Positions 1 through 64,000 of a stretch of 64,000 nucleotides of DNA are shown here, one piece after another; position 1 is the stretch's first letter; each line of letters starts with the position of its first letter. The notes under the pieces are model-generated. The model made no database searches, had not been told where the DNA came from, and worked only from the letters and a program-made list of their open reading frames with translations. The stretch spans positions 62,001 to 126,000 of the forward strand of contig JAUNOC010000001.1 of NCBI GenBank assembly GCA_030531205.1, given 5' to 3'. Origin of the DNA: Phascolarctobacterium sp. (GTDB lineage Bacteria; Bacillota; Negativicutes; Acidaminococcales; Acidaminococcaceae). A program made the position numbers and the translations under genes.

Positions 1-568
1 CTAATAATTCATTAGGTACGTTACTCTTATCCATGCTGAAGAAGGTAAGTACATAACGCAATTTCCCGTTCACAAAGATAGGCGCACTGCAGGCATCTCC
101 ACCATGACAATCACGCATCCACATTTCCGGGCCAAACATCATAAAAGGTGTGTTATGTTCCAACGCAATGCTCACACTGCTAGTACCAACATCTTCTTCA
201 AGAACACGCATACCTTGAATATCCTCAATGCTCTTGCGGAAAAAAGGCATCGCAAAATTTTTTACAACATAACCATCTTTGTCAATAAGCATCATAGAAA
301 GATTATGCATATTCAGATGTTGTTTAATTTGCTGGTAAAGCCCTTCTAAGTATTCCAACACTAAAGCATGCTTTTGTAAATGCAACTTGATTTCCGCCGC
401 ATTTAACTTGTGATTGGTGGCAAATGTCTCATGTGGCAAATGTAATTGACGACAACGCTGCCAACTCTCTGCAATCCAAGGATGTACATTAGGGTCAACA
501 ATCCCCTCCTCCATGAATTTGTTGTAATATGCCTCCAATTTTTCTTTGTTGCGTTTTTCACGAATCAT
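1..568 (-). CDS. Sigma-54-dependent (AcoR-like) transcriptional activator, N-terminal part, cut by the window edge
   Basis: The first 189 codons of a regulator that runs off the left edge. Reading starts at an ATG at 568, preceded by a GGGAGG ribosome site. Residues 31-40 (WIAESWQRCR) match the N-terminal helix of AcoR-type activators. Residues about 85-180 look like a GAF sensor domain: GTSSVSIAL at 128-136 corresponds to the usual GTNAIGTAL and CSAPI at 160-164 to the conserved CsAAPI. Known relatives carry an AAA+ sigma-54 interaction domain and a Fis-type HTH after this domain and activate catabolic operons; those domains lie outside the window. The ligand and target operon cannot be seen. 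The family call is fairly firm, the role inferred. Confidence 0.75.
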   Translation of the reverse strand, partial: MIREKRNKEKLEAYYNKFMEEGIVDPNVHPWIAESWQRCRQLHLPHETFATNHKLNAAEIKLHLQKHALVLEYLEGLYQQIKQHLNMHNLSMMLIDKDGYVVKNFAMPFFRKSIEDIQGMRVLEEDVGTSSVSIALEHNTPFMMFGPEMWMRDCHGGDACSAPIFVNGKLRYVLTFFSMDKSNVPNELL

Positions 569-650
569 TTTTTAGTAAACCTCCCTTACTACCGCACTTT
601 CTTGGAAAAACAGGAATATTATACTTGAAACCATACTTTTTTGTAAAGTG

Positions 651-675
651 AAAAGTGTAAAATATTTACACTTTT
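651..675. promoter_or_regulatory. 11-bp inverted repeat between divergent promoters
   Basis: AAAAGTGTAAA, three bases, then TTTACACTTTT: a perfect inverted repeat in the gap between the minus-strand regulator and the plus-strand tRNA. T residues follow on the plus side, so it could be a small terminator or an operator. It sits just upstream of the plus promoter. Confidence 0.4.
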
Positions 676-680
676 TCTCG

Positions 681-709
681 TTGCTTTTTTACTAAATTTG
701 TTGTATAAT
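681..709 (+). promoter_or_regulatory. Sigma-A-type promoter for tRNA-Gly and purC
   Basis: TTGCTT at 681-686, a 17-base spacer and TATAAT at 704-709. The predicted start is a few bases before the tRNA 5' end. No terminator lies between the tRNA and purC, so both may be cotranscribed. Confidence 0.65.
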
Positions 710-720
710 TTTTTAATTAT

Positions 721-795
721 GCGGGTGTAGCTCATTGGTAGAGCAGTCGCTTCCCAAGCCACGTGTAGAGGGTTCGATTCCCTTCACCCGCTCCA
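721..795 (+). tRNA. tRNA-Gly (anticodon CCC), CCA encoded
   Basis: Full cloverleaf with a 7-bp acceptor stem (GCGGGTG/CACCCGC), GTTCGATT-type T loop, anticodon loop TTCCCAA (CCC at 753-755) and an encoded 3' CCA. The middle pair of the anticodon stem is a C-C mismatch (GTCGC against GCCAC), which is odd for a housekeeping tRNA but is only one position. Confidence 0.93.
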
Positions 796-843
796 TTTTA
801 TTTTTGGAACGGTTTTTATAATTATTGTGAAAGGATATTTACC

Positions 844-1527
844 ATGAAAAAGCTTTATTCGGGTAAAACTAAGGATGTTTTCCAACTGGAAAACGGTAAT
901 GTGCTTTTGAAATTCAAAGATGACTGCACCGGCAAGGACGGCAAGTTTGACCCCGGTGAAAACAGTGTGGGGCTCACCATTGAAGGCATCGGCAGGGCCA
1001 ATTTGGAAACCAGTATTCACTTTTTTGAGGTTTTGAAAAATGCTGGCGTAAAGACCCATTACATCGGTGCTAATCTTGATGATGCTACTATGGAAGTTCT
1101 GCCAGCCAAGGTATTTGGTCATGGTCTGGAAGTTGTCTGCCGTCTGGTGGCAACCGGTTCCTTTGTCCGTCGCTACGGCGAATACATTAAGGACGGCACT
1201 CCCCTCACCGGCGGACTGGTAGAAACCACTTTCAAAAATGATGCTCTTGGCGACCCTCTGGTAAATGAAGATGCATTGGTTGCTTTGGGCGTTATGAGCC
1301 ATGAAATGTATGCTTCCATGCGGGAGCAGACCTTAAAGATTACCCGCATTGTAGCTGAGGACTTGAAAAAGAAAAACCTTGATTTGTACGATATTAAATT
1401 TGAATTTGGCTACAACAAAGACGAGGTCATTTTGATTGATGAAATTGCCAGTGGCAATATGCGTGTTTATCAAAATGGCAAAATTGTTGACCCCATGGAT
1501 TTGACCAAGCTTATTTTAGGCAAATAA
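844..1527 (+). CDS. purC: Phosphoribosylaminoimidazole-succinocarboxamide synthase (SAICAR synthetase)
   Basis: Cytosolic enzyme that joins aspartate to CAIR using ATP in purine synthesis. The 227 residues are close to the usual 235-240. The start [12 protein letters not shown] is the ATP-binding strand of the family, followed by the conserved GxxR/E segments and the Asp-rich C-terminal part ([11 protein letters not shown]). An AAGGA site lies before the ATG. It stands apart from other pur genes, directly after tRNA-Gly and 5 bp before a membrane protein gene. A long antisense frame over it is a shadow. Confidence 0.93.
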
Positions 1528-1532
1528 ACTCA

Positions 1533-2789
1533 ATGAACATAGATTTACAAACTCTTAAACTGCTTATTGTAATGGTATTTTTCTTGTGCTGCTCCGCTTT
1601 CTTTTCCGCAGCGGAAACTGCTTTTTCCGCCATTAACAAAACCCATTTACGGGCTTTGGCGGAAGACGGCAATAAGCGGGCGGCAAAGACCTTACAATTA
1701 GTAGAAGACTATGACAAACTCATTTCCACTATTCTCATCGGCAACAATATTGTGAACATTGCTTTGGCCTCCACTTCCGCTTTGCTTTTTGTCAACATTT
1801 TTAAAAATAATCAGGATTTGGGTGCTACCTTGTCTTCTATTTTTGCTACCATTGCGGTTTTAATTTTTGGCGAAGTAACTCCTAAAACCATTACCATTGA
1901 CCGTCCTTCCAAGACGGCTATGTTCACCACTCCTGCCATTGCTTTTTTTGAAAAACTCTTTACCCCCTTTACCTTTTTCTTTTCTCATTGGAAAAATTTG
2001 ATTTACTATTTCATAGGTAAAGATACTTCGGAACAAAAAATGTCCCAGCAGGAACTGATGTTGCTTTTTGACGATGTGCAGGACAGTGGTACCATTGACG
2101 AGAATGAGGGGGAGCTGCTGAAAAATGCTCTGACCTTCAACGACACAGAAGTACAGGAAATCCTTACTCACCGGGTGGATATTAAAGCAGCGGATATTAA
2201 TGCCACTAAAGAAGAAATTATTAAACTTTTTGATGAAACCAAATTATCCCGTCTTATAATTTACGAGAAAAACATTGATAAGGTTGTAGGCGTATTGCAC
2301 CAAAAAGACCTGTATGTCAATGGCGCAATTACGGATAAATCTTTGCAGGAACTTATTACCAAGCCTATTTTTACCCATCCCACGGAAAAGATTGATGATT
2401 TGCTCCGCAAAATGCAAAAGCAAAAAACCCATCTTGCCATTATCGTGGACGAGTATGGCGGCACCTATGGTCTGGTTACTGTGGAAGATATTTTAGAAGA
2501 ACTGGTTGGGGATATTTGGGATGACCACGATTTAGTGGAAAACGATTTTACACTTTTGACAGATAATACTTATGTAGTAAATGGCAAAACCAATTTTGAG
2601 GACTTTTGCCACCACTTTAACCTGAAAGCCAACTCCGGCAGTACCTCTGTGGCCGGCTGGGTTATGGAAATGATGGGCAAGATTCCTGCTCAAGGGGATT
2701 CCTTTACTTATAAGAATCTTACTGTTGCTATAGAAAAAGTTAATGACAAACGCATCCGCAAAGTAAAAGTTACAATTAATCCCGAATAA
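1533..2789 (+). CDS. CNNM/CorC (HlyC) family membrane protein, possible divalent cation exporter
   Basis: 418 residues in the standard order of this family. A DUF21/CNNM membrane domain with about four segments covers residues 1-185 and contains the family motif SAAETAFSAINK near 25-36. A pair of CBS domains follows at roughly 205-330, where the segment around 300-325 (IVDEYGGTYGLVTVEDILEE) is typical. A CorC_HlyC transporter-associated domain covers about 345-415. Relatives are linked to Mg2+/Co2+ export or membrane-damage resistance; older annotations say hemolysin. It begins 5 bp after purC with only a weak ribosome site, so translation may depend on purC. Substrate not deducible. Confidence 0.88.
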   Translation: MNIDLQTLKLLIVMVFFLCCSAFFSAAETAFSAINKTHLRALAEDGNKRAAKTLQLVEDYDKLISTILIGNNIVNIALASTSALLFVNIFKNNQDLGATLSSIFATIAVLIFGEVTPKTITIDRPSKTAMFTTPAIAFFEKLFTPFTFFFSHWKNLIYYFIGKDTSEQKMSQQELMLLFDDVQDSGTIDENEGELLKNALTFNDTEVQEILTHRVDIKAADINATKEEIIKLFDETKLSRLIIYEKNIDKVVGVLHQKDLYVNGAITDKSLQELITKPIFTHPTEKIDDLLRKMQKQKTHLAIIVDEYGGTYGLVTVEDILEELVGDIWDDHDLVENDFTLLTDNTYVVNGKTNFEDFCHHFNLKANSGSTSVAGWVMEMMGKIPAQGDSFTYKNLTVAIEKVNDKRIRKVKVTINPE

Positions 2790-2819
2790 TTTTAACAATT
2801 TAACAAGGAACATTTTATT

Positions 2820-3809
2820 ATGCCTATTACCACCGAAAACTTAATCATTGGTGCAGGGCCCGCCGGCATTACGGCGGGCATAATTTTACATAAGGCAAGC
2901 AGGGATGCCCTTGTTCTGGAACGGTTAGATTTACAGACAAAAGACAAACTCTGTGGCGGTATCCTTATACCCATGGTGTTGCAGGAACTGGAAACAATTT
3001 TTCAAACAAACCTGCACCACCTTATTGTCCAAGACAATGTAAATATTAATGTTATCAATTCTGAAGGGCAAACAGTTCATCCCTTTGATTTAGGCAATCT
3101 TTACACCGTCAATCGCCATGATTTTGATTTGTGCCTTGCCACCATGTATATAGAACAGGGCGGCAACCTTTTAGATAATATTCTTATTAAAAACATTGAC
3201 CTTGAAAACCGCATATTACAATGTTTTGACACAAAAAACAAAGAAGAACTGACCATCCATTTCAGCAAACTCATCGCTGCTGACGGAGCCAGTTCCCCCA
3301 CCCGTTATCTGCTTACTAAAACCGCAACACGGGTCATTCCATCTTTGGAAACTTATGTAAATAATTCTTACTCTGAAAAATTTTTAATGAAATTGTCAGA
3401 AGATTTGCAGGGCTATGCCTGGTACATCCCCCAGGGCAAAATTGCCAATATCGGTTGCGTTTATTATGATAATCAGGAATTGATTACCAAAGAAATTTTA
3501 GAAGAACATTTATTCTCTTTTGCAGATTCTTTAGGCATAAAAATTCAAAATTATCGTGCCGCCACCATTCCCTGTGGCAATGATATTTATCTGCAAAAAA
3601 AGGATTGCTATTTTATCGGAGATGCGGCCGGACTCATTGACCCCATTTCCTGTGGAGGAATCCAATCCTCAGTGTATTCCGCCAAACTCTTAACAGAATG
3701 TTTGTTACAAAACCAAAATTACTCCCAAACCATCCTGCCCTTTGTCATGGAGCAGCTGAACAACTATAAATCAAGAATTAAATATATGAAAGAAATAAAC
3801 AGGTATTAA
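2820..3809 (+). CDS. FAD-dependent oxidoreductase, geranylgeranyl reductase family
   Basis: 329-residue flavoprotein. The N-terminal Rossmann motif IIGAGPAGITAG (9-20) binds FAD, and the second FAD motif GDAAGLIDPISCGGI near residue 267 is characteristic of the geranylgeranyl-reductase/digeranylglycerophospholipid reductase group. These enzymes reduce isoprenoid or related double bonds, but bacterial members are functionally diverse and the substrate is unknown here. An AAGGA site precedes the ATG. It is the last gene of the plus-strand block and ends on a strong bidirectional terminator. Short for the family (usually 380-450), with the C-terminal region reduced. Confidence 0.75.
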   Translation: MPITTENLIIGAGPAGITAGIILHKASRDALVLERLDLQTKDKLCGGILIPMVLQELETIFQTNLHHLIVQDNVNINVINSEGQTVHPFDLGNLYTVNRHDFDLCLATMYIEQGGNLLDNILIKNIDLENRILQCFDTKNKEELTIHFSKLIAADGASSPTRYLLTKTATRVIPSLETYVNNSYSEKFLMKLSEDLQGYAWYIPQGKIANIGCVYYDNQELITKEILEEHLFSFADSLGIKIQNYRAATIPCGNDIYLQKKDCYFIGDAAGLIDPISCGGIQSSVYSAKLLTECLLQNQNYSQTILPFVMEQLNNYKSRIKYMKEINRY

Positions 3810-3846
3810 AGAAGAGAGGTTTTGCAAACGAAACCTCTCTTCTTTT
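3809..3846. terminator. Bidirectional intrinsic terminator
   Basis: 14-bp perfect stem (AAGAAGAGAGGTTT and its complement) with an 8-base loop, A-rich on one side and T-rich on the other, between convergent genes. Confidence 0.85.
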
Positions 3847-3869
3847 ATTTTAACCTCACATCTAAAAAC

Positions 3870-5063
3870 CTATCTTTCCTGACCAACAATTTCTTTTGCC
3901 AAATCTTTCAAAAATCTTTCCAGTAATGGTTGCTTAACATGGGGCATTACTACTATATGTGCCAAATTGCCGCCCAACCTCTTGTCACAATCTTTTGCCA
4001 AGCTGTATTTATGCATAATTTCTTCCGCAGGCCGTTTAAAATATACAATGTTGCTGGCATTATTACGCCATGCCGGCCATTTTAATTTTAGCAATTCTTT
4101 GTGCAAATATTCTGCATTCTTAATACAAACCAAAGCCAATCTCGCATAATAGTACCAACCCTTTGTCTTTAACAGCCAATACATTTTTAAAGGTGTTAAT
4201 GCCGAGCGGCTACAACTAATCATAGGCATGGATGATTCCAAATAAGGAATATTGCTATTCTGTTGGGCATCAAAAACTTCTTTGCGACAAACAAACACAC
4301 AGCACGGCTCGTCTATGCCAAAAAATTTATGTCCGCTGATTGCCAATGAATCATAATGCCACAACTTTTGGCTTACCAAATCTTTACAACGGGTAAAAGG
4401 TAAATAACCTCCAAATAATGCGGCATCAAAATGACGGTAAATATTTTTCACGCTCTTTTGTCTAATGATTTCTTCCAAAGCGGCCACATCGTCCATTGCT
4501 CCTTTAAAAGTTGTACCGATAGCATAAATCACTAATGCGGGTTTATTCGGTGCCAACGCTTTGGCAAAAGACGCTACATCCATCCTGCCTTCTGTATCTG
4601 CGGGAATCCGTTTAACTTGCAATCCTTGCAAATCTGCAAGCCGCATATTGGAATAATGGGCTTCTGCCGAAGTATAAACAATGGGCAATTCTCCCGTACG
4701 TTCCCACAATATTTTCTTCCCAAAATATACACCATGATTGTTGCCGTCCGTACCGCCAGTCCCAATCAGCCCCCAATAATCTTCTGCGAACTGCAATAAA
4801 TCAGCAAAGTAATCAATTACTTTGCACTCATAACGATGACTGGACAAATCAAAATGTGAAGGGGCATAACAATCACCGGCATTATTCATTAAAGAATCCG
4901 CCAAACCGCTCTGTATATACCAATTATAAAACCCCGACATTCCACTATTTTCATTAGCAGGATAACCCAAAAGGTTTTTACGGACCGCCAACATCTCATC
5001 AGCATATTGCAAATATTCATTTGTTAATTGCTGTTCCTGCAAATTAAAAGGACTATTCTTCAT
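3870..5063 (-). CDS. PLP-dependent decarboxylase, histidine-decarboxylase-like (group II)
   Basis: 397 residues of the group II amino acid decarboxylase fold. Landmarks in order: the GTGGTDGNNHG segment that holds the PLP phosphate, AEAHYSN where the His stacks on the cofactor, GTTFKGAMDD, HFDAAL with the Asp that pairs with the pyridine nitrogen, and ISGHKFFG with the Schiff-base Lys. The overall pattern is closest to PLP-dependent histidine decarboxylases, but close relatives act on other substrates. It starts one base after the rhodanese stop and is the last gene of the sfsA operon. A rhodanese and MmcQ partner do not point to a pathway. Decarboxylase call firm, histidine as substrate tentative. 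Confidence 0.8.
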   Translation of the reverse strand: MKNSPFNLQEQQLTNEYLQYADEMLAVRKNLLGYPANENSGMSGFYNWYIQSGLADSLMNNAGDCYAPSHFDLSSHRYECKVIDYFADLLQFAEDYWGLIGTGGTDGNNHGVYFGKKILWERTGELPIVYTSAEAHYSNMRLADLQGLQVKRIPADTEGRMDVASFAKALAPNKPALVIYAIGTTFKGAMDDVAALEEIIRQKSVKNIYRHFDAALFGGYLPFTRCKDLVSQKLWHYDSLAISGHKFFGIDEPCCVFVCRKEVFDAQQNSNIPYLESSMPMISCSRSALTPLKMYWLLKTKGWYYYARLALVCIKNAEYLHKELLKLKWPAWRNNASNIVYFKRPAEEIMHKYSLAKDCDKRLGGNLAHIVVMPHVKQPLLERFLKDLAKEIVGQER

Positions 5064-5384
5064 TTATTTAACTATCCCCCATTGCCAATCAATAATACCG
5101 CCAAACTCTTTAATGTTTTTATATCCTAATTCTGCTAATCTTGCGGCAGCCAGTTTACTGCGATGGCCGCTACGGCAATACACTAACAAAAGTTGCTCCT
5201 TATCGGGCAATTTTTCTTTTGCCGCCTGTTCTAAATCGGGTAAAGGCACTAACACCGCATTAGCAATATGTCCGTCAGCATATTCGTCCGCATTGCGCAC
5301 GTCAACTATAACATAATCACCCGGCTTAGACATAATCTCTTTTGCTGTTTCCTGGGAAATAATTTCAAACCCATTATTATTCAT
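5064..5384 (-). CDS. Single-domain rhodanese-like protein
   Basis: 106 residues forming one rhodanese domain. The active-site loop VYCRSGHRSK contains the Cys expected to carry persulfide, and the family motifs VDVRNADEYADGHI and the closing segment EFGGIIDWQWG are present. Likely a cytosolic sulfur-transfer protein of the PspE/GlpE size class. Its start overlaps the mmcQ-like stop by 4 bp and its stop abuts the decarboxylase start, so the three are translated together. Confidence 0.87.
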   Translation of the reverse strand: MNNNGFEIISQETAKEIMSKPGDYVIVDVRNADEYADGHIANAVLVPLPDLEQAAKEKLPDKEQLLLVYCRSGHRSKLAAARLAELGYKNIKEFGGIIDWQWGIVK

Positions 5385-5746
5385 TTCTTCTTGTTGCCTT
5401 TCTTCGTCAACACATAAGAAGTTTTCAACAAAGTTTCCACATCTTCGTTGGCAATACTGCCGTCCAAAATCATTGTCAGCCAGTGTCGCTTGTTCATGTG
5501 GTAGGCAGGTCTGATTTTTTCGGGATATTTCTTCAGCCAGTATTCCCGGTAATCCGTTTCACATTTCACATTAACCCAAACTTCCCCCACGTAATATTCA
5601 TAGCAAAACGCCATCACATGTCCGCCTTTGTCCATGTGCCGCATAGCCATCCAGTTTTCGTCAAAGGGGTAATCTTCAAAAATATCATTTCCCAAACTTT
5701 GACAAAATGCTGATATTTGTTTTTTAGTCGTATATTTTGGTTTCAT
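5381..5746 (-). CDS. MmcQ/YjbR family protein
   Basis: 121 residues with the family pattern: an N-terminal helix, the central strand segment GEVWVNVKCETDYREYWLKKYPEKIRP (split here only for description) and the signature HMNKRHWLTM near 82-91. MmcQ/YjbR proteins have a CyaY-like fold that suggests DNA binding, but no established biochemical role. It lies 14 bp after sfsA and overlaps the rhodanese gene by 4 bp. Confidence 0.8.
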   Translation of the reverse strand: MKPKYTTKKQISAFCQSLGNDIFEDYPFDENWMAMRHMDKGGHVMAFCYEYYVGEVWVNVKCETDYREYWLKKYPEKIRPAYHMNKRHWLTMILDGSIANEDVETLLKTSYVLTKKGNKKK

Positions 5747-5760
5747 ATTTTTATCCCTTC

Positions 5761-6432
5761 TTAAAGTATTCGCAACTCATTTGGTGCCACAAAACAAGTC
5801 AAATATAAAACTTTCACTCCTGCTTTCTTCGCTTTTGCCAATGCCTCTGCAAATTCAAGGTGAGTATTTTTATTTGGCAAAACTTTTTGTACCTTAGGCA
5901 TAGCAATCACAAAAGCCAAATAACATTCATATCCTTTTTTAACCGCCTGTGCCAATTCGTGTAAGTGCTTAACTCCCCGTTCTGTAGGCGCGTCCGGGAA
6001 ATATCCTATACCGTCTATTTCCAAAGTACAACCCTTTACTTCCAACAATACTTTCTTCTTGCCCTGCTCAAAATAAAAATCTACACGGGATTTGCCATAA
6101 GTATATTCCGGCTTGAGATAGGTAATCTTTTTGAATTTACTATGCGGACTTAGCAACCATTCCTGCACCACTTTGTTAGGTGCCTGACTGTCAATATTTA
6201 CCCACCCTAAATTCTTTTTCCAAACCGCAATCAAATCATAGCGGGTTTTGCGGGGAATCTTACTGCCTAAACTATCCGACAGAATAACCTTTGCCCCTGG
6301 CAAAAGCAATTCTTTGCACCTGCCCGTATTCTTCACATGGACAACTTCCCGCCTGCCCTCAATCTCCACCACCGCCACAAAACGATTGGGTCTCTCTATA
6401 AACCTCGCCTCAACTACTCTATCGTAAATCAT
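5761..6432 (-). CDS. sfsA: SfsA family DNA-binding/sugar fermentation stimulation protein
   Basis: 223 residues from the ATG at 6432 (MIYDRVVEARF), which matches the usual SfsA N-terminus; an in-frame ATG at 6501 would add 23 atypical residues and overlap the terminator. Conserved SfsA features: HVKNTGRCKELL, the nuclease-like core VDFYFEQGKKKVLLEVKGCTLE with acidic Asp/Glu/Lys residues, FPDAPTERGVKHL and the C-terminal segment AKKAGVKVL. Known as a putative DNA-binding regulator of sugar use, with a restriction-endonuclease-like fold. First gene of a four-gene operon. Confidence 0.88.
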   Translation of the reverse strand: MIYDRVVEARFIERPNRFVAVVEIEGRREVVHVKNTGRCKELLLPGAKVILSDSLGSKIPRKTRYDLIAVWKKNLGWVNIDSQAPNKVVQEWLLSPHSKFKKITYLKPEYTYGKSRVDFYFEQGKKKVLLEVKGCTLEIDGIGYFPDAPTERGVKHLHELAQAVKKGYECYLAFVIAMPKVQKVLPNKNTHLEFAEALAKAKKAGVKVLYLTCFVAPNELRIL

Positions 6433-6500
6433 TATATTATTATATTCCTTTATCACAATAAATGCTACTGCAATAAAGTTTTTACAATTTTTCCCAGACA

Positions 6501-6528
6501 AAAAGGGGGTGTTGATAACCCCCTTTTT
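6501..6528. terminator. Intrinsic terminator ahead of sfsA
   Basis: AAAAGGGGG stem, 9-base loop, CCCCCTTTT. It separates the nitrilase-family operon upstream from sfsA. Confidence 0.8.
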
Positions 6529-6577
6529 GACAACAAATTAAAATCATTCCAACAATTAAAAATTTATACGTATTTTT

Positions 6578-7390
6578 TCAAATCTTCTCCCACTCTGATT
6601 TAACCAATGCCTTATTCAAATCTCTGAGATAGGGAACTGTTCGCCGTGCTTCCAGGCATTTGTCCAAATCAATTTCCGCCACCAAGACCTTGTCCTCGTC
6701 CCGCTCTGCCTCGCAAAGCACTTCCCCGTTAGGCGCAACGATACGGGAATGACCCCCTAAAAACACCGTATTGTCATCCACTCCGGCACGGTTGACGGCA
6801 ATTACATAAATTCCGTTTTCCAAAGCCCTGGCCTTGGACTGGATATCCCACACATAATATCTTGCCCTGCCGAAAGCCGCAGGATAAATAATTACATTTG
6901 CCCCCTTCAATGTCAGCAGGCGGGAAATATCCGGGAAACCGATTTCATAACAAATCTGCATGCCGATACGCAAGTCACCGTATTGGATGGGCTCAGGAAC
7001 TTTGGAACCATTTTGGAACCGCAATTCCTCATTATCCCAAAGATGAACTTTGTCATAAGTCCCCATTACACCGTTCTCATTGACGGTCAAAGCAGTATCA
7101 GTTATGATGCCGGGATTTTTTGTATTGGCCATAATGCAGCCGGAAACCAAAATCTGATGTTTTTTTGCTTGGGCAATCATCCATTGGGCAGTACGGCCGT
7201 CGGGAATATTCTCCGCCAGTTCAACATCCTCTTTGGGAACCCAATAACCTGTATTGAAGAGTTCGGGGAAAATTACCCATTTTGCCCCCTGTTCAACCGC
7301 TTCATTCAGCAGTTTTTCCGCCAATGCCAAATTCGCATCCACATCCCGCAGAACGCAGTTCATTTGTACCGCAGCAACTTTAATTTTCAT
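6578..7390 (-). CDS. Carbon-nitrogen hydrolase (nitrilase superfamily) amidase
   Basis: 270 residues. The catalytic triad is visible: Glu43 (FPELF), Lys114 (YDKVHLW) and Cys147 (QICYEIGFP). This superfamily hydrolyses C-N bonds of amides, carbamoyl groups or nitriles; the CYE context favours an amidase or omega-amidase-like enzyme. It starts 2 bp after the CobW stop and is the last gene of the operon that begins with the deacetylase-family enzyme at 9742. In that context a half-amide (monoamide of a dicarboxylic acid) is an attractive substrate, but that is inference from neighbours. Confidence 0.83.
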   Translation of the reverse strand: MKIKVAAVQMNCVLRDVDANLALAEKLLNEAVEQGAKWVIFPELFNTGYWVPKEDVELAENIPDGRTAQWMIAQAKKHQILVSGCIMANTKNPGIITDTALTVNENGVMGTYDKVHLWDNEELRFQNGSKVPEPIQYGDLRIGMQICYEIGFPDISRLLTLKGANVIIYPAAFGRARYYVWDIQSKARALENGIYVIAVNRAGVDDNTVFLGGHSRIVAPNGEVLCEAERDEDKVLVAEIDLDKCLEARRTVPYLRDLNKALVKSEWEKI

Positions 7391-7392
7391 CT

Positions 7393-8433
7393 TTAACCTC
7401 CATAGGGATTCATATTTATTTCTTCAATGTAGGGGGCAGAACCCAGAATATTTTGGAAAGCCACCAGAGACTCCATAATGCTGTGGGGCTCCAACCCTTT
7501 CATGATAAAAACAATTTGAGAGTTTTTCTCCTCCCCGTTCCAATCTTCCAAATGATGGGGCGGATGAATGATGTGTTGCACCCCGTTGATGACAATGGGG
7601 CCCTTTTCCCCCACATCCACCATGCCCTTAATCCGTAACATTTTTTCGCCGTGAGTATAAAGCAACATGCTCATCCACAGGCCAAAGGCGGTCCAGTCCA
7701 ACGCCTCATAAAACTTTATGGACATGGAACGCACTTCCGTATCATGTTCAATTTTTTTCTCTTTATACTTTTCCTGAATCTGGCTCAACTGCTCCAGCCG
7801 GTTATTTTTGGATTCTTTTCCCTCGTCAAAAACCACCTCCGGGTCAATGATGCCGTGGGCCGTACCATACACAGCCGCCGCAGGGTTGAGGTGGTGCAGT
7901 CGGTAATGTATCTCGTGTAATCTTTCATGCTCCACCAAATCGGTCTTGGTCACAATTATCCTGTCCGCCGTAACAATCTGCTTGACGGTTTCAGGATTAT
8001 TTTTCAAATGCAGTTCCCCATTGGCCGCATCCAAACAACACACCACCCCGTCCACATAAAAACGGTTGGTCAGCAAGGGGTCCATCAGAATGGAAAAAAG
8101 AATTGGTGCCGGGTCTGCCAGTCCGGTTGTTTCAATAACCACCCTGTCCATGTCATTGACACCTTGCTCTTTTTCGTTAAGAATATCCTTCAGTTCGTTG
8201 ATAAGGTCATCACGCATATTGCAACAGATACAGCCGCCGCTGAGGAGACGCGTTTTTTCCTCAATACGGCGTATCAATCGATGATCCAACCCAACTTGTC
8301 CGTATTCATTGATAATTACTGCCGTGTTTTTGTACTTTTCATGTTGCAAAACATTTGCCAAAAGCGTGGTCTTGCCGCTGCCCAAAAAGCCGGTGACAAT
8401 GGTAATAGGAAACCTGCTATCCCCTATAATCAT
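7393..8433 (-). CDS. CobW/COG0523 family GTPase, putative metallochaperone
   Basis: 346 residues from the ATG at 8433, which overlaps the upstream stop by 4 bp; a longer reading to 8523 would run into that gene. The N-terminal G domain has Walker A TGFLGSGKTTLL (14-25), the family's metal-binding CICC motif at 68-71 inside GGCICCNMRDDL, and the downstream TTGLADPAP and TKTDL motifs. A CobW C-terminal domain follows with His-rich segment IIHPPHHL. COG0523 proteins deliver Zn2+ or other metals to client enzymes. Here the likely client is the metal-dependent hydrolase encoded two genes upstream. Confidence 0.85.
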   Translation of the reverse strand: MIIGDSRFPITIVTGFLGSGKTTLLANVLQHEKYKNTAVIINEYGQVGLDHRLIRRIEEKTRLLSGGCICCNMRDDLINELKDILNEKEQGVNDMDRVVIETTGLADPAPILFSILMDPLLTNRFYVDGVVCCLDAANGELHLKNNPETVKQIVTADRIIVTKTDLVEHERLHEIHYRLHHLNPAAAVYGTAHGIIDPEVVFDEGKESKNNRLEQLSQIQEKYKEKKIEHDTEVRSMSIKFYEALDWTAFGLWMSMLLYTHGEKMLRIKGMVDVGEKGPIVINGVQHIIHPPHHLEDWNGEEKNSQIVFIMKGLEPHSIMESLVAFQNILGSAPYIEEINMNPYGG

Positions 8434-8783
8434 ACAACATTCTGTCCTTTCTGCAAATAACTGAGAAAGGCAGGATCCAACGGATCTAATGTCTTGTGAC
8501 ACAAATCCGATGCCGCTTTCCACATGCCGCCCAAATCATTTACCACCTTGCTCATACCCTTCCTGTCAAAAAGGGTATAGCGGCTGCCGTTCCAGTCATT
8601 CATTTTCAAGCCGTAGAAACCTAAAATCTTGTTGGCAATACTCACCCGTTTCAGACGCAGGCGCCGCCTCTCCCTTTGGTTTTCACCGGCCACAATGGTC
8701 TTCTTGTTTCTGTACTCCACATCGTGCAAGGGCTGGTCCGTCCAATGGACACTCATAATCATTTCACCGCACAATACACACAT
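8430..8783 (-). CDS. Uncharacterised CxxC protein in the CobW operon
   Basis: 117 residues that I do not recognise by name. It begins MCVLCGEMIMSVHWTD, so a CxxC pair lies at residues 2-5 with a His at 13, followed by a strongly basic stretch (about residues 35-47, rich in Arg/Lys). No signal peptide or membrane segment. GGAGGA ribosome site before the ATG. It overlaps cobW by 4 bp, implying coupled synthesis. The CxxC plus its CobW partner suggests metal binding or transfer, but nothing more can be claimed. Confidence 0.6.
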   Translation of the reverse strand: MCVLCGEMIMSVHWTDQPLHDVEYRNKKTIVAGENQRERRRLRLKRVSIANKILGFYGLKMNDWNGSRYTLFDRKGMSKVVNDLGGMWKAASDLCHKTLDPLDPAFLSYLQKGQNVV

Positions 8784-8812
8784 TTACCTTTCCTCCAATC
8801 TTTGCAAAGAAA

Positions 8813-8834
8813 GCGTGCAACAAATGCTGCACGC
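8813..8834 (-). terminator. Hairpin in the 77-bp gap after the imidase-like gene
   Basis: GCGTGCA, 8 bases, TGCACGC, extended by imperfect pairs and followed on the minus strand by TTTCTTTG. A weak terminator or attenuator that could lower expression of the CobW half of the operon. Confidence 0.4.
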
Positions 8835-8860
8835 CTTCTGCCAACAGGTCTGCCTGTTAA

Positions 8861-9742
8861 TTAGTGTTTCTTGGGAAACCGTTTAATAAATTCATCAGCC
8901 ATTTCGTTCAATGTGCACCATCTTACACCCTCGTGTTTGTTGATATGGTCAATCAAATGTTGATGGCAATTCAAGCATTTGATACGTCCGGAAACGTCGG
9001 GATGAATGGTCATCGGGAATACTGCGAAGTCATAGTTTTCATAAACATAATCAAAACTGTCTTCCCACATACCAAAAATTTCTCTGGGGCTGTGGAAGCC
9101 GAAACTGTTGGGGGACTTCTTAATGAACATCATGGGAGGAATGTCGTCCAAATCCCAGTTTGCAGGAATTTCCACCAAATCGGTCTCCTCGCCACGAACC
9201 AACGGTTTCATCCATGTTTCTGCGGGGGCGGAGTAATCAATCTTGCTCCAGCTGTCGCCGATACGTACATAATAAGGCATACAATCGTGATGCATCAAGG
9301 AATGGTCATATTTAATGCCATATTTTTTCAAGAGTTTGTCGGTAACATTACTGAATTCCCACCAAGGAGCAACATAACCAGTGGGGCCCTTGCCCGTAAG
9401 TTTGGTAATCAGTTCAATGGATTTCTTCAGGATGTCTTCTTCCTGTTGCGGAGTCATCGCAATCGGATTTTCATGGGAATAACCGTGGGAACCGATTTCA
9501 TGACCTGCTTCCACAATCATTTTCATTTGCTCGGGGAATGTTTCAATAGAGTGACCGGGAGCAAACCAGGTAACCTTCAAATTGTTCTTTTTGAACAATT
9601 TCAAAAGACGGGGAATACCAACTTCACCTGCAAACAGACCTCTGGAAATATCATCCGGAGAATCTTCACCACCATAGGAACCTAACCAACCTGCTACCGC
9701 ATCAATGTCAACACCATAACCAACCAGAATCTCTTTTGCCAT
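8861..9742 (-). CDS. Polysaccharide-deacetylase-family hydrolase, cyclic imidase-like
   Basis: 293 residues with the NodB-type metal site: Asp12/Asp14 (GVDIDA) and His86/His90 (GSHGYSHE), plus the segment [10 protein letters not shown]. The long form with a C-terminal extension resembles the subgroup of HpPgdA, allantoinase PuuE and bacterial cyclic imide hydrolases rather than secreted peptidoglycan deacetylases. No signal peptide is present, which also argues for a cytosolic small-molecule substrate. To my recollection, a characterised Pseudomonas putida cyclic imidase of this family has the same length. With a CobW chaperone and an amidase downstream, ring opening of a cyclic imide is plausible. 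A divergent LysR gene probably controls it. Confidence 0.72.
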
Positions 9743-9821
9743 TTTGTAATCCTCCTTTTACAATAATATTTTTGCAGTTATCTTTTGGCGTGATAAACTG
9801 CACCTGTTATTTTTATTATAA

Positions 9822-9832
9822 ATTGTCACAAT
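9822..9832. promoter_or_regulatory. Possible LysR binding site
   Basis: ATTGTCACAAT, an 11-bp palindrome in the 212-bp divergent gap between the imidase-like gene and lysR, near a minus-strand TATAAT-like element. The position suits a LysR target; no other support. Confidence 0.3.
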
Positions 9833-9954
9833 CATGATGAGAAGTAAAACCTTTTTTGCTTGTGGCAAAATTATTTTTACAACTCAAACACATAAGTGCT
9901 AAAATGTGGTATATTATATACAATATAAAAACTCAGGAAAGGAGATACACCGAA

Positions 9955-10845
9955 ATGCTAACACAAGAATTACTGGAAAGAATCAAAACCATTCAAGAAA
10001 CTGGCAGTTTTGCCAAAGCGGCGGACAAACTTTATCTTTCCCGTCAGGCCCTGCTCTCCCAAATAACCTCCCTTGAACAGGAAATCGGTTTCGCCATTTT
10101 CCAGCGGAGTGCCAAGGGAACTGTTTTCACTAAAGCGGGACTGATGTTTTTCAGCGAATCAACAGGCATTATGGACTCCTATCAAGGTTTGTTGCGAAAA
10201 TGTAACGAAACCGCAGCGGGCATTCATTCCATACGTATCGGCTCCCTTCCCAATCTGCCCGGAATTTCCCTGCCCAAAATCTGCAAAGAATACCAAAAAA
10301 TCTATCCCAATGTCACCCTGCATTTTTTAGATTTTCCGCTTAAATATTATTTTGACCTTTTCAATATTCACACCTTTGACATTATGTCGGAAAATATGAT
10401 GAACTACCATCACCACCTGGAAAACCTTGATTTTCTCTTGTTGCGGAAAATGCCCCAGCATATCGGTGTATCTGAAAATTCACCTCTGGCCAAAAAGAAA
10501 AAGATTTCTTTCAAAGATTTACGCGGTCTGACCCTATTGATGTACCGCAAGGGCATCGGCAAATCAGAGGACCAGTTGCGGGAATATCTCCATAAGAACG
10601 AGCCGGACATTAACATTGTTGACATTGACCTTTATGATTCTTCACTGGTTGCAAGAACCTTTATGAGCAACTGTGTAGTACTGCTCTATACCACCAAAAG
10701 TTATCCGGGGCTGGCAAGCATTCCTGCGGACTGGGATATGACCATTGATTTGGGCATCGGCTACCACAAACAGCACGGGGAAGACGTAGCCAACCTGCTT
10801 TCCCTTACAGAAGAACTGAACAAAAAAATAGACATCTTTTCCTGA
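9955..10845 (+). CDS. LysR-type transcriptional regulator
   Basis: 296 residues from the ATG at 9955, which follows AAAGGAGA by about 8 bases; upstream in-frame starts lack a ribosome site. The N-terminal winged HTH (residues 1-60) shows the family pattern: FAKAADKLYLSRQALLSQI, then LEQEIGFAIFQRS. The remainder is the periplasmic-binding-protein-like effector domain. It is divergent from the imidase-like operon, the classic arrangement for control of a catabolic operon. Effector unknown. Confidence 0.88.
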   Translation: MLTQELLERIKTIQETGSFAKAADKLYLSRQALLSQITSLEQEIGFAIFQRSAKGTVFTKAGLMFFSESTGIMDSYQGLLRKCNETAAGIHSIRIGSLPNLPGISLPKICKEYQKIYPNVTLHFLDFPLKYYFDLFNIHTFDIMSENMMNYHHHLENLDFLLLRKMPQHIGVSENSPLAKKKKISFKDLRGLTLLMYRKGIGKSEDQLREYLHKNEPDINIVDIDLYDSSLVARTFMSNCVVLLYTTKSYPGLASIPADWDMTIDLGIGYHKQHGEDVANLLSLTEELNKKIDIFS

Positions 10846-10848
10846 AAC

Positions 10849-10883
10849 AAAAAAGGCCCCCTGCTTTCGCAGAGGGTCTTTTT
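10849..10883. terminator. Intrinsic terminator after lysR
   Basis: AAAAGGCCCCCTGC, TTTC loop, GCAGAGGGTCTTTT with one mismatch and one G-U pair. Shared by the convergent PLD-ATPase gene. Confidence 0.75.
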
Positions 10884-10905
10884 TGTCTCTTCCGTAACTG
10901 ACAAC

Positions 10906-12960
10906 TCAATCTTTTCCGAATACTTTACTGATCCAACTTGCTCCTTTTATCTTCCTGCCTAAAAATTTTTCCGTTTTTGCCAAATCCAATGTTACTGTCA
11001 TGCCTCCAAAGTATTCTATACCGCAATCTTCCTTGTATTCTCTTTGGAAATGCTCTGCTTTATAGGAATAATCAAAATGAATAACTAACTTATTTTTCTT
11101 TCTGTTGACTTCCCAGTCATCCCCCTCGTTGGCATACATTTTCAACAGTTTTTCCCTGTTTTCCGCCACATTTACCTTTTCCGTATAATAGTCCAGTCCG
11201 TAAATCTTCACATAATTGGGGACATCACCATATTGGGCAAAAATATCTGCCAAGGTCTCTGAAGAAAGTTTGAACAAATCCGGGGCATAGCGTTCTTCGG
11301 ACTTAAATTTTTCCACAAAGTCCGGCATTTTCACCAGCATTTCCTGCAAAAATTTACGGTACAGTGCTCCTGTCAATTTCTTTGTTTCCTTGATGTTTGA
11401 CCGTACCAGGCGAATATCCCGCCGGGGTACATTCATATTCACGTCAAAAACTATGGTGCGTTTAATCAGCGCCTCACCCAAGGGTGACACTTCGTTGGAC
11501 GCCATCAGCACAGGGGACACCCTTTCCATACTGACTATATCCCGTTTTACAACCTTGTCTTCGTAATCCTTCCAACGGTCTTTACTCAATTCATCAAGCA
11601 TTACTGGGAAACCCTGTGCCTGAACCACTTTATTCAACAAACCGTTAGGAGCATTTTCTGCTGCTGTGGCCGACTGGAAAACACCGTTGGCATTATTGAT
11701 ATTGATGTGATAGGGATTGAACATCAGCCGCAAAATGAACTTTAACAACTGTGTTTTGCCCGCATTAGAATTGCCCCGCAACAGTAAAAACATGGGAAAA
11801 GCGAAGGGGTCATCCGTGTGCCGGACATAATGATAGCGGCATACGGAAATGAAGGGGGCTGCAAAGGCATAAACTATGGTGGCAAAATATTTTTCAACTC
11901 CGGCATTTACATTACCCGTAAAAGGCAGTTCCTCATCAAAATAACCGTTAAAGAACTTTTTAAGCAACTCTATATCCGTTACCACATCCTTCTCCGCAAT
12001 ATCAGTCAAATCCAGTGCCTCCCCATTGAGTTGCATAATATTTTCGTCCGCCAAATAACAAAAAGCCGGGAACTGCTCATAGCGTCTTTTTATCACATCC
12101 GCCTGCACGCTGATTTTTCGTCTAAGTTCAACCAAATTTTGCACTAAAAGCAGTTTGTTCCTTCCCTGCTTTTTGAAAACATCCTCTTCCTTTATACCCG
12201 CCTCGTCCAAGGCCTTTTTGAAAGCATCCTTTTGCACAATATAAGTTGCCGCTGCATCATCATCAACCGCATCTTTCACAATAGTAACGATTTTTCTTTC
12301 TTCCACTTCGGAGAACAGGGGCATCTTTTCCAAATGGTTTAAATCTAAGTCCAACACCTGCTCCACTGTCACTTCCCTTGTGCTAACTTTCTTCGTATTC
12401 TCATAAATGTTCTCATAACAAACATAGGACTCGTAATCATCCGCCACATTGATAATTTCCAGTTGCTGACCGCCAAAAGCCGTAAAAGTCATATTGGCAC
12501 TGCCCGTAATCACACGGTAGCGATTTTCTTCAGGATTGCTTAAAAGATAAATTTTTTGATGCGAAGTTACACCGTCAACCTTGGTCACCAAAAGATTAAA
12601 CTCGCCCTTGGACATTTTTTTTGTAATTATATTGCCGCTTTTGGCATTTTCTTTATGCAAGGTGCTGACCAAACCGTACTGCTCCTCCAGTAGCCGCATC
12701 TTGTCGCCTGCCACATTTTCATTTCCAAAAATAATTTCCAATTTTTGAAAATTTTTGCAAAACCATTTAATCATCCCCAGAGAAGAACTGAAAGTAACCG
12801 CCTTCAACTCCGTAAAACCGGCAAATAACTCCTGCCACTTGTCAACAGAATCCACTTTCAAGGCCTTGAACTTAATCAAATCCAGTTTTGACCCCGTATT
12901 GACCGTTTCCCCGCTTATTTCATTATCAGTTCCAAATAAGGAAATATCATCCTTCGCCAT
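10906..12960 (-). CDS. PLD-like nuclease fused to a P-loop ATPase, candidate defence protein
   Basis: 684 residues with an unusual two-part plan. Residues about 50-180 form a phospholipase-D/HKD-type half-domain: His134 and Lys136 (SHQKIYLL) and GSAN at 153-156, although the usual Asp after HxK is not obvious. Residues about 340-520 form an ATPase with Walker A RGNSNAGKT (395-403), Walker B FPVMLDEL (451-458), a sensor-1 Asn at 489 (MASNE) and Arg501 as a possible finger, resembling SF3-helicase/AAA+ proteins. I do not know a named family. It starts 18 bp after hicB in the same direction, so all three genes can share one promoter. Nuclease-plus-ATPase fusions beside toxin-antitoxin genes are common in anti-phage islands; function is inferred. 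Confidence 0.7.
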   Translation of the reverse strand: MAKDDISLFGTDNEISGETVNTGSKLDLIKFKALKVDSVDKWQELFAGFTELKAVTFSSSLGMIKWFCKNFQKLEIIFGNENVAGDKMRLLEEQYGLVSTLHKENAKSGNIITKKMSKGEFNLLVTKVDGVTSHQKIYLLSNPEENRYRVITGSANMTFTAFGGQQLEIINVADDYESYVCYENIYENTKKVSTREVTVEQVLDLDLNHLEKMPLFSEVEERKIVTIVKDAVDDDAAATYIVQKDAFKKALDEAGIKEEDVFKKQGRNKLLLVQNLVELRRKISVQADVIKRRYEQFPAFCYLADENIMQLNGEALDLTDIAEKDVVTDIELLKKFFNGYFDEELPFTGNVNAGVEKYFATIVYAFAAPFISVCRYHYVRHTDDPFAFPMFLLLRGNSNAGKTQLLKFILRLMFNPYHININNANGVFQSATAAENAPNGLLNKVVQAQGFPVMLDELSKDRWKDYEDKVVKRDIVSMERVSPVLMASNEVSPLGEALIKRTIVFDVNMNVPRRDIRLVRSNIKETKKLTGALYRKFLQEMLVKMPDFVEKFKSEERYAPDLFKLSSETLADIFAQYGDVPNYVKIYGLDYYTEKVNVAENREKLLKMYANEGDDWEVNRKKNKLVIHFDYSYKAEHFQREYKEDCGIEYFGGMTVTLDLAKTEKFLGRKIKGASWISKVFGKD

Positions 12961-12978
12961 ATTCTCACCTTAACCTTT

Positions 12979-13374
12979 TTAATTTACCTTAACCTGCAGT
13001 TTGTCACACAAAGCCGTTTTCAACAAATGGGAAAAATTAATGTGATTTTCTTCCGCCAAAGTATTCAGCCATGCAGGGATGGATAAGGTCTTTTTCACTG
13101 GTTTGGAATTATATTTTTGCTCATAAGCCAAACTATCAAAAGGAACCATAATAACAAACTGCTTGCCTGCCAATTTAATATCCTCCGGATTAGACGGAAC
13201 GGGATAATTCTTTTCTTCCACATTTTCCAACATCAAGCCGATAGCTTCCTGTACCATCTCAAAAACATCTTCCATATTTTCACCCTGTGTAGCACAACCC
13301 TTAATATCCGGCACATACACAGAATAACCAACTTCCTCAGGTTCCAAAATAACCGGATAAAAATATTTTGCCAT
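12979..13374 (-). CDS. hicB: HicB-type antitoxin
   Basis: 131 residues from the ATG at 13374, four bases after the hicA stop, with the ribosome site AGGAAGGAG inside the hicA end; the longer frame to 13401 would lack its own site. The N-terminal half (YPVILEPEEVGYSVYVPDIKGC) is the partial RNase-H-like HicB fold, and the C-terminal half (KTLSIPAWLNTLAEENHINF) is a ribbon-helix-helix-like DNA-binding segment. It should bind and block HicA and repress the operon. Confidence 0.88.
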   Translation of the reverse strand: MAKYFYPVILEPEEVGYSVYVPDIKGCATQGENMEDVFEMVQEAIGLMLENVEEKNYPVPSNPEDIKLAGKQFVIMVPFDSLAYEQKYNSKPVKKTLSIPAWLNTLAEENHINFSHLLKTALCDKLQVKVN

Positions 13375-13378
13375 TTTA

Positions 13379-13576
13379 TTACTCCTTCCTGATTCCAGCA
13401 TTTTTCAAAATCGCTTGTTCCAATCCCTTTTTCAAATCCTTGGCATGCATTGGCACAATTACCACAACCTTTGTCTTTGCATTATAAAATTTACTATGAG
13501 AACCATTATTGCTTTTCACTTTTACAAAGCCATTATGCAATAACAGTTTAGCCATCTCTTTTGGTGTTAAAGGCAT
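13379..13576 (-). CDS. hicA: HicA-type mRNA interferase toxin
   Basis: 65 residues, the typical HicA size, with a double-stranded-RNA-binding-like fold. The conserved segment GFVKVKSNNGSHSKFYN contains the catalytic His, followed by VVVIVPMHAKDLKKGLEQAILKNAGI, the usual C-terminal pattern. Known HicA toxins cleave mRNA without ribosomes. It is first in the operon hicA-hicB-PLD/ATPase. Confidence 0.9.
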   Translation of the reverse strand: MPLTPKEMAKLLLHNGFVKVKSNNGSHSKFYNAKTKVVVIVPMHAKDLKKGLEQAILKNAGIRKE

Positions 13577-13597
13577 TTCAACCCCCTTACGCCAATT

Positions 13598-13626
13598 ATT
13601 TTATACGTATTTTACGTATTTGTCAA
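13598..13626 (-). promoter_or_regulatory. hicA promoter with an operator in its spacer
   Basis: On the minus strand: TTGACA (13621-13626), exactly 17 bases, TAAAAT (13598-13603). The spacer holds two TACGTA palindromes (13604-13609 and 13613-13618) three bases apart. A repressor such as the HicAB complex binding there would block RNA polymerase directly. Confidence 0.75.
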
Positions 13627-13650
13627 GTGTTATTAAAATTAAACCGCAAT

Positions 13651-13684
13651 AAAAAAAGCCCCTGCTTGTGCAAGGGCTTTTTTA
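13651..13684. terminator. Intrinsic terminator upstream of hicA
   Basis: AAAAAGCCCCTGC, loop, GCAAGGGCTTTTT. It ends the transcript of the small secreted protein gene and isolates hicAB. Confidence 0.8.
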
Positions 13685-13688
13685 TTTT

Positions 13689-13952
13689 TTAGTAACGATG
13701 CCAAACATGATTTCCATTCCCACATTTCCCTTGAGGAGGCCGAAAATCAGACCTTCCTGTAGACCATGTTTTTCCGCATTTTTGACATTGCCAATGATAG
13801 GTTGCATACTGAACATTATTAGTTTTATCTATTTGAAAATTTTCAATAGATAAATCATTGCCCAATAATAAACCATTAGCTTGCACATTTGAGCCAAGAC
13901 ATCCAAAAAGAATACTTGCCCCCAACATAGCTGATATTATTATTTTTTTCAT
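13689..13952 (-). CDS. Small exported protein with a CxxC zinc-ribbon-like tail
   Basis: 87 residues, not recognised. Residues 1-25 form a signal peptide with a Cys at 18 (SILFGCLGSN), possibly a lipobox variant, otherwise cleavage after VQA. The mature C-terminal part has WQCQKCGKTW and later KCGNGNHVWH, a CxxC plus further Cys/His that could bind zinc. AAAGGAGG ribosome site. It is the last gene of a minus-strand group with the two membrane protein genes upstream. Confidence 0.6.
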   Translation of the reverse strand: MKKIIISAMLGASILFGCLGSNVQANGLLLGNDLSIENFQIDKTNNVQYATYHWQCQKCGKTWSTGRSDFRPPQGKCGNGNHVWHRY

Positions 13953-14003
13953 ACTATCGCCTCCTTTCTAATTTTATTTTTCTTAAGGTAAATAATAACT
14001 TAG

Positions 14004-14564
14004 TTAGTCCATGTTATCGTCGTCACAATCATTATCATCTTCTTCATATTCATCACATTTTTCTTCACTTAGTTCTTCAACATCTTCCTCATCCTCCGGC
14101 ACAATATGTTTTCTTCTTTTTTTCATCTTTTCCTGTTTAATCAATTCAGAAGCAACTGCCCCTATTGCTCCAGCAGCAGCAACTATTTTAGCATTACCAG
14201 TAGCACTATTTTCATCACTACTTAATACATTCTCATATTGATCACAATAAGCATTCCAACAATCTACAGCAGCCACAAAAAGTGATACCCAAATGTCGTT
14301 GAAATTCACATAATCAGAAATAAAAATAACTAACAAAAGAATTATCGCACTTCCTGAAACCCCAAGTATTACCTTATTAAAAACTGTTTTCTTTTGAAAA
14401 CGCTTTACAATAATCATGACTCCATCAATTATAAATAAAATACCAATGATGGACAGTTCATTTAACAAGAACTCGCCAAAAAAATTCATAGTGACCCTTA
14501 TCCAGTCAACACCAACAGCTAATGAAATTAACCCACTATATATCTCAGATCTTAAAAATTTCAT
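14004..14564 (-). CDS. Hypothetical membrane protein with a very acidic tail
   Basis: 186 residues with no family I recognise. Three hydrophobic segments are visible at about residues 10-25, 35-53 and 65-90, then a small Ala/Gly-rich segment near 125-140. The last 35 residues are a cytosolic-type tail of Asp/Glu with a basic patch (KMKKRRKHIVPE) before it. GGAGG lies before the ATG. Base composition is more AT-rich than in the housekeeping genes nearby, consistent with an acquired accessory block. Confidence 0.55.
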   Translation of the reverse strand: MKFLRSEIYSGLISLAVGVDWIRVTMNFFGEFLLNELSIIGILFIIDGVMIIVKRFQKKTVFNKVILGVSGSAIILLLVIFISDYVNFNDIWVSLFVAAVDCWNAYCDQYENVLSSDENSATGNAKIVAAAGAIGAVASELIKQEKMKKRRKHIVPEDEEDVEELSEEKCDEYEEDDNDCDDDNMD

Positions 14565-14620
14565 AACTACACTCCTCCAAACAAGTCAAATTTCTGTTCC
14601 TTCCTGCCTTTCTTTCTATA

Positions 14621-14947
14621 TCATTCGATCACAGCACCAATAACAGACAAAATTAAAAGTACCAAGCAAAAATAAAAACTTTTCATATGTTTGGCTTTAT
14701 AGAAAAAGTACATACCTACTGGTGCACAAAACAATGCAACTACCCAACCAAACCATAATCTTCTGGTTAATTCCTGCTCTGCTGCATCAATAATATAAGA
14801 GCCATCTTCTTTTTTATGAACTTCAACTTCTTTTCCAACTTCTGGTTTAAAATTAAAATACTCTAATGGCAAATCTTTTGCCAATCCGTTGTCCATAGCA
14901 ACAGTTACAAGCTCATTTGCAATATCTACTGAAAGAATTTTACTCAT
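14621..14947 (-). CDS. Hypothetical protein with two C-terminal membrane segments
   Basis: 108 residues starting at the ATG at 14947, which follows GGAGGGG; an upstream in-frame ATG at 14977 has no such site. Residues 1-60 are a soluble, beta-rich domain; residues about 65-105 hold two membrane helices (WFGWVVALFCAPVGMYFF and FYFCLVLLILSVIGAV). Not recognised. It is divergent from the XRE repressor gene, and two copies of a shared operator lie in the gap, so it is the best candidate target of that repressor. Confidence 0.55.
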   Translation of the reverse strand: MSKILSVDIANELVTVAMDNGLAKDLPLEYFNFKPEVGKEVEVHKKEDGSYIIDAAEQELTRRLWFGWVVALFCAPVGMYFFYKAKHMKSFYFCLVLLILSVIGAVIE

Positions 14948-15004
14948 TTTCCCCTCCACATTATTCTTATTTTTCAATATTTTACATCATAATAATTCAC
15001 TAAG

Positions 15005-15070
15005 TTAGTGAATTATCACTAACTTATTCTACTTAAAAGCACTATCATAATTTTAGTGATAAATCACTAA
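15005..15070. promoter_or_regulatory. Two matching operators of the XRE repressor
   Basis: TTAGTGA-N4-TCACTAA occurs twice, at 15005-15022 and 15053-15070, centre to centre 48 bp. The second lies inside a larger perfect palindrome (15-bp arms, 2-base centre, 15046-15077) that includes the ATG of the XRE gene. A third half-site (TTCACTAA, 14996-15003) forms a 10-bp inverted repeat with the first operator. Confidence 0.8.
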
Positions 15071-15074
15071 AATT

Positions 15075-15317
15075 ATGTGTACACAAAATATAATCTGCAA
15101 ACGAATATATGACCTATGCGAGCAACGAAAGATTACCCCCAATGGGTTAAGTTATATCGCCGGTGTTTCCCAATCTACTATCAAAAGTATTCTTTTAGGC
15201 GAAAGTAAAAATCCCGGTGTTGTAACCATCAAAAAACTTTGTGATGGTTTGGAAATAACACTCGGTGAATTTTTCTCCACGCCTGATTTTGACAACCTTG
15301 AGCAGGAAATAAAATAA
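15075..15317 (+). CDS. XRE-family helix-turn-helix repressor
   Basis: 80 residues, almost entirely one HTH domain: RIYDLCEQRKITPNGLSYIAGVSQSTIKSIL followed by the typical KKLCDGLEITLGEFF end. No Shine-Dalgarno is visible before the ATG, because the sequence there is the operator palindrome; the mRNA may be leaderless or poorly translated. The repeated operator suggests it represses itself and the divergent membrane protein gene. Confidence 0.83.
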   Translation: MCTQNIICKRIYDLCEQRKITPNGLSYIAGVSQSTIKSILLGESKNPGVVTIKKLCDGLEITLGEFFSTPDFDNLEQEIK

Positions 15318-15347
15318 TGCCACTGCAAAATGCAGTGGCATTATTTT
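15311..15347. terminator. Bidirectional intrinsic terminator
   Basis: 17-bp perfect stem (from AAAATAATGCCACTGCA) with an AAA loop, overlapping the XRE stop and lying 13 bp from the convergent fakA stop. Confidence 0.85.
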
Positions 15348-15359
15348 ATTTTAATTTTC

Positions 15360-16967
15360 TTATTCCATCACTAAAATCAACGGATAATTGGGTTGTCCGC
15401 CGGGGAAACATTCCACTTCAAAGTCCCCAAGACCTTCAATGTATTCCGCATATTTTTGTGCTTCGTCTTCTTTTAATGTATCGCCATAATAAATGCTGAT
15501 TAACTCGTAATCCTTACCCGTCAGCATTTTCTGCAAAGCGTCCTCAATGCTGTTACCGGTACAAGTAATCTTTTCATTTATCAGGCCAAGATAATCTCCC
15601 TTATGTACTGTAATACCGCCCACTACACTGTCACGCACTGCCTGAGTAATGCTGCCACCAATGGCATCATGAGCACCACGAGTCATAACTGCCCGGTTTT
15701 CTTCCGCTGTCCGTTCCGGGTCAAAATGCAAAAGTGCCGCCAAACCCTGTGCAATATTAGTGGTACCAACATAATTTACTTTTTCTGCACCCAAAAGTTT
15801 CCGTACCTGTTCAGCTGCCAAAATAATGTTCTTATTGTTCGGCAGAATAATATAGGAATCATACTCGCCCAAATTGATAATATTGACAAAATCTTCTACG
15901 GACGGGTTCATACTTTGGCCGCCACTGATAATGCCTGCAGCACCCATTTTGTGCATCATTACTGCCAAACCCTGACCCGGTGCTACCGTCAGCACACCAA
16001 CTTTGCCCTTCTTTTGCGGCGCCGGCTTTTGTTCCACAAAAAGCCGTTCGTTATGTTCATCAACCATATTGTTGATTTTAATATCGTGTAAAGTTCCCCA
16101 TTCTTGTGCCTTGTTCAGCGCATCACCGGGATGTTTAGTATGAATATGAACTTTGACAATATCTTCCATCACCGCCACAATCATACTGTTGCCCATATCT
16201 TTCAAAGCATCCTGTACTGCTTCTTTAGTGATGTTCGCTTCTTTGACAATAAATTCCGTGCAATAGGGAAACTCCAAGTCCAATGGTTCTTCTGCTGTCG
16301 GGGTAATCTTCGGTGCCGCCTGTGCCACTTCAATAACTGCACAATCCTCACCCCGCAGACCACTTAAGCAACCCTTAAAGAAACAGATAAGCCCCTGACC
16401 GCCGGCATCCACAACCCCTGCTGCTTTCAATGTGGGCAACTGCTCCGGAGTACGTGCCAATTCCTTTTCACCACAACTGATGAGCTCGGTCAACACCGCT
16501 TCCAAATCATTACTGGTACGGGCAATATTATAAGTCCCTTTTGCCATGGCCCTTGCCACGCTAAGGATAGTGCCGTTCACAGGATTTGCCACACTGCGAT
16601 AGGCATACAGAATTCCGTATTGAAAGGCCTTGCCAATACCAATGGTATCCACAGATTTTTTCCCTGCCACCCCTTTGCCAATACCACGGAGCAACTGGGA
16701 AAGAATGACGCCGGAATTGCCGCGGGCACCCATAATGGCTGCCTTTGCCATTTGTGCGCCTATGTCACCCACATCCTGATTGTCATTCATAGCGCTTATG
16801 GCTTTCGCCACACTGGTCATAGTGTGCAACATATTGGTTCCCGTATCCCCGTCCGGCACAGGAAACACATTCAAATTATTGATTATTTCAAAATTCTTTT
16901 CAAAACTGTGGTAAGCACCCAAGAGCATGGCTCGGAATTCCTTACCGGTAATCATTTCTTTGGCCAA
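15360..16967 (-). CDS. fakA: Fatty acid kinase subunit FakA (DAK2 domain, YloV-like)
   Basis: 535 residues. FakA phosphorylates fatty acids held by FakB, feeding exogenous or recycled fatty acids into phospholipid synthesis. The N-terminal DAK2/DhaL-like domain has NVFPVPDGDTGTNM, whose Asp residues bind Mg-ATP; central and C-terminal Fak domains follow. I chose a TTG start at 16967, 6 bases after AAGGAGG; the first ATG downstream (16955) is too far from that site, and earlier codons would run into the degV gene. It follows degV/fakB by 10 bp in one operon. Confidence 0.85.
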   Translation of the reverse strand: MAKEMITGKEFRAMLLGAYHSFEKNFEIINNLNVFPVPDGDTGTNMLHTMTSVAKAISAMNDNQDVGDIGAQMAKAAIMGARGNSGVILSQLLRGIGKGVAGKKSVDTIGIGKAFQYGILYAYRSVANPVNGTILSVARAMAKGTYNIARTSNDLEAVLTELISCGEKELARTPEQLPTLKAAGVVDAGGQGLICFFKGCLSGLRGEDCAVIEVAQAAPKITPTAEEPLDLEFPYCTEFIVKEANITKEAVQDALKDMGNSMIVAVMEDIVKVHIHTKHPGDALNKAQEWGTLHDIKINNMVDEHNERLFVEQKPAPQKKGKVGVLTVAPGQGLAVMMHKMGAAGIISGGQSMNPSVEDFVNIINLGEYDSYIILPNNKNIILAAEQVRKLLGAEKVNYVGTTNIAQGLAALLHFDPERTAEENRAVMTRGAHDAIGGSITQAVRDSVVGGITVHKGDYLGLINEKITCTGNSIEDALQKMLTGKDYELISIYYGDTLKEDEAQKYAEYIEGLGDFEVECFPGGQPNYPLILVME

Positions 16968-16977
16968 TTTTGCCTCC

Positions 16978-17841
16978 TTATGCTTTTTGACGGACAAAAA
17001 TACCAAAAGCACCCGGCCCCAAATGAGCCGCCAACACCGTGCCAACACTGGTAGAAAGAATTGGCACATCCGGGAACTGGGTTTGCATAACTTCCGCTAT
17101 ATGCTTGGCATCTTCCTCACATTCACAATTAGCAATGTATATTCTTTCAATCGGTGCTTTTTCAGCCGCCAATTCTATCATTCTGGCAATCGCTTTTTTG
17201 CGGGTACGCATTTTATCAACTGGAATTAACTGCCCTTCCGTATGTACTCCTAAATTAGTAATTGGTCTGATGCCCAAAATAGAACCCAAAAGCCCTGCCA
17301 TCTTGCCAATCCGTCCGCCTTTTTGCAAGTATTCCAATGTTTCCACACTGAAGAAACTGTAAGTACGGCGAATGGCATCCAAAGTCCATTTTTCTATTTC
17401 ATCAATATCTTTACCGTCATCAATCATTGTCAAAACATCAGCAACCAAGCCAGCAATCGGGCTGGATGCGGTAAAAGAATCCAACACCCGGATATCCGCT
17501 CCCGGCACGTCATCCATAACCTGTTTTGCCGCCATAACAAAAGTGGCATGTGTACCGCTCAGCACATGGTCAACATTAATAGCGAGAATTTTTTTGCCAT
17601 CCTTTGCTAATTTAGTAAATAACTCAATGACTTCACCCAGCGGCGGCTGGCTGGTGGTGGGCAGTTTGCCGCTTTGATTAATCATCTCCACCATTTCCGC
17701 TGTGGTTTTTTCACCGTCATACCATTCCAAATCCCCGTGCCGCACCGTGAGCCGCAACTCATGTACACGAGGGTCTTTTATATATTCTGTTTCTGAAACA
17801 CAACCTAAACTGTCTGTAATAATGTGTATGTTATCGTGCAT
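16978..17841 (-). CDS. DegV family fatty acid-binding protein (FakB)
   Basis: 287 residues from the ATG at 17841, preceded by GGAGG at ideal distance; the longer frame to 17919 is unlikely. It has the DegV pattern: HIITDSLGCVS at the start, the LPTTSQPPLGE segment, the SGTHAT loop and later QKGGRIGKMAGLLGSIL. FakB proteins bind one fatty acid and present it to FakA. The adjacent fakA supports this role. Acyl specificity cannot be read from the sequence. Confidence 0.87.
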   Translation of the reverse strand: MHDNIHIITDSLGCVSETEYIKDPRVHELRLTVRHGDLEWYDGEKTTAEMVEMINQSGKLPTTSQPPLGEVIELFTKLAKDGKKILAINVDHVLSGTHATFVMAAKQVMDDVPGADIRVLDSFTASSPIAGLVADVLTMIDDGKDIDEIEKWTLDAIRRTYSFFSVETLEYLQKGGRIGKMAGLLGSILGIRPITNLGVHTEGQLIPVDKMRTRKKAIARMIELAAEKAPIERIYIANCECEEDAKHIAEVMQTQFPDVPILSTSVGTVLAAHLGPGAFGIFVRQKA

Positions 17842-17946
17842 TTTTTCCTCCAACATAATCATTACATTCCCGTCCGAAGACAAAAGAACACTTATATATT
17901 GTAGCATAAAACATTGCAAATTAAAAGTATTTATAACTAAAGAAAA

Positions 17947-17966
17947 GACCCGTGTTGAAACGGGTC
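17947..17966 (-). terminator. Intrinsic terminator after the LCP gene
   Basis: GACCCGT, 6 bases, ACGGGTC, then TTTTCTTT on the minus strand, just after the LCP stop. Confidence 0.75.
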
Positions 17967-17969
17967 ATC

Positions 17970-19148
17970 TCAGTTATCTTTGTTTTTATGTTTAGAACGT
18001 CTTTTTTTCTTATTCTTTTCCTGCTTCTGCTGTTCCAATTTTTCTGCTTCCTGCTTTTGCAATGCCTCCCTATGCTCCTCTAACAGTTTTTGCTGTCTAT
18101 CCCATTCTTCTGCAGCATCATGTTCCCGTTGCCAAACCCTGCCCTTATGTACGCTTTCAGAATAGGTTTCTGCCAAAATTGTTGCGGCTTCCACCAGCCG
18201 TCCTTCAAACAGCACTCCCTGCAAGTCCGCCACCATTTGACGGGTTTCCATAACATGCGGCGTCCAATAAGCAATATCGTACAAATATTCTGACGAACCG
18301 GGCACCATGCTCATACGGAAAGCATTGTTACGAACCATATCATACAGTGTGCGTGCCATTGGCAAAATATCGCTAACGGATAAATTTGTGCGTACCATAT
18401 TCATAAGTTCCCTCGTCAGTCCGGGAATCTTCATCAGCATTTGTCCGCTGACAATTTTCTGCTGTACCGCCCAAAGAAATCTTTGCTGGCGGCGGATACG
18501 GGAAATATCCCCATATTCACGGCGGTAACGCACATATTGCATGGCGTGTTCCCCATCCAAATGTTGCTGACCTGCTTTCAAATCAATATGCAGACCCTGC
18601 TTGAAGTCGTCATATTTCATATCTTTATCAACATAAATATCCACACCACCAATGGCGTCCACCAGCCGCTTGAAACCGCTGACATCCACCAGCAAATAAT
18701 GGTCAATCTGAATACCTAAAAATTCTTCCAAAACCCGCATGGTGTTTTTGGCACCGCCGTAAGTAAAGGCGGCATTAACTTTGTCATAGTCCGGTTTGCC
18801 ATCAACCTCCATTTGTACCCGGGTATCACGAGGGACATTCAAAAGTGAGCATTGCCCCTTTTCAGGATCAAACATCATTACAAAAATAGTGTCCGTGCGT
18901 TGGCCATTATCCACTTCAACCAACTGATCAACCCCCAACACCACCACATTTTTACGCACGCTCAACCGTTCTTCCCGTTTCAAGCTGTCCGCACTGCGTT
19001 GCTCCTGCAAGGCCGTTTGCTCCTGTATGTAAAAATAACTTGCCACCAAAATAAAAAGCACCGCCAAGGCACAAATTTTGTCCCCTACCGCAATGCTTTG
19101 CCACCAAGGTTTGAATTTTTGATTGATGAACTCCTGAAATCTCTCCAC
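17970..19148 (-). CDS. LytR-CpsA-Psr (LCP) family cell-wall glycopolymer transferase
   Basis: 392 residues: short cytosolic N-terminus, one membrane helix at about 22-42, an extracellular LCP domain at roughly 70-230, and a Lys/Gln/Glu-rich coiled tail after 340 that ends in a run of basic residues. LCP signatures present: GVDQLVEVDNGQRTDTIFVM, NVPRDTRVQM with the catalytic Arg, and YVRYRREYGDISRIRRQQ. LCP enzymes attach glycopolymers to peptidoglycan. It starts 3 bp after the decarboxylase stop, so the two are cotranscribed. Confidence 0.88.
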   Translation of the reverse strand: MERFQEFINQKFKPWWQSIAVGDKICALAVLFILVASYFYIQEQTALQEQRSADSLKREERLSVRKNVVVLGVDQLVEVDNGQRTDTIFVMMFDPEKGQCSLLNVPRDTRVQMEVDGKPDYDKVNAAFTYGGAKNTMRVLEEFLGIQIDHYLLVDVSGFKRLVDAIGGVDIYVDKDMKYDDFKQGLHIDLKAGQQHLDGEHAMQYVRYRREYGDISRIRRQQRFLWAVQQKIVSGQMLMKIPGLTRELMNMVRTNLSVSDILPMARTLYDMVRNNAFRMSMVPGSSEYLYDIAYWTPHVMETRQMVADLQGVLFEGRLVEAATILAETYSESVHKGRVWQREHDAAEEWDRQQKLLEEHREALQKQEAEKLEQQKQEKNKKKRRSKHKNKDN

Positions 19149-19151
19149 TTA

Positions 19152-20294
19152 CTAATCCTTAACCTGCTCCCAGACCACGTATTTGGCTGTACTGAAACCA
19201 TTGAAAGTTGTGGCGCTAGCACTAGTATATGCACCACAGGCAGGCACTAACAGCAAATCACCCACATTCAAGGGCACTGTCATACAGCCACGGAACATAA
19301 TATCCAAAGAATCACAACTGGGGCCGGCAAAAGTTGCTTCCACCTCATCCTCATCTGTATCCTTCATGGCGATTAAGCGGAAATCCCACTGGTCAAAAAT
19401 TACACCGCTGAAAGTTCCATAAAGTCCTTCGTCAAGAAAATACCAGGGTTGTCCGCCACGCTCCGTTACACCAATAACACTGGTAATCAAGTTGACCGCT
19501 GTGCCACAAATATAGCGTCCCGGTTCACACCAAATTTCTGTTTCCGGAAAATCCTCTTCCAGACGGGCATTTATCTGCTTCAGCATTTCTGACAAATTAA
19601 ATTTACCATGGGTTTCAGGAATGGGGAAACCGCCGCCAATATCCAATATTCTTAAATTCAGCCCCTGCTCTTCGGCCTCTTCAAAAACCTCACGAGCCAC
19701 ATCCATTGCCCGAAGATATGGGTCTGCCATAATGGTCTGACTGCCAACATGGAATGCAATCCCCGCCATGTCCAATCCTAAATTTTTAGCATACTGCATC
19801 AGTTCTATGGCCTGCTCCCTGCCGGCACCAAACTTTTTATTCAAATCCACATGTGCAGAAGAATTATCAATGCGTAAACGCAAAAGTACCATGGCATTAG
19901 GAAGTACCTTAGCAATCTTATCCAATTCTGATTTGCAGTCAAAGGTCATGCGGCTTACATGACATTCCGTGCAGGCCTTCAGCCCGCCGGATGTTTTCAT
20001 GGGATTTGCATAAATCATTTTTTCGCCTTTGACACCCATGCTGTTCAACAACCGCATTTCTCCATCGCTGGCCACATCAAAGTTAGACCCCAGTCTAATC
20101 ATGGTACGCAAAATTTCCGGATGAGGATTGGCCTTAATGGCATAATGCACCCGTACCCTGGGTAAATAACGGCGCAACCTTTTATAATTTGCCTCCACCT
20201 GTTGCAATGAAAGCACCAATAACGGAGAACCATATTCCTCCGCCAAACTGGTTACATCCTCCCGGGAAAGTTGAAAGTAGCCGTGTTTTTTCAT
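19152..20294 (-). CDS. Lysine/ornithine decarboxylase, fold type III (Selenomonas-like)
   Basis: 380 residues from the ATG at 20294 after GAGGAG. PLP-binding Lys54 (YAIKANPHPE), the HVGSQ loop, the GGGFP phosphate-binding loop, EPGRYI, and the C-terminal GPSCDSLDIMF with the catalytic Cys of ornithine/lysine decarboxylases rather than diaminopimelate decarboxylase. The closest known type is the dual lysine/ornithine decarboxylase of Selenomonas ruminantium, which makes cadaverine and putrescine that are linked to peptidoglycan. Being in an operon with an LCP protein fits an envelope role. Confidence 0.83.
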   Translation of the reverse strand: MKKHGYFQLSREDVTSLAEEYGSPLLVLSLQQVEANYKRLRRYLPRVRVHYAIKANPHPEILRTMIRLGSNFDVASDGEMRLLNSMGVKGEKMIYANPMKTSGGLKACTECHVSRMTFDCKSELDKIAKVLPNAMVLLRLRIDNSSAHVDLNKKFGAGREQAIELMQYAKNLGLDMAGIAFHVGSQTIMADPYLRAMDVAREVFEEAEEQGLNLRILDIGGGFPIPETHGKFNLSEMLKQINARLEEDFPETEIWCEPGRYICGTAVNLITSVIGVTERGGQPWYFLDEGLYGTFSGVIFDQWDFRLIAMKDTDEDEVEATFAGPSCDSLDIMFRGCMTVPLNVGDLLLVPACGAYTSASATTFNGFSTAKYVVWEQVKD

Positions 20295-20950
20295 GCCCAC
20301 TCTCCTCTCTTGTAGTCTGCTGCAGTTCCCCGCACCAGCCATTCAATAACAATATATGCACCGGTTTCTGCCAATTCCTCAGCCAGTTCACCGTTCCAAA
20401 AAGCAATGCTCATGTGTTCTGCCGCATACTGGGCAAGAACATATATAAGTAGCAAAACAATTTCCGGATAAGCAAAATGTTTCCACATTCTTTGCACAAA
20501 AACCCAAAACTTAGACCGCCACAAACACCAAAGCGTAAGAAGGATTAAAGCACCAATCAACGGATGTGCCAGTTTACCATAAAGCCCCATTTCTTCCCAT
20601 TGAATCATTTCATAACCTAATTCCGAAGGAAAGAAAGCACGCCCCCAACTGATTTCCCTACCCACCAAAAGTACGGTCATCAAAAAACCGGCGTACCAAA
20701 AAGCCGAAGCACTGCCACCCCAATCAGGCAAATCTTTTTGCCATGCCATAGCCAGGCACCAATACAAACAGAGCAATACGAAAATCATTTGCAGATTTTC
20801 CACTACGCTGTTTTCCAAACCCCAATCCTGTGGCAAAATAAGATTCAATACCGGCATCAGGAAAAGAAACGCCCACCCTTGCAGGCAATATTTCTTTTGA
20901 TAATATTCCATTGTTTTCTTAACAACCGCCTCAGTATCTTGCTCTTTCAT
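20291..20950 (-). CDS. Hypothetical polytopic membrane protein
   Basis: 219 residues with about six hydrophobic segments (near 22-42, 48-68, 78-98, 125-150, 160-180). The N-terminal 20 residues are charged and cytosolic. Not recognised. The Trp-rich segments and a GREISWGRAFFPSELG stretch between helices are the only distinctive features. Its stop overlaps the decarboxylase start by 4 bp, so production is coupled to the polyamine enzyme; a role in polyamine use or envelope biology is only a guess. Confidence 0.55.
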   Translation of the reverse strand: MKEQDTEAVVKKTMEYYQKKYCLQGWAFLFLMPVLNLILPQDWGLENSVVENLQMIFVLLCLYWCLAMAWQKDLPDWGGSASAFWYAGFLMTVLLVGREISWGRAFFPSELGYEMIQWEEMGLYGKLAHPLIGALILLTLWCLWRSKFWVFVQRMWKHFAYPEIVLLLIYVLAQYAAEHMSIAFWNGELAEELAETGAYIVIEWLVRGTAADYKRGEWA

Positions 20951-20969
20951 CCTTACCCCTTACACCGAA

Positions 20970-21115
20970 GAAATTAAAAGTCAAAATCTTAAAACTTAAA
21001 GTTATGGTAATATGTTCCTTTGATTAAAATAAAAAAGTTCACAATTTGCCAACTATCCTGCTACAATCACAGGAACTCACTACCATAATTTTTAATTTTT
21101 AACTTTTAACTTATA
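20970..21115. repeat. MITE-like element with inverted ends (intergenic repeat family)
   Basis: Left end near 21002-21025 (TTATGGTAATATGTTCCT...) is an imperfect inverted copy of the right end 21065-21090 (AATCACAGGAACTCACTACC...). AT-rich outer arms extend the pairing. Fills the gap between serS and the membrane protein gene. Confidence 0.7.
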
Positions 21116-21120
21116 GCTTT

Positions 21121-22395
21121 TTATGCTTTCGTAATAACATCCACACCCATATATTTTCTCAATGCTTCCGGCACAGTTACAGAACCGTCCGCATTCTGAT
21201 AGTTCTCTAAAATGGCGGCCACAGTACGGCCCACTGCCACACCACTGCCGTTCAAAGTATGCACTAATTCAGGTTTGGACTTAGCATCCCGTCTGAATTT
21301 AATGTTCGCTCTTCTTGCCTGGAAATCAAGGAAATTGGAACAGGAAGAAATTTCCCGATAGCAGTTAGCCGCCGGCAACCATACTTCCAAATCATAAGTG
21401 GTGGCACTGCTAAAGCCCAAGTCGCCCGTACACAAACGCACCACATGATAAGGCAGGCCTAAAATTTGCAGAACTTCCTCCGCATCATTGGTCAGTTTGT
21501 CCAACTCCGCCCAACTTTCCTCCGGCTTGGTGAATTTAACCAGTTCCACCTTATTGAACTGATGCATACGGATTAAACCACGGGTATCCCGGCCTGCAGC
21601 CCCTGCCTCCGCTCTGAAGCAGGCACTGTAAGCAGTATACTTCAAGGGCAAATCCTCTGCCTTCAAAATTTCATCCCGATGTAAATTGGTGATAGGTACT
21701 TCCGCAGTAGGTATTAAATACATATCCCCATTTTCCAATTTATACATATCCTCTGCAAACTTCGGCAACTGACCCGTGCCCTGCATACTGTCCCTGTTGA
21801 CGATGAAGGGCGGGAAAAACTCTGTATAGCCATGTTTTTGAGTATGTAAATCCAAAAAGAATTCAATAACGCTCCGTTCCAGACGGCTGCCCAACCCCTT
21901 GTAGAACACATAACGGGCACCGCTGACCTTTACACCCCGTTCAAAATCCAGAATGCCAAGGTTTTCGCCAATCTCCCAATGGGGTTTGGGTGTAAAATCA
22001 AACTTGCGTGGCTCGCCAATGGTACGGATAACGGGATTGCAGGTATCATCTTTGCCCACAGGTACATCCTCTGCCGGAATATTGGGAATAGTCAGCAGAA
22101 TGGCGTTCAGTTTTTGTTCAATAACACCAAGTTTTTCATCCTGCCTGGCAATATCTTCGCCCATAGCACGGACTGCCGCCTGTTGGGCATCTGCATTTTG
22201 TCCCGCCTTTTTTAATTTGCCAATTTCCATGGAAGCATCATTCCGTTGCTTTTTCAGTTGCTCCACGCTTTGAACAATCTCACGGCGTTCCTTGTCCAAA
22301 GCCAGAAATTCGGTTAAATCTAAATTACCATTGCGTTTTTTCACTGCTGTCACAACCGCATCAGGATTTTCACGCACAAATTTCATATCTAACAT
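21121..22395 (-). CDS. serS: Seryl-tRNA synthetase
   Basis: 424 residues, standard length. An N-terminal coiled-coil arm (about 30-100, Lys/Gln/Glu-rich) binds the long tRNA-Ser variable arm. The class II catalytic core follows, with motif 2 ([25 protein letters not shown] region near 265-290) and motif 3 ([18 protein letters not shown] near 387-404). ATP- and serine-dependent charging of tRNA-Ser and tRNA-Sec. Promoter at 22431-22459. No T-box leader is visible upstream. Confidence 0.95.
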
Positions 22396-22430
22396 TTTTT
22401 ACCCTCCGACCCTACAAATAAGTATTAACT

Positions 22431-22459
22431 ATTTTAATATCATGTAATATATATGTCAA
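22431..22459 (-). promoter_or_regulatory. serS promoter
   Basis: Minus strand TTGACA (22454-22459), 17-base spacer, TAAAAT (22431-22436), 36 bp before the serS start. Confidence 0.7.
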
Positions 22460-22490
22460 TTTTTATTTCATTAAATTTTCCCTTGACAAA

Positions 22491-23570
22491 TTAGAATTTC
22501 CCGTTACTCTCTCCCAGCCGTTCCGCCCGCTTAGGTTGTTTCTGTTCAAAACCAGAAATCTTTACCGGGTAACCGATATAATGCAATGTTCCATATTCCT
22601 TATCTTCCGCCTGAGCAAGTATATTTTGTTTGGCAGTCAGCTCGCTCTCCAATGCCTCCCGCATAGTGCAGACCGGGGTTACGCAAAACTCCTCGTTCCC
22701 AATTTTAGCCAGCCACTCTGCCAAGGTCTTAGTGGCAAACCTGTCGCCAATAATTTTTATCAGTTCATCCTCATGTTCAAAATCAAATTGCCTGTCCATG
22801 ATTTCAGGACATTCCAGCAGTTCGCAAAGTTTTTGCCAAAACTTCGGTTCAATCGTCCCCACCGTAATATGCCGTCCGTCCTTGCAACGGTACACCCCGT
22901 AATAATGGCTCACACGGCTAAAGGGCTTGCAATGTTGCTCCGCACAGCCATACATGGCGGCAATGCCGGTCAGTTTCATATTCAGTGCTGCCGCATACAT
23001 ACTCACATCCAAATACCTGCCCATTCCGGTTTTTGTACGGTTAAACAAACTCATACAAATAGTGGCGAAAGCATTAGTGGCACCCATCAAAGCGCTCATC
23101 TGGGCATCCGGCAAAGCCACATCCTGCCCATCATCCAGACAACTTAAGGAAGAAAGTCCAATAACATTCAAATCATGCCCCGGCTTATGGGAGTTCTGCC
23201 CAAAGCCAGTGATTGACACATAGATAATTTTGGGATTTATCTTCTTAACACTGGTATAATCCAAACCGTACTGTGCCAAATAGCCGGGCCGGAAACCCTC
23301 TAAAAACACATCCGCAGTTTGCAAAAGTTCTTTCAACTTTGCCACCCCTGCCTCTGACTTCAAATCAACAACCACATCCTGCTTGTTGCGGTTCAGCATC
23401 ATGTGCCAGTAACTCATATTCTCCGCCTTTTGGGGAGTGAAACGCCTTGGGTCATCCCCCTTCGGTGATTCCAGTTTAATCACCTCTGCTCCGTAATCCG
23501 CCAGCATCATACCGCAGTATTGTCCGGGCAACCATTTGGAAAAATCTAAAACTCTGATTCCTTTTAACAT
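22491..23570 (-). CDS. CaiB/BaiF family (class III) CoA transferase
   Basis: 359 residues. The N-terminal pattern GIRVLDFSKWLPGQYCGMMLADYGAEVIKLE, the NRNKQDVVVDLKS segment, and FLEGFRPG are diagnostic of class III CoA transferases. These move CoA between carboxylic acids; relatives include alpha-methylacyl-CoA racemase. Substrate not deducible. Monocistronic, with the promoter probably shared in the 60-bp divergent gap with the binding-protein gene. Confidence 0.87.
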   Translation of the reverse strand: MLKGIRVLDFSKWLPGQYCGMMLADYGAEVIKLESPKGDDPRRFTPQKAENMSYWHMMLNRNKQDVVVDLKSEAGVAKLKELLQTADVFLEGFRPGYLAQYGLDYTSVKKINPKIIYVSITGFGQNSHKPGHDLNVIGLSSLSCLDDGQDVALPDAQMSALMGATNAFATICMSLFNRTKTGMGRYLDVSMYAAALNMKLTGIAAMYGCAEQHCKPFSRVSHYYGVYRCKDGRHITVGTIEPKFWQKLCELLECPEIMDRQFDFEHEDELIKIIGDRFATKTLAEWLAKIGNEEFCVTPVCTMREALESELTAKQNILAQAEDKEYGTLHYIGYPVKISGFEQKQPKRAERLGESNGKF

Positions 23571-23632
23571 AAAAATACTTCCTTTTTTTATTTTTTATGA
23601 TATAATCATTATACATTAAAATTGGAGTTATG

Positions 23633-24619
23633 ATGAAAAAGTTTTTACAAATATTGTTTTTGACTGTTCTTTTAGTAAGCGGTGTATCTTATTCCGTACA
23701 GGCCAAAACGCTAAAAATAGCCAGCACCCTGCCGGAAAATATTACCACGACCATTACCACCGGCTTTACCAAAGCCACCGGGTTACCTGTAGATATTACC
23801 TATCTGCCCCAGGAAAAATTTGTAGAACAGTTAAACCATCTTTACAAAAAAAATGTTGACTGTGTAATCGGGCCCAACCAAGATGACTTTTATCTGGCAG
23901 AACGTGCCAATATGTTGATATCCTATATATCCCCGCAACTCGCCGACCTGCCGGTTCAAACCCAACCCCGCAAAGGCATGTGGACTAATTTATGGGTTGA
24001 TTATTTAGGATTTCTCAGCAACACGGAGTCCTTACATGATTTAGGCCTCTTTGCCCCGGAGGGTTGGATTGATTTGATTGCTAAAAACTTGAAAGATGAA
24101 ATTGTTTTGGAGGAATATGAAATTTCTCCCACCATCTATTCGGGAATTGTCAGCATGTGGCAGGTACAGGGGGAAACGCCCGCACTGAATTTTGCCCACG
24201 AATTTAACAAACAAAAAATTAAATTTGTGTCCAGTCAGGAAGATGCCATCAAAGAAGTTATGAAAGGCAAGAAAGCAGTAACCATTCTGCCTTTAAGCAA
24301 AGCGCTTACTTTGGAAAAGCAGGCCTCCAACCTTTATGCTTCAGTTATTATGGATGCCAACCGTTGCCTGTATAGCGGAGCAGGAATTATGCGGGGCTCC
24401 AAGAATCAGGAAGATGCTCAGAAGTTTGTAGATTATCTGTTGAGTGAAGAGTTCACAAATTGGATGAAGGATGCGGCCATACCAAACCTTTGGCACATCC
24501 GCTTACACAACGAAGATGCACGGCGGTTTCTTATAGGCGAAGCCAAACTCACCATTGACGATTTGGGCTGGACCTCTTTAAGCAAAAAAGAAATAATTAA
24601 ACAATGGAAAAAAGCATAA
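23633..24619 (+). CDS. Orphan extracellular solute-binding protein (iron-type ABC class)
   Basis: 328 residues. I chose the second of two adjacent ATGs because GGAG lies 5 bases before it. Residues 1-24 are a signal peptide ending VQA. The rest has the two-lobe binding-protein pattern: LKIASTLPENI at the start, the hinge strand, GIMRGSKNQEDAQKFVDYLLSEEF near 260-283, as in AfuA/FbpA-type proteins. No permease or ATPase gene is next to it, so it either works with a distant transporter or acts as a sensor input. Ends on its own terminator. Confidence 0.78.
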   Translation: MKKFLQILFLTVLLVSGVSYSVQAKTLKIASTLPENITTTITTGFTKATGLPVDITYLPQEKFVEQLNHLYKKNVDCVIGPNQDDFYLAERANMLISYISPQLADLPVQTQPRKGMWTNLWVDYLGFLSNTESLHDLGLFAPEGWIDLIAKNLKDEIVLEEYEISPTIYSGIVSMWQVQGETPALNFAHEFNKQKIKFVSSQEDAIKEVMKGKKAVTILPLSKALTLEKQASNLYASVIMDANRCLYSGAGIMRGSKNQEDAQKFVDYLLSEEFTNWMKDAAIPNLWHIRLHNEDARRFLIGEAKLTIDDLGWTSLSKKEIIKQWKKA

Positions 24620-24624
24620 AAAAG

Positions 24625-24656
24625 GTGCTGCTTCCCAAAAGAGAAGCAGCACTTTT
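24625..24656 (+). terminator. Intrinsic terminator after the binding-protein gene
   Basis: GTGCTGCTT, 10 bases, AAGCAGCAC followed by TTTTACTT. Confidence 0.85.
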
Positions 24657-24689
24657 ACTTAGAAAACCATAATTAATCTTATAATTAGA

Positions 24690-24821
24690 AATTTCTTTCC
24701 CTTTTTGGTTGCAAAAACAAAACTCGTGTCTATTATATATAATGAAGAAAAGTAAATTTTTTCCGCCCTTTTGGTTATAAAATTCATTCTCATGTCTATT
24801 ATATATAGTAAGAGAAATATC
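24690..24821. repeat. Imperfect 66-bp tandem repeat, two copies
   Basis: The word TC(G/A)TGTCTATTATATATA recurs at 24724 and 24790, with the flanks CCCTTTTTGGTT/GCCCTTTTGGTT also repeated, giving a 66-bp period. A minus-strand frame of 104 codons reads through it and the next hairpin; I treat that frame as non-coding. Confidence 0.6.
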
Positions 24822-24865
24822 AAAACAAAAATCGGCTTTTGTGCTGATTTATTTTTTACATGTCC

Positions 24866-24903
24866 AATATCATATGAGATTGCATCCAATCTCATATGAT
24901 ATT
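24866..24903. repeat. Hairpin A of a three-member array
   Basis: 17-bp perfect arms (AATATCATATGAGATTG and its complement) with a 4-base loop, CATC. Each arm also contains its own palindrome, TCATATGA; the two palindrome centres are 22 bp apart. Confidence 0.75.
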
Positions 24904-24950
24904 CAGCCATCACCAAAAGTTTTACAAAATTTTTCTTTCGGCGTATTCTC

Positions 24951-24988
24951 AATCTTATATAAGACTTACCCAAGTCTTATATAAGATT
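24951..24988. repeat. Hairpin B of a three-member array
   Basis: 17-bp perfect arms (AATCTTATATAAGACTT and its complement), loop ACCC. Each arm holds the palindrome TCTTATATAAGA, centres 22 bp apart. Same architecture as hairpin A with a different but still paired sequence. Confidence 0.78.
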
Positions 24989-25080
24989 TCGCCTTCGGCG
25001 TTCGCCACAAAATAATTTTTATGATTTCAATCAGAAAATAAAAATTAGCACTTGCGTGCTAATTAATTTTTTTAACGCTC

Positions 25081-25118
25081 AATCTGATATCAGACTTACC
25101 CCAATCTGATATCAGATT
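25081..25118. repeat. Hairpin C of a three-member array
   Basis: Arms AATCTGATATCAGA and TCTGATATCAGATT with ten bases between, including ACCC. Each arm contains TCTGATATCAGA, centres 22 bp apart. A smaller hairpin (ATTAGCAC/GTGCTAAT) lies at about 25046-25065 between B and C. Confidence 0.75.
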
Positions 25119-25158
25119 GGACATCACGTAAAAATTTTTTCCTTTTGCTTTTTGCTTT

Positions 25159-25208
25159 AGCGTCAAAATTATATACATTTAGGGTCAAGTGTATATAATT
25201 TTGACGCT
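25159..25208 (+). terminator. Very long perfect hairpin next to tsaD, T-tract on the plus strand
   Basis: 19-bp perfect stem (AGCGTCAAAATTATATACA and complement), 12-base loop, then TTTTTT on the plus strand only. It would stop plus-strand transcription before it enters tsaD antisense; on the minus strand it lacks a T-tract but may still protect the tsaD 3' end. Confidence 0.65.
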
Positions 25209-25211
25209 TTT

Positions 25212-26225
25212 TTATTTTAACTTCAAACTTGGCTGGGCATTCAAATCCAACGGGCTACGCATACCTGCCTGATACATAAAATGCCCCCGGCAGGCAATCA
25301 TCACCGCATTATCCGTACACAAAATAGGTGTGGGATGTACCAGATGGCAACCGATTTTTTCCATTGTTTCCGCCAAACGATTCTGCAAAACTTTATTGGC
25401 AGAAACTCCTCCTGCCAACACAATGTTTTTCAAACCGCTCTGTTGCATGGCATAAACCGCCCTTTCACAAAGTGCATTCACCACCGCATTTTGAAAAGAT
25501 GCCGCCACATCATTGTAATTAACCGCCCGTCCTGCCTGCTCCTCATTGTGCAAATAATTCAGCACGGCGGACTTCAAACCACTAAAACTGAACTCGTAGG
25601 GATTATCTAATTTGGCAGTGGGAAAATGAATGGCGTCAGGATTTCCCGTTTCTGCTAATTTTTCAATTTCCGGGCCACCGGGATAGGGTCTGCCCATCAC
25701 TCTGGCAATTTTGTCAAAGGCCTCCCCTGCCGCATCGTCACGGCTCTGACCTAAAAGTTCAAATTCGTTGTATCCCTTCACATGCAACAAAGCCGTATGA
25801 CCGCCGCTGACTACCAATGCCATAAAAGGGGGCTCCAAATCTTTGTCATTCAAAAAGTTAGCAAAGATATGCCCTTCCAAATGATTGACACCAATCAGGG
25901 GTTTATCCAATGCCCACGCCAAGGACTTTGCCGCACTGAGGCCTACCAAAAGTGCCCCCACCAGTCCGGGGCCATAGGTAACCGCCACCGCGTCAATATC
26001 TTCCAAAGCGAGGTTGGCTTTTGCCAATGCTTCATCAATGACCGGCATAATATTTTCAATGTGCTTACGGCTGGCAATCTCCGGCACCACACCGCCAAAT
26101 TTGCGGTGAATGACAATTTGGCTGGAAATGATATTACTCAACACTTCCCTGCCATTCTTCACCACCGCCGCCGCTGTCTCATCACAACTTGATTCAATTC
26201 CAAGAATATAAATATCTTTTTGCAT
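25212..26225 (-). CDS. tsaD: tRNA N6-adenosine threonylcarbamoyltransferase
   Basis: 337 residues, normal length. Transfers threonylcarbamoyl to A37 of ANN-decoding tRNAs with TsaB and Tsa[17 protein letters not shown] at the start, the metal site His-x3-His in [12 protein letters not shown], and the SGGHTAL and [16 protein letters not shown]-binding segments are all present. It follows rimI but is separated by about 120 bp holding a repeat, whereas the other t6A genes overlap each other. Confidence 0.95.
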
Positions 26226-26242
26226 TTACCTGTTTCTCTTCT

Positions 26243-26345
26243 TGGCCCCCAGTCAGGGGGGCTGTCAGCGTAGCTGACTGGGGGGTTAATTTACATCTTT
26301 CAACTTTTTCAAACCCCTTCGCCACTTCGTGGCCCTCTTCCCCTT
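26243..26345. repeat. GC-rich palindromic repeat between rimI and tsaD
   Basis: GGCCCCC-AGTCA-GGGGGGC followed by GTCAGC-GTA-GCTGAC and GGGGGG, then a second hairpin-forming stretch (CCCCTTTCAGGGG near 26340). High GC in a moderate-GC region and self-complementary at two levels. Probably an inserted small repeat. Confidence 0.6.
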
Positions 26346-26792
26346 TCAGGGGACGCAAGCCATTATTATTGCGTCTTTCCCCTGCCCGTAATAATTTTTA
26401 CGGACACTAATTTTTTTGAAACCTGCTGATAAATAAGTGGCAAGTGCCGCAACATTGTCATCCCACACTTCCAAACTGACCTGTGTAGCGCCCTTGGTAA
26501 AGCATTGCTTGACTAAGGTGTCAGTCAGCAATTTACCGTAACCGCAACCACGAAATTCTTTAGTAACTGCAACCCGATGAATTTCTGCCTCGCCTGCCAC
26601 TAGCCACACTCCGGCATAGCCAACAACTTTATCACCCATCTGCAAAACTAAATAATTTGCAAATTTATTTTCTGTTTCCGTAGTCAGCATTGCCAAACCC
26701 CAGGCATCGGCAAAACATTCCTGTTCCAAAACCGCCAGTTCCGGCAAGTCCCCTGACTGCAATTCACGAATTACCGGTGCCGTTGTTCCCAC
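26346..26792 (-). CDS. rimI: Ribosomal protein S18 alanine N-acetyltransferase (GNAT)
   Basis: 148 residues. GNAT fold with the acetyl-CoA loop VTKEFRGCGYGKLLTDTL near 75-92 (Q/RxxGxG/A type) and the C-terminal GFKKISVRKNYYGQGKDAIIM, typical of RimI. It overlaps tsaB by 22 bp; the tsaE-tsaB-rimI-tsaD order is a common cluster, which supports the assignment over a generic acetyltransferase. Confidence 0.9.
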   Translation of the reverse strand: MGTTAPVIRELQSGDLPELAVLEQECFADAWGLAMLTTETENKFANYLVLQMGDKVVGYAGVWLVAGEAEIHRVAVTKEFRGCGYGKLLTDTLVKQCFTKGATQVSLEVWDDNVAALATYLSAGFKKISVRKNYYGQGKDAIIMACVP

Positions 26793-27448
26793 AATTCCTC
26801 CGCTTCGGAACGCCGGATATAAAAAGGTTCCAATCCAAAAAAATTCTTATCTTTTTCTTCATCAAAATTCCGTTCTGCAATAGCGCAGAGAGATTTTGCC
26901 AAAGGGCTCCGCAAATCTTCCGTAGCCAACTCTATATGTTCCGGCAAATTCTGCAACGCCCCACATTCCCCTGTAACAATGGCCGGTCTGTCACCAATAC
27001 GCTCCCATAATTTTCCCTGATTGACTATTGCCACCGGTTCCAGACAAACCAGTTCATCCCCCTGCCACTGATATAGTGCCTGATAAAAATTGCCCTTTTG
27101 GGCATCAATCAAAGGGCTGATAATTTTTTTCTCTCCCCGCAAATTATAGGCCAATGCCTCCAGTGTGTTCACCCCATGCAAAAATCTCTTACGGGCATAG
27201 GCAATGGCCTCCGCTGTTGCCAGGCCAATTCTCAATCCCGTAAAAGACCCGGGGCCCATGCTCACTGCCACCATGTCAATATCTTCTTTGGCCACCTGCG
27301 CAGTTTTCAAAAGCCCGTCAATCTCCGGCAACAACCGCCGGGAATGAGCAATGCCGTCCGTACTATTATGTTCCGCCAATACCCTGCCGTCCAAAGTCAG
27401 TGCCACACTGCACACCTTGGTGGCTGTATCAATTCCTAAAATCAACAT
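26771..27448 (-). CDS. tsaB: t6A complex scaffold TsaB (YeaZ)
   Basis: 225 residues, ASKHA fold without the metal site of TsaD. ILGIDTATKVCSVAL at the N-terminus and SMGPGSFTGLRIGLATAEA near 67-85 are the family hallmarks. Binds TsaD to form the t6A synthesis complex. Overlaps tsaE by 20 bp. Confidence 0.94.
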   Translation of the reverse strand: MLILGIDTATKVCSVALTLDGRVLAEHNSTDGIAHSRRLLPEIDGLLKTAQVAKEDIDMVAVSMGPGSFTGLRIGLATAEAIAYARKRFLHGVNTLEALAYNLRGEKKIISPLIDAQKGNFYQALYQWQGDELVCLEPVAIVNQGKLWERIGDRPAIVTGECGALQNLPEHIELATEDLRSPLAKSLCAIAERNFDEEKDKNFFGLEPFYIRRSEAEELWEQRHR

Positions 27449-27893
27449 TTAACTTTTCAACAACTTCCTCATATTCAAATCCCAGAGCCGTTACTTCCGC
27501 CCTTCGTCCCGCGTCCTCACGCAACAACTTGATTAAAATATATTCTTGAGGCATCCTTTCCATAAATAAATCAGCCCATTCAATTACCGTAATTCCCGTA
27601 CCGCCACAATATTCATCAAACCCGATATTGTCCAGTTCCTCATCACTTTTCAAACGGTATAAATCAAAATGACGGATTTCCATATTCCCGTTATACATAT
27701 TCATTAAAGTAAAAGTTGGGCTCACCACTTCCTCCGCATTCACCCCCTGTGCGGTGGCTATGCCTTTGGTCAAAAATGTTTTTCCTGCGCCCAAATCACC
27801 CGTGAGCAAAACAACAGCACCGTTGAAAAGTGCTTTGCCTAATGCCTGTCCAAATTTTTCTGTTGCCTCTGCATTTTCCAAATGAATTATCAT
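27429..27893 (-). CDS. tsaE: t6A complex ATPase TsaE (YjeE)
   Basis: 154 residues. P-loop GDLGAGKTFLTKG (32-44), the SPTFTLMN switch segment, HFDLYRL and the WADLF motif define TsaE, the ATPase that recycles the TsaD-TsaB complex. Start overlaps the GerMN gene stop by 4 bp. Confidence 0.94.
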   Translation of the reverse strand: MIIHLENAEATEKFGQALGKALFNGAVVLLTGDLGAGKTFLTKGIATAQGVNAEEVVSPTFTLMNMYNGNMEIRHFDLYRLKSDEELDNIGFDEYCGGTGITVIEWADLFMERMPQEYILIKLLREDAGRRAEVTALGFEYEEVVEKLNVDFRN

Positions 27894-28423
27894 TTTTGTT
27901 CCGCAGTTGAAGTTGCTTCCGTTGTGGCCGGCACAGACGGAGTCAACAGAGATTCATTCCGTTGCAATGGTTCTTCAATATCCAGAACACCGCAATACAT
28001 AACTTTTTTCTTGCCCTCAATCAAAATCTGCACCGCTTTAATTTCCGGCAATTCCGTCAAAGAATTAACGATAGAACCAATGAACATAGTAGCTTCGTAA
28101 CTGCCCATGGTTTTCTTGGAAACTTCTTTACTAAAATTAACAAAAGCAATACCGTCCTTGACTTCCATGCCCAAAAGTTTGGTGCCATCCGGCAAATAAT
28201 CTTCATAAGCCGTGTCAGAAGCCGGCTTCACATTTATCAAATGATTGATAACATTCTCTGCCAAAGTTTTATCATTATTCTTCATTTGGATTTTTTCCGC
28301 CACCAAAGTTTCCGAGCCGTCCGCCGGAACACGATATACCGTGAATTCTATTTCTTTGGGAGCAAACAAGGCACAGCCCGTCATCAACATACAAACAACT
28401 ATTAACGCCAGTGCTTTTTTCAT
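27890..28423 (-). CDS. GerMN-domain lipoprotein
   Basis: 177 residues. A lipoprotein signal (MLMTGC, lipid Cys at 17) followed by one GerMN domain at about 30-150: FTVYRVPADG, LPDGTKLLGMEVKDGIAFVNFSKE and a conserved LTELPEIKAVQILIEG. GerMN domains occur in spore germination GerM and in LpqB-type proteins; in this position it is likely an envelope protein working with the amidase upstream. C-terminal 25 residues are a Thr/Ala/Ser-rich tail. Overlaps tsaE by 4 bp. Confidence 0.83.
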   Translation of the reverse strand: MKKALALIVVCMLMTGCALFAPKEIEFTVYRVPADGSETLVAEKIQMKNNDKTLAENVINHLINVKPASDTAYEDYLPDGTKLLGMEVKDGIAFVNFSKEVSKKTMGSYEATMFIGSIVNSLTELPEIKAVQILIEGKKKVMYCGVLDIEEPLQRNESLLTPSVPATTEATSTAEQK

Positions 28424-28637
28424 TTTGTGACCTCACTTTCTATAATACAAATGCCGTACTTTTCCCCACACCCCTGCCCCTCTCCCCAGGGAGAGGGTTG
28501 CTTTCACCCTATTTTAAATTTCCTGCTCTAATCACAGGAACTCTTTACCATCATTCTTAATTCTGCATTCTAAATTCTTAATTATAATCGCAGGGACATC
28601 TTGCCATAATTACGCATTGCCCATTACGCATTACGCA
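28424..28637. repeat. Two direct copies of the intergenic repeat core
   Basis: AATCACAGGAACTCTTTACC near 28519 and AATCGCAGGGACATCTTGCC near 28583, with AT-rich tails and a GC-rich hairpin (CCCTCTCCCC/GAGAGGG) near 28472-28498. Separates the AMIN amidase from the GerMN/tsa genes. Confidence 0.6.
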
Positions 28638-30194
28638 TTACTTGAAGTAATCCTTAATCCCGTCCGCCACCAGCCCCATTGCCTTGTTTTGGAACCAGTT
28701 GCCGGAAATGGTTTTTTCCTCTTTCTTATTCGTAATAAAGCCCAATTCCATTAACACCGCCGGCATATAGCAACGCTTAATAACATAGAAGTTTGCCTCT
28801 CTTGCCCCCATATCATTGAGTTTGAAGTTGGTGGTCAGTTGCTTATGAATACATTTTGCCAACTTGGTGTCATAATTGGTTTTGGGATAATAATAGGTGC
28901 TAATACCGCTTGCCTTCTTATTTACACTGGCATTGATGTGCAAACTGATGAACAAATCCGATGCCTTTTTTTCTGCCACATTCACCCGTGCCTGCAATTC
29001 CACTTCATCATCCGCATACGCCTTCGCCACATCAGTGTCCCCACTACGGGTTAAATATACTACTGCTCCCATCTTTTCTAAATCTGCTTTTAATTTTTTC
29101 GCCATTGCGAGAGTAATGGTTTTTTCATAAGTACCTTTATCACTCACCGCCCCGGGGTCACTGCCACCGTGTCCCGGGTCAATGGTGATGATCTTACCTT
29201 TAATGCCGCCTTTGGTGCGATATTCGCCCTTTTTATTTTTCTTCGCAGGTTTAACTTTTTCCTGTGGCTCCGCCTTGGCGGTTCCTTTTGCCGCTGAAGA
29301 AATAATCTGTACTACCGGCGAAGAACCTTTGCTGCTGGTTACCGCAGTTTTTGCTTTCTCCACTGCTTTTTCTGCAACCTTTTCCACTACCTTGTGTGCC
29401 GCTTGCTTAACTTGTGGCGGCACTTCTGTTTTTCCCGTATTCACGGGGGCGCTATCAGTTATAACTGGTGCAGATTTAACCCCCTTAACCCTGTTCAAGA
29501 TTTCCGCCACTTCTTCCCTGCCCTTATCAATGGCCTGTTGTTGTGCCGCACTTCTGTTGGTGGGACTGTTCCCCACCACGGGTGTCCCGCTTGTTAAAGG
29601 TGGTCTTGAAGTAGTGGCAGGCGCGGAAGAACGCACACTGACCGTTGGTGCAGAGGTTGTTGTTTTAGAAACAACGGGTGTACTGCTTGCCGCTGTGCCG
29701 GGTGCCATACTTGATGCAGTTGCCACGCTAACTGTTGTCGCCGCCGTACTGGCAACTGTGGTAGAAGACGAGAATTCCGAACTTTTGGGAGCCGCCGCTA
29801 ACACCGCCGGTTTTTTCGCAATATCAAAAACAATTCTGCTGGGTCTTTTGGTTACAGGGTCTTGCTTCAAAGTGAACGCTTTGACATCCTCTTTGACCAA
29901 TTCCTGAACCAATGGCAAACGCAATACGGTTTTCCCATCCACCGCATGAACATACATACTTTTGGCATATTCACTTCTGATGGCATCTGTCTTTTCCGCC
30001 TTTTCAAAAGCAGTGTCCACCGTTATGGTAAGCGTTTGCTTTTCAACAGCAAAATCAAAATTTGCCGGCTCCGTCAAGTCAAAAACCAGACGCAAAACTT
30101 TGTTCACATCCTCACCCCACTTAACGTCCGTAACGCTGGCAAACACTATATTTGGCAACAATGCCAAAATTACTGCTAACAAAAACTTTTTCAT
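28638..30194 (-). CDS. N-acetylmuramoyl-L-alanine amidase with AMIN domain
   Basis: 518 residues: signal peptide 1-19, AMIN domain about 22-125 for septal or envelope targeting, a long low-complexity Ser/Thr/Ala/Pro/Val linker about 135-330, and a zinc Amidase_3 domain about 335-518. Zinc and catalytic landmarks: IDPGHGGSDPGA (first His and later Glu), FISLHINAS with the second His, and a C-terminal MELGFITN segment carrying the catalytic Glu. Cleaves the amide between MurNAc and the stem peptide during cell separation. The AMIN-linker layout is common in Negativicutes with outer membranes. It follows nnr by 6 bp. Confidence 0.9.
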   Translation of the reverse strand: MKKFLLAVILALLPNIVFASVTDVKWGEDVNKVLRLVFDLTEPANFDFAVEKQTLTITVDTAFEKAEKTDAIRSEYAKSMYVHAVDGKTVLRLPLVQELVKEDVKAFTLKQDPVTKRPSRIVFDIAKKPAVLAAAPKSSEFSSSTTVASTAATTVSVATASSMAPGTAASSTPVVSKTTTSAPTVSVRSSAPATTSRPPLTSGTPVVGNSPTNRSAAQQQAIDKGREEVAEILNRVKGVKSAPVITDSAPVNTGKTEVPPQVKQAAHKVVEKVAEKAVEKAKTAVTSSKGSSPVVQIISSAAKGTAKAEPQEKVKPAKKNKKGEYRTKGGIKGKIITIDPGHGGSDPGAVSDKGTYEKTITLAMAKKLKADLEKMGAVVYLTRSGDTDVAKAYADDEVELQARVNVAEKKASDLFISLHINASVNKKASGISTYYYPKTNYDTKLAKCIHKQLTTNFKLNDMGAREANFYVIKRCYMPAVLMELGFITNKKEEKTISGNWFQNKAMGLVADGIKDYFK

Positions 30195-30200
30195 AAATTT

Positions 30201-31766
30201 TTATCCAATCGTTTTAATGGCATAGTTGTTAAATTTATTTTCTTCATCATCAGCATATACTTCCTGCCACGCAAATGGCAAATTTTGCGCAATCTCTCCT
30301 GCCGCCAAACCGGGTGCGCCACTAGTCGCCAAGGTTCCTGCCACGCCATGCAAATATGCTCCGCAAATGGCTGCCGTATCCGGTTCCAAACCCTGTGCTA
30401 CAAGTCCTGCAATTACACCTGTCAGCACATCACCACTGCCGCCGGTTGCCATAGCACTGGTGCCGGAATTAACTAAATAAGCCACACCGCTTGGCAATGC
30501 CACAATGGTGGGAGCGCCTTTCAAAAGCAAAACCACATTCCATTTTTTAGCGTACTTTATCGCTAAAGCCAATCTGTCGGCATTAATATCTTCCACATCC
30601 AAACCCGTCAGACGGCTGAACTCCCCTGCATGAGGCGTGAGTATTTTGGCTACCGTGTTTTCCGTCAGCACTTTCAAATTATCTTTCAAAGCCGTCAAAG
30701 CATCCGCATCAATAACCAAAGGCACTTGACTCGTACGGACAATTTCTTGAACTGCTTTTACAGTACCTTCACTCTTGCCCAGTCCCGGTCCTATGGCAAG
30801 AACATCCCCGCCAAAACTCAAAACCTCTTGTACTGCTGTTTCTGCCAGTCCCTGCTCATCCTCCGGCAAAGCATGTACCATTTCTTCATCTAATTTCATT
30901 GCCAAAATAGCACTGGCGGACTCCGGTGTAAGCAAACTTACCAATCCTGCCCCCGCCTTTACTGCACCTTTCGTAGCCAAAGCCGCCGCCCCGACAAATC
31001 CCTTAGAGCCGGCCACTACTGTCACCTTGCCATTATCTCCCTTGTGGGCATCCGCATCCCGCACAGGAAGCAAATTTCGCACCATTTCTTTGTCAACCAA
31101 ATAATAAGGGCTCACATCCCTTGCCAAAAGTTTTTCCGGAAAACCAATATCTGCCACGAAAAGTTTTCCCACATTTTCTCTGGCAGGATAAAGCAACATT
31201 CCCACTTTCACTCTTGCCAAAGTGACCGTAGCCATCGCCTTGACAGCATGCTCTGCCACCATGCCATTATCCGCATTAACACCAGTGGGAATATCTACAC
31301 TGAGAATCGGGCATTTTGCGCCATTCATCAAATCACAAATCTTTGCCATATCCTCTTCCAGTTCCCCTGCAAAACCCGTTCCCAGCAAAGCATCTATTAC
31401 CAAATCTGCTTTCGCAATACTCATTTTCAAATAATCCAAGTCCGCCTGAGTACGCAAATTTTGCACTTCCACGCCACTGTCCGTAAGCATATTATATTCC
31501 GTCATGGCCTCGTTGCGGCTCATCCCCATGCCAAAACACTGTACCTTTTTACCGGCAGCGTTCAGCCAACGGGCAGCACAGAAACCATCACCACCATTGT
31601 TACCCTTGCCAGCCACAATTACTACTCTCTGCTTCTGTTCCAACAAAGAAAGGGCCACATCGCTGATCGCTTTCCCTGCATGCTCCATAGGAATAATCTC
31701 TGGCACACCCTGATTGGTCAGTTCCTCATCCATATTCCGCATTGTTTCCACGTCTGTCAGTTTCAT
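30201..31766 (-). CDS. nnr: Bifunctional NAD(P)HX epimerase/dehydratase
   Basis: 521 residues, fusion of a YjeF_N epimerase (1-215; AGKGNNGGDGFCAARWL) and an ADP/ATP-dependent YjeF_C dehydratase (about 225-510; KGDNGKVTVVAGS, LTPHAGEFSRL and the nucleotide loop ATGGSGDVLTGVIAGL). Repairs damaged hydrated NADH/NADPH. Adjacent to acpS, a very common pairing. One base after acpS. Confidence 0.93.
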   Translation of the reverse strand: MKLTDVETMRNMDEELTNQGVPEIIPMEHAGKAISDVALSLLEQKQRVVIVAGKGNNGGDGFCAARWLNAAGKKVQCFGMGMSRNEAMTEYNMLTDSGVEVQNLRTQADLDYLKMSIAKADLVIDALLGTGFAGELEEDMAKICDLMNGAKCPILSVDIPTGVNADNGMVAEHAVKAMATVTLARVKVGMLLYPARENVGKLFVADIGFPEKLLARDVSPYYLVDKEMVRNLLPVRDADAHKGDNGKVTVVAGSKGFVGAAALATKGAVKAGAGLVSLLTPESASAILAMKLDEEMVHALPEDEQGLAETAVQEVLSFGGDVLAIGPGLGKSEGTVKAVQEIVRTSQVPLVIDADALTALKDNLKVLTENTVAKILTPHAGEFSRLTGLDVEDINADRLALAIKYAKKWNVVLLLKGAPTIVALPSGVAYLVNSGTSAMATGGSGDVLTGVIAGLVAQGLEPDTAAICGAYLHGVAGTLATSGAPGLAAGEIAQNLPFAWQEVYADDEENKFNNYAIKTIG

Positions 31767-31767
31767 C

Positions 31768-32139
31768 TTAACCCTCCATTACCACCATCGCCAGGGCCTG
31801 TCCTCCCTCATGGCTCAAACTTAACTGTATGTTTTTTATTTCTTTATTGTCTGCTATTTTTTTTATCTCACCATGCAACAAAATACCGGGCTGTCCCAAA
31901 TCATCTTGTATCACTTCCACATCCGTCAGTTTACCATTTCGTAATCCTGTTCCCAATGCTTTCAGCACCGCCTCTTTTGCCGCAAAACGGGCGGACAATG
32001 AAGCAATTTTTTGCATACCCCTGCTCTCACAATATGCAATTTCCTTTTCTGTAAAAACCCTTGTCAAAAAGCCGGTCTGTTGTACCGCCTTTTCCATACG
32101 GGCAACAGTTACCAAATCACAGCCCACACCTTTTACCAT
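31768..32139 (-). CDS. acpS: Holo-[acyl-carrier-protein] synthase
   Basis: 123 residues. Transfers phosphopantetheine from CoA to acyl carrier protein. GVGCDLVTVARME at the N-terminus (Asp for Mg2+), FTEKEIAYC and SLSARFAAKEAVLKALGTG with the catalytic Glu are all present. Third gene in CYTH-acpS-nnr-amidase with gaps of 1-6 bp. Confidence 0.94.
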   Translation of the reverse strand: MVKGVGCDLVTVARMEKAVQQTGFLTRVFTEKEIAYCESRGMQKIASLSARFAAKEAVLKALGTGLRNGKLTDVEVIQDDLGQPGILLHGEIKKIADNKEIKNIQLSLSHEGGQALAMVVMEG

Positions 32140-32142
32140 ATC

Positions 32143-32712
32143 TTACCTCAACAACGCTATACCTCTGGCATATTTGCTTTTTTCTTCTTCTTGAAAATCA
32201 GCCACCTGATGCAATGCCTGACGCAAATTTTCCAAATCCTCTACGCCACCTGCTTTTACTTCAAACTCCACTTCGTCAATGGCTTCTGTTTTGCCATTCA
32301 CTGCCACAATTTTGCCCCTGTCAATAGCCATTTCAAAAAGGGCTTGTTTGTATTTTAAGTAATATGCCTTACGGGTTACCTCTGTCCTAAATATTTCCTG
32401 CACATTAGGTAACTTGGGCAACGGATTTTTCTGTGGCTCATTGATTTCTTCACGCTCCGCCACCCCGCCATTCTTGGCAACAGTCCTCTTGGTGGTACTC
32501 TCAAATTCCTTATGCCCGTCTGCAAAAAGCGTAGTCCGCACCCGATAAACAGAGCCCTTTTGCTGCAATGCAAAATCGTGAGTATCGTAATACACACTTG
32601 TCAACTGCAAGACCTGCTCCGAACCCTTTTGCACCCGTTCCATAAAAAACTTACTTTGCAAAAATTTATCTAATTCACTCTCTGTAAAAATTGTCTTTAA
32701 TTCAATTTCCAT
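32143..32712 (-). CDS. CYTH-domain (triphosphate tunnel) protein
   Basis: 189 residues from the ATG at 32712, so that the protein begins MEIELK, the ExExK signature of CYTH phosphatases/cyclases. Later alternating charged strands (YRVRTTLFADGHKEFE, RKAYYLKYKQALFEMAIDRGKIV, VEFEVKAGG) form the tunnel. Members hydrolyse inorganic triphosphate or thiamine triphosphate, or make cAMP; which applies is unknown. First gene of the acpS operon. Confidence 0.85.
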   Translation of the reverse strand: MEIELKTIFTESELDKFLQSKFFMERVQKGSEQVLQLTSVYYDTHDFALQQKGSVYRVRTTLFADGHKEFESTTKRTVAKNGGVAEREEINEPQKNPLPKLPNVQEIFRTEVTRKAYYLKYKQALFEMAIDRGKIVAVNGKTEAIDEVEFEVKAGGVEDLENLRQALHQVADFQEEEKSKYARGIALLR

Positions 32713-32756
32713 AATCAAACACACCTGACCCTTGTAATTAGTAATTACGAATTAAG

Positions 32757-33014
32757 AATGCATAATGATGGTAATATGTTCCGTTGATTATATAGCAAAT
32801 TACAGGAACGTGATATGCCCCCGCCCTTGCGGGGGCTGGCGCCTATGGGAGCATGGAAAGGCGACTGGGGGTGCGGATTACGCAGAAAACTTTGTCGCAA
32901 CCTACCAACATTGTGCAAAGCCATGCTTTGCCCGGGTGCGGAACCTTGCCTACGGCAAGAACCCGTCCCTCTACAAATCTTCCCTGCTCTAATCACAGGA
33001 ACTTTTTACCATAT
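32757..33014. repeat. MITE-like element with inverted ends and an internal stem-loop module
   Basis: Left end TGATGGTAATATGTTCC (about 32765) inverts against the right end ATCACAGGAACTTTTTACCA (about 32992-33011). Inside at 32818-32880 lies a module of GC hairpin (CCCCCGCC/GGGGG), a GGCGCC...AGGCGAC stem-loop, and GGGGGTGCGGATTACGCAG, shared with other copies in the window. No gene is seen in this 600-bp gap. Confidence 0.7.
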
Positions 33015-33064
33015 TTGTCCTTTATTCTTTGTTCTTTGACATTTATTCCAGAGAAAGAGTCAGC

Positions 33065-33240
33065 GTAATTGCTCACCCCACCACCGTCATTCTATGTTCC
33101 TTTAGACGGTCCCCCGCCCCTTTATGGGCGGACGAGAGTTTGCAAAACCCCGCACGCCTGAAACCCAATTATAATCACAGGAACATCCTACCACAATTAC
33201 GCATTTCGAATTACGCATTACGCATTATATTTCCCCTGAT
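33065..33240. repeat. Second repeat copy, inverted module type
   Basis: CACCACCGTC-TTCTATGTTCC-GACGGTCCCCC followed by a GCCCC/GGGCG hairpin and then the core AATCACAGGAACATCCTACC near 33173. Same organisation as the right end of the DUF559 elements but without the gene. Confidence 0.65.
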
Positions 33241-33347
33241 ACCTGATACCTGATACCTAATCTCTCATATATTATATAGCAATACTATTTGACATTCAAC
33301 GATAAATTTTATAGAATTATACAAATACAAAAAAGGAGATGAAAACT

Positions 33348-33905
33348 ATGTTATTCCCATTTGAGAAAAATTTACCAAAAGTAAGTCCCAAGGCCTACTG
33401 CTTCAATACCGCCACTTTGCTTGGCAAGGTAGAAATTGATGACTATGCCAGCGTTTGGCCCAATGTAACCATCCGTGGTGATGTGAATTACATTAAGGTC
33501 GGCAAATATTCTAATATTCAAGATAACTCTGTACTTCACGTAGCTGACAATTTCCCCTGTATCGTAGGGGACTATGTAACCGTAGGCCACTGTGCTTTGT
33601 TGCACGCCTGCACTGTGGAAGACCATGTTTTGATTGGCATGCACAGCACAGTTTTGGACGGTGCCGTAATCGGACGTGGCAGTATTGTTGCTGCCGGTGC
33701 GGTTGTTACCAAAAATACCGTTGTGCCGCCCTTCAGTTTGGTAGCCGGCATTCCTGCCAAAATTATTAAAAAATTGGACGAGAGCAATTTGGAGAACATC
33801 CACAATCAAGCGGTAAAATACAAATACCTCTGGGCAACCCGCTATGGCATCATCAACCCCGAATTGGATGACGGTGTGAATTATGACGGCGGTAAAATAG
33901 TGTAA
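33348..33905 (+). CDS. Gamma-carbonic anhydrase/LbetaH family protein
   Basis: 185 residues from the second ATG (33348); the ATG at 33339 directly abuts GGAG and is too close. A left-handed beta-helix of hexapeptide repeats, with the three metal His positions of gamma-carbonic anhydrases apparent ([27 protein letters not shown]). Related to YrdA/PaaY/CaiE, many of which are active zinc enzymes. Monocistronic, ahead of a tRNA cluster. Confidence 0.85.
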
Positions 33906-33928
33906 TAGAAAAAATCTTAAAAAAATGC

Positions 33929-33957
33929 TTGCAAAATTTCTGACTTTTGTATATCAT
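33929..33957 (+). promoter_or_regulatory. Promoter of the tRNA cluster
   Basis: TTGCAA at 33929-33934, 17-base spacer, TATCAT at 33952-33957; tRNA-Lys begins 20 bp downstream. Confidence 0.6.
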
Positions 33958-33976
33958 ATTTAGGCAACATATTTAT

Positions 33977-34052
33977 GGTCCATTAGCTCAGCTGGTAGAG
34001 CACCTGACTCTTAATCAGGGTGTCGAAGGTTCGATCCCTTCATGGATCACCA
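33977..34052 (+). tRNA. tRNA-Lys (anticodon CTT), CCA encoded
   Basis: Acceptor GGTCCAT/ATGGATC, anticodon arm CCTGA-CTCTTAA-TCAGG, T loop TTCGATC and encoded ACCA. Confidence 0.95.
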
Positions 34053-34056
34053 ATGT

Positions 34057-34131
34057 GGCCGGTTGGTCAAGAGGTTAAGACATCGCCCTTTCACGGCGGT
34101 ATCGCGGGTTCGATTCCCGCACCGGTCACCA
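34057..34131 (+). tRNA. tRNA-Glu (anticodon TTC), CCA encoded
   Basis: Acceptor GGCCGGT/ACCGGTC, anticodon loop CTTTCAC, T arm GCGGG-TTCGATT-CCCGC and encoded ACCA; 4 bp after tRNA-Lys. Confidence 0.95.
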
Positions 34132-34143
34132 TTTTTATTTTTT

Positions 34144-34219
34144 GGGCGCTTAGCTCAGCTGGGAGAGCGTCTGCCCTACAAGCAGAATGTCAGCGGTTCG
34201 ATCCCGTTAGCGCCCACCA
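34144..34219 (+). tRNA. tRNA-Val (anticodon TAC), CCA encoded
   Basis: Acceptor GGGCGCT/AGCGCCC, anticodon loop CCTACAA in a TCTGC/GCAGA stem, encoded ACCA. Confidence 0.95.
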
Positions 34220-34224
34220 ATTAA

Positions 34225-34250
34225 AAGGCACCCGTCAGGGTGCCTTATTT
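34225..34250 (+). terminator. Intrinsic terminator of the tRNA cluster
   Basis: AAGGCACCC-GTCA-GGGTGCCTT then ATTTTTT. Confidence 0.85.
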
Positions 34251-34264
34251 TTTCGGAGGTTGTT

Positions 34265-34459
34265 ATGCTTATGAATGGAGAAATGCCCTGGACCCGTATT
34301 GTCATCTGGTCTTTGATGGCCCTCTATTTTGGCAGAGGAATTTATATTAACTTCAAAAACAAAGAATGGGGATACTTTTTAGGCAGCATTTGGATTTGCT
34401 GTTTTGGCATCTATGCCGTACTCATGGAGTTCGGATTAGTACCGTCATTTTGGGATTAG
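34265..34459 (+). CDS. Small hypothetical membrane protein
   Basis: 64 residues with two hydrophobic segments (about 11-26 and 36-58) joined by a basic loop (NFKNKEW). GGAGGT precedes the ATG at 34265 by 5 bases; a second ATG two codons on is also possible. Not recognised. The ribosome site and composition support a real gene, though it sits right after the tRNA terminator without a visible promoter. Confidence 0.5.
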   Translation: MLMNGEMPWTRIVIWSLMALYFGRGIYINFKNKEWGYFLGSIWICCFGIYAVLMEFGLVPSFWD

Positions 34460-34528
34460 AATTAAAAAATCTAATTACTGGAACATCTTACCATAATTTT
34501 TCATTTTTAACTTTTAACTTTTAATTAT
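34459..34528. repeat. Single-ended copy of the intergenic repeat
   Basis: AATTACTGGAACATCTTACC near 34471-34490 with the AT-rich tail but no convincing left end. Confidence 0.5.
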
Positions 34529-34530
34529 AA

Positions 34531-34560
34531 AAAAATCCCGCCGTCAGGCGGGATTTTTTA
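34531..34560. terminator. Bidirectional intrinsic terminator after rpsR
   Basis: AAAAATCCCGCC-GTCA-GGCGGGATTTTT, 12-bp stem, between convergent genes. Confidence 0.88.
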
Positions 34561-34563
34561 TTT

Positions 34564-34800
34564 TTATTCTCCATCATAGGGCATCAACGCTACACAACGG
34601 GCTCTTTTAATCGCCAGCGTCAAATCACGTTGATGAGCAGCACAGCAACCGGTAACACGGCGGGGCAGAATCTTGCCACGCTCGCTAACATACTGATGCA
34701 AGCATGCTACATCCTTGTAGTCAATTTCGCTTACTTTATCGGCACAGAATTGGCAAACCTTGCGACGGGGTCTGCGGCCGGGTTGTTTAAATTCACTCAT
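34564..34800 (-). CDS. rpsR: 30S ribosomal protein bS18, zinc-binding type
   Basis: 78 residues. Basic start [12 protein letters not shown], then [39 protein letters not shown], the full bS18 pattern. Four Cys (CxxC, C, CC) indicate the zinc-binding form. Its alanine N-terminus would be the RimI substrate in relatives; here Ser follows Met. Last gene of rpsF-ssb-rpsR. Confidence 0.96.
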
Positions 34801-34820
34801 TCTTGTAACCTCCGCTTAAA

Positions 34821-35252
34821 TTAGAAGGGAATCTTTTCATCATCGGGAACCGGTGCGCCAAAGCCACTTACAGGTGCGACAGGTGCTGCACCACCTTCAG
34901 CAGTGGGAGCGGTTCCACGATTATTGTCCCATTGGTCACGGCGTTCAATAAATTCAAAACGGTCCGCAATAACTTCGGTAATCCAACGTTTGGTGCCGTC
35001 TTTGGCATCATAACTACGAATTTGTACACGACCTTCTACCAAAACTCTTTGACCTTTTTTCAAAGAATTACCAGCGGTTTCTGCACTCTTGCCCCAGATA
35101 ACAATGGGGAAAAAGTCCGCATCTTTCTGCCCTTCGGCATTAGTATAGGGACGGTCAACCGCAATGGTGAACTGTGCCACAACCTTACCGGTAGTGGTAT
35201 AACGAACTTCGGGGTCTTTTGTTAAACGACCTAATAAAAATACCTTATTCAT
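34821..35252 (-). CDS. ssb: Single-stranded DNA-binding protein
   Basis: 143 residues from the ATG at 35252 (MNKVFLLGRLTKDPEVRY), overlapping rpsF by 8 bp. OB fold 1-105, a short Gly/Ala/Pro linker and the acidic tip DDEKIPF that recruits repair and replication proteins. An upstream in-frame Met at 35297 would add a basic non-SSB stretch. Confidence 0.95.
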   Translation of the reverse strand: MNKVFLLGRLTKDPEVRYTTTGKVVAQFTIAVDRPYTNAEGQKDADFFPIVIWGKSAETAGNSLKKGQRVLVEGRVQIRSYDAKDGTKRWITEVIADRFEFIERRDQWDNNRGTAPTAEGGAAPVAPVSGFGAPVPDDEKIPF

Positions 35253-35562
35253 CTTTCTCTTCCCCCTTTTCAGCTTTCTTTTCATTTTTAGCCACAATCA
35301 TGTGACGCAGAAGTTCTTCAGTAATCCGCATTACACGATCTAATTCGGCAACGCATTCTGCACTGCCATTGAAAGTTACGAGAACATACAAACCTTCTTG
35401 GTTGTCTTCAATCTCGTATGCCAGGTGCTTTTTGCCCCAGCGGTCTGTTTTTTCTACGGTGCCGCCCTTTGCTGTAATCAGGTCTTCAAACTTCTTAACA
35501 ATTCCGTTCAAAACCTCATCTTCAACCGGCTTCACAACGTAGAGGACTTCGTATTTTTTCAC
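35245..35562 (-). CDS. rpsF: 30S ribosomal protein bS6
   Basis: 105 residues. KYEVLYVVKPVEDEVLNGIV, KTDRWGKKHLAYEIEDNQEGLYVLVTF and the closing MRITEELLRHMIV match bS6. The C-terminal tail is acidic/basic mixed. First gene of the operon with promoter at 35643-35671. Confidence 0.95.
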   Translation of the reverse strand: MKKYEVLYVVKPVEDEVLNGIVKKFEDLITAKGGTVEKTDRWGKKHLAYEIEDNQEGLYVLVTFNGSAECVAELDRVMRITEELLRHMIVAKNEKKAEKGEEKDE

Positions 35563-35565
35563 GAG

Positions 35566-35640
35566 TCACTCACCTCCTTCGGACATTAGGCCCGTGTTCC
35601 CCACGGGCAGAAGAACTATCCTCCGTTGAGAATAGCTTGC
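35566..35640 (-). promoter_or_regulatory. rpsF leader, possible S6:S18 autoregulatory RNA
   Basis: The 80-base leader contains a hairpin (GCCCGTG-GGGAA-CACGGGC) followed by TAATGTCCGAAGGAGG, where a CCG lies next to the ribosome site. Known S6:S18 leaders have a CCG bulge recognised by the S6-S18 pair. The structure match is by eye only. Confidence 0.35.
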
Positions 35641-35642
35641 AT

Positions 35643-35671
35643 ATTATATCAAAAGCCCCTTGTTTTGGCAA
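35643..35671 (-). promoter_or_regulatory. rpsF operon promoter
   Basis: Minus strand TTGCCA (35666-35671), 17 bases, TATAAT (35643-35648). The -35 hexamer lies inside the terminator stem of the upstream gene. Confidence 0.7.
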
Positions 35672-35680
35672 GGGGCTTTT
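35651..35680 (-). terminator. Intrinsic terminator of the 373-residue protein gene
   Basis: AAAAGCCCCTTG, 6-base loop, CAAGGGGCTTTT; overlaps the rpsF promoter. Confidence 0.85.
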
Positions 35681-35689
35681 ACATATTTT

Positions 35690-36811
35690 TTAGATTTTTT
35701 GCAAAAACGCTTTGACTGCCACCACTGTAGAAACTTTGAAATGTGCCTTGTCTTTTGCCACCTTCAAAAATGCCTTCCAATCGTTTTGGGCAACCTCCGC
35801 ATGGGCGATGCTTAAACGGTATTCAAAAGTATTGGCAATTTCTGCGTGTAATTGCAGTTCTTCATCGCTCAACTTGTCCAATGCGTCAAAGAGGAAGGTG
35901 GTAATCTTCACACCGTTCCGCTCCAACTCATTGGCAATCAGATAGTGTTCTTTGGCGGAAAGTGGTCTGCCGTTCGGTCGCAACACTAATTCAAAATCAA
36001 TGGGCCATGGTGTTGATTTCAAATAAGAATTATAAATAAACTGCACATGCATTATCACTTCCCCATATTCCAAGACAATACGCCGCACTTCTTCCGGCGT
36101 GAAAGAAATTTTATGCTTACCCACTTGAAATTCCACATTAAGATAAGAAGCATTCACTGCCGCCTGAAATTCCATCGGAAAATCTTCAAACTTTTTCTGT
36201 ATAGCCGCATCATCCAGTTTGGTGTTCTCCACCACAATCTTGTCCGAGGCGTCAAAACCAATCATGCTGTAACCGTAAAGTAATGCCTTGACAATTTCTT
36301 CTTCCGTAGTCAGCCCTGCCGCATTGGCGCCATAACCGTTCCGCCAGTCCGCTGCAAATACGCTCCAGGTTGCTTCGTCCGTAAGGTTCAAAAAATTACG
36401 TCCTGCTTTTGCCAAATCTGCCGCGGTGGCATCCGCCAATACGGGTTTAATCTGCCTGTTTTTGAATTCCGGCAAGATTATCCCCCTGTCCACATCCCCC
36501 ACTTCCATAACACCCACGCTAACGCCTCTTGCACCGCAGGCGGTAGGAGCAGTCCACTTAAGATAACGGCGTACTAACGCCACATTATTGGCATTTTTCA
36601 CAAGCAGAGTAATTTTGAAGCCGTCCTGCTCCACGCACTTTTCTGCCTGCCAATATTTCTCCAAAGGGCAATCCCCTTTGGTAACTGCCACTAATTTTAT
36701 ACCTTCTTCAGTTTCCACCAAAGCGAAAAACCCGTTTTCAATGGCACTGGAATTAATCACTTTGCCCAAAGTCCCTGCAAGGACTTGTTCCACTTCACTT
36801 TGTTTAAGCAT
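35690..36811 (-). CDS. Hypothetical protein with weak tagaturonate-epimerase-like features
   Basis: 373 residues, cytosolic, no signal peptide or membrane segments. The C-terminal part contains GRPLSAKEHYLIANELERNGVKITTF (about 278-303) and TFEYRLSIAHAEV, which vaguely recall UxaE-type tagaturonate epimerases, but the length is shorter than the roughly 480 of that family and the catalytic region is not convincing. It lies alone between the rpsF operon and the DnaA-box region. I regard the function as unknown. Confidence 0.5.
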   Translation of the reverse strand: MLKQSEVEQVLAGTLGKVINSSAIENGFFALVETEEGIKLVAVTKGDCPLEKYWQAEKCVEQDGFKITLLVKNANNVALVRRYLKWTAPTACGARGVSVGVMEVGDVDRGIILPEFKNRQIKPVLADATAADLAKAGRNFLNLTDEATWSVFAADWRNGYGANAAGLTTEEEIVKALLYGYSMIGFDASDKIVVENTKLDDAAIQKKFEDFPMEFQAAVNASYLNVEFQVGKHKISFTPEEVRRIVLEYGEVIMHVQFIYNSYLKSTPWPIDFELVLRPNGRPLSAKEHYLIANELERNGVKITTFLFDALDKLSDEELQLHAEIANTFEYRLSIAHAEVAQNDWKAFLKVAKDKAHFKVSTVVAVKAFLQKI

Positions 36812-36837
36812 AGTTTCCTCCTTTACAACAATGCTAA

Positions 36838-36970
36838 AGCATTATTGTAATTAATAATTAATAAAGAATAATTGTGGACAATTTTCGCTTTGCGAAAATT
36901 ACCTATTCTAATCACAGGAACATCTTACCATCATTTCTCATTCCTAATTTCTAATTTTTAATTCCTAATA
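36838..36970. repeat. Intergenic repeat, short palindromic subtype
   Basis: GAATAATTGTGGACAATTTTCGC-TTTGCGAAAATT hairpin followed by the core AATCACAGGAACATCTTACC near 36911; the outer AT-rich ends mirror each other. Same subtype as the copies at about 40.7 and 55.2 kb. Confidence 0.65.
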
Positions 36971-37105
36971 ACCTATTGCTTATTATATCTGTCCCCCTCC
37001 TTCCCCGTCAAGTTCTAAAAATAACAAAAATTTGTGTTGTAACTCCCCTTGACAAATCTTATACCACATTATGTAGTGGTGTATTTTTGCTATTATTTCT
37101 TGTAG

Positions 37106-37228
37106 TTATCCACTTATGCACAAAGTTATCCACAATTATTAGGGGATATCCACCATATTTTTATTGATTATACAATTTTTTAATGGTTTTTTATCATTTT
37201 ATTCATTGATTTTGCCAAGTTATCCACT
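37106..37228 (+). other. DnaA-box cluster with an AT-rich stretch
   Basis: TTATCCACT (37106-37114), TTATGCACA (37114-37122), TTATCCACA (37126-37134) and TTATCCACT (37220-37228), all in one orientation, plus a degenerate ATATCCACC (37146). Between the third and last boxes lies about 60 bp that is nearly all A/T. The arrangement looks like an origin element or a DnaA-titrating site. No dnaA gene is nearby. Confidence 0.6.
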
Positions 37229-37302
37229 TTTCCCCCACAGAGATTCTTATTTACCTTTTCCATTTTGGCTAATCTATATATAGGTCAAGAGCAAAAAAAT
37301 AA

Positions 37303-37325
37303 CTCCTGACAAATTTTGTCAGGAG
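37303..37325 (-). terminator. Intrinsic terminator after the bactofilin gene
   Basis: CTCCTGACAA/TTGTCAGGAG stem, then TTATTTTTTT on the minus strand. Confidence 0.85.
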
Positions 37326-37349
37326 CATATTTTTGTAAACTGTCAAATC

Positions 37350-37829
37350 TTATTGCTCAGGATTTTCTTCCGTAGGAGTTACAACGGTAGGTGTACCTTC
37401 TGGCAATTCGCCACCATCATCAAAACCGCTGGAAACGCCACGGAAATATGCACCATCTGGAATAACCAAAGATGAACATTTCAAATTGCCTGTAACCTTT
37501 GCCGTATTAGTCAGTTGCAAACGTCCTTTGCAAACGATGTTACCAAAAACTGTTCCCGCAATAACCGCATTCTGTGCATAGATGGGGGCCTTGATTACAC
37601 CTGCCTCACCTACATGGAGCATATTGTCCACTGCCAAAGTGCCTTCAATATAACCGTCAATACGGGTACAACCCTTAACAGAAATATTACCATTGATAAC
37701 GGTGTTCTTACCAATCAAAACATCATAGCCCCCCTTGCTGCCCAACCCATCATTGCTGTAGGCCTTGGGTGCATTGTTAGCTACTGTCTTTGCTTCCTTT
37801 GTTTCTTCTTCTTTGCTGCCGAATAACAT
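37350..37829 (-). CDS. Bactofilin (polymer-forming cytoskeletal protein)
   Basis: 159 residues. Central bactofilin beta-helix about 35-135: VLIGKNTVINGNISVKG near 37-53, DGYIEGTLAVD, then regular hydrophobic/Gly turns; flexible Pro/Glu-rich ends. Forms nucleotide-free filaments used to localise cell-wall or chromosome-segregation factors. In several bacteria bactofilins cooperate with ParA/ParB, which is suggestive given the parS sites 15 kb away. Confidence 0.87.
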   Translation of the reverse strand: MLFGSKEEETKEAKTVANNAPKAYSNDGLGSKGGYDVLIGKNTVINGNISVKGCTRIDGYIEGTLAVDNMLHVGEAGVIKAPIYAQNAVIAGTVFGNIVCKGRLQLTNTAKVTGNLKCSSLVIPDGAYFRGVSSGFDDGGELPEGTPTVVTPTEENPEQ

Positions 37830-37922
37830 TTTACCCTCCTAAAACTATATCTTTCTAAAATAGTTTCCCTAAATTATGTCTTTATATTTTATCACAAATT
37901 GATAACAATTAGCAAGAATATT

Positions 37923-39191
37923 TTATGATTGTTTATCTTCTTGCAAACCAACGGTAATTTCTGCATTTAAGTTATGCAAATATTTTGCCGCCACATTAAG
38001 CATCAGCATCTCGCCGGGGTTCACTTTGGCTAATTTTTCACTATATAAGAGTTCCGACCCATTCTTGATTTCCAGACAAGTGTTTTCCGCCGGCTGAGTG
38101 AACCACAAAAAGAATTTTACATCACTACCTTCCGCCGGCAATCGCAATACCTCCGGCACCGCATCCCGAATACCTGCCAAAGTTTTAACTTTAATCTCTT
38201 TATACTCTTTTTTATCCTTGCCTTTAATCGCAAACTCTGCCGCCGCCCTGCCGGCAATCTCCGCTTCCTGTGCCATAAAATCCACTGTTTCGTGAACATG
38301 CACCACATCGCCGGCGGCAAAAAATCCTGCCAACTGAGTTTCCCGATTTTGGTCAACCACAGGCCCTCCTGCCACAGGTTGCAATGCCAAAGGCAAAGTG
38401 GCAAGCAAACTGTTTTCCGGTATCATTCCTACACTTAAAACTACCGTATCGCACTCAATCTCAAATTCCGTTCCCCTAATGGGTTGCATTTTGTCATCCA
38501 ATTTGGACACGGTAATTTTCTCCACTCTGCCGTCACCTTGAATATCCGTGATGGTATGGCTTATATACAAAGGAATATTATTCTCTTTCAAACACTTGTT
38601 AATATTTTTTTTGGAACCGCTGCAATAAGGAAATGCTTCCAGCACAGCTTTCACAGTGCAACCTTCCTTGCTCAATGCTTTGGCAGTCACCAAGCCAATA
38701 TCCCCACTGCCAAGAATTACAATTTGTTTGCCCGGCAAAAAGCCAAAACAATTCACCAAGCGTTGTGCTACACCGGCAGTGATAATTCCTGCCAATCTGT
38801 CGCCCGGCAAGCGAATAGCGCCCCTGCTCCGTTCCTGACAACCGGTAGCAAAAATAATACTCTTACCCTCAACTGTCTGTACTCCCTTGTCCGGACTGAC
38901 TGCAGTAATTTGTTTTTCCTTAGTCACTGCCAACACTACTGTATCTAACCAAATGGTAATTTCTGGCACATCTTTAATTTTTTCATAAGCACGTTGGGCA
39001 TAAGCCGGGCCAGTCAATGACTCCCCATACTGTTGTTCCCCAAAACCATCATGATGGCACTGGAGCAAAACGCCTCCGGGAGCCAACCCCCTGTCAATTA
39101 AAAGTACACTTTTAGCACCATGCTCATAGGCGCTGCGAGCCGCCCCCATTCCTGCAGGGCCGCCTCCGATAACAATTACATCGTAAATCAT
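37923..39191 (-). CDS. NAD(P)/FAD-dependent oxidoreductase, partner of the GlpA-like enzyme
   Basis: 422 residues. FAD motif VIGGGPAGMGAA (6-17), second nucleotide motif IVILGSGDIGLVTAKAL near 168-184 and GFFAAGDVVHVHETVD near 295. About 90 extra residues at the C-terminus lack flavin motifs. The family usually sits beside a GlpA-like dehydrogenase and a small DUF1667 protein; no separate DUF1667 gene is present, so the tail may replace it. Overlaps the next upstream gene by 4 bp. Substrate unknown. Confidence 0.8.
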   Translation of the reverse strand: MIYDVIVIGGGPAGMGAARSAYEHGAKSVLLIDRGLAPGGVLLQCHHDGFGEQQYGESLTGPAYAQRAYEKIKDVPEITIWLDTVVLAVTKEKQITAVSPDKGVQTVEGKSIIFATGCQERSRGAIRLPGDRLAGIITAGVAQRLVNCFGFLPGKQIVILGSGDIGLVTAKALSKEGCTVKAVLEAFPYCSGSKKNINKCLKENNIPLYISHTITDIQGDGRVEKITVSKLDDKMQPIRGTEFEIECDTVVLSVGMIPENSLLATLPLALQPVAGGPVVDQNRETQLAGFFAAGDVVHVHETVDFMAQEAEIAGRAAAEFAIKGKDKKEYKEIKVKTLAGIRDAVPEVLRLPAEGSDVKFFLWFTQPAENTCLEIKNGSELLYSEKLAKVNPGEMLMLNVAAKYLHNLNAEITVGLQEDKQS

Positions 39192-40636
39192 TTGCCAGCC
39201 CCCTTCGGATAATAGAGCGGACTTTTGCCCTTACCCTTGAATACTTTTTCCACAGGAATACCCAATTCCCTTGCCAAAATCAAAGCCACCGTAGGGCCAC
39301 AGAAACTCCCCTGACACCGTCCCATGCCCGCACGGCAACGCCGTTTAATGGCATCCACCGTTGTAGCACCGACCGGGGAATGGATAGCATCCACAATTTC
39401 GCCCTCGGTTACCGTTTCGCAACGACAGACAACCCTGCCGTACAATTTATTTTTCTTAATCAATGCTTCCCGTTCCTCGTTAGTCATTCTGAGGAAAGGT
39501 TTGCGTCTTGGCAAAGCGGCACGAAAATCTTTTTTCTTGTTGAACTTTGCCTCTTGTACTAATTTTGTAACAATATATTCTGCAATAGCAGGGGCGCTTG
39601 TTAAGCCGGGGGACTGAATCCCTGCCGCATTATAAAAGCCGGGGATGGGAGATTTGCCCAACACAAAATCGCCTGTGCTGGACACCGCCCTAAGTCCGGC
39701 AAATTCCGTAAGTGTTCTCTGTAATGGTAAATCAGGAATAAGTTTTTGAGCAGATTTAATAATTTCTTCCATACCTTCAGCAGTTACTGCCCTATCTTCC
39801 TTGTCCTCTTGGTCGTTGGCATTAGGCCCAATGAACACATTGCCATGTGTAGTTGTGCAAATCAAAATACCTTTAGATTTTTTTGTAGGCGTTGGGAACA
39901 CCACTCCGTTTACCAACTGCTTGCTGCCTTCTTTATCAAACAAAATATATTCGCCCTTGCGAGGTGTAATACTAAAGGAATTATCCCCTGCCAAGTGAGC
40001 AATCACATCACTGTAAACACCGGCAGCATTGATAACGTATTTAGTTTTGATTACCCCCTGATTGGTTTGTACCCCGACAATGGCTCCATCTTCTTTGATA
40101 AAGCCAAGACATTCAGTTTGGCGTAAAACTTCAGCACCGTTCTGCACACCACATTCCGCAAAGGAAACACAAGCAGTGAAAGGCCAAATTACACCAGCAC
40201 TGGGAGCCCACAAAGCCCCCTTCACATTTTGGAGATGAGGTTCTTTTTCGTGTACTTGCTCTGCCGTAAGAATTTTCAAACCCTGTACACCGTTAGCAAT
40301 ACCACGCTGTTGCAATTCTTTAATGCTCGCCATTTCTTCTTCAGAAGTCGCCACCACCAAAGAACCTAACCAACGAATATCTAAATTCAGTTCTTCTTCC
40401 AGTTCATGAAAAAGAGCATTGCCACGCACATTCATCCGTGCCTTGTAACTTCCCGTAGGAGCGTCAAAGCCGGCATGCAAAATGGCAGAATTGGCAGCGG
40501 TAGTCCCCATTGCCAAATCATGCTCTTTCTCAATCAAAAGAGCGTGCAATTCATATTTAGATAATTCTCGCAATATGGCAGCACCCACCAGCCCGCCGCC
40601 GATGACCACCACATCACATTCTTTGAAGTAATTCAT
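39188..40636 (-). CDS. GlpA-like FAD dehydrogenase with a C-terminal BFD [2Fe-2S] domain
   Basis: 482 residues. DAO-type FAD domain with VVVIGGGLVGAAILREL at the N-terminus and GIQSPGLTSAPAIAEYI near 360; then a BFD-like domain near 410-465 with Cys residues in VCRCETVTEG and RCRAGMGRCQGSFCG for an iron-sulfur cluster. Resembles glycerol-3-phosphate dehydrogenase GlpA and L-2-hydroxyglutarate oxidase. Forms an operon with the second flavoprotein, so electrons probably pass between the two; a GlpC-type membrane subunit is absent here. Confidence 0.82.
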   Translation of the reverse strand: MNYFKECDVVVIGGGLVGAAILRELSKYELHALLIEKEHDLAMGTTAANSAILHAGFDAPTGSYKARMNVRGNALFHELEEELNLDIRWLGSLVVATSEEEMASIKELQQRGIANGVQGLKILTAEQVHEKEPHLQNVKGALWAPSAGVIWPFTACVSFAECGVQNGAEVLRQTECLGFIKEDGAIVGVQTNQGVIKTKYVINAAGVYSDVIAHLAGDNSFSITPRKGEYILFDKEGSKQLVNGVVFPTPTKKSKGILICTTTHGNVFIGPNANDQEDKEDRAVTAEGMEEIIKSAQKLIPDLPLQRTLTEFAGLRAVSSTGDFVLGKSPIPGFYNAAGIQSPGLTSAPAIAEYIVTKLVQEAKFNKKKDFRAALPRRKPFLRMTNEEREALIKKNKLYGRVVCRCETVTEGEIVDAIHSPVGATTVDAIKRRCRAGMGRCQGSFCGPTVALILARELGIPVEKVFKGKGKSPLYYPKGAGK

Positions 40637-40654
40637 TCTTATCGTTTGTTAGTG

Positions 40655-40795
40655 CGAAAAAATTAATAATTAATGATTAATAATGAATAATTATGGACAA
40701 TTTTCGCTCTGCGAAAATTTCCAATTATAATCACAGGAACATTTTACCGTAATTATTCATTATTCTTTATTCATTATTCATTATTTCAAAGCTAT
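40655..40795. repeat. Intergenic repeat, short palindromic subtype
   Basis: GAATAATTATGGACAATTTT...CGAAAATT hairpin plus the core AATCACAGGAACATTTTACC near 40730; outer arms (AATAATGAATAATTATGG and TAATTATTCATTATTC) mirror each other as terminal inverted repeats. Confidence 0.7.
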
Positions 40796-42204
40796 TCCTG
40801 CCAATAATCTAACTTATCTTGAATACCAACATTCTTAGCCAAGAACACTGGTTTCTTGCCGGCATGATATTGCTCCATAAAGTCGTCCAAGGTCTTGCAG
40901 GCGATACCACCCAAAGCCAAAATAACAACGATATTGATGATTGCCATGAAACCCATGTTCACATCGGAAATATCCCACAACAAGCCCATCTTCATACCGC
41001 TGCCAACAAAAATTACCAAGCAAGCCAAAATGCGATAAATGAACAAGAACTGCTTGCCAGGAATCTGACCGATGATATAAGAAATGGCGTTATCTACATA
41101 GTACAAGTTACCAATCAAAGTTGTGAAAGCAAATAAGCTCATGCAAACCACCAAAAGAATTTCTGCACCGTCGCCTAAACTTGCAGCCAATGCCGCTTGT
41201 ACATAGGGAGCGCCAGCCATTTCCGGAGTAGGTTGTATGCCGCTGACCATACACATAAATGCAGTTGCATTGCACAACAAAATCGTGTCAATAAATACGG
41301 ATAACATTTGTACCAACCCTTGTTTTGCAGGATGGGAAACATCTGCTGCTGCCGCTGCATTAGGAGCAGAACCTACACCTGCTTCGTTGGAATACAAGCC
41401 ACGCTTTACACCAAACATAATGCAGGAACCGGCAAAGCCGCCGAAAATAGCATCAAAGTTAAATGCTTCTTCAAAAATTTTGGCAATAACACCGGGTAAA
41501 TTACTAAAATTCATAATCAATACTATCAATGCAACCAAAACATAAACAGCACCCATAACTGGGACCAACACGGCGGTAACTCTTACCAAACGGCGGCCGC
41601 CGCCAAAGAGTACCCAACCAACCAACACTGCTAAAATCGCACCAATTACGTAGGGAGTGGTTTCGGGATTATAGAAACTAAAAGGCGCAAATGTCGATTG
41701 CAAATTATAAGCACACAGCATATTAAAACCAACCGCATAAGTGGAAATCAAAGCAATAGCAAAAATGATTGCCAACACTTTATTATGCAATGCGGCTTCA
41801 ATATAGTAAGCCGGGCCGCCATAACTGTAGCCGGCAGTATCACGTTTTTTGTAAATTTGAGCCAAGGTACTTTCTACGAAAGCGGTAGCACCGCCCAAGA
41901 AAGCGGTCAAGCACATCCAGAATGTTGCGCCGTAACCGCCCAAGCAAATTGCAGATGCCACACCTACGATATTACCTGTACCAACGCGGGAAGCAGTGGA
42001 AACCATCAATGCTTGGAAAGAAGAAACACCACCAGCAACATCCGGCTTTTCCATAACCGCATCAAACATTGCTTTGAAAGCTCTTACCTGTACAAACTTG
42101 GTGGTTAAGGTGAAATACAATCCTGCACCAATCAACAGAATAATCAGCAAACTGCCATACATAATGTTGCTAATATCACCAATCAAACTTGCAAATGCGT
42201 CCAT
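40792..42204 (-). CDS. Alanine/glycine:cation symporter (AGCS family)
   Basis: 470 residues with about 11 membrane helices. AGCS signatures: FQALMVSTASRVGTGNIVGVA near 63-83, GGPAYYIE near 129-136 and KRGLYSNEAGVGSAPNAAAAA near 272-292. Takes up alanine or glycine with Na+ or H+. It lies 39 bp after metG and could be cotranscribed. The stop is inside the repeat element border. Confidence 0.92.
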   Translation of the reverse strand: MDAFASLIGDISNIMYGSLLIILLIGAGLYFTLTTKFVQVRAFKAMFDAVMEKPDVAGGVSSFQALMVSTASRVGTGNIVGVASAICLGGYGATFWMCLTAFLGGATAFVESTLAQIYKKRDTAGYSYGGPAYYIEAALHNKVLAIIFAIALISTYAVGFNMLCAYNLQSTFAPFSFYNPETTPYVIGAILAVLVGWVLFGGGRRLVRVTAVLVPVMGAVYVLVALIVLIMNFSNLPGVIAKIFEEAFNFDAIFGGFAGSCIMFGVKRGLYSNEAGVGSAPNAAAAADVSHPAKQGLVQMLSVFIDTILLCNATAFMCMVSGIQPTPEMAGAPYVQAALAASLGDGAEILLVVCMSLFAFTTLIGNLYYVDNAISYIIGQIPGKQFLFIYRILACLVIFVGSGMKMGLLWDISDVNMGFMAIINIVVILALGGIACKTLDDFMEQYHAGKKPVFLAKNVGIQDKLDYWQE

Positions 42205-42243
42205 TTCAATTCTCCTTTATAAAAATTTATTTCGTGGCTAATC

Positions 42244-43821
42244 TCAGTTAGCCGGGGGAACATATTTTTTACCGCCAATAATTGTATTCCCATCTTCGTC
42301 AATCGTAATTCTTGGATACAAGGGTTCGCCTTTTTCAACCTTAGTGCCATCAGGCAAACCACCCCAAGTTGCATCTGCCAACCGCAGTTCCTTGCCGCCC
42401 AGCCCTAATTGTTGGAAAATCTTGGGTGCCGCATCTGGAATAAATGGTTCCGCCATAATCGCCACCAACCGCAAAGTTTCTGCCAAATTATACATAACAG
42501 TTTGCAACTCTCCCGCCTTGCTTTCGTCCTTTGCCAAAGCCCAAGGTGCGGTTTCGTCAATATATTTGTTTGCCTTGCCAATCAACGCCCATACAGTTTT
42601 TACCGCTGTAGTCAAGTCCATATTATCCATCTGCTTCGTATAATCCGCTACGGTCTTTTGAGCGAGGTTGATTAAATCATTATCTACTGCACCATTAACT
42701 TTTGCATTTTTCACCACCCCACCATGATATTTGATAATCATGGCAACAGTACGGTTAAGCAGGTTACCTAAATCATTTGCCAAATCCGCATTGATTCTCT
42801 GAATTAAAGCATCCCGGCTGAAATTGCCGTCATTGCCTAAATTAATTTCCCGTAACAGGAAATAGCGAATGGAATCGGCGCCAAACTCGTCTATCAAGCC
42901 CAATGGGTCAATCACATTGCCAACGGACTTGGACATTTTGGCACCATCCACCACCAGCCAGCCATGACCATAAATTTTCTTAGGCATTTCCACACTCAAA
43001 GCGTGCAACATAATGGGCCAAATGATAGAGTGAAAACGCACAATCTCCTTGCCAACCAAATGCAAATCCGCAGGCCAGAAGCGTTTGAAGAACTCATCAT
43101 CCACTCCGTATTTAATACCTGTAAGATAATTTAACAAGGCATCAAACCACACATACACCACATGCTTTTTGTCAAAGGGTACGGGAATACCCCAGTCAAA
43201 AGTAGTACGGGTAATACACAAATCTTCCAAACCCTGCTTAACAAAATTAATCATTTCGTTACGGCGGGATTCCGGTTGAATGAAGTCAGGATTTTCTTCA
43301 ATGAACTGCAACCACCAATCCTGATACTTGCTCATTTTGAAGAAATAAGATTCTTCTTGCATCTTTTCCACAGGACGATGACAATCGGGACAACAACCAT
43401 TTTCATCCAGTTGCCGTTCCAGCCAATAGGACTCGCAAGGCACACAATAAAGCCCTTCGTAATTCTTTTTGTAAATGTCCCCTTGGTCATAAATCTTTTG
43501 CAAAGCATCCTGCACTACCTTGTGATGCCGTTCTTCACTGGTACGAATGAAATCGTCATTGCTGATATTCAGTTTTTGCCACAGCAGTTTGAAATTGGCA
43601 ATAATAACATCCACATACTCAATGGGTGTTACGCCCTTCTCTGCCGCCTTCCGCTGAATTTTCAAACCATGTTCATCACTACCAGTGAGGAAAAATGTGT
43701 CATCCCCCTTCACCCTGTGATACCGTGCCAAAGCATCGGCAACTGTGGTGCAATAAGCATGACCGATATGCAACTTGTCCGAGGGATAATAAATTGGTGT
43801 TGTGATATAAAACTTGCCCAT
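42244..43821 (-). CDS. metG: Methionyl-tRNA synthetase
   Basis: 525 residues. HIGH motif (KLHIGHAYCTTVADAL), zinc knuckles CVPCESYW and CCPDCHRPV, and KMSKS (GAKMSKSVGNVIDP). The anticodon-binding helical domain follows; the C-terminal EMAP-type dimerisation domain found in many Firmicutes enzymes is absent. 14 bp after the carboxylesterase start is the metG ATG region, so spacing suggests an independent unit with the symporter downstream. Confidence 0.95.
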   Translation of the reverse strand: MGKFYITTPIYYPSDKLHIGHAYCTTVADALARYHRVKGDDTFFLTGSDEHGLKIQRKAAEKGVTPIEYVDVIIANFKLLWQKLNISNDDFIRTSEERHHKVVQDALQKIYDQGDIYKKNYEGLYCVPCESYWLERQLDENGCCPDCHRPVEKMQEESYFFKMSKYQDWWLQFIEENPDFIQPESRRNEMINFVKQGLEDLCITRTTFDWGIPVPFDKKHVVYVWFDALLNYLTGIKYGVDDEFFKRFWPADLHLVGKEIVRFHSIIWPIMLHALSVEMPKKIYGHGWLVVDGAKMSKSVGNVIDPLGLIDEFGADSIRYFLLREINLGNDGNFSRDALIQRINADLANDLGNLLNRTVAMIIKYHGGVVKNAKVNGAVDNDLINLAQKTVADYTKQMDNMDLTTAVKTVWALIGKANKYIDETAPWALAKDESKAGELQTVMYNLAETLRLVAIMAEPFIPDAAPKIFQQLGLGGKELRLADATWGGLPDGTKVEKGEPLYPRITIDEDGNTIIGGKKYVPPAN

Positions 43822-43835
43822 TTTCTTTCCTTTCT

Positions 43836-45572
43836 CTACTGCCTTTTCTTTTCCAATTCCAACGCACGTCTCATGTATTCAGCCATAACTCCAGGGTGTT
43901 TTGCCTCAACAGCCGGGAAATGCGATGACACACTGTCCGCATATCTAACTTTCGGACTCTTTTTCATCAAGTTCAGAGCAGCTTCCACCCTGCCGCCTTC
44001 CGGATTTTTCTCTACACGTAATTTTTCACCAACATCAAATATCATTTTATAACGGGTACTGTTGTTGTAGACCGGCCATTCATAACCATCAATGGACGGA
44101 TTCCCCGTCTTACAGAAATTAGCAATCATTTTCTGCATTTTCAAGGACAAGTCCACCTCTTCCGGTGTACCTAAACCCCATTTGCCGTCAAAATTACCAA
44201 AGAAATAGAAACAATCAACACCATGAGCGGCTCCCAATTTGGCCTGAGATCCGTCATAGCTCGTGTCAAAAGTGTAAGAATAACCGATACCACCATTTTT
44301 AGCATGTTCGCTTGCCTGATAAGTATTGCAAATAGCCAAACTAAAGTCGTTCGTAAACTGACGGTAGATATCCCTTCCGGAATATCCCAACTTCTTCAGT
44401 TCGTCAACATAAGCCGACAAAGCCGTCTTCGCTGCAGGATTAGCTTCATTTTGCACCTTGCGGAAAACCTCCTCACAAATACCATCATAGAGTACATCCA
44501 TATCCAAAAGAGCCGCCCGATAGTAAGCAAACTCATTTGAGGTATGTCCCTGCATTACCACTATTTTTTTCGTATCTCCCCGTTCCCAACGTGCGAAAGG
44601 ATCCGCACTAAAATTTTCATCACCCACACAATGATGATAGTAATTTTCTCCACCGTTGACCCACCATTTTCTCAATTTGTCAAAAGGAACTTGTTGCAAT
44701 TCCGCCACCGTTTTGCAACCGAAATCCCTCTTTAACGCTTCCGGCAATGCCTTGGTACTTTCCATGCTAGCAGCCTGGTTAACACCTCCGCTCATGGGAA
44801 TGGCTTTTTGGAAATATTTTCTTGCTTCCGGCAATATACACAACATTGAAACGGAACCGCCCCCTGCGGACTCACCGGAAATTGTCACATTCTTCGGGTC
44901 TCCGCCAAAAGCCGCAATATTTTTCTTAATCCAACGCAATGCCTGCAATTGGTCAAACAAACCGTTGTTCACGGAACCTTTAAAATCTTTGCCGTCAGGG
45001 AAAGAAGACAAATTGATCTGCCCCAACATGCCTGTACGGTAAGTGATGGTTACCAGCATCACATCTGGATTGTTATGGGCAAAATTAAAACCATTGTACA
45101 ATGGGTCACAAGTGCCGCCGGACACCCAGCCGCCGCCATGGATGAAGACCAAAACAGGTTTCTTTTTACTCCCGTTAATATTACTCCAGATGTTCAAACA
45201 CAACATGTCGTCACCCTGCTCGTAAAGAGACGCCAATTCATGTTCATCCGCACCCTGCATATTGGACTTGCCAAAATGGTAGGCCTCGTAAACTTGTTTT
45301 GATTTCTCAGGAGCAGTCGCTTTTTTGAAACGGTTGGCACCCACCGGCTGTTTTGCATAAGGAATACCCTTCCACACACACACATCGTCCTGCCTGCAAC
45401 CTACAAAAGTGCCGTTTTGACATTTCGCTGCCAAACTTTCATCATACTGGTCTTTTTGCAAAACCTGATTAGGGGCATACTTCTCCAACACAAACGGCTT
45501 GCCCACATTAGCCAAACTTTCAGTGGTACATATAAGTCCTGTCAGCAACACACCCAACATAATTTTTTTCAT
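43836..45572 (-). CDS. Secreted carboxylesterase type B
   Basis: 578 residues. Signal peptide 1-21 (ending SLA), then the esterase fold: VFIHGGGWVSGG oxyanion loop near 142-153, nucleophile Ser in GESAGGGSVSML near 226-237, and GAAHGVDCFYFFG with the catalytic His near 480. Two Cys pairs could form disulfides. Acts outside the cytoplasm on ester substrates, which cannot be identified. The metG start lies only 14 bp downstream, so the two could share a transcript. Confidence 0.88.
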   Translation of the reverse strand: MKKIMLGVLLTGLICTTESLANVGKPFVLEKYAPNQVLQKDQYDESLAAKCQNGTFVGCRQDDVCVWKGIPYAKQPVGANRFKKATAPEKSKQVYEAYHFGKSNMQGADEHELASLYEQGDDMLCLNIWSNINGSKKKPVLVFIHGGGWVSGGTCDPLYNGFNFAHNNPDVMLVTITYRTGMLGQINLSSFPDGKDFKGSVNNGLFDQLQALRWIKKNIAAFGGDPKNVTISGESAGGGSVSMLCILPEARKYFQKAIPMSGGVNQAASMESTKALPEALKRDFGCKTVAELQQVPFDKLRKWWVNGGENYYHHCVGDENFSADPFARWERGDTKKIVVMQGHTSNEFAYYRAALLDMDVLYDGICEEVFRKVQNEANPAAKTALSAYVDELKKLGYSGRDIYRQFTNDFSLAICNTYQASEHAKNGGIGYSYTFDTSYDGSQAKLGAAHGVDCFYFFGNFDGKWGLGTPEEVDLSLKMQKMIANFCKTGNPSIDGYEWPVYNNSTRYKMIFDVGEKLRVEKNPEGGRVEAALNLMKKSPKVRYADSVSSHFPAVEAKHPGVMAEYMRRALELEKKRQ

Positions 45573-45589
45573 TTTAATTTCTTTCCTTT

Positions 45590-46435
45590 CTATTTTTCTC
45601 TTTTTATTAACTCATTATATAAATCCCTTTTGGGTACTTTGTATTTTTGTGCAATCTCTGCCAGTGCCTCTTTTTTAGGCACGCCGTCTTGTATCAGGTC
45701 TTGTACCTTTTGCAAAAGTTCGTCTAAAGTATAATGTTCTTCCTTTTGCTCCGGCGGTGCTAAGATAATTACAAATTCGCCTCTGATATTTTCCTCTGCC
45801 TGTAAATGTTCCAAAGCGCCACTTGTCATACCCCGCCAAAACTCTTCGTGAATTTTTGTTAGTTCCCGTGCCAAACAAATCTTTCTGTCGCCCAAAACTT
45901 GTAAGACATCTTTCAACACTTCCTTAATCCTATGCGGTGCTTCATAAAGAATAAGTGTTGCCGGAACACTGTTCCATGCTTGTAATTGTTCCTTACGATT
46001 CTTTGCCGACTTTGGCAAAAACCCGCCGAAGAAAAATGGTTGGGTTGGCAGTCCGCTGGCAATGAGAGCGGTCAGTGCCGCATTAGCCCCGGGAATGGGT
46101 ATTACTTGAATATTTTCTGCAATACACCGCTCTGCCAAATCCGCTCCCGGGTCTGCAATGCCGGGTAATCCTGCATCGCTTACCAGTGCCACCTGCTTGC
46201 CTGCCTGCAACTCCGCCATCAGCAAATCGCCCTGAGCGTCTTTGGTATGCTCGTCATAGCGTACTAATTTCTTTTTCAAATCAAAATGATTAAGGAGTTC
46301 TAATGTATGGCGGGTGTCCTCCGCAGCCACCAAATCCGCATCTTTGAGAACTTGCAACCCACGTGGGCTCATATCTCCTAAGTTGCCAATAGGTGTCCCC
46401 ACCAAATACAACACTCCTTTAGTATTTTCAGACAT
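45590..46435 (-). CDS. rsmI: 16S rRNA (cytidine1402-2'-O)-methyltransferase
   Basis: 281 residues. Tetrapyrrole-methylase-like fold with GVLYLVGTPIGNLGDMSPRGLQVL at the N-terminus, AEDTRHTLELL, LVSDAGLPGIADPG and LYEAPHRI; SAM-dependent methylation of the ribosomal decoding region. Upstream hairpin at 46455-46480. Confidence 0.94.
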   Translation of the reverse strand: MSENTKGVLYLVGTPIGNLGDMSPRGLQVLKDADLVAAEDTRHTLELLNHFDLKKKLVRYDEHTKDAQGDLLMAELQAGKQVALVSDAGLPGIADPGADLAERCIAENIQVIPIPGANAALTALIASGLPTQPFFFGGFLPKSAKNRKEQLQAWNSVPATLILYEAPHRIKEVLKDVLQVLGDRKICLARELTKIHEEFWRGMTSGALEHLQAEENIRGEFVIILAPPEQKEEHYTLDELLQKVQDLIQDGVPKKEALAEIAQKYKVPKRDLYNELIKREK

Positions 46436-46454
46436 AGATAATGTATTATAACAT

Positions 46455-46480
46455 AAAAAAGCGGTCTTTGCCGCTTTTTT
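46455..46480. terminator. Hairpin upstream of rsmI
   Basis: AAAAAAGCGG-TCTTTG-CCGCTTTTTT, symmetrical, so it can work on both strands. Confidence 0.65.
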
Positions 46481-46576
46481 CTTAATTTTCTTTTTAATTA
46501 TTTTTTACATCTTTCTTACTTAATAATCCTCAAATTTGCTTTTTTAATTTTCTTGCCTTACTTAATCATATTTTGC

Positions 46577-46605
46577 TTGACTTTCTCTATTCTATGTGAT
46601 ATAAT
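46577..46605 (+). promoter_or_regulatory. Strong orphan promoter
   Basis: TTGACT (46577-46582), exactly 17 bases, TATAAT (46600-46605). No protein-coding gene follows on this strand for 1.5 kb. Confidence 0.7.
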
Positions 46606-46611
46606 TATTTT

Positions 46612-46663
46612 ATTATGTTAGTTCTGTTGGGTTACGATTAGTAACTGAAGCAGAACTTTTTTT
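46612..46663 (+). ncRNA. Candidate small RNA with its own terminator
   Basis: Downstream of the promoter comes AGTTCTG (46620-46626), an inner hairpin GTTAC-GATTA-GTAAC (46631-46645), CAGAACT (46651-46657) and seven T. The predicted transcript is about 50 nt, or about 160 nt if it reads through to the second terminator at 46741. An 8-codon frame (MLVLLGYD) starts at 46615. Not a family I recognise. Confidence 0.5.
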
Positions 46664-46740
46664 ATTTACTTACGCAGGATGTTGTTCTCTGGCTTTCACG
46701 CTTCAATTTATTTTCAGCCATTAAATGCGTGGTCAATACA

Positions 46741-46770
46741 AAAAGCCCCGCAAAATTTGCGGGGCTTTTT
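46741..46770. terminator. GC-rich intrinsic terminator
   Basis: AAAAGCCCCGC...GCGGGGCTTTTT. Second possible end of the small RNA and end of the acyltransferase transcript direction. Confidence 0.8.
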
Positions 46771-46906
46771 GATGCAATAACACTTTCAAGAAAAGTTACG
46801 CCATCTTTCACGAAGCGGATTTTTAACGTTAATTTTTAACTTTTAACGTTAAAAATTGGTGTATTTAACATTAATGTGTATAAATATTATGAAAATAATC
46901 ACAATT

Positions 46907-48004
46907 CTATCTTACCCTATTTCCTGTAATAATCTTGTACACTGAAGGAACATATTTTCTCAACAAACTACCAAACATAATACACCATCCCACAATGATA
47001 AATGGAACGATAATATAAGTAAATGCTTGAACAACAGAAATTGCAGGTAAAAATTTATAACATATCTTCATAAAACATGACATTGTATTTTCATGAGATA
47101 TGTATATGAAGAAACTGAATGACGAAAAATATAAAATAAGATTTCGTATCTTTCCTTCATGAAATGTTGTAAAGCATGTAAACCAAAAAGCAATTCCCAA
47201 TATACAGCAAAACCCATGTACTATTCCTCCACTTATCGTACCTCTCATTAGACAATCTGCCAATATACAAGCAGGATATAACCACATAATATATTTTTTA
47301 TATTTGTCCAATTTTTCTAAACCAATACCATAGTGAACAAACAAATAACCCAATCCCCAAAAACATATTGTTTGCTTATTTAACAAATAATCCATCCAAT
47401 AAGTTGGTATTGGGAATAACCATAATATTAGTAATAATCCTCCAAACAATTTAGGACTTAAATCTACTATTTTTTTATAAATAACTGCAAGAAAGTTTAT
47501 TATAATTAAGTCACGGACAAACCATAATGGATATAAAATTGGATGAATGTTACTTATAACACCATATGCTTTTAACCATCGTATAATATCCCAATTACTA
47601 ACAACATTATCTGGGTTGGCAAAAAATACACTTGTAAGCGGCATTACCTGACCAATAGCAAATATAATTACCCATACTGTATTCATTATGATATAAGGGA
47701 TAAATAAAGTAATAAATTTTTTTTTGCAATTTTCTCTCCATATAAAATTATTTTTATAGAGCAGTATCGCAGACAAAAAGAAGAAACCTGGAACCGCACA
47801 ATTTGAAATGGCACTAGAAACAACAAATTTTAATGTATCTAACCATACTGGCACTTCAAAAATAACTTTACCAGTAGTAAGCGTAATGTTAGTTCCAGAC
47901 GAATGAATATAAACAACCATTATTGAAAGCCATAGTTTCAAAATATTAATTCTTTCGGATGTACTATCCAAAAGCGAATATCCTTTTTTCGTTTGTAAAT
48001 CCAT
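46907..48004 (-). CDS. Acyltransferase 3 family membrane protein
   Basis: 365 residues with about ten hydrophobic helices. The start ERINILKLWLSIMVVYIHSS carries the conserved His of acyltransferase-3 enzymes (OafA/NdvB-like), and a later FFIYISHENTMS segment is typical. Such proteins O-acetylate cell-surface glycans. GGAGG before the ATG. The gene is very AT-rich compared with its surroundings and is paired with a divergent XRE gene, suggesting recent acquisition. Surface modification is the likely role. Confidence 0.82.
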   Translation of the reverse strand: MDLQTKKGYSLLDSTSERINILKLWLSIMVVYIHSSGTNITLTTGKVIFEVPVWLDTLKFVVSSAISNCAVPGFFFLSAILLYKNNFIWRENCKKKFITLFIPYIIMNTVWVIIFAIGQVMPLTSVFFANPDNVVSNWDIIRWLKAYGVISNIHPILYPLWFVRDLIIINFLAVIYKKIVDLSPKLFGGLLLILWLFPIPTYWMDYLLNKQTICFWGLGYLFVHYGIGLEKLDKYKKYIMWLYPACILADCLMRGTISGGIVHGFCCILGIAFWFTCFTTFHEGKIRNLILYFSSFSFFIYISHENTMSCFMKICYKFLPAISVVQAFTYIIVPFIIVGWCIMFGSLLRKYVPSVYKIITGNRVR

Positions 48005-48155
48005 TTATACCTCCATAAAATTACATACTATCTGCATACTTAAAATCTGCATATTATATATAATAATCATTTCTTATACGCTTTTCAAGCAAAATCGTCA
48101 TTTTGTATGCTGATTTTTAATATAATGATGATATAGAATAATTATGGAGGTTATT

Positions 48156-48470
48156 ATGTATGATGAAGATTTTGCCCCAAGATTAATTAGTTTACGCCAA
48201 CAAAAGGGAGTTTCTGCCCGTGATATGAGTTTATCCATAGGACAAAGCCCCGGTTATATTCGTAATATTGAATCTGGGAATGCTTTACCAAGTATGTCCG
48301 CTTTCTTTTATATCTGCGACTATCTTGGCATTACTCCATCAGAATTTTTTAACACATCCGCCCAAAAACCTGAACGCCTGCGAAAAGCCATCTCCCAGTT
48401 AGAAAACTTGGACAGCGTAACCTTTGACGACATAACAGCAGTAATCAACCACTTGGCAACTAAAAATTAA
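48156..48470 (+). CDS. XRE-family helix-turn-helix regulator
   Basis: 104 residues from the ATG at 48156 (GGAGG five bases before); a start at 48144 would put the ribosome site inside the gene. HTH at about 8-65: LISLRQQKGVSARDMSLSIGQSPGYIRNIE, then a short C-terminal tail. Divergent from the acyltransferase gene across a 150-bp AT-rich gap, so probably its regulator. Ends on a 12-bp terminator stem at 48469-48505. Confidence 0.83.
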   Translation: MYDEDFAPRLISLRQQKGVSARDMSLSIGQSPGYIRNIESGNALPSMSAFFYICDYLGITPSEFFNTSAQKPERLRKAISQLENLDSVTFDDITAVINHLATKN

Positions 48471-48505
48471 AACGCTTACGGCATTTGAATCGTAAGCGTT
48501 TTTTT
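48469..48505 (+). terminator. Intrinsic terminator after the XRE gene
   Basis: AAAACGCTTACG, 10-base loop, CGTAAGCGTTTT then TTTATTTT. Confidence 0.85.
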
Positions 48506-48532
48506 ATTTTCAAACTTATCAGGAATATGAGT

Positions 48533-48735
48533 AGCCCCCGCCCTTGCGGGGGCTGTCGCTTTTAGGAACGTGGTTGCGACTGGGGGTGCAGATTACGCAG
48601 AGAACTATGTCACTACTAAATCACTCCCTCCACCGACCACTTAAAAACTGAGTCGGTCCCCCTCCCTCAAAAGAGGGCGGTTACTCAACCTCCAACATCC
48701 CTGCTCTAATCACAGGAACATCTTACCGTCATTAC
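48533..48735. repeat. MITE-like element with both stem-loop modules and no gene
   Basis: Left module: GC hairpin (CCCCCGCC-TT-GCGGGGG), stem GTCGC...GCGAC with loop TTTTAGGAACGTGGTT, then GGGGGTGCAG. Right module, inverted: CACCGAC...GTCGGTCCCCC with a CCCTC/GAGGG hairpin. Then the core AATCACAGGAACATCTTACC near 48712. These are the same modules that flank the DUF559 genes. Confidence 0.7.
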
Positions 48736-48810
48736 GCATTTCAACAAACACTTTCATTTCAAAAAATTTCTCTCATTCAAAACTGAAAAAATCGTGAAAT
48801 AATAAATTTT

Positions 48811-48845
48811 CCGTTACGTAACATTTTAAGATTGTTACGTAACGG
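48811..48845. repeat. Hairpin of two GTTACGTAAC palindromes
   Basis: CCGTTACGTAAC, 11 bases, GTTACGTAACGG. Each arm is itself palindromic; centres 21 bp apart. In the gene-free gap 48.5-49.1 kb. Confidence 0.7.
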
Positions 48846-48955
48846 ATTTTTTCTACTTTTATGATTTTGAACGGAAATAAAAGTCCTCTTCGTGCAGAAA
48901 GCATTTTCATCAATGAAATCACTCGGCAATAAAACGCAATTAAAAACGTGGAAAG

Positions 48956-48987
48956 TTAATTTCAAAGTAACGTTACTTTGAAATTAA
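48956..48987. repeat. 32-bp perfect palindrome
   Basis: 16-base arms (TTAATTTCAAAGTAAC and its complement) with no loop, centre AACGTT. Shares the GTAAC word with the neighbour hairpin. Confidence 0.75.
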
Positions 48988-49067
48988 GATTTTACTGTTC
49001 CAAATACTTTTTAATGTTAAGTGAAAAGCAAAATAAAAATTAAAGAAGTCCGCTTAAAGCGAACTTC

Positions 49068-49700
49068 TTTTCCCTCTTCTTGAAGAGGGTGGCTGCCCAC
49101 AGGAACACTGGGGCAGACGGGTGTTTTTGTTTATGCGTAGCATTCATATTCTGCTCATCACTTCTCTGTCAATCGTCAGGCACACGCCCTCTAAATTATG
49201 ATTTATATCCCAGTTGGTAAATCTAAGCACTTTCAATCCCATTTGTTCAAGATATTTTGTCCGTTCTTCATCACAAATCTTCGCATCCGGCTCATAGTGC
49301 TGAGCCCCATCTACTTCTATTACTAATCTTGCCTTATAACAATAAAAATCAACAATGTATTTGCCCAGTGGCTTTTGTCTTGTAAAGGTTACTTTGTATT
49401 TTTGCAAATATATATACCAAAGTTTTCCCTCTTCTTTGGTTTGTTCTCTTCGCAAGCGTTGGGAATTACGTTTGTTATAGCATTCATAGAGAATTTTTAC
49501 ATATTCAGTTGGTCTGCCTTCTTCATTTCTGATTTCTATATTCATGATTCCTATTTGAACACTTCGTGTAAACCAAAACACCCACCGTCTTTCTATGTTC
49601 CTAAAAACGGTCCCCCCTCTTCAAGAAGAGGGAAAACTTCGCACTATGCCGACTTTCCTGCTATAATCGCAGGAACATCTTTCCATAACTTTAAGTTTTA
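49068..49700. mobile_element. DUF559 endonuclease element, copy 1
   Basis: A DUF559 gene between two inverted modules. Left: CCCTCTTC-TTGAAGAGGG hairpin, CTGCCC-ACAGGAACACTG-GGGCAG, then GGGTG. Right: CACCC, ACCG...TATGTTCCTAAAAA...CGGT, then the mirrored CCCTCTTCAAGAAGAGGG hairpin and the core AATCGCAGGAACATCTTTCC. Matches copy 2 closely well outside the coding part. Confidence 0.72.
49144..49545 (-). CDS. DUF559 (VSR/restriction-like endonuclease fold) protein, copy 1
   Basis: 133 residues from the ATG at 49545, which follows AGGA; the frame opens earlier at 49581. DUF559 core: LRREQTKEEGKLWYIYL, then PLGKYIVDFYCYKARLVIEVDGAQHY with the D...E.DG cluster of PD-(D/E)xK/VSR-type nucleases, and LKVLRFTNWDINHNLE. 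Likely a small DNA nickase or endonuclease. By hand alignment it differs from copy 2 at 18 of 133 positions. Confidence 0.82.
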   Translation of the reverse strand: MNIEIRNEEGRPTEYVKILYECYNKRNSQRLRREQTKEEGKLWYIYLQKYKVTFTRQKPLGKYIVDFYCYKARLVIEVDGAQHYEPDAKICDEERTKYLEQMGLKVLRFTNWDINHNLEGVCLTIDREVMSRI

Positions 49701-49729
49701 AGTTTTTATCTTTTCGTTAGCGTCAGCGT

Positions 49730-49885
49730 AATCCTCTGTTTCCCCACACCCCTGCCCCTCTCCCCAAGGAGAGGGTTACTTTCGGTTTATACCAACTATC
49801 CTGAAACCTGACCACTAACACCTGAAACTTAACTATATAATCACAGGAACATCTTACCATCCTTACGCCCTATGCTCTACGCCTT
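49730..49885. repeat. Further intergenic repeat copy upstream of the metK stop
   Basis: GC hairpin CCCTCTCCCC-AAG-GAGAGGG near 49755-49787 and the core AATCACAGGAACATCTTACC near 49839. Confidence 0.6.
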
Positions 49886-49900
49886 ATATTCCCCCTTCTC

Positions 49901-51070
49901 TTATTTAACTGCTTTCTTCAATGCTTCCACCTTGTCCAATTTTTCCCATGGGAACTCTACGTCTTTTCTGCCAAAATGCCCGTAAGCGGCGGTTTTCTTA
50001 TAAATCGGACGCAATAAGTCCAATTCCCGAATAATACCACTGGGGCTTAACTGGAAATTCTTTTTTATCAATTCCACAATTTTGTCTTCTGCTATCTTCC
50101 CTGTACCGAAGGTGTCCACCAAAATGCTTACCGGCTGTGCCACGCCAATGGCATACGCCAGCTGGATTTCACATTTATCTGCCAATCCTGCCGCCACCAC
50201 ATTTTTTGCCACATGACGTGCCGCATAAGCCGCCGAACGGTCAACTTTGCTGGGGTCTTTGCCGCTGAACGCTCCGCCACCGTGTCTTGCCATCCCGCCA
50301 TAAGTATCTACAATAATTTTTCTGCCCGTCAAACCGCAATCGCCCGCCGGCCCGCCAATAACAAAACGTCCCGTAGGATTGATGTAATATTTTGTCTTGT
50401 CGTCCAACATCTTGGCAGGAATAATTTTTTTCACAACTTCACGGATAATGTCCTGTGTAATTTGTTCGTGGGTAATTTCAGGGGCGTGTTGGCTGGAAAC
50501 CACCACTGTTTCTACTCTCACGGGTTTATCGTCTTCATATTCCACCGTTACCTGTGTCTTGCCGTCAGGACGCAAATAAGGTAATACGCCAGTTTTCCGC
50601 ACCTTTGTTAATTGCAATGCCAACTGGTCTGCCAAATAAATAGGCATGGGCATATAGGTGTCTGTTTCGTTGGTGGCATAGCCAAACATCATTCCTTGGT
50701 CGCCTGCACCCAGTTCTTGTGCCGCACCACCCTTAGTTTCCAAAGAGTTATCCACGCCCAAAGCAATGTCGCTGCTCTGCTCGTCCACAGAAATCAGCAC
50801 ACCGCAACTGTTGCCGTCAAAGCCGTATTTTGCCCTGTCATAGCCAATGTCCACTACGGTCTGACGGGCAATTTTGGCAATATCCACGTAGGCCTTAGTG
50901 GTAATCTCGCCTGCCACATGAATTTGCCCTGTAGTTACCAAAGTTTCACACGCCACACGACTTTGAGGGTCTTCCGCCAACAAAGCATCCAACACCGCAT
51001 CGCTGATTTGGTCCGCTATTTTGTCGGGATGTCCTTCTGTTACAGATTCACTGGTAAAATATTTTTTCAT
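49901..51070 (-). CDS. metK: S-adenosylmethionine synthetase
   Basis: 389 residues. [20 protein letters not shown], the [11 protein letters not shown] loop and [22 protein letters not shown] are all intact. Makes SAM from methionine and ATP. It starts 1 bp after the ahcY stop and is the distal gene of the SAM-riboswitch operon. Confidence 0.96.
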
Positions 51071-51071
51071 T

Positions 51072-52319
51072 TTAGTATTCTCCTTTCAAATATACTTCCT
51101 GCTCTTTAGTCAGTTTGTCAATTTTGTAGCCACCTGCCGCCAGTTTGAAGAAGGCAATTTCCTTGTCCAGTTCCTCCGGCAAGAGATACAATTTATTTTC
51201 CATTTCGCTGCCATGTTCTTTGATATATTTCATAGCCATAAACTGCATAGCAAAACTCAAGTCCATAATTTCAATGGGATGCCCGTCCGCACAAGCCAAA
51301 TTTACAAGCCGTCCCTGCCCCAAAAGGTTCAATTTATGCCCATTGGCAAGAGTATAAGTAGTTATGTTTTTCCGTACTTCATAAGGTTTTTTCACGCTCA
51401 ATTTTTCCAGTTCGGGAATGTTTATCTCCACATCAAAGTGTCCTGTGTTACACAGCACCGCTCCGTCTTTCATGTTCGCCATATGTTTTGCCCTGATAAC
51501 ATCTTTGCAACCTGTTACTGTAATGAAAATATCCCCAATATGAGCCGCCTTATCCATAGGCATTACTTGAAAACCATCGCACACCGCTTCAATCGCCTTT
51601 ACCGGGTCAATTTCCGTAACCACCACTTTTGCCCCCATACCTCTGGCACGCATACAAATGCCCTTGCCGCACCAGCCGTAGCCGGCCACAACTAATGTCT
51701 TGCCCGCAATAATTAAATTGGTTGTACGGATAATTCCGTCCAAACTGCTTTGCCCCGTGCCATAGCGATTGTCAAAAAGATATTTGCAGGTGGAATCATT
51801 AACAGAAATCATGGGGAAACGCAACTTGCCCGCCTCCGCCAGAGCGTGAAGCCGATGTACGCCGGTGGTAGTTTCCTCACTACCGCCCCAAATTTCCACT
51901 GCTTGTTTTGACCTTTTGCCGTGAAGCAAATTCACCAAATCGCCCCCATCATCCACAATCAAACTGGGATGACTGTCTAAAGCCATACACAGATATTTTT
52001 CGTATTCTTTCATCGTACAGCCATATTTGGCGAAGACCGAAATATTATTTTTAACTAAAGCCGCTGCCACATCGTCCTGAGTGGACAGGGGATTACAGCC
52101 GGTAGCCACCACATTGGCACCGCATTGTTTCAACAAAAGAACAAAAACTGCAGTTTTTGCTTCCATGTGAATGGACGTTACAATGTTGATGCCCTTAAAA
52201 ATCTTACTTTTACCAAATTTGTCGCCCAAGTATTTCATCAACGGCATATATTCTTTTGCCCAGTTGATTTTCTGCTCCCCCAGCGGAGCCAACTTGAGGT
52301 CTTTAACTACGCTTTGCAT
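51072..52319 (-). CDS. ahcY: S-adenosylhomocysteine hydrolase
   Basis: 415 residues, the shorter form. Substrate segments [15 protein letters not shown] and [18 protein letters not shown], the NAD Rossmann motif [20 protein letters not shown], and the conserved C-terminal Lys/Tyr end ([11 protein letters not shown] type). Splits SAH to adenosine and homocysteine. First gene after the riboswitch; the last bases of ahcY are one base from metK. Confidence 0.94.
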
Positions 52320-52343
52320 ATTTCCTCCTTTACAAAAATTAAA

Positions 52344-52369
52344 AGCGGCGTTCCAATGAGAACGCCGCT
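52344..52369 (-). terminator. Riboswitch expression-platform terminator
   Basis: AGCGGCGTT, 8-base loop, AACGCCGCT with T-rich sequence following on the minus strand, between the aptamer and ahcY. Confidence 0.82.
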
Positions 52370-52388
52370 AAAAAATCTTTTTTAAGCA

Positions 52389-52497
52389 TTCTCATCTTCC
52401 GAAAACTCGTTGGAATTAGCACCGTTTACAAATGGTCAATCTGTAATGGTTGCTGCGGCTTCATCGGGCCAGTCCCTCTGCCGCTCTTGATGAGTAA
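52389..52497 (-). ncRNA. SAM-I (S-box) riboswitch
   Basis: Read on the minus strand: CTCATCAAGAG, AGAGGGACTGGCCCGATGA, AGCCGCAGCAACC, GGTGCTAATTCC, and the closing GATGAG that pairs with the first CTCATC. These are the diagnostic S-box elements in order. High SAM should favour the terminator and switch off ahcY-metK. Confidence 0.93.
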
Positions 52498-52513
52498 TAT
52501 TTAATTGTTATGT

Positions 52514-52542
52514 ATTTTACGCTCTTTTTAAAGAATTGTCAA
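52514..52542 (-). promoter_or_regulatory. Promoter of the ahcY-metK operon
   Basis: TTGACA (52537-52542), 17 bases, TAAAAT (52514-52519) on the minus strand; the riboswitch begins about 16 bases downstream. Confidence 0.75.
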
Positions 52543-52559
52543 GAAAAATTTAGGTATCA

Positions 52560-52850
52560 ATGGTGAGGTGTCAGGTGGAAGGTTTCAGGTTTTAGGGAAG
52601 TCCGTTAAAAGCGAACTTGAAGGCCCCTTGGTGAAGGGGTTGTCGCTTTTAGGAACGTGGTTGCGACTGGGGATTGAGAACTTCGTACTATAATTCATAA
52701 TTCACAATGCACAATGAAGGTAAAATGTTCCTGTGATTAAAATAAAAAAACTCCGCTTTATGCGAACTAACCCTCTCCCCGGGGATAGAGTCACTTTCGC
52801 ACTATGCCAACTTCCCTACTATAATCACAGGAACATTTTACCATCATTCT
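52560..52850. repeat. Two neighbouring intergenic repeats, one a complete MITE-like element
   Basis: 52620-52680 carries the left module (GCCCCTT/AAGGGGTTGTCGC, TTTTAGGAACGTGG, GCGACTGGGG). 52718-52850 is a complete element: GAAGGTAAAATGTTCCTGTG on the left inverts against CACAGGAACATTTTACCATC on the right. Confidence 0.7.
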
Positions 52851-52892
52851 TAATTCTAAATTCATAATTCTTAATTTCCCTGAACCCTGTAA

Positions 52893-52932
52893 AAAAGGGG
52901 CAAATGTTTCACGTGAAACATTGCCCCTTTTT
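52893..52932 (-). terminator. Terminator hairpin built around a parS site
   Basis: AAAAGGGGCAA...TTGCCCCTTTTT flanking TGTTTCACGTGAAACA; the whole is an inverted repeat except for one extra A. It lies 3 bp after the lipoprotein stop. Confidence 0.75.
52905..52920. other. parS: parS centromere site 1
   Basis: TGTTTCACGTGAAACA, the exact 16-bp consensus bound by chromosomal ParB (Spo0J). Chromosomal parS sites cluster around the origin. Confidence 0.93.
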
Positions 52933-52934
52933 AA

Positions 52935-53291
52935 TCATTTCTTTTTCAATTTCTTCAACGCATCTTCCAATTTGCCCTTAACCTCTGCCATATCTTTTTC
53001 TGATACATTGTCTTTTACCACTTCTTTAATGTCATTCAGTTGTTTCTCAATCTTCTTTACTGTTTCCGCTGTATTGCCATTGGCTTCTTTAATCTTTTCC
53101 ACCACTTCTTTTTGCAACTTCTGTGCTTCCGCTTTTACCTTGTTCAATTTTTCGGTTACTTTTGCTTTGGTTTCCTGTACTGTTTGTGTACTTCCACTGT
53201 TTGTCGGAGCAGAACCTCCACCATTAGAACCGCCGCACCCTGTAACCGCCATAGCCATAACCACCAAGCCAATTCCCAATTCTTTTTTCAT
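52935..53291 (-). CDS. Small lipoprotein with a long helical tail
   Basis: 118 residues. Signal with lipobox VTGC (lipid Cys at 19), a Gly/Ser/Asn linker, then residues about 45-118 as one long amphipathic, Lys/Glu-rich helix with heptad-like spacing, probably a coiled coil. Not a named family. No other gene in its transcript. It is the only gene between the two parS sites. Confidence 0.65.
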   Translation of the reverse strand: MKKELGIGLVVMAMAVTGCGGSNGGGSAPTNSGSTQTVQETKAKVTEKLNKVKAEAQKLQKEVVEKIKEANGNTAETVKKIEKQLNDIKEVVKDNVSEKDMAEVKGKLEDALKKLKKK

Positions 53292-53329
53292 TTTAATTTG
53301 CCTCCTATTTTTATATTATTTTATTTGAA

Positions 53330-53345
53330 TGTTTCACGTGAAACA
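53330..53345. other. parS: parS centromere site 2
   Basis: Second perfect TGTTTCACGTGAAACA, 425 bp from site 1 and immediately next to the ybaK stop. Confidence 0.93.
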
Positions 53346-53816
53346 TTACATACTTTTGCAGACATCAATCCACGCCGTAAAGTTTTGAGCAAACTTTTCC
53401 AACTCGTCTAATTTTAATTCAATGGCAGAATTTGAAGAGCCGCAAGCGGGGAAAACCGTCTCAAATCTTTTCAAGGAACTGTCCAAATAAACTTTTACGC
53501 CATCATTAACACCAAAGGGACAAACTCCACCGATACTATGACCAATCATATTATCCACCTGTTCCGGGGTGAGCATTTTCGCTTTAGTGGCGAATTGTTG
53601 TTTGAATTTTTGGTTATCCACCTTCATATCCCCTGCAGTTACAATCATAATTGCAGCATCATCCACCAAAAAGGTCAAAGATTTGGCAATGCGGCATGGT
53701 TCTGTGCCTGCTGCCTTCGCAGCCAATTCAACCGTGGCACTGGACTGGGGAAATTCCAAAATTCTGCCGTCCGCACCAAACTTTTTCAAATACTCTCTTG
53801 CTTTTTCAATAGCCAT
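53346..53816 (-). CDS. ybaK: YbaK/aminoacyl-tRNA deacylase family protein
   Basis: 156 residues. A single YbaK/ProX domain: SSATVELAAKAAGTEPCRIAKSLTF and GGVCPFGVNDGVKVYLD. Members hydrolyse mischarged Cys- or Ala-tRNA-Pro. The GxxxP loop is intact. Monocistronic. Confidence 0.87.
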   Translation of the reverse strand: MAIEKAREYLKKFGADGRILEFPQSSATVELAAKAAGTEPCRIAKSLTFLVDDAAIMIVTAGDMKVDNQKFKQQFATKAKMLTPEQVDNMIGHSIGGVCPFGVNDGVKVYLDSSLKRFETVFPACGSSNSAIELKLDELEKFAQNFTAWIDVCKSM

Positions 53817-53844
53817 AATAAATTACCTCTCCTTTTATCGGTTT

Positions 53845-54515
53845 TTATATTATAATCGTAGGAAAATATTACCATGTTTTCCCTCTTCTTGAAGAGGGTG
53901 GCTACCCACAGGAACACAGGGGCAGACGGGTGTTTTTGTTTATGCGGAGCATTCATATTCTGCTCGTCACTTCTCTGTCAATCGTCAGGCATACACCCTC
54001 TAAATTGTGATTTATGTCCCAATTGGTAAATCTAATCACTTTCAATCCCATTCGTTCAAGATATTTTTTCCGCTCTTCATCACGAAGCATCACATCCGAT
54101 TCATAATGTTGAGCCCCATCTATTTCTATTACTAATTTCGCCTTATGACAATAAAAATCCACAATGTATTCGCCAAGTGGCTTTTGTCTTGTAAAGGTTA
54201 CTTTGTATTTACGCAAATATATATACCAAAGTTTCCCTTCTTCTTTGGTTTGCTCTCTTCGCAAGCGTTGGGAATTTTCTTTGTTATGTTGTTCATAGAG
54301 AATTTTTACATATTCAGTTGGTCTGCCTGCTTCATTTCTGATTTCTATATTCATCGTTTTTTTGAACACTTCGTGTAGACAAAAACACCCACCGTTCTTC
54401 TATGTTCCTAAAAACGGTCCCCCCCCCCTTCAAGAAGAGGGAAACCTTCTCACTACGCCACCTTCCCCTGCTATAATCACAGGAACATTTCACCATAATT
54501 TCGCATTACGTATTA
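53845..54515. mobile_element. DUF559 endonuclease element, copy 2
   Basis: Same plan as copy 1: mirrored CCCTCTTC hairpins, CTACCC-ACAGGAACACAG-GGGCAG left module, CACCC...GTTCTTCTATGTTCC...CGGTCCCC right module, and core repeats (AATCGTAGGAAAATATTACC near 53853; AATCACAGGAACATTTCACC near 54475). About 70 bp on the 3' side of the gene is nearly identical to copy 1. Confidence 0.72.
53953..54354 (-). CDS. DUF559 (VSR/restriction-like endonuclease fold) protein, copy 2
   Basis: 133 residues in the same frame as copy 1 with the nuclease core PLGEYIVDFYCHKAKLVIEIDG intact. No clear AGGA site precedes the ATG in this copy because the upstream bases have changed, so it may be less expressed. Changes are concentrated in the middle (residues about 95-110) and in the N-terminal helix, while the nuclease core is conserved, which suggests selection for function. 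Confidence 0.8.
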   Translation of the reverse strand: MNIEIRNEAGRPTEYVKILYEQHNKENSQRLRREQTKEEGKLWYIYLRKYKVTFTRQKPLGEYIVDFYCHKAKLVIEIDGAQHYESDVMLRDEERKKYLERMGLKVIRFTNWDINHNLEGVCLTIDREVTSRI

Positions 54516-54521
54516 TTTGTA

Positions 54522-55079
54522 CTATCTCCTATGATGGTGATGATGTGGTGGTCCATAATGATGGTGATGATGCCACGGCCAGCCCCAAATATCAATCACT
54601 ACCGGCGGTGTAGGCGGATAATATGTACCATGCACAATAACCTCTTTAGGTCTTTCCACCTTCATTACCCAAAGCCGGAAAACTTCCCTGCCGTCAATAT
54701 ATTTTCCGCCTTCTTTGCCCGTCATTATCCTGTAACCATTAAAATTATAATCCCGTCCGGAATAATAACTGAACCGGGATGCTAATTTTTTATAAATCTT
54801 TTTATCATTGGTGTAAATGTAGGTCATCTGATCCTCATCCATGTTCAAAGCAATCTGTTTTGCCAAGGACGGAATTTTTTCCGTATCCACATAGGCAGTT
54901 ACATCCTCGCTCTCCGCCTCCCGTACATACACCGTTTTTGTAGCCGCCTCCGTCAGTTGCGCTTTCATTTCTGTTGCCGTAATCTCGGCATTCGGCTCCA
55001 ACTCAGCATCTGTCCACTCCGCCCAACAAGGCACAGCTAACAGCAATGCCCCAAAAACTAATGCCAAAATTTTTTTCAT
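54522..55079 (-). CDS. Exported protein with a histidine-rich C-terminus
   Basis: 185 residues from the ATG at 55079 (the frame opens earlier at 55115). Signal peptide 1-20 ending CWA. The middle is an alpha/beta region without a known motif. The last 30 residues contain Pro/Trp/Gly and two runs of five His, the second followed by RR. The His runs would bind Ni, Zn or Cu and could form a periplasmic or cell-wall metal store. Not recognised. Confidence 0.62.
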   Translation of the reverse strand: MKKILALVFGALLLAVPCWAEWTDAELEPNAEITATEMKAQLTEAATKTVYVREAESEDVTAYVDTEKIPSLAKQIALNMDEDQMTYIYTNDKKIYKKLASRFSYYSGRDYNFNGYRIMTGKEGGKYIDGREVFRLWVMKVERPKEVIVHGTYYPPTPPVVIDIWGWPWHHHHHYGPPHHHHHRR

Positions 55080-55169
55080 ACCTAATACCACCTTTCCACA
55101 GCAAAGTATTAACAAAAACTCTTTGCCGTAAAAGGAATTTTACATAAAATTTATGACGAAACTATGACA

Positions 55170-55440
55170 AACTAATCAGTAATGAATAATTATGGACAAT
55201 TTTCGCTTTGCAAAAATTCCCTATTATACAATCATCGGAACATCCTACCATATTTGGTCTATGCTCTTTGACATTTATCTTCAAATTAAAGTATCAACCT
55301 AATTGCTCACCCCACCACCAGCCACCGAAAAACTATCGCTGGTCCCCCGCCCCTTTATGGGCGGACGAGGGTTTGCACTATGCTAACTTACCTGATGCCT
55401 GATGCCTGAAACCTGATACCTGACACCTGAACAAACAATT
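55170..55440. repeat. Intergenic repeats between the His-rich gene and the transporters
   Basis: A short palindromic copy (GAATAATTATGGACAATTTT...CAAAAATT, core AATCATCGGAACATCCTACC near 55220) and a right-type module (CACCAGCCACCG...GGTCCCCC plus GCCCC/GGGCG hairpin near 55345-55365). Repeated CTGATGCCTGATGCC/CTGATACC words follow near 55393-55430. Confidence 0.65.
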
Positions 55441-55459
55441 TCCCGGGAAATTAAATTCT

Positions 55460-57043
55460 TTATTCTTTCTTCTTAACCATTCCCAAATCATCTGCCGCTA
55501 AGATCAGGGTGTTCAAACTGCTGGTAACATTTACGCCCGTAAGTGTCATATCTATAATAACATCCACAGCAATATAAATTGCCAAACAATATTCCGGCAA
55601 CAATGCTTGTGCCATTAAAATTGCCATTACAGAAATAGCACCACCAGGAATATGGGGGGCTGCAATAGCAATAATATAACAAGCCAAAGCAATAACAATT
55701 AATCTCGGAACAGGGATGGCTATGCCGCAAACCTCACTAAATCCCATAAGAATTCCCAAAAAACCAATTACAGTCCCTGTGTTAACCAAAATTTGAGAAA
55801 TAGGCAAACTAAAATTCAAAAGTTTTTTGTCCACCCCTAAACTGGTACATAATTTATCTAATAATGGAATACATGCAGCAGAACTGGATGTAGAAACCGC
55901 CAATAGTGTGAGAGGTATCGCTAATTTAAAATAATTTTTTATGCCAAACTTAAAACGCCATCCCGTATAAAGTGTTTCCAAGACAATATAGCAAATTCCT
56001 GCCAATACAAATACTAATAAGGGTTTCCATACCTTCAGAACATAAACAAGATTCCCGCTCAAAATAACATTTGTAAAAGAAAGATACACAATGAAAGGAA
56101 TACTTTTACAAAAATAAGTAACCGCTGTCATAAAAACAGTACTAAGCTCATTAACAAAAGCAATAACACCTTTTGCCTGTTGGTCTAAAATCAAAAGAAT
56201 AATACCTGTTGTTACTGCCAAAAAGATAATTTGCAAAGTATTACCATCAACAAATGGCTGAAGCAGACTGCCAGGCACAATACCCACTAACATTTGAAAA
56301 ATAGTTTTTAGTACGGACAAGTCCATACCGCCGCCAAACTCTACAACTCCAAATGCTACCGTGTAAATTACCACACCAAATATTAGTGCAACAAAATTGC
56401 GTTTTAAAATAGCACCAAGAACCCGCATACCCATATTGCTCAAAGTAGCAATATTACCTACATTGCAAATACCACTAAGCACACCAAAGAAAATCATAAA
56501 GGTAGCCAGCCCCCCCAGCAAACTCAACATCATTTTGAATAATGGCTGGATAATTTCTGTGGCAACTATTTTAGCAATATCTGTCCCAGCTAAATTTATA
56601 GCATAACCTGTAAGAAACGCCAGCAAAATACTGATCGCAATTTTACCTACACCGCCAATGTTGACCATAGGTAATTTGATATCGACTATATTATTACCGG
56701 CACGATATTTGTATGTAGTAGCCAACCCAACATTTGTCATAACGCTATTAAAATAATTCATAGCTTCATTGGCCAACGCATCATCCCCATTATTCTCTAG
56801 TGGGTTAATTTGTTGCCCCTCAAATGACAAACATACATAGGGTCTAAAAAAACGTTTGCCTGTTTCCAACACTACTTCTGTATTGGCAGGTGCTTTTTCC
56901 AACCAAGCCAAAAGTAATGTTTCCACAGTCAAACGCCCTTTAATAATCCCCATGGAAGAAATTTTAAGTTTTTTCATATATGACGCTATTTCATCAGAAA
57001 TAGCGTCAATATTTTCAGATGATAAAAGATATGTTTTTTTCAT
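55460..57043 (-). CDS. GHKL-like domain fused to an SLC1/DAACS transporter, paralog 1
   Basis: 527 residues. Residues 1-126 are a soluble domain that aligns with the GHKL domains of the two neighbour proteins: Glu41 (ETLLL) at the N-box position, SFEGQQINPL (73-82) against DSGKPFDP, and YKYRAGNNIVDI (111-122) against YKYEHGQNIVTV. The N-box Asn and the glycine-rich lid are lost, so ATP binding is doubtful. Residues about 130-520 are a DAACS glutamate-transporter-like domain with SSS near 386-388, PGGAISVM and DMTLTGVNVT (498-507). Compared with GltPh, the acidic-side-chain Arg is Leu501 and the Na+-site Asn/Asp residues are Val420, Thr422 and Ser509. Starts 4 bp after paralog 2. Confidence 0.72.
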   Translation of the reverse strand: MKKTYLLSSENIDAISDEIASYMKKLKISSMGIIKGRLTVETLLLAWLEKAPANTEVVLETGKRFFRPYVCLSFEGQQINPLENNGDDALANEAMNYFNSVMTNVGLATTYKYRAGNNIVDIKLPMVNIGGVGKIAISILLAFLTGYAINLAGTDIAKIVATEIIQPLFKMMLSLLGGLATFMIFFGVLSGICNVGNIATLSNMGMRVLGAILKRNFVALIFGVVIYTVAFGVVEFGGGMDLSVLKTIFQMLVGIVPGSLLQPFVDGNTLQIIFLAVTTGIILLILDQQAKGVIAFVNELSTVFMTAVTYFCKSIPFIVYLSFTNVILSGNLVYVLKVWKPLLVFVLAGICYIVLETLYTGWRFKFGIKNYFKLAIPLTLLAVSTSSSAACIPLLDKLCTSLGVDKKLLNFSLPISQILVNTGTVIGFLGILMGFSEVCGIAIPVPRLIVIALACYIIAIAAPHIPGGAISVMAILMAQALLPEYCLAIYIAVDVIIDMTLTGVNVTSSLNTLILAADDLGMVKKKE

Positions 57044-57047
57044 AGCA

Positions 57048-58631
57048 TCAGTTCTTTTTAGATATCATATTGAGTGCTGAAGCCGCACACACTAAATTAT
57101 TAACATTGCTGGCAATATTCACGCTTGTAAGTAACATATCCAAAAGAACATTGACAGCAATATAAATTGCCAGACAATATTCCGGCAACAGTGCCTGTGA
57201 CATCAAGATTGCCATTACAGAAATAGAACCGCCAGGAATTGGTGGTGCTGCAATAGAAATGATAAAATAAGTCACACCGCTGACAATTAATTTAGGAATG
57301 GAAATAGATACTCCACAAATTTCACTAAAGCCCATGATAACACCGGCAAAAGCAATTACCGTCCCTGTATTAGTCAAAATTTGGCAAATTGGTAAACCGA
57401 AATTCAAAAACTTTTTATCCAATCCCAAACCATTACAAGTTTTATCCAACAATGGAATACAAGCAGGAGCACTGCCCGTGGACAATGCTAAAATCGTAGC
57501 CGGCATAACATTTTTGAAATGAGCAGCAATGCCAAATCCTGATTTCCAACCTGTATACGCAGTATCTAAACCAATATAGATAACTGCAATAATGGCAATT
57601 ACCAGTAGCGGTTTCCACACCTTGATAACATAGCCCAAATTACCGCTCAACAACACGTTAGTAAAAGAAAGATAAACAATAACTGGTATGGTCGCACAAA
57701 AATAACTGATTGCCGTCATAAACAATGTATTGCATTCATTTACAAAAGCAATGACCCCTTTTACTTGTTGGTCCAAAATCAAAAGAATTATTCCAGCCAT
57801 TACTGCCAAAAAAATAATTTGTAAGGTGTTGCCTTCTATAAATGGTTTTACCAAACTTCCAGGTACCATACCAATAAACATTCGGAAAACCGTCTTTAGT
57901 ACTGATAAATCTACACCTCCGCCAAGTTCCACCACCCCAAAAGCGACAGCAGAAACCACCATGCCTAATACAAGTGCTATTAAATTACGCCCTAAAACCA
58001 AATTGAGAACCTTCAGTCCCATATTACTCAAAGTGGCAATATCACCCATGTTACAGACGCCACTAAGCACGCTGAAGAAAATCATAAAGGTAGCAATACC
58101 ACCTAATAAGTTAAGCATCATATCAAACAGGGGAGAGACAACTTCTGTAGAAACCACTTTTGAAAAATCTGCCCCGGCAAACCCCAAAAGATAACTGGTA
58201 ACAAATGCAAGCAGTACGCCAATTAAAATTTTACCCATACTGCCAATATTTACCATAGGCAATTTAATATCAATTATATTACTGCCGCTACGAAACTTAT
58301 AGGTGGTAGATAACCCCACATTGGTCATAACGCTATTGAAATAATTTAAAGCATCATTAGCCAAAGCATCATCAACACTGCTTTCTAACGGGTCAATCTT
58401 TTCTCCGTCAAATGACAATTGCACATAAGGACGGAAAAACCGTTTGCCCATACTCAAAGTAACTTCCGTATTGGCAGGCGCTTTTTCCAACCACGCCAAC
58501 AATAAGGTTTCGGCAGTTAGGCGTCCCCTAATAATTCCCATTTGGGGAATTTTTAATTGTTCCATGTAAGATGCTATTTCTTCAGAAATAACATCTATAT
58601 TTTCCGCTGTAAGTAAAAATTTTTTATTCAT
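57048..58631 (-). CDS. GHKL-like domain fused to an SLC1/DAACS transporter, paralog 2
   Basis: 527 residues, same plan and the same length as paralog 1, clearly from a tandem duplication. N-domain landmarks: ETLLLAWLEKAPANTEV (41-57), SFDGEKIDPL (73-82) and YKFRSGSNIIDI (111-122). The transporter part has STGSAPACIPLL at the hairpin-1 site, Thr420/Thr422 in the NMDGT position, and DMLLTSVNIA with Asn509 in place of the Na+ Asp. The start overlaps the STAS gene stop by 8 bp, so its synthesis is tied to the STAS protein. Substrate unknown; loss of the Arg points away from glutamate/aspartate. Confidence 0.72.
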   Translation of the reverse strand: MNKKFLLTAENIDVISEEIASYMEQLKIPQMGIIRGRLTAETLLLAWLEKAPANTEVTLSMGKRFFRPYVQLSFDGEKIDPLESSVDDALANDALNYFNSVMTNVGLSTTYKFRSGSNIIDIKLPMVNIGSMGKILIGVLLAFVTSYLLGFAGADFSKVVSTEVVSPLFDMMLNLLGGIATFMIFFSVLSGVCNMGDIATLSNMGLKVLNLVLGRNLIALVLGMVVSAVAFGVVELGGGVDLSVLKTVFRMFIGMVPGSLVKPFIEGNTLQIIFLAVMAGIILLILDQQVKGVIAFVNECNTLFMTAISYFCATIPVIVYLSFTNVLLSGNLGYVIKVWKPLLVIAIIAVIYIGLDTAYTGWKSGFGIAAHFKNVMPATILALSTGSAPACIPLLDKTCNGLGLDKKFLNFGLPICQILTNTGTVIAFAGVIMGFSEICGVSISIPKLIVSGVTYFIISIAAPPIPGGSISVMAILMSQALLPEYCLAIYIAVNVLLDMLLTSVNIASNVNNLVCAASALNMISKKN

Positions 58632-58941
58632 TCTTATCCTTCTTTATCTCAAAGAAAGAGTCAAAACCGCTGGTAGCCAAAACATCTACCACAAAATCGG
58701 TCAATGCACACAAATTAACATTAATGCCTGCAGATTTAGCAGTTTTAGCAATAATTAAAAGGGCCCTTAAACCCGCACTGGAAATATATTCCAGTTGGGA
58801 ACAGTCCAAAATCAAACGTTTTGGCTTGTCATTCATCACATCCGTGATAAGCTTTTGAAATTCCGGTGCAGTGGTGGTATCCACCCTGCCCTTTACTTCC
58901 GCAATCGTGCGGTCATTTTCTTTAGTCACAACTACATTCAT
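58624..58941 (-). CDS. STAS-domain anti-anti-sigma-type protein
   Basis: 105 residues, a single STAS domain. RLILDCSQLEYISSAGLRALLI contains the Ser54-Ser55 that is the phosphorylated site in SpoIIAA/RsbV-type antagonists. Normally phosphorylated by an RsbW-like kinase and reset by a SpoIIE/RsbU phosphatase, both of which are encoded here. No sigma factor gene is near. It lies 26 bp after the phosphatase gene and overlaps transporter 2. Confidence 0.87.
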   Translation of the reverse strand: MNVVVTKENDRTIAEVKGRVDTTTAPEFQKLITDVMNDKPKRLILDCSQLEYISSAGLRALLIIAKTAKSAGINVNLCALTDFVVDVLATSGFDSFFEIKKDKNE

Positions 58942-58967
58942 AATTCTTCCTCCTTACAAATTTTGTT

Positions 58968-60203
58968 TTATATTTTTTTGGTCACGGTCACAATATTTTG
59001 ACCATGCTCATATTTATAACTTAATGAATCTACCGTTCTCTTAATCATAACAATTCCCAACCCTTTTAAATCATCCGCTGTTAATTTATCTGCAGAAACT
59101 TCTTTAACAAATTTAGTTGGGTCAAAGGGTTTGCCACTATCCACCACACGAATGGAAACTACATCATCTGCTACATTCAACCCGATACTTGCTTTGCCAC
59201 CTGCTTTGCCATAAGCATACTTAATGATATTAGTAAACAACTCTTCAACAACCATGGCCATACGCATTTGCATATTTAAGGGCACGCCACGCTTGTTAAG
59301 TTGTTCTTCCACAAACAGCAGCACGGGCCGTAATTCATCATTTGTCGCCTGAAAATATCTCTCACAAAATTCTTCAGCAGATGCCTTTTCCTTATAATCA
59401 AGAACAACCATAGTAATATCATCAAACTGCTCTGCGCTGCCTACAAAAGCATCTATATCCGCTTTGGCACCATATAAAATTTTAGTCAAATCATGCTCTT
59501 CTTTACAAGTGTTCAAGTAATCTCTTATCCTGTCCTCTCCGTAAAGTTCTTTATTGGCATTAGTTGCCTCCGTAACACCATCCGTATAAAGAAACAACTT
59601 GGAGCCAGGTTCCATAGTAACTGCATTCTGGACATAGTTTACGTTATCAAACCCGGCCAAAACAAAGCATGGCTTACACTGCAAATATTCATACTGTCCG
59701 TTCCATTGTTTCAGCAACGGCGGATTATGCCCGGCATTGGCATAAGTCAAGGTTCCGGTTTCTAAACTTAAAACTGCCATCCAAACCGTAACAAACAAAT
59801 CTGCACTATTTCCATGACACAAATCACGATTAGTTTTGGAAAGTACATCCGCCGGCGAAAATCCCATCCGGGCGTAAGTTCTGATAAGCGTTTTGGCTAT
59901 TGCCATAAATAACGCTGCTGCAACACCCTTGCCTGATACATCGGCAATCACCATTACCAAATGTTTTTCATCAGTCAAAAAATAATCGTAAAAATCCCCG
60001 CCAACCTCTTTGGCCGGAGTCATTGTGGCAAATATATTAAAATCATGATGTTTGGGAAAAGCAGGAAAACGACGGGGCAACATATTTGCCTGAATATCCC
60101 TTGCTATAGAAAGTTCTGTTCCCAAACGCTGACGGTCTCCTGTGGAATCCGCCATCTTCTCAACGATTTTAGATGCTACTGCCTCTTTTTGCTTTAAATC
60201 CAT
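58968..60203 (-). CDS. SpoIIE/RsbU-type PP2C phosphatase fused to an RsbW-like GHKL domain
   Basis: 411 residues. Residues 30-275 form the PP2C-type phosphatase: Asp70 (KEVGGDFYDYF), Asp88 (VIADVSGKG), Asp208 (FLYTDGVTE) and FDDITM (260-265) are the metal Asp residues. Residues about 285-411 form a GHKL kinase domain with the N-box Asn325 (EELFTNIIKYAYG), D355 in DSGKPFDP and the GLGI motif. So both opposing activities are on one chain, which could act on the STAS protein. First gene of the operon; a divergent RsbW-like gene lies 114 bp away. Confidence 0.85.
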   Translation of the reverse strand: MDLKQKEAVASKIVEKMADSTGDRQRLGTELSIARDIQANMLPRRFPAFPKHHDFNIFATMTPAKEVGGDFYDYFLTDEKHLVMVIADVSGKGVAAALFMAIAKTLIRTYARMGFSPADVLSKTNRDLCHGNSADLFVTVWMAVLSLETGTLTYANAGHNPPLLKQWNGQYEYLQCKPCFVLAGFDNVNYVQNAVTMEPGSKLFLYTDGVTEATNANKELYGEDRIRDYLNTCKEEHDLTKILYGAKADIDAFVGSAEQFDDITMVVLDYKEKASAEEFCERYFQATNDELRPVLLFVEEQLNKRGVPLNMQMRMAMVVEELFTNIIKYAYGKAGGKASIGLNVADDVVSIRVVDSGKPFDPTKFVKEVSADKLTADDLKGLGIVMIKRTVDSLSYKYEHGQNIVTVTKKI

Positions 60204-60317
60204 TCTTAAAAAACACCTTCTTATAACAGAATAGTTAGAGTAATTATACTATTTTTTTTTATTAAATGCTATACTTTTTTTCAAATTTTTGTTACTATAT
60301 ATAGAAAGGAGGCTAAA

Positions 60318-60722
60318 ATGAAACTTGAAAAAAACTTTCCTGCCACTGATGCTGCATACCCGAAAGTAGCAGAATGGCTAGAAAATGAACTTAACAAAAT
60401 AAATTGCCCCCTCAAGATTATTATGCAAATAAGCATGTGTCTTGAAGAGGCCTTTATTAACATTGCCCACTATGCCTATGGAGAAAAAACGGGTGATATG
60501 ACCTTAGGTCTTGAACAAGAGAACGACATCGTAACTCTCCATCTCAAAGATAAAGGTAAACCATTTGATCCCCTAGCAAAACAAGACCCGGATGTTTCCA
60601 TGAAAATGGAAGACCGCAAAATCGGCGGGCTTGGTATTTATCTGATCAAGCAAATGATGGATGAAGTAAAATATGAACGGATTAACGAAGAAAATGTTTT
60701 AACCTTCTCCAAGAAAATATAA
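60318..60722 (+). CDS. Stand-alone RsbW-like GHKL serine kinase
   Basis: 134 residues of a complete RsbW/SpoIIAB-type domain: CLEEAFINIAHYAYG with Asn48, KDKGKPFDPL (77-86) and GGLGIYLIKQMMDEVKYE (103-120). GAAAGGAGG precedes the ATG. Anti-sigma kinases of this type bind either a sigma factor or a STAS protein. With the STAS gene and phosphatase transcribed from the opposite strand, it completes a partner-switching set. Confidence 0.86.
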   Translation: MKLEKNFPATDAAYPKVAEWLENELNKINCPLKIIMQISMCLEEAFINIAHYAYGEKTGDMTLGLEQENDIVTLHLKDKGKPFDPLAKQDPDVSMKMEDRKIGGLGIYLIKQMMDEVKYERINEENVLTFSKKI

Positions 60723-60755
60723 AAATAACCCCATGCATCGCATGGGGTTATTTTT
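60721..60755. terminator. Bidirectional intrinsic terminator
   Basis: 16-bp stem (AAAAATAACCCCATGC and complement) with an ATC loop, between the RsbW-like gene and the convergent cstA stop. Confidence 0.88.
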
Positions 60756-60758
60756 ATA

Positions 60759-62384
60759 TCAATTTTCTTTCTTCATATAGTCCTTAATTACTTGTACCAA
60801 ATTAATTTTACAGTGTACTAACCACATAAAATATGCCGTAAGTACAATAAACAAAGCAGAAACAGTGCGAATAAACCACAAATTATTATTAACCATTAAT
60901 AGGAACAATGCCGCCAAAGAAGTTGCCAGCATAAAAACTGTGGGATAAAAAACAAACTGAGTTCTCTTAAATTTATTCATAACTAGCCACAGAAACACTA
61001 CCAGCAATGTCATACCGGCCACTAATTGATTGATTGCCCCAAATGCCGGCCAGAACAATTCCCACATTCTTTTGCCATCGCTTTCCAAAATCATCAAACT
61101 GAGTGCCGCCAACAAAGTCAAAGATGTAGCCATAAAACTGGACAGACGATTATGAGTCAATTCCTGCAAAAGATATCGTCCTACACGGGCGATTGTATCA
61201 AGGGTTGTAAGTACAAAACAGTTGATTACCATAAACCCAAAGATATTGCCAAGATGATGCTCAATGCCAATATATTCCAACATTCTGCCAAATCCAACTG
61301 CAAAACAATTTAAGGGGGCATGTGCTATAAAGTCCCCGTTAAGCATAACTGTTCCCAAGGCAATAACCCCTACCACGCCCTCTAAAAGCATTGAACCATA
61401 ACCTACGTCCAAGGCCTGCTCTTTTTGGGCAAGTTGTTTGGGTGTAGTCCCGGAACTAATCATGGAATGGGCTCCGCTCACCGCTCCACAGGCGATAGTA
61501 ATGAAAAGCATGGGCCACAAATAACTGTTGCCGGAAATAGCATTCCACCCTCTGAAAGGCTCCAGCATATTGACTTGCACTTGTGTTCCTGTAACAAACA
61601 TTCCCGCAACCCCAAGAAAAATCCCGGCATACAAAAAGAAGGAGGCAATATAATCCCTTGGCTCCATCAAAAGCCAGAGCGGAAGCACACATGCCAAATA
61701 ACAATATCCGACTAACGCCACACGCCAGTAATTTAATGGCAAATCAAACATTCTAAAAACTTCGATGTTGTTTGCACCATAATACAAAGCATAGAAAAAG
61801 AACGGCATCAAAAATAAAGTGGCATAACGCAAACTGATGTGAAATACATAAACACCAATGCCTAGAATAAATGCCGCAATTACCGTTAAAACAACTGTAA
61901 AACCTACTTCCGGCGCTTCTGTAAAAGTTACTGCGGTAATATCTAAAAATGATGCTACTACCAACACCAAAAAAATCCATACAAACGCCAGAAAAAACAT
62001 CTGTACTTTTCGCCCAAGAATACGTTGCACAACTTCGGCAATAGAAAGCCCATCATATTTGAGGGATACTGCCAAGGCACTTAAATCATGCACACCGCCT
62101 ACAAAAATACACCCCAAAATCAGCCAAAGCAAGGCCGGCACCCAGCCAAACATCGCTCCGGCAACAACAGGCCCTACAATGGCTCCCGCTCCTGCAATGG
62201 AAGAAAAATGATGGGCAAAAAGTATGCTCAACGGGGATGGGAAATAATCCATATCGTCTCTTAAATATACGGAAGGCATCTCTTCTTCCTTATCAGACAA
62301 AAAATATTTGCTGAGCCAAGCCCCGTAATACTTATAAGCCACCAAAAAACAAACTATGGTAACTACAATAATAACTGACATCAT
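60759..62384 (-). CDS. cstA: Carbon starvation protein A family transporter
   Basis: 541 residues with about 15 hydrophobic segments. CstA pattern: PSPLSILFAHHFSSIAGAGAIVGPVVAGAMFGW near 50-82 and GAVSGAHSMISSGTTPKQL near 300-318. Relatives take up peptides or pyruvate under carbon limitation. Its ATG overlaps the stop of the upstream EAL-type gene by 4 bp, so both are made together. It converges with the RsbW-like gene. Confidence 0.9.
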   Translation of the reverse strand: MMSVIIVVTIVCFLVAYKYYGAWLSKYFLSDKEEEMPSVYLRDDMDYFPSPLSILFAHHFSSIAGAGAIVGPVVAGAMFGWVPALLWLILGCIFVGGVHDLSALAVSLKYDGLSIAEVVQRILGRKVQMFFLAFVWIFLVLVVASFLDITAVTFTEAPEVGFTVVLTVIAAFILGIGVYVFHISLRYATLFLMPFFFYALYYGANNIEVFRMFDLPLNYWRVALVGYCYLACVLPLWLLMEPRDYIASFFLYAGIFLGVAGMFVTGTQVQVNMLEPFRGWNAISGNSYLWPMLFITIACGAVSGAHSMISSGTTPKQLAQKEQALDVGYGSMLLEGVVGVIALGTVMLNGDFIAHAPLNCFAVGFGRMLEYIGIEHHLGNIFGFMVINCFVLTTLDTIARVGRYLLQELTHNRLSSFMATSLTLLAALSLMILESDGKRMWELFWPAFGAINQLVAGMTLLVVFLWLVMNKFKRTQFVFYPTVFMLATSLAALFLLMVNNNLWFIRTVSALFIVLTAYFMWLVHCKINLVQVIKDYMKKEN

Positions 62385-64000
62385 AATGTTTCACCTTGCT
62401 CTAACAATTTTGCAAAATCATCTGCTGACATAGATTTTTCAAAATAAGAACCTACAATTTCATCATAGTCAAGTTCTTTAACCCTATGCAAACGCTCTTC
62501 ACTGTTGATACGCGACAAAATTACTTTTAAACCAATCTTTTTCGCCATATCCACAATACCTTGACAAACAACCAGCCCATTGGCATCATCCGTCCAATCT
62601 GTTACTGTTCCCAAGCTCAAATACTCAATAATTCCGCCTTTGATATTCACAAGCCCGGAAACACCATTGACAAACCCGCCTAAAATAATGGTAAATCCTG
62701 CCTCTTTGAATTCCTTTAGAATTTCGTGAATGTTGGGGACAGAACTTAAGCATGATTCGCTTATCTCAAATTGTATGTATTTGGGGTCAACACCCGCCAC
62801 ATCAGCCAACATTTTATAACTTTTCACCAAATCTTCCTGATAAAAACTGCTGTCAGACAAATATGCAGAAATTGGTAAAAGTTTTTTCCCCATTTCCTTC
62901 CATTTCCGCAATTGGGTACAAACTAAACGGAAATTCAGCATATCCAGCCGGGGCAATAACCCTTGTCGTGACAACATACCAAAAAATTGGTCAAAATCCA
63001 AAACCCTGCCATCTGCCAATTTCCATACAGAGAAAAGCTTACCGCCAACTAATTTATTTGCCTTATCACGTTTAGCCTGAAATTGTAATTCAAAAGCATG
63101 AGCATTAACCGCTTTTTCAAAATAAGTTAACAAACTTTCACCTTGCAAATCAAGAATTTCTTGTTCTTCTTCCCAGAAAACATAGTTTTTGGATTCGTGC
63201 TTAAAATCATGGGCAACCACCAAACTTACAATATTTCCCAAATATCCCGCAATATCCTGATTAATACTGTCCATATGCGTTATACCAAAATAAGGGAACA
63301 ACACGCCGGCATTATTAACCTGACAGAATTTAATCATATCTTTGGTAATCCTATCAAAAAGTTCACACACACCTTGATAATCTTTACGTATTGCAAACAC
63401 AAAATAATGACTGTGAGCATGAGCTATTCTTACATCTTCCCGGACAAATTCATGTGCCATATTATGCCATATTTTACCCATTAACCTGCGCATTGGCCTC
63501 AAGCCACTATTTCTCAAAGTCTTATAATAACCATCCGTTTTCATTACCGCCAAATAAAAATCTGTCCATCCTTCGTCTGTAAGTGTTCTGCGTAAAGCCG
63601 CAAGATTAGGTCCTCTTGTAACATCTGACACATAAGAAAGATTTTCTATTTTAGCATTCATTTGTAAGTAGATATAAAGTACATAGCCGACCAACATCAT
63701 AACAATGATAACGCCCAACGCTAAATATTTATTCATACGGGACATGGCTGTATTAATCCCCGAAAGCAGGAGTTCGTCCGGCATAATAAAAACCATAAAG
63801 TCCATTTTTTCCCTGCCAATGGATTCCACCGGATAATAAGTAATGGTAGCGCCTCCGCCATAATCACAACACGCCATACCCTTCGCATCAATAGCAAAAT
63901 CCTTGCGCATTGCCTCCACGACTTTCTTGCAATCTGGAGAATACTCCTGCAAAAACTTCAAAAGATTATCCGTATTAAAATTCTGCCCGCTATACGCTAC
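62381..64000 (-). CDS. Membrane sensor with a degenerate EAL domain, start beyond the window
   Basis: The frame stays open to the edge, so the true start is outside; 539 codons are visible. An extracytoplasmic sensor-like part (about the first 85 visible residues) precedes one membrane helix (YLALGVIIVMMLVGYVLYIYL). A GGDEF-like remnant near 125-270 lacks the GGDEF signature. The EAL-like part (about 295-520) has GGKLFSVW instead of EALxRW and GGFVNGVSGL where active enzymes have DDFGTG, so c-di-GMP hydrolysis is unlikely. Probably a regulatory protein for cstA, with which it is translationally coupled. Confidence 0.75.
   Translation of the reverse strand, partial: VAYSGQNFNTDNLLKFLQEYSPDCKKVVEAMRKDFAIDAKGMACCDYGGGATITYYPVESIGREKMDFMVFIMPDELLLSGINTAMSRMNKYLALGVIIVMMLVGYVLYIYLQMNAKIENLSYVSDVTRGPNLAALRRTLTDEGWTDFYLAVMKTDGYYKTLRNSGLRPMRRLMGKIWHNMAHEFVREDVRIAHAHSHYFVFAIRKDYQGVCELFDRITKDMIKFCQVNNAGVLFPYFGITHMDSINQDIAGYLGNIVSLVVAHDFKHESKNYVFWEEEQEILDLQGESLLTYFEKAVNAHAFELQFQAKRDKANKLVGGKLFSVWKLADGRVLDFDQFFGMLSRQGLLPRLDMLNFRLVCTQLRKWKEMGKKLLPISAYLSDSSFYQEDLVKSYKMLADVAGVDPKYIQFEISESCLSSVPNIHEILKEFKEAGFTIILGGFVNGVSGLVNIKGGIIEYLSLGTVTDWTDDANGLVVCQGIVDMAKKIGLKVILSRINSEERLHRVKELDYDEIVGSYFEKSMSADDFAKLLEQGETL

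Follow-up and report, generated by a model that had tools for sequence, protein, structure and literature searches.

One of two perfect parS sites in a Phascolarctobacterium genome lies within a hairpin that has the features of an intrinsic terminator. We consider it probable that this site (site 1) is a composite of parS and intrinsic terminator and that its neighbor (site 2) is a plain parS. As the best reading of the sequences compared here, parS appears to have been built repeatedly into intrinsic terminators, where a single element would serve both chromosome segregation and the ending of transcription. ParB nucleation and termination in the cell would then take place at the same DNA.

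A unique pair of parS sites in the origin region

The window, a stretch of 64,000 nucleotides, had been annotated in a first pass as holding two perfect parS sites 425 bp apart, and both were confirmed at 52905 and 53330. The sequence TGTTTCACGTGAAACA is a perfect 16-bp palindrome and occurs exactly twice, with 425 bp from start to start; no further copy was found in the window with up to three mismatches allowed. The sites and their neighbors are as follows:

52905 to 52920, no strand: parS site 1, perfect 16-bp palindrome TGTTTCACGTGAAACA
52891 to 52932, no strand: terminator-like hairpin including parS site 1, A6-GGGGC-AAA-parS-TT-GCCCC-T5
53330 to 53345, no strand: parS site 2, likewise a perfect 16-bp palindrome, immediately 3' of the YbaK-like stop codon, terminator features absent
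52935 to 53291, minus strand: predicted lipoprotein gene, 118 aa, lipobox (VTGC) identified by eye, no Pfam match above cut-off, 3' end putatively served by the site-1 hairpin
53346 to 53816, minus strand: gene of a YbaK-like aminoacyl-tRNA editing protein (PF04073), stop codon abutting parS site 2

A genome-wide parS map, proposed in the first pass for placing the origin, was drawn for all 15 contigs (1,330,714 bases, 98.78% complete). It contained no exact copy besides the window pair and no copy with one or two mismatches; at up to three mismatches, the only extra matches were two with three mismatches, compared to 15 for a backward control. Under a composition model, 0.0004 exact copies are expected in each genome, which rules out a chance origin of the pair.

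The sites are located at 114.9 and 115.3 kb of contig C6, which also carries dnaA (197.2 kb), parB and noc. The cumulative GC-skew has its minimum at C6:197001 (164 kb examined). In a genome of 1.33 Mb, the pair thus lies about 82 kb from dnaA as well as from the skew minimum, which bears out the suggested location in the origin region. Sites 1 and 2 would be the only strong ParB loading sites of this genome, about 82 kb to the left of oriC.

Site 1 is a terminator-like hairpin

Site 1 is a bidirectional terminator-like hairpin, strong by prediction. With the exception of one extra A, the stem at 52891-52932 is completely paired, parS forming its upper part, and the U-tract comprises six residues on the minus strand (52891-52896) and five on the plus strand. 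The predicted fold reaches -23.7 kcal/mol (z -5.2) on the minus and -24.2 kcal/mol (z -5.7) on the plus strand, and in neither case was one of 200 shuffled sequences equally stable. On the minus strand, the stem starts 2-3 nt 3' of the lipoprotein stop codon. Site 1 has the sequence features expected of an intrinsic terminator: a stable G+C-bearing hairpin whose stem is followed at once by a U-tract, positioned shortly after a gene. Scanning 90 nt after each of 56 gene ends revealed U-tract hairpins at 32 of them, among which site 1 was the fourth strongest; site 1 was not among the matches of a consensus scan of the region, and its hairpin is evident from folding and from the gene-end scan. 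Site 2 was rejected as a terminator, as it folds with only -7.4 kcal/mol and has neither a lower stem nor a U-tract.

Both sequence and folding agree with the earlier description of site 1 as part of a near-perfect longer inverted repeat with a T tract, directly 3' of a gene. This gene and the lipoprotein gene between the parS sites, which had been mentioned separately, are one and the same minus strand gene (52935-53291). The first-pass idea of a dual element holds at the sequence level for site 1, where parS and a terminator-like hairpin coincide in an arrangement that recurs with compensatory changes (see below); site 2 is a plain parS.

In the proposed mechanism, a G+C-bearing stem lengthens the parS palindrome, A/T tracts flank it, and RNA arriving from either side would fold into an intrinsic terminator. 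As a terminator, site 1 would chiefly serve to stop transcripts of the lipoprotein gene, which reach it from the right. A palindromic protein-binding site at a gene end may provide an upper stem that is already in place, and termination at this position may stop RNA polymerase from running into the ParB-loading region. Intrinsic terminators act only once the polymerase has copied the entire stem. Polymerase would consequently have to cross parS, so that the terminator would halt run-on transcription and provide no shield for this parS itself.

parS hairpins recur within Acidaminococcaceae

With up to two mismatches allowed, parS matches were obtained in 55 of 59 Acidaminococcaceae genomes. For flank analysis we used sites whose flanks reached 25 nt or more in the fetched loci, a subset of the sites in the 59 genomes. 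Among the resulting 72 unique exact parS sites, 28 showed at least five extra stem pairs, compared to 3.95 with permuted right flanks (maximum 12, 500 permutations), and 15 were terminator-like, compared to 1.75 expected after permutation (maximum 7). A slightly laxer T window increased this number to 16 (L094 added), 15 of which were intergenic. Gene contexts were assigned by crude ORF picking; in the case of site 1, this selected a wrong plus strand ORF. Two side observations concern the parS inventory of the family: long palindromes without T-runs surround parS in genus g2 (L263, L265, L268), mostly between divergent genes, and genomes G025-G028 contain 26 to 43 parS-like sites each (up to two mismatches), far above other family members.

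Noc-gene 3' ends

In the fetched family loci, a parS was located within 200 bp of 9 of 16 Noc-gene 3' ends, which is not a frequency because the loci had been chosen for holding parS. At seven of these nine ends parS formed the terminator hairpin; the other two, from one genus, did not show this. By eye, five of the seven Noc 3' ends without parS had an ordinary T-tract hairpin. Four of the seven parS hairpins are found at the noc-parA junction. When the seven Noc-end hairpins were aligned, five pairs were changed on both sides, and 13 compensatory cells were counted compared to 4.2 in shuffled alignments, a value reached by none of 500 shuffles. All aligned rows (A1, A2; the seven Noc ends) had been preselected as terminator-like hairpins, and their 100% pairing is partly selection and not evidence. 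The same parS-hairpin arrangement was detected 12 bp after noc in two contigs outside the family (L153, L194).

These loci also shed light on the history of the region. In genus g6 (L282), the gene order is noc, FMN-protein gene, YbaK, parS, parA, parB and a DUF554-like gene (names partly from sequence), with a second parS inside parB. Six Acidaminococcaceae genomes from a genus other than that of the window have the orthologue of the YbaK-like gene beside parS. In the genome studied here, parS is still beside YbaK, and parA-parB is inverted and positioned beside noc, about 70 kb away. It seems that the parA-parB genes moved and the parS next to YbaK stayed behind.

Recurrence beyond the family

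For a wide scan of genome contigs, we applied the pattern AAAAG-N(2-10)-parS-N(2-10)-CTTTT, which leaves the inner flanks unspecified, and obtained at least 119 matching contigs. According to their titles, these presumably belong to Clostridia, Bacilli, Proteobacteria, Actinobacteria, Chloroflexota and Spirochaetes; single record titles call for care, as L114, titled Acholeplasmataceae, shares its flank with family genome G042. At least five consecutive pairs in the inner flanks were present in 63 of the first 80 sites and in 97 of the 118 unique sites among the matches listed. These 118 sites, again among the matches listed, had on average 8.36 consecutive pairs compared to 1.06 after permutation, and the unspecified positions ±1 and ±2 were complementary in 93% and 96% of them, with 49% and 51% expected. 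Several base-pair types occurred at each position of the paired inner flanks of the listed sites. Five of the 118 sites are shared with the family set and 113 are independent of it.

Across the phylum, exact parS was present in 246 of 398 genomes and the narrow pattern in three of the 398, our own included. A phylum sample of 64 sites contained four terminator-like ones in comparison to 0.36 after permutation (maximum 3), which indicates a minority habit that is stronger in Acidaminococcaceae. As a separate observation from this set, the 3.0-Mb genome G384 carries 69 exact parS sites.

Terminator or merely a longer palindrome

The long palindrome could also be a feature of the DNA and not a terminator, reflecting an extended ParB contact, a cruciform or the neutral, hairpin-templated perfection of a quasi-palindrome. 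Such an origin would fit six family sites with a long stem and no T-run, two of them in ORFs and all four non-genic ones between divergent genes. These six sites demonstrate that stem extension is not always linked to termination and that another cause also exists. We regard a DNA-level feature in place of a terminator as unlikely. U-tract polarity appears only with extended stems: between 7 and 13 positions away from the core, extended sites (n=54) showed A-left/T-right in 24 cases against 6 of the opposite orientation, whereas unextended sites (n=165) were balanced at 18 to 18 (Fisher 4e-7). This fixed-distance test took the place of a stem-base polarity test, which was dropped as non-specific because unextended sites are also A-left/T-right beside the core (58 to 4). 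Moreover, most terminator-like family sites are situated no more than about 55 bp 3' of stop codons, and parS hairpins replace ordinary terminators at Noc 3' ends. These points argue for the composite of parS and terminator.

The lipoprotein gene and its surroundings

The first-pass annotation had further suggested that ParB spreading could affect the lipoprotein gene. Repression by ParB bound to site 2, or by spreading between the sites, would be compatible with a composite site 1, and the position of the gene between two parS sites 425 bp apart speaks for it, as does a weak promoter-like match (9/12) with its -35 box inside site 2. However, promoter-like matches in the 4.2-kb region amounted to 17 compared to 9.5 in shuffles, so that a single match is near chance level and provides no evidence by itself for a ParB effect on this gene. 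In addition, the authors of a study on F-plasmid ParB propose, in the excerpts available of PMC6238139, that promoters near parS are efficiently accessible to RNA polymerase when ParB is at its physiological level. Taken together, we rate repression of the lipoprotein gene as improbable.

Some further features of the neighborhood are recorded here. A SAM riboswitch (RF00162) at window positions 52389-52496 (minus strand) is upstream of the minus strand gene 51072-52319, adenosylhomocysteinase-like by sequence. Two DUF559 endonuclease-like genes (49144-49581 and 53953-54369, minus strand) lie within a duplicated stretch of 300 nt with 91% identity, about 4.8 kb apart, and a third core similar to this duplication is found near C6:190267.

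ParB, ParA and Noc

Two ParB-family genes with ParB-type domains are encoded at 186.6 and 188.8 kb of C6. The gene order of the region comprises dnaN, recF and gyrB to the right and mnmE, mnmG, rsmG and noc to the left (names assigned from ORF sequence). ParA is also encoded in the genome, its identity judged from sequence only. ParB contains ParB_N and HTH_ParB domains, and the motifs GERR and ENLQR could be read in the ORF.

C6:186521-187486 of the genome, strand not given: ParB gene, Ser at the position of Gly201, Val at the position of Lys171

Alignment to B. subtilis Spo0J (6sdk, E 6e-48) revealed that, of the specificity residues Arg173 and Gly201, Arg173 is kept and Gly201 is replaced by Ser; in addition, Lys171 is changed to Val. 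Both substitutions fall on parS-contact positions. The other Acidaminococcaceae ParB sequences retrieved retain Gly201, unlike the Ser201/Val171 protein. According to the sections of PMC7383237 available, Gly201 is absolutely conserved among extant ParB proteins, parS-specific variants of the screen may have small polar residues at 201, Ser among them, and most dual-specificity variants carry Thr or Ser there. As Ser201 is tolerated in this screen, parS binding by the Ser201 ParB is likely but not assured. By comparison with the same sections of PMC7383237, the two positions that set Noc specificity are occupied by Gln and Arg in the second ParB-family protein, which was therefore designated Noc.

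These substitutions would fit a ParB of altered specificity that left both parS sites as non-functional relics, and so would the absence of an exact parS from both other genomes of the genus, one of them carrying a pair of related near-copies altered in the center. Such a loss of function is nevertheless very unlikely given two perfect copies against 0.0004 expected, the retained Arg173 and the one-hybrid parS-specific variants that may have Ser201 (PMC7383237, in the sections available). The near-copies (TGTTTCRCACGAAACA; L303:6868 and L304:946), in genome G001, have about 60 bp of context in common and possibly represent a shifted ParB site; no ParB of this genome was found in 20 contigs.

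Relation to known systems

The pair resembles the chromosomal parS sites of the ParABS systems of B. subtilis (Spo0J), C. crescentus and P. aeruginosa (ParB) in the 16-bp parS, the origin region and the genes of ParB, ParA and Noc type. It differs from them in three respects: a terminator-like hairpin encloses one of the sites, the number of sites is just two, and ParB does not have Gly201. Livny 2007, reportedly a survey of parS sites, may touch on parS terminators. Among titles and abstract starts of the literature on parS combined with terminators or hairpins, we found no report of parS as a terminator, and the word 'terminator' is absent from PMC4368675, PMC5815017 and PMC7333895. The components are known, and parS-terminators as a recurrent class were not found in the literature searched at this level.

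The nearest precedent is provided by the DNA uptake sequences of Neisseria and Pasteurellaceae, likewise a chromosomal motif read by a protein and proposed as a terminator hairpin (PMC2346458, in the parts available). Their role as terminators is described there as contentious, with Ambur 2007 among the references. Uptake sequences need two inverted copies, are present in hundreds to thousands and serve DNA uptake, whereas parS is a single palindrome that serves segregation.

A recurrent parS-terminator bears on the placement of parS sites and on how ParB loading copes with transcription, and it offers a defined class of sequences, replicated many times in nature, for probing whether centromere binding and termination influence each other. 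It also calls for caution, as mutation of the parS core in such places may disturb a terminator. A selected regulatory element in which segregation and termination are coupled is conceivable but doubtful on the sequences compared. In this scenario, ParB on parS would block RNA polymerase before completion of the hairpin, and polymerase passing a free parS would terminate in the U-tract. If so, the position of RNA 3' ends at parS-terminators would report ParB occupancy, and in several relatives those located at the noc-parA junction could link parAB expression to centromere state.

Noc and its binding site (NBS) form a paralogous pair of protein and site; Noc recognizes ATTTCCCGGGAAAT and not parS.

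55438 to 55451, no strand: exact Noc-binding-site core ATTTCCCGGGAAAT, just 3' of the stop codon of the minus strand gene 55460-57043

This is the only exact copy in the genome, 2.1 kb from parS site 2 and, like that site, after a stop codon; seven copies with one mismatch are scattered. Finally, a 25-nt repeat, TATAATCACAGGAACATTTTACCAT (up to four mismatches), is present in 23 copies across the 164 kb of C6:62001-226000; four copies lie no more than 1.6 kb from the parS pair.

Follow-up and report, generated by a model that had tools for sequence, protein, structure and literature searches.

Within the window, by which we mean the whole stretch of 64,000 nucleotides that was analysed, four genes lie on the minus strand in the order SpoIIE-GHKL, STAS, SLC1 fusion, and SLC1 fusion, and an RsbW-like gene points away from them on the other side of a short intergenic region (Table 1). 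This is the operon that the initial annotation had claimed: all five of the five ORFs were confirmed, and the spacings given for the operon genes (26, -8, and 4 bp) are correct. The Pfam domains at the locus are SpoIIE together with HATPase_c_2, STAS, HATPase_c_2, and SDF. When the intergenic region was scanned for promoter consensus sequences, the matches were no better than those expected by chance.

Table 1. Genes, domains, and intergenic region of the locus, in window coordinates
Feature	Position	Strand	Remarks
SLC1-family transporter, 527 aa, second copy, N-terminal pseudo-RsbW domain	55460..57043	-	
Pseudo-RsbW domain (residues 1-127), second copy	56663..57043	-	
SLC1-family transporter, 527 aa, first copy, N-terminal pseudo-RsbW domain	57048..58631	-	
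Pseudo-RsbW domain (residues 1-127), first copy	58251..58631	-	AF2 pLDDT 87.3; top PDB matches UsfX, SpoIIAB, RsbW
STAS anti-sigma-antagonist-like protein, 105 aa	58624..58941	-	Ser55 at RsbV phosphosite position
SpoIIE/RsbU-type phosphatase with RsbW-type GHKL domain, 411 aa	58968..60203	-	ATP motifs intact
Intergenic region between divergent units; presumed promoter region	60204..60317	.	
RsbW-like kinase, divergent, 134 aa	60318..60722	+	N, G1, G2 motifs intact

The genome from which the window was taken is 1.33 Mb in size and 98.8% complete, and the host is a gut bacterium. The first SLC1 fusion has a counterpart of 94% identity in Candidatus Phascolarctobacterium caballi, a metagenome-assembled genome close to the window's genome, and the same operon is present in the relative G040, where it includes a third, tandem SLC1 fusion. 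In total, the window's genome contains four copies of the SLC1 fusion, two of them in the window and the others on contigs C4 and C11. The C11 copy lies in two different frames, with the break close to a stretch of A bases; this may reflect a sequencing error, a pseudogene, or phase variation.

Regulation of sigma factors is the textbook role of partner switches. RsbW-type kinases phosphorylate a STAS protein, SpoIIE-type phosphatases reverse this modification, and the unphosphorylated STAS protein is the form that binds RsbW. The set of components for such a switch is complete at this locus, which encodes a STAS protein with a phosphorylatable serine, an RsbW kinase with intact motifs, and a SpoIIE phosphatase. 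In an alignment of the STAS protein with RsbV, Ser55 falls on the phosphorylated Ser56. In the structure of the RsbV-RsbW complex, this STAS phosphosite, Ser56, is located at the interface (PMC7340262). Of the 21 STAS partners, 20 have a serine at the phosphosite, and in the remaining case (L169) the stretch ends short of the site. The operon's own STAS gene gives the single STAS match in the window's genome, in which two HATPase_c_2 proteins score above the cut-off. No sigma factor of the SigB/F type was found in this genome, only RpoD and a SigH-like protein of 197 aa, so no target of the SigB or SigF type is visible.

The SLC1 fusion proteins and their N-terminal domain

Scans of the single sequences against Pfam and NCBIfam gave no match in residues 1-126 of the two transporters, and no relative of this N-terminal domain (hereafter, the N-domain) was found when PDB sequences were searched with a profile. 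A protein search of plasmids returned ordinary SLC1 cores only. Because Pfam is silent on this region in both transporters, homology had to be sought with profiles, and the relationship to RsbW was reached by profile-profile and structure comparison only. When a profile built from 62 SLC1-fused N-domains of related genomes was aligned with a profile of RsbW and SpoIIE-GHKL domains, hhalign returned a full-length match with a probability of 98.6% (E 6.7e-16), whereas the column-shuffled and reversed control profiles gave probabilities below 1%; the proposed kinship with the neighbouring GHKL domains is thereby upheld at the profile level. As single sequences, 10 of the 62 N-domains match HATPase_c_2 (best E 1.4e-5), which is by far the commonest family among their matches.

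The initial annotation had made its claim depend on the N-domain having a Bergerat fold. An AlphaFold2 model of the window's N-domain (pLDDT 87.3, pTM 0.82) has this fold, and the model, Foldseek, and Z-scores all place it in the RsbW/SpoIIAB subtype. The first 13 chains retrieved by Foldseek are all UsfX, SpoIIAB, or RsbW, with Z-scores from 14.0 down to 12.4, and overall the Z-scores are 14.0-11.8 against UsfX, RsbW, SpoIIAB, and Rv1364c and no higher than 9.6 against other structures, including SiaB (9.6) and the histidine kinases (about 8). With its top matches and Z-scores standing clear of SiaB and the histidine kinases, the N-domain is an RsbW/SpoIIAB-type domain specifically and not merely some GHKL fold.

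The three landmarks by which the N-domains had been aligned with their GHKL neighbours hold, with the exception of the G1 Asp of DSGKPFDP, in place of which the transporters have Phe74. In other words, the N-domain is RsbW-like but has no ATP site. None of the 62 N-domains has the G1 Asp or the GLG motif, and three have the Mg-binding Asn. Judged by the N-box Asn, the G1 Asp, and the GLG motif, the N-domain does not qualify as an active RsbW serine kinase, whereas the true RsbW domains at the same loci have the N, G1, and G2 motifs all intact. Judging from its sequence, the N-domain is a pseudo-ATPase and not a working GHKL ATPase. Two residues, Glu41 and Asn118, are invariant in the 62 N-domains, and Gly76 (56/62) and Pro81 (59/62) are nearly so. 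Glu41 was considered as the catalytic N-box Glu and rejected, as the alignment places it one residue earlier; the catalytic position itself is occupied by Glu in 46, Asp in five, and Thr in 11 of the N-domains.

In two ortholog pairs, the dN values of the N-domain are 0.048 and 0.069, against dS values of 0.65 and 0.63, and dN/dS is about 0.07-0.11. Purifying selection thus acts on the N-domain. Because the catalytic residues have been lost and yet the domain is kept by selection, the N-domain most likely binds some partner.

The remainder of each protein belongs to the SLC1 family. The SDF domain (PF00375) is matched by both window copies (E 8.2e-47 and 3.4e-44), and at the profile level aspartate transporters in the PDB are matched with an E-value of 1.8e-92. 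However, the equivalents of Asp312, Arg397, and Asp405 of GltPh are absent, being replaced by Thr, Leu, and Asn in the first copy and by Thr, Leu, and Ser in the second, and by these substrate and sodium residues the window copies are not canonical acidic-amino-acid SLC1 transporters. Most members of the family depart, as do the window copies, from the canonical NMDGT, Arg397, and Asp405 positions. We dropped the idea that all the fusions are dead transporters, since some members (L094 and L096) retain NMDGT-type and TM8 residues. The window copies may transport, although their sequences do not assure this function.

Genomic linkage and related fusions on other transporters

The initial annotation had also expected fusion transporters to co-occur with STAS and SpoIIE genes in other genomes. 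Such co-occurrence was indeed found, with RsbW as well, across other genera and families. Our survey covered 36 fusion-bearing genomes with 63 fusion clusters. A STAS gene lies no more than 2 kb from 16 of these clusters, against 0.51 expected (Poisson P 7e-19, with the clusters of related genomes not being independent), and for 44 clusters, including the C4 and C11 loci of the window's genome, none occurs within 8 kb. A STAS match is present in all 36 fusion genomes, in 35 of them above the curated cut-off. Within the window's family, a STAS protein over the cut-off occurs in nine of the 10 fusion genomes versus five of the 47 others (Fisher P 2e-6, uncorrected for kinship), and in genus g9 STAS is present in the two genomes with a fusion and absent from the two without.

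The gene orders vary from locus to locus. A STAS-RsbW-fusion-SpoIIE operon is found in L168 and L170, and likewise in L169, where it contains two fusions; L079 has the operon STAS-fusion-SpoIIE, and L116, which belongs to another family, has STAS-SpoIIE/RsbW-fusion. In L078, L082, L088, L093, and L162, the STAS gene adjoins the fusion, and no RsbW gene was found in the surveyed stretches of these five loci. In one genome (G649), there are three SLC1 fusions, and a separate STAS gene lies near each of them. In the window's class, the profile of the SLC1-type domain is matched in 99 of 380 genomes and that of the ABC-type domain in 150 of 379, the latter profile also catching true RsbW proteins.

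The SLC1 proteins are not the only transporters with such a domain. A degenerate RsbW-type domain also forms the C-terminal part of polar-amino-acid ABC ATPases, which match the ABC family strongly, and MATE transporters likewise have a C-terminal RsbW-type domain, which is mostly degenerate. ABC fusions lie next to a STAS gene in L032, with SpoIIE and RsbW genes beyond, and in L034, with an RsbW gene beyond. In L178, an ABC permease, an ATPase, and a pseudo-RsbW domain form a single chain. For the MATE fusions, the gene order in L153 is STAS, MATE fusion, SpoIIE, and in L180 the RsbW domain of the MATE protein has intact motifs and its gene overlaps a SpoIIE gene. A tree of these domains contains an SLC1 group (99/93) and an ABC group (98/92) and places the MATE domains at two positions; it was built from a short alignment of 132 columns, and its deep forks are unsure. 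Because the domain is N-terminal in the SLC1 proteins and C-terminal in the ABC and MATE proteins, and because it occupies separate places in the tree, the pseudo-RsbW domain reads as one that transporters have recruited repeatedly.

A partner switch with a proposed transporter output

We consider it probable that the locus is a partner-switching module with a transporter output in place of a sigma factor, in which docking of the STAS protein on the pseudo-RsbW domain gates the transporter. In this scheme, an RsbW-type kinase (the divergently encoded RsbW-like protein, the GHKL half of the SpoIIE-GHKL protein, or both) would phosphorylate the STAS protein at Ser55, and the phosphate would be removed again by the SpoIIE phosphatase. 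The unphosphorylated STAS protein would then dock on the N-terminal pseudo-RsbW domain of both SLC1 transporters, and this docking would decide whether the transporter works. The STAS protein could reach the N-domain because the N-termini of GltPh-type SLC1 proteins are cytoplasmic, and a pseudo-RsbW domain without the ATP-binding residues should be unable to inactivate its own ligand. The arrangement suggests that the switch turns transport itself on and off. The anatomy of the module is well supported; from it we infer that the STAS protein binds and that binding depends on its phosphorylation state. Docking could either open or close the transporter.

Since the SLC1 cores in the window have diverged at substrate and ion positions, a role as a receptor or sensor is also possible, as in CbrA, a known transporter-kinase transceptor (PMC7096432, PMC13022988). 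The SLC1 part would then mainly sense an amino acid, the ligand would alter the affinity of the pseudo-RsbW domain for STAS or the kinase, and free STAS would report the nutrient status to another target. The departure of most family members from the canonical positions agrees with such a role. We nevertheless think it unlikely, because L094 and L096 keep the NMDGT-type and TM8 residues, because the genome offers no SigB/F-type sigma factor to which the STAS protein could report, and because the same kind of domain on ABC ATPases with strong family matches fits an output better than sensing.

It is also conceivable, with a distinctly lower probability, that the pseudo-RsbW domain does not itself bind STAS but forms a dimer with the genuine RsbW kinase via the alpha1/beta1 surface, which would either tether the kinase to the membrane or inhibit it. 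The alpha1/beta1 elements mediate RsbW dimerisation (PMC7340262), and both lie within the structural match of the N-domain; against this reading, STAS lies beside the fusion at the five loci where no RsbW gene was found in the surveyed stretch. The N-domain might instead be an add-on that serves oligomerisation or folding, with its linkage to the partner-switch genes coming from shared transcription only; this would suit the many fusion copies, the majority, that are not adjacent to a STAS gene. We regard this as very improbable, given that the linkage recurs in several families, that MATE, a different type of transporter, occupies the same slot, and that fusions and STAS co-occur within the window's family. 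Finally, STAS, RsbW, and SpoIIE are the usual set controlling SigB and SigF, but an ordinary switch with a sigma factor as its end point, sharing its operon with the transporters by chance, is the least credible explanation of all, given that only RpoD and the SigH-like protein were found in a 98.8% complete genome and that the transporters themselves carry the RsbW-type domain.

Returning to the reading in which STAS gates the transporter, we lean slightly towards a more general form of it. STAS phosphorylation would directly control SLC1 proteins, polar-amino-acid ABC importers, and MATE transporters through separately recruited pseudo-RsbW domains, as an undescribed post-translational layer in the window's class and in some further families of its phylum. 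No description of this architecture was found in the open-access PMC literature, and a partner switch with transporters in the sigma factor's place would be new. If true, the switch would have gained a new kind of output by copying a binding domain, losing its enzyme activity, and fusing it to the target, and this form of nutrient-uptake control would be common, and hitherto undescribed, in anaerobic bacteria.

Several known systems resemble the proposed switch in part. The SigB and SigF switches of Bacillus (RsbV-RsbW-RsbU and SpoIIAA-SpoIIAB-SpoIIE) share with this locus the three protein types, the STAS phosphosite, the kinase motifs, and the RsbW/SpoIIAB fold of the N-domain; here, however, no SigB/F-type sigma factor was found, and the would-be output is a transporter with a degenerate RsbW domain. 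The CbrA and CrbS proteins also join a transporter to a GHKL-type domain within a single polypeptide (PMC7096432, PMC5715377), but they consist of SLC5, an active histidine kinase, and a response regulator, whereas the present systems have SLC1, ABC, or MATE transporters, a mostly degenerate RsbW-type domain, and a STAS/SpoIIE module. In the SulP/SLC26 proteins, partner-switch domains are likewise tied to transporters, through a C-terminal STAS domain (PMC8256260); there the transporter carries the STAS domain, whereas here it carries the RsbW side and STAS is encoded separately. In the SiaABCD system of Pseudomonas aeruginosa, the partner protein of a phosphorylation switch acts on an enzyme and not on a sigma factor (PMC8457831, PMC7647112): SiaC acts directly on SiaD, a diguanylate cyclase (PMC8457831), where the present loci have transporters with a pseudo-RsbW domain. 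The STAS protein MlaB binds and regulates the ABC ATPase MlaF (PMC7367683) and is thus a STAS protein bound to a transporter subunit; the abstract mentions neither a kinase/phosphatase switch nor an RsbW-type domain, both of which are present here. MlaB-MlaF and SiaC-SiaD are therefore precedents for single steps of the proposed switch.

Fusions to other transporters

Several polar-amino-acid ABC ATPases end in a degenerate RsbW-type domain at the C-terminus. The table gives three examples, and further loci carry such fusions; STAS, SpoIIE or RsbW genes immediately adjoin some of them. The gene of the MATE fusion in L180 overlaps a SpoIIE gene.

Features at the compared loci (L) and in the window
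Feature	Position
ABC ATPase fusion	L032:11077-12177
ABC ATPase fusion	L034:889-1995
ABC ATPase fusion	L081:12760-13920
MATE transporter and RsbW domain with intact ATP motifs, one protein	L180:151-1869
Single protein joining STAS to an APH-type kinase and an intact RsbW domain	L186:280-1863
20-bp inverted repeat, terminator-like on either strand, between the rsbW-like gene and cstA, which converge	window 60717-60759
Small protein, His-rich C-terminal tail (HHHHHYGPPHHHHHRR)	window 54522-55115

Additional SLC1 fusions

Contig C11 of the window's own genome holds another SLC1 fusion copy (L029:7745-9302), broken into two reading frames close to a run of 8 A, which may reflect sequencing error, a pseudogene or phase variation. 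Genome G573 has ten matches in total and a tandem array of five SLC1 fusions (L113:6459-14443).
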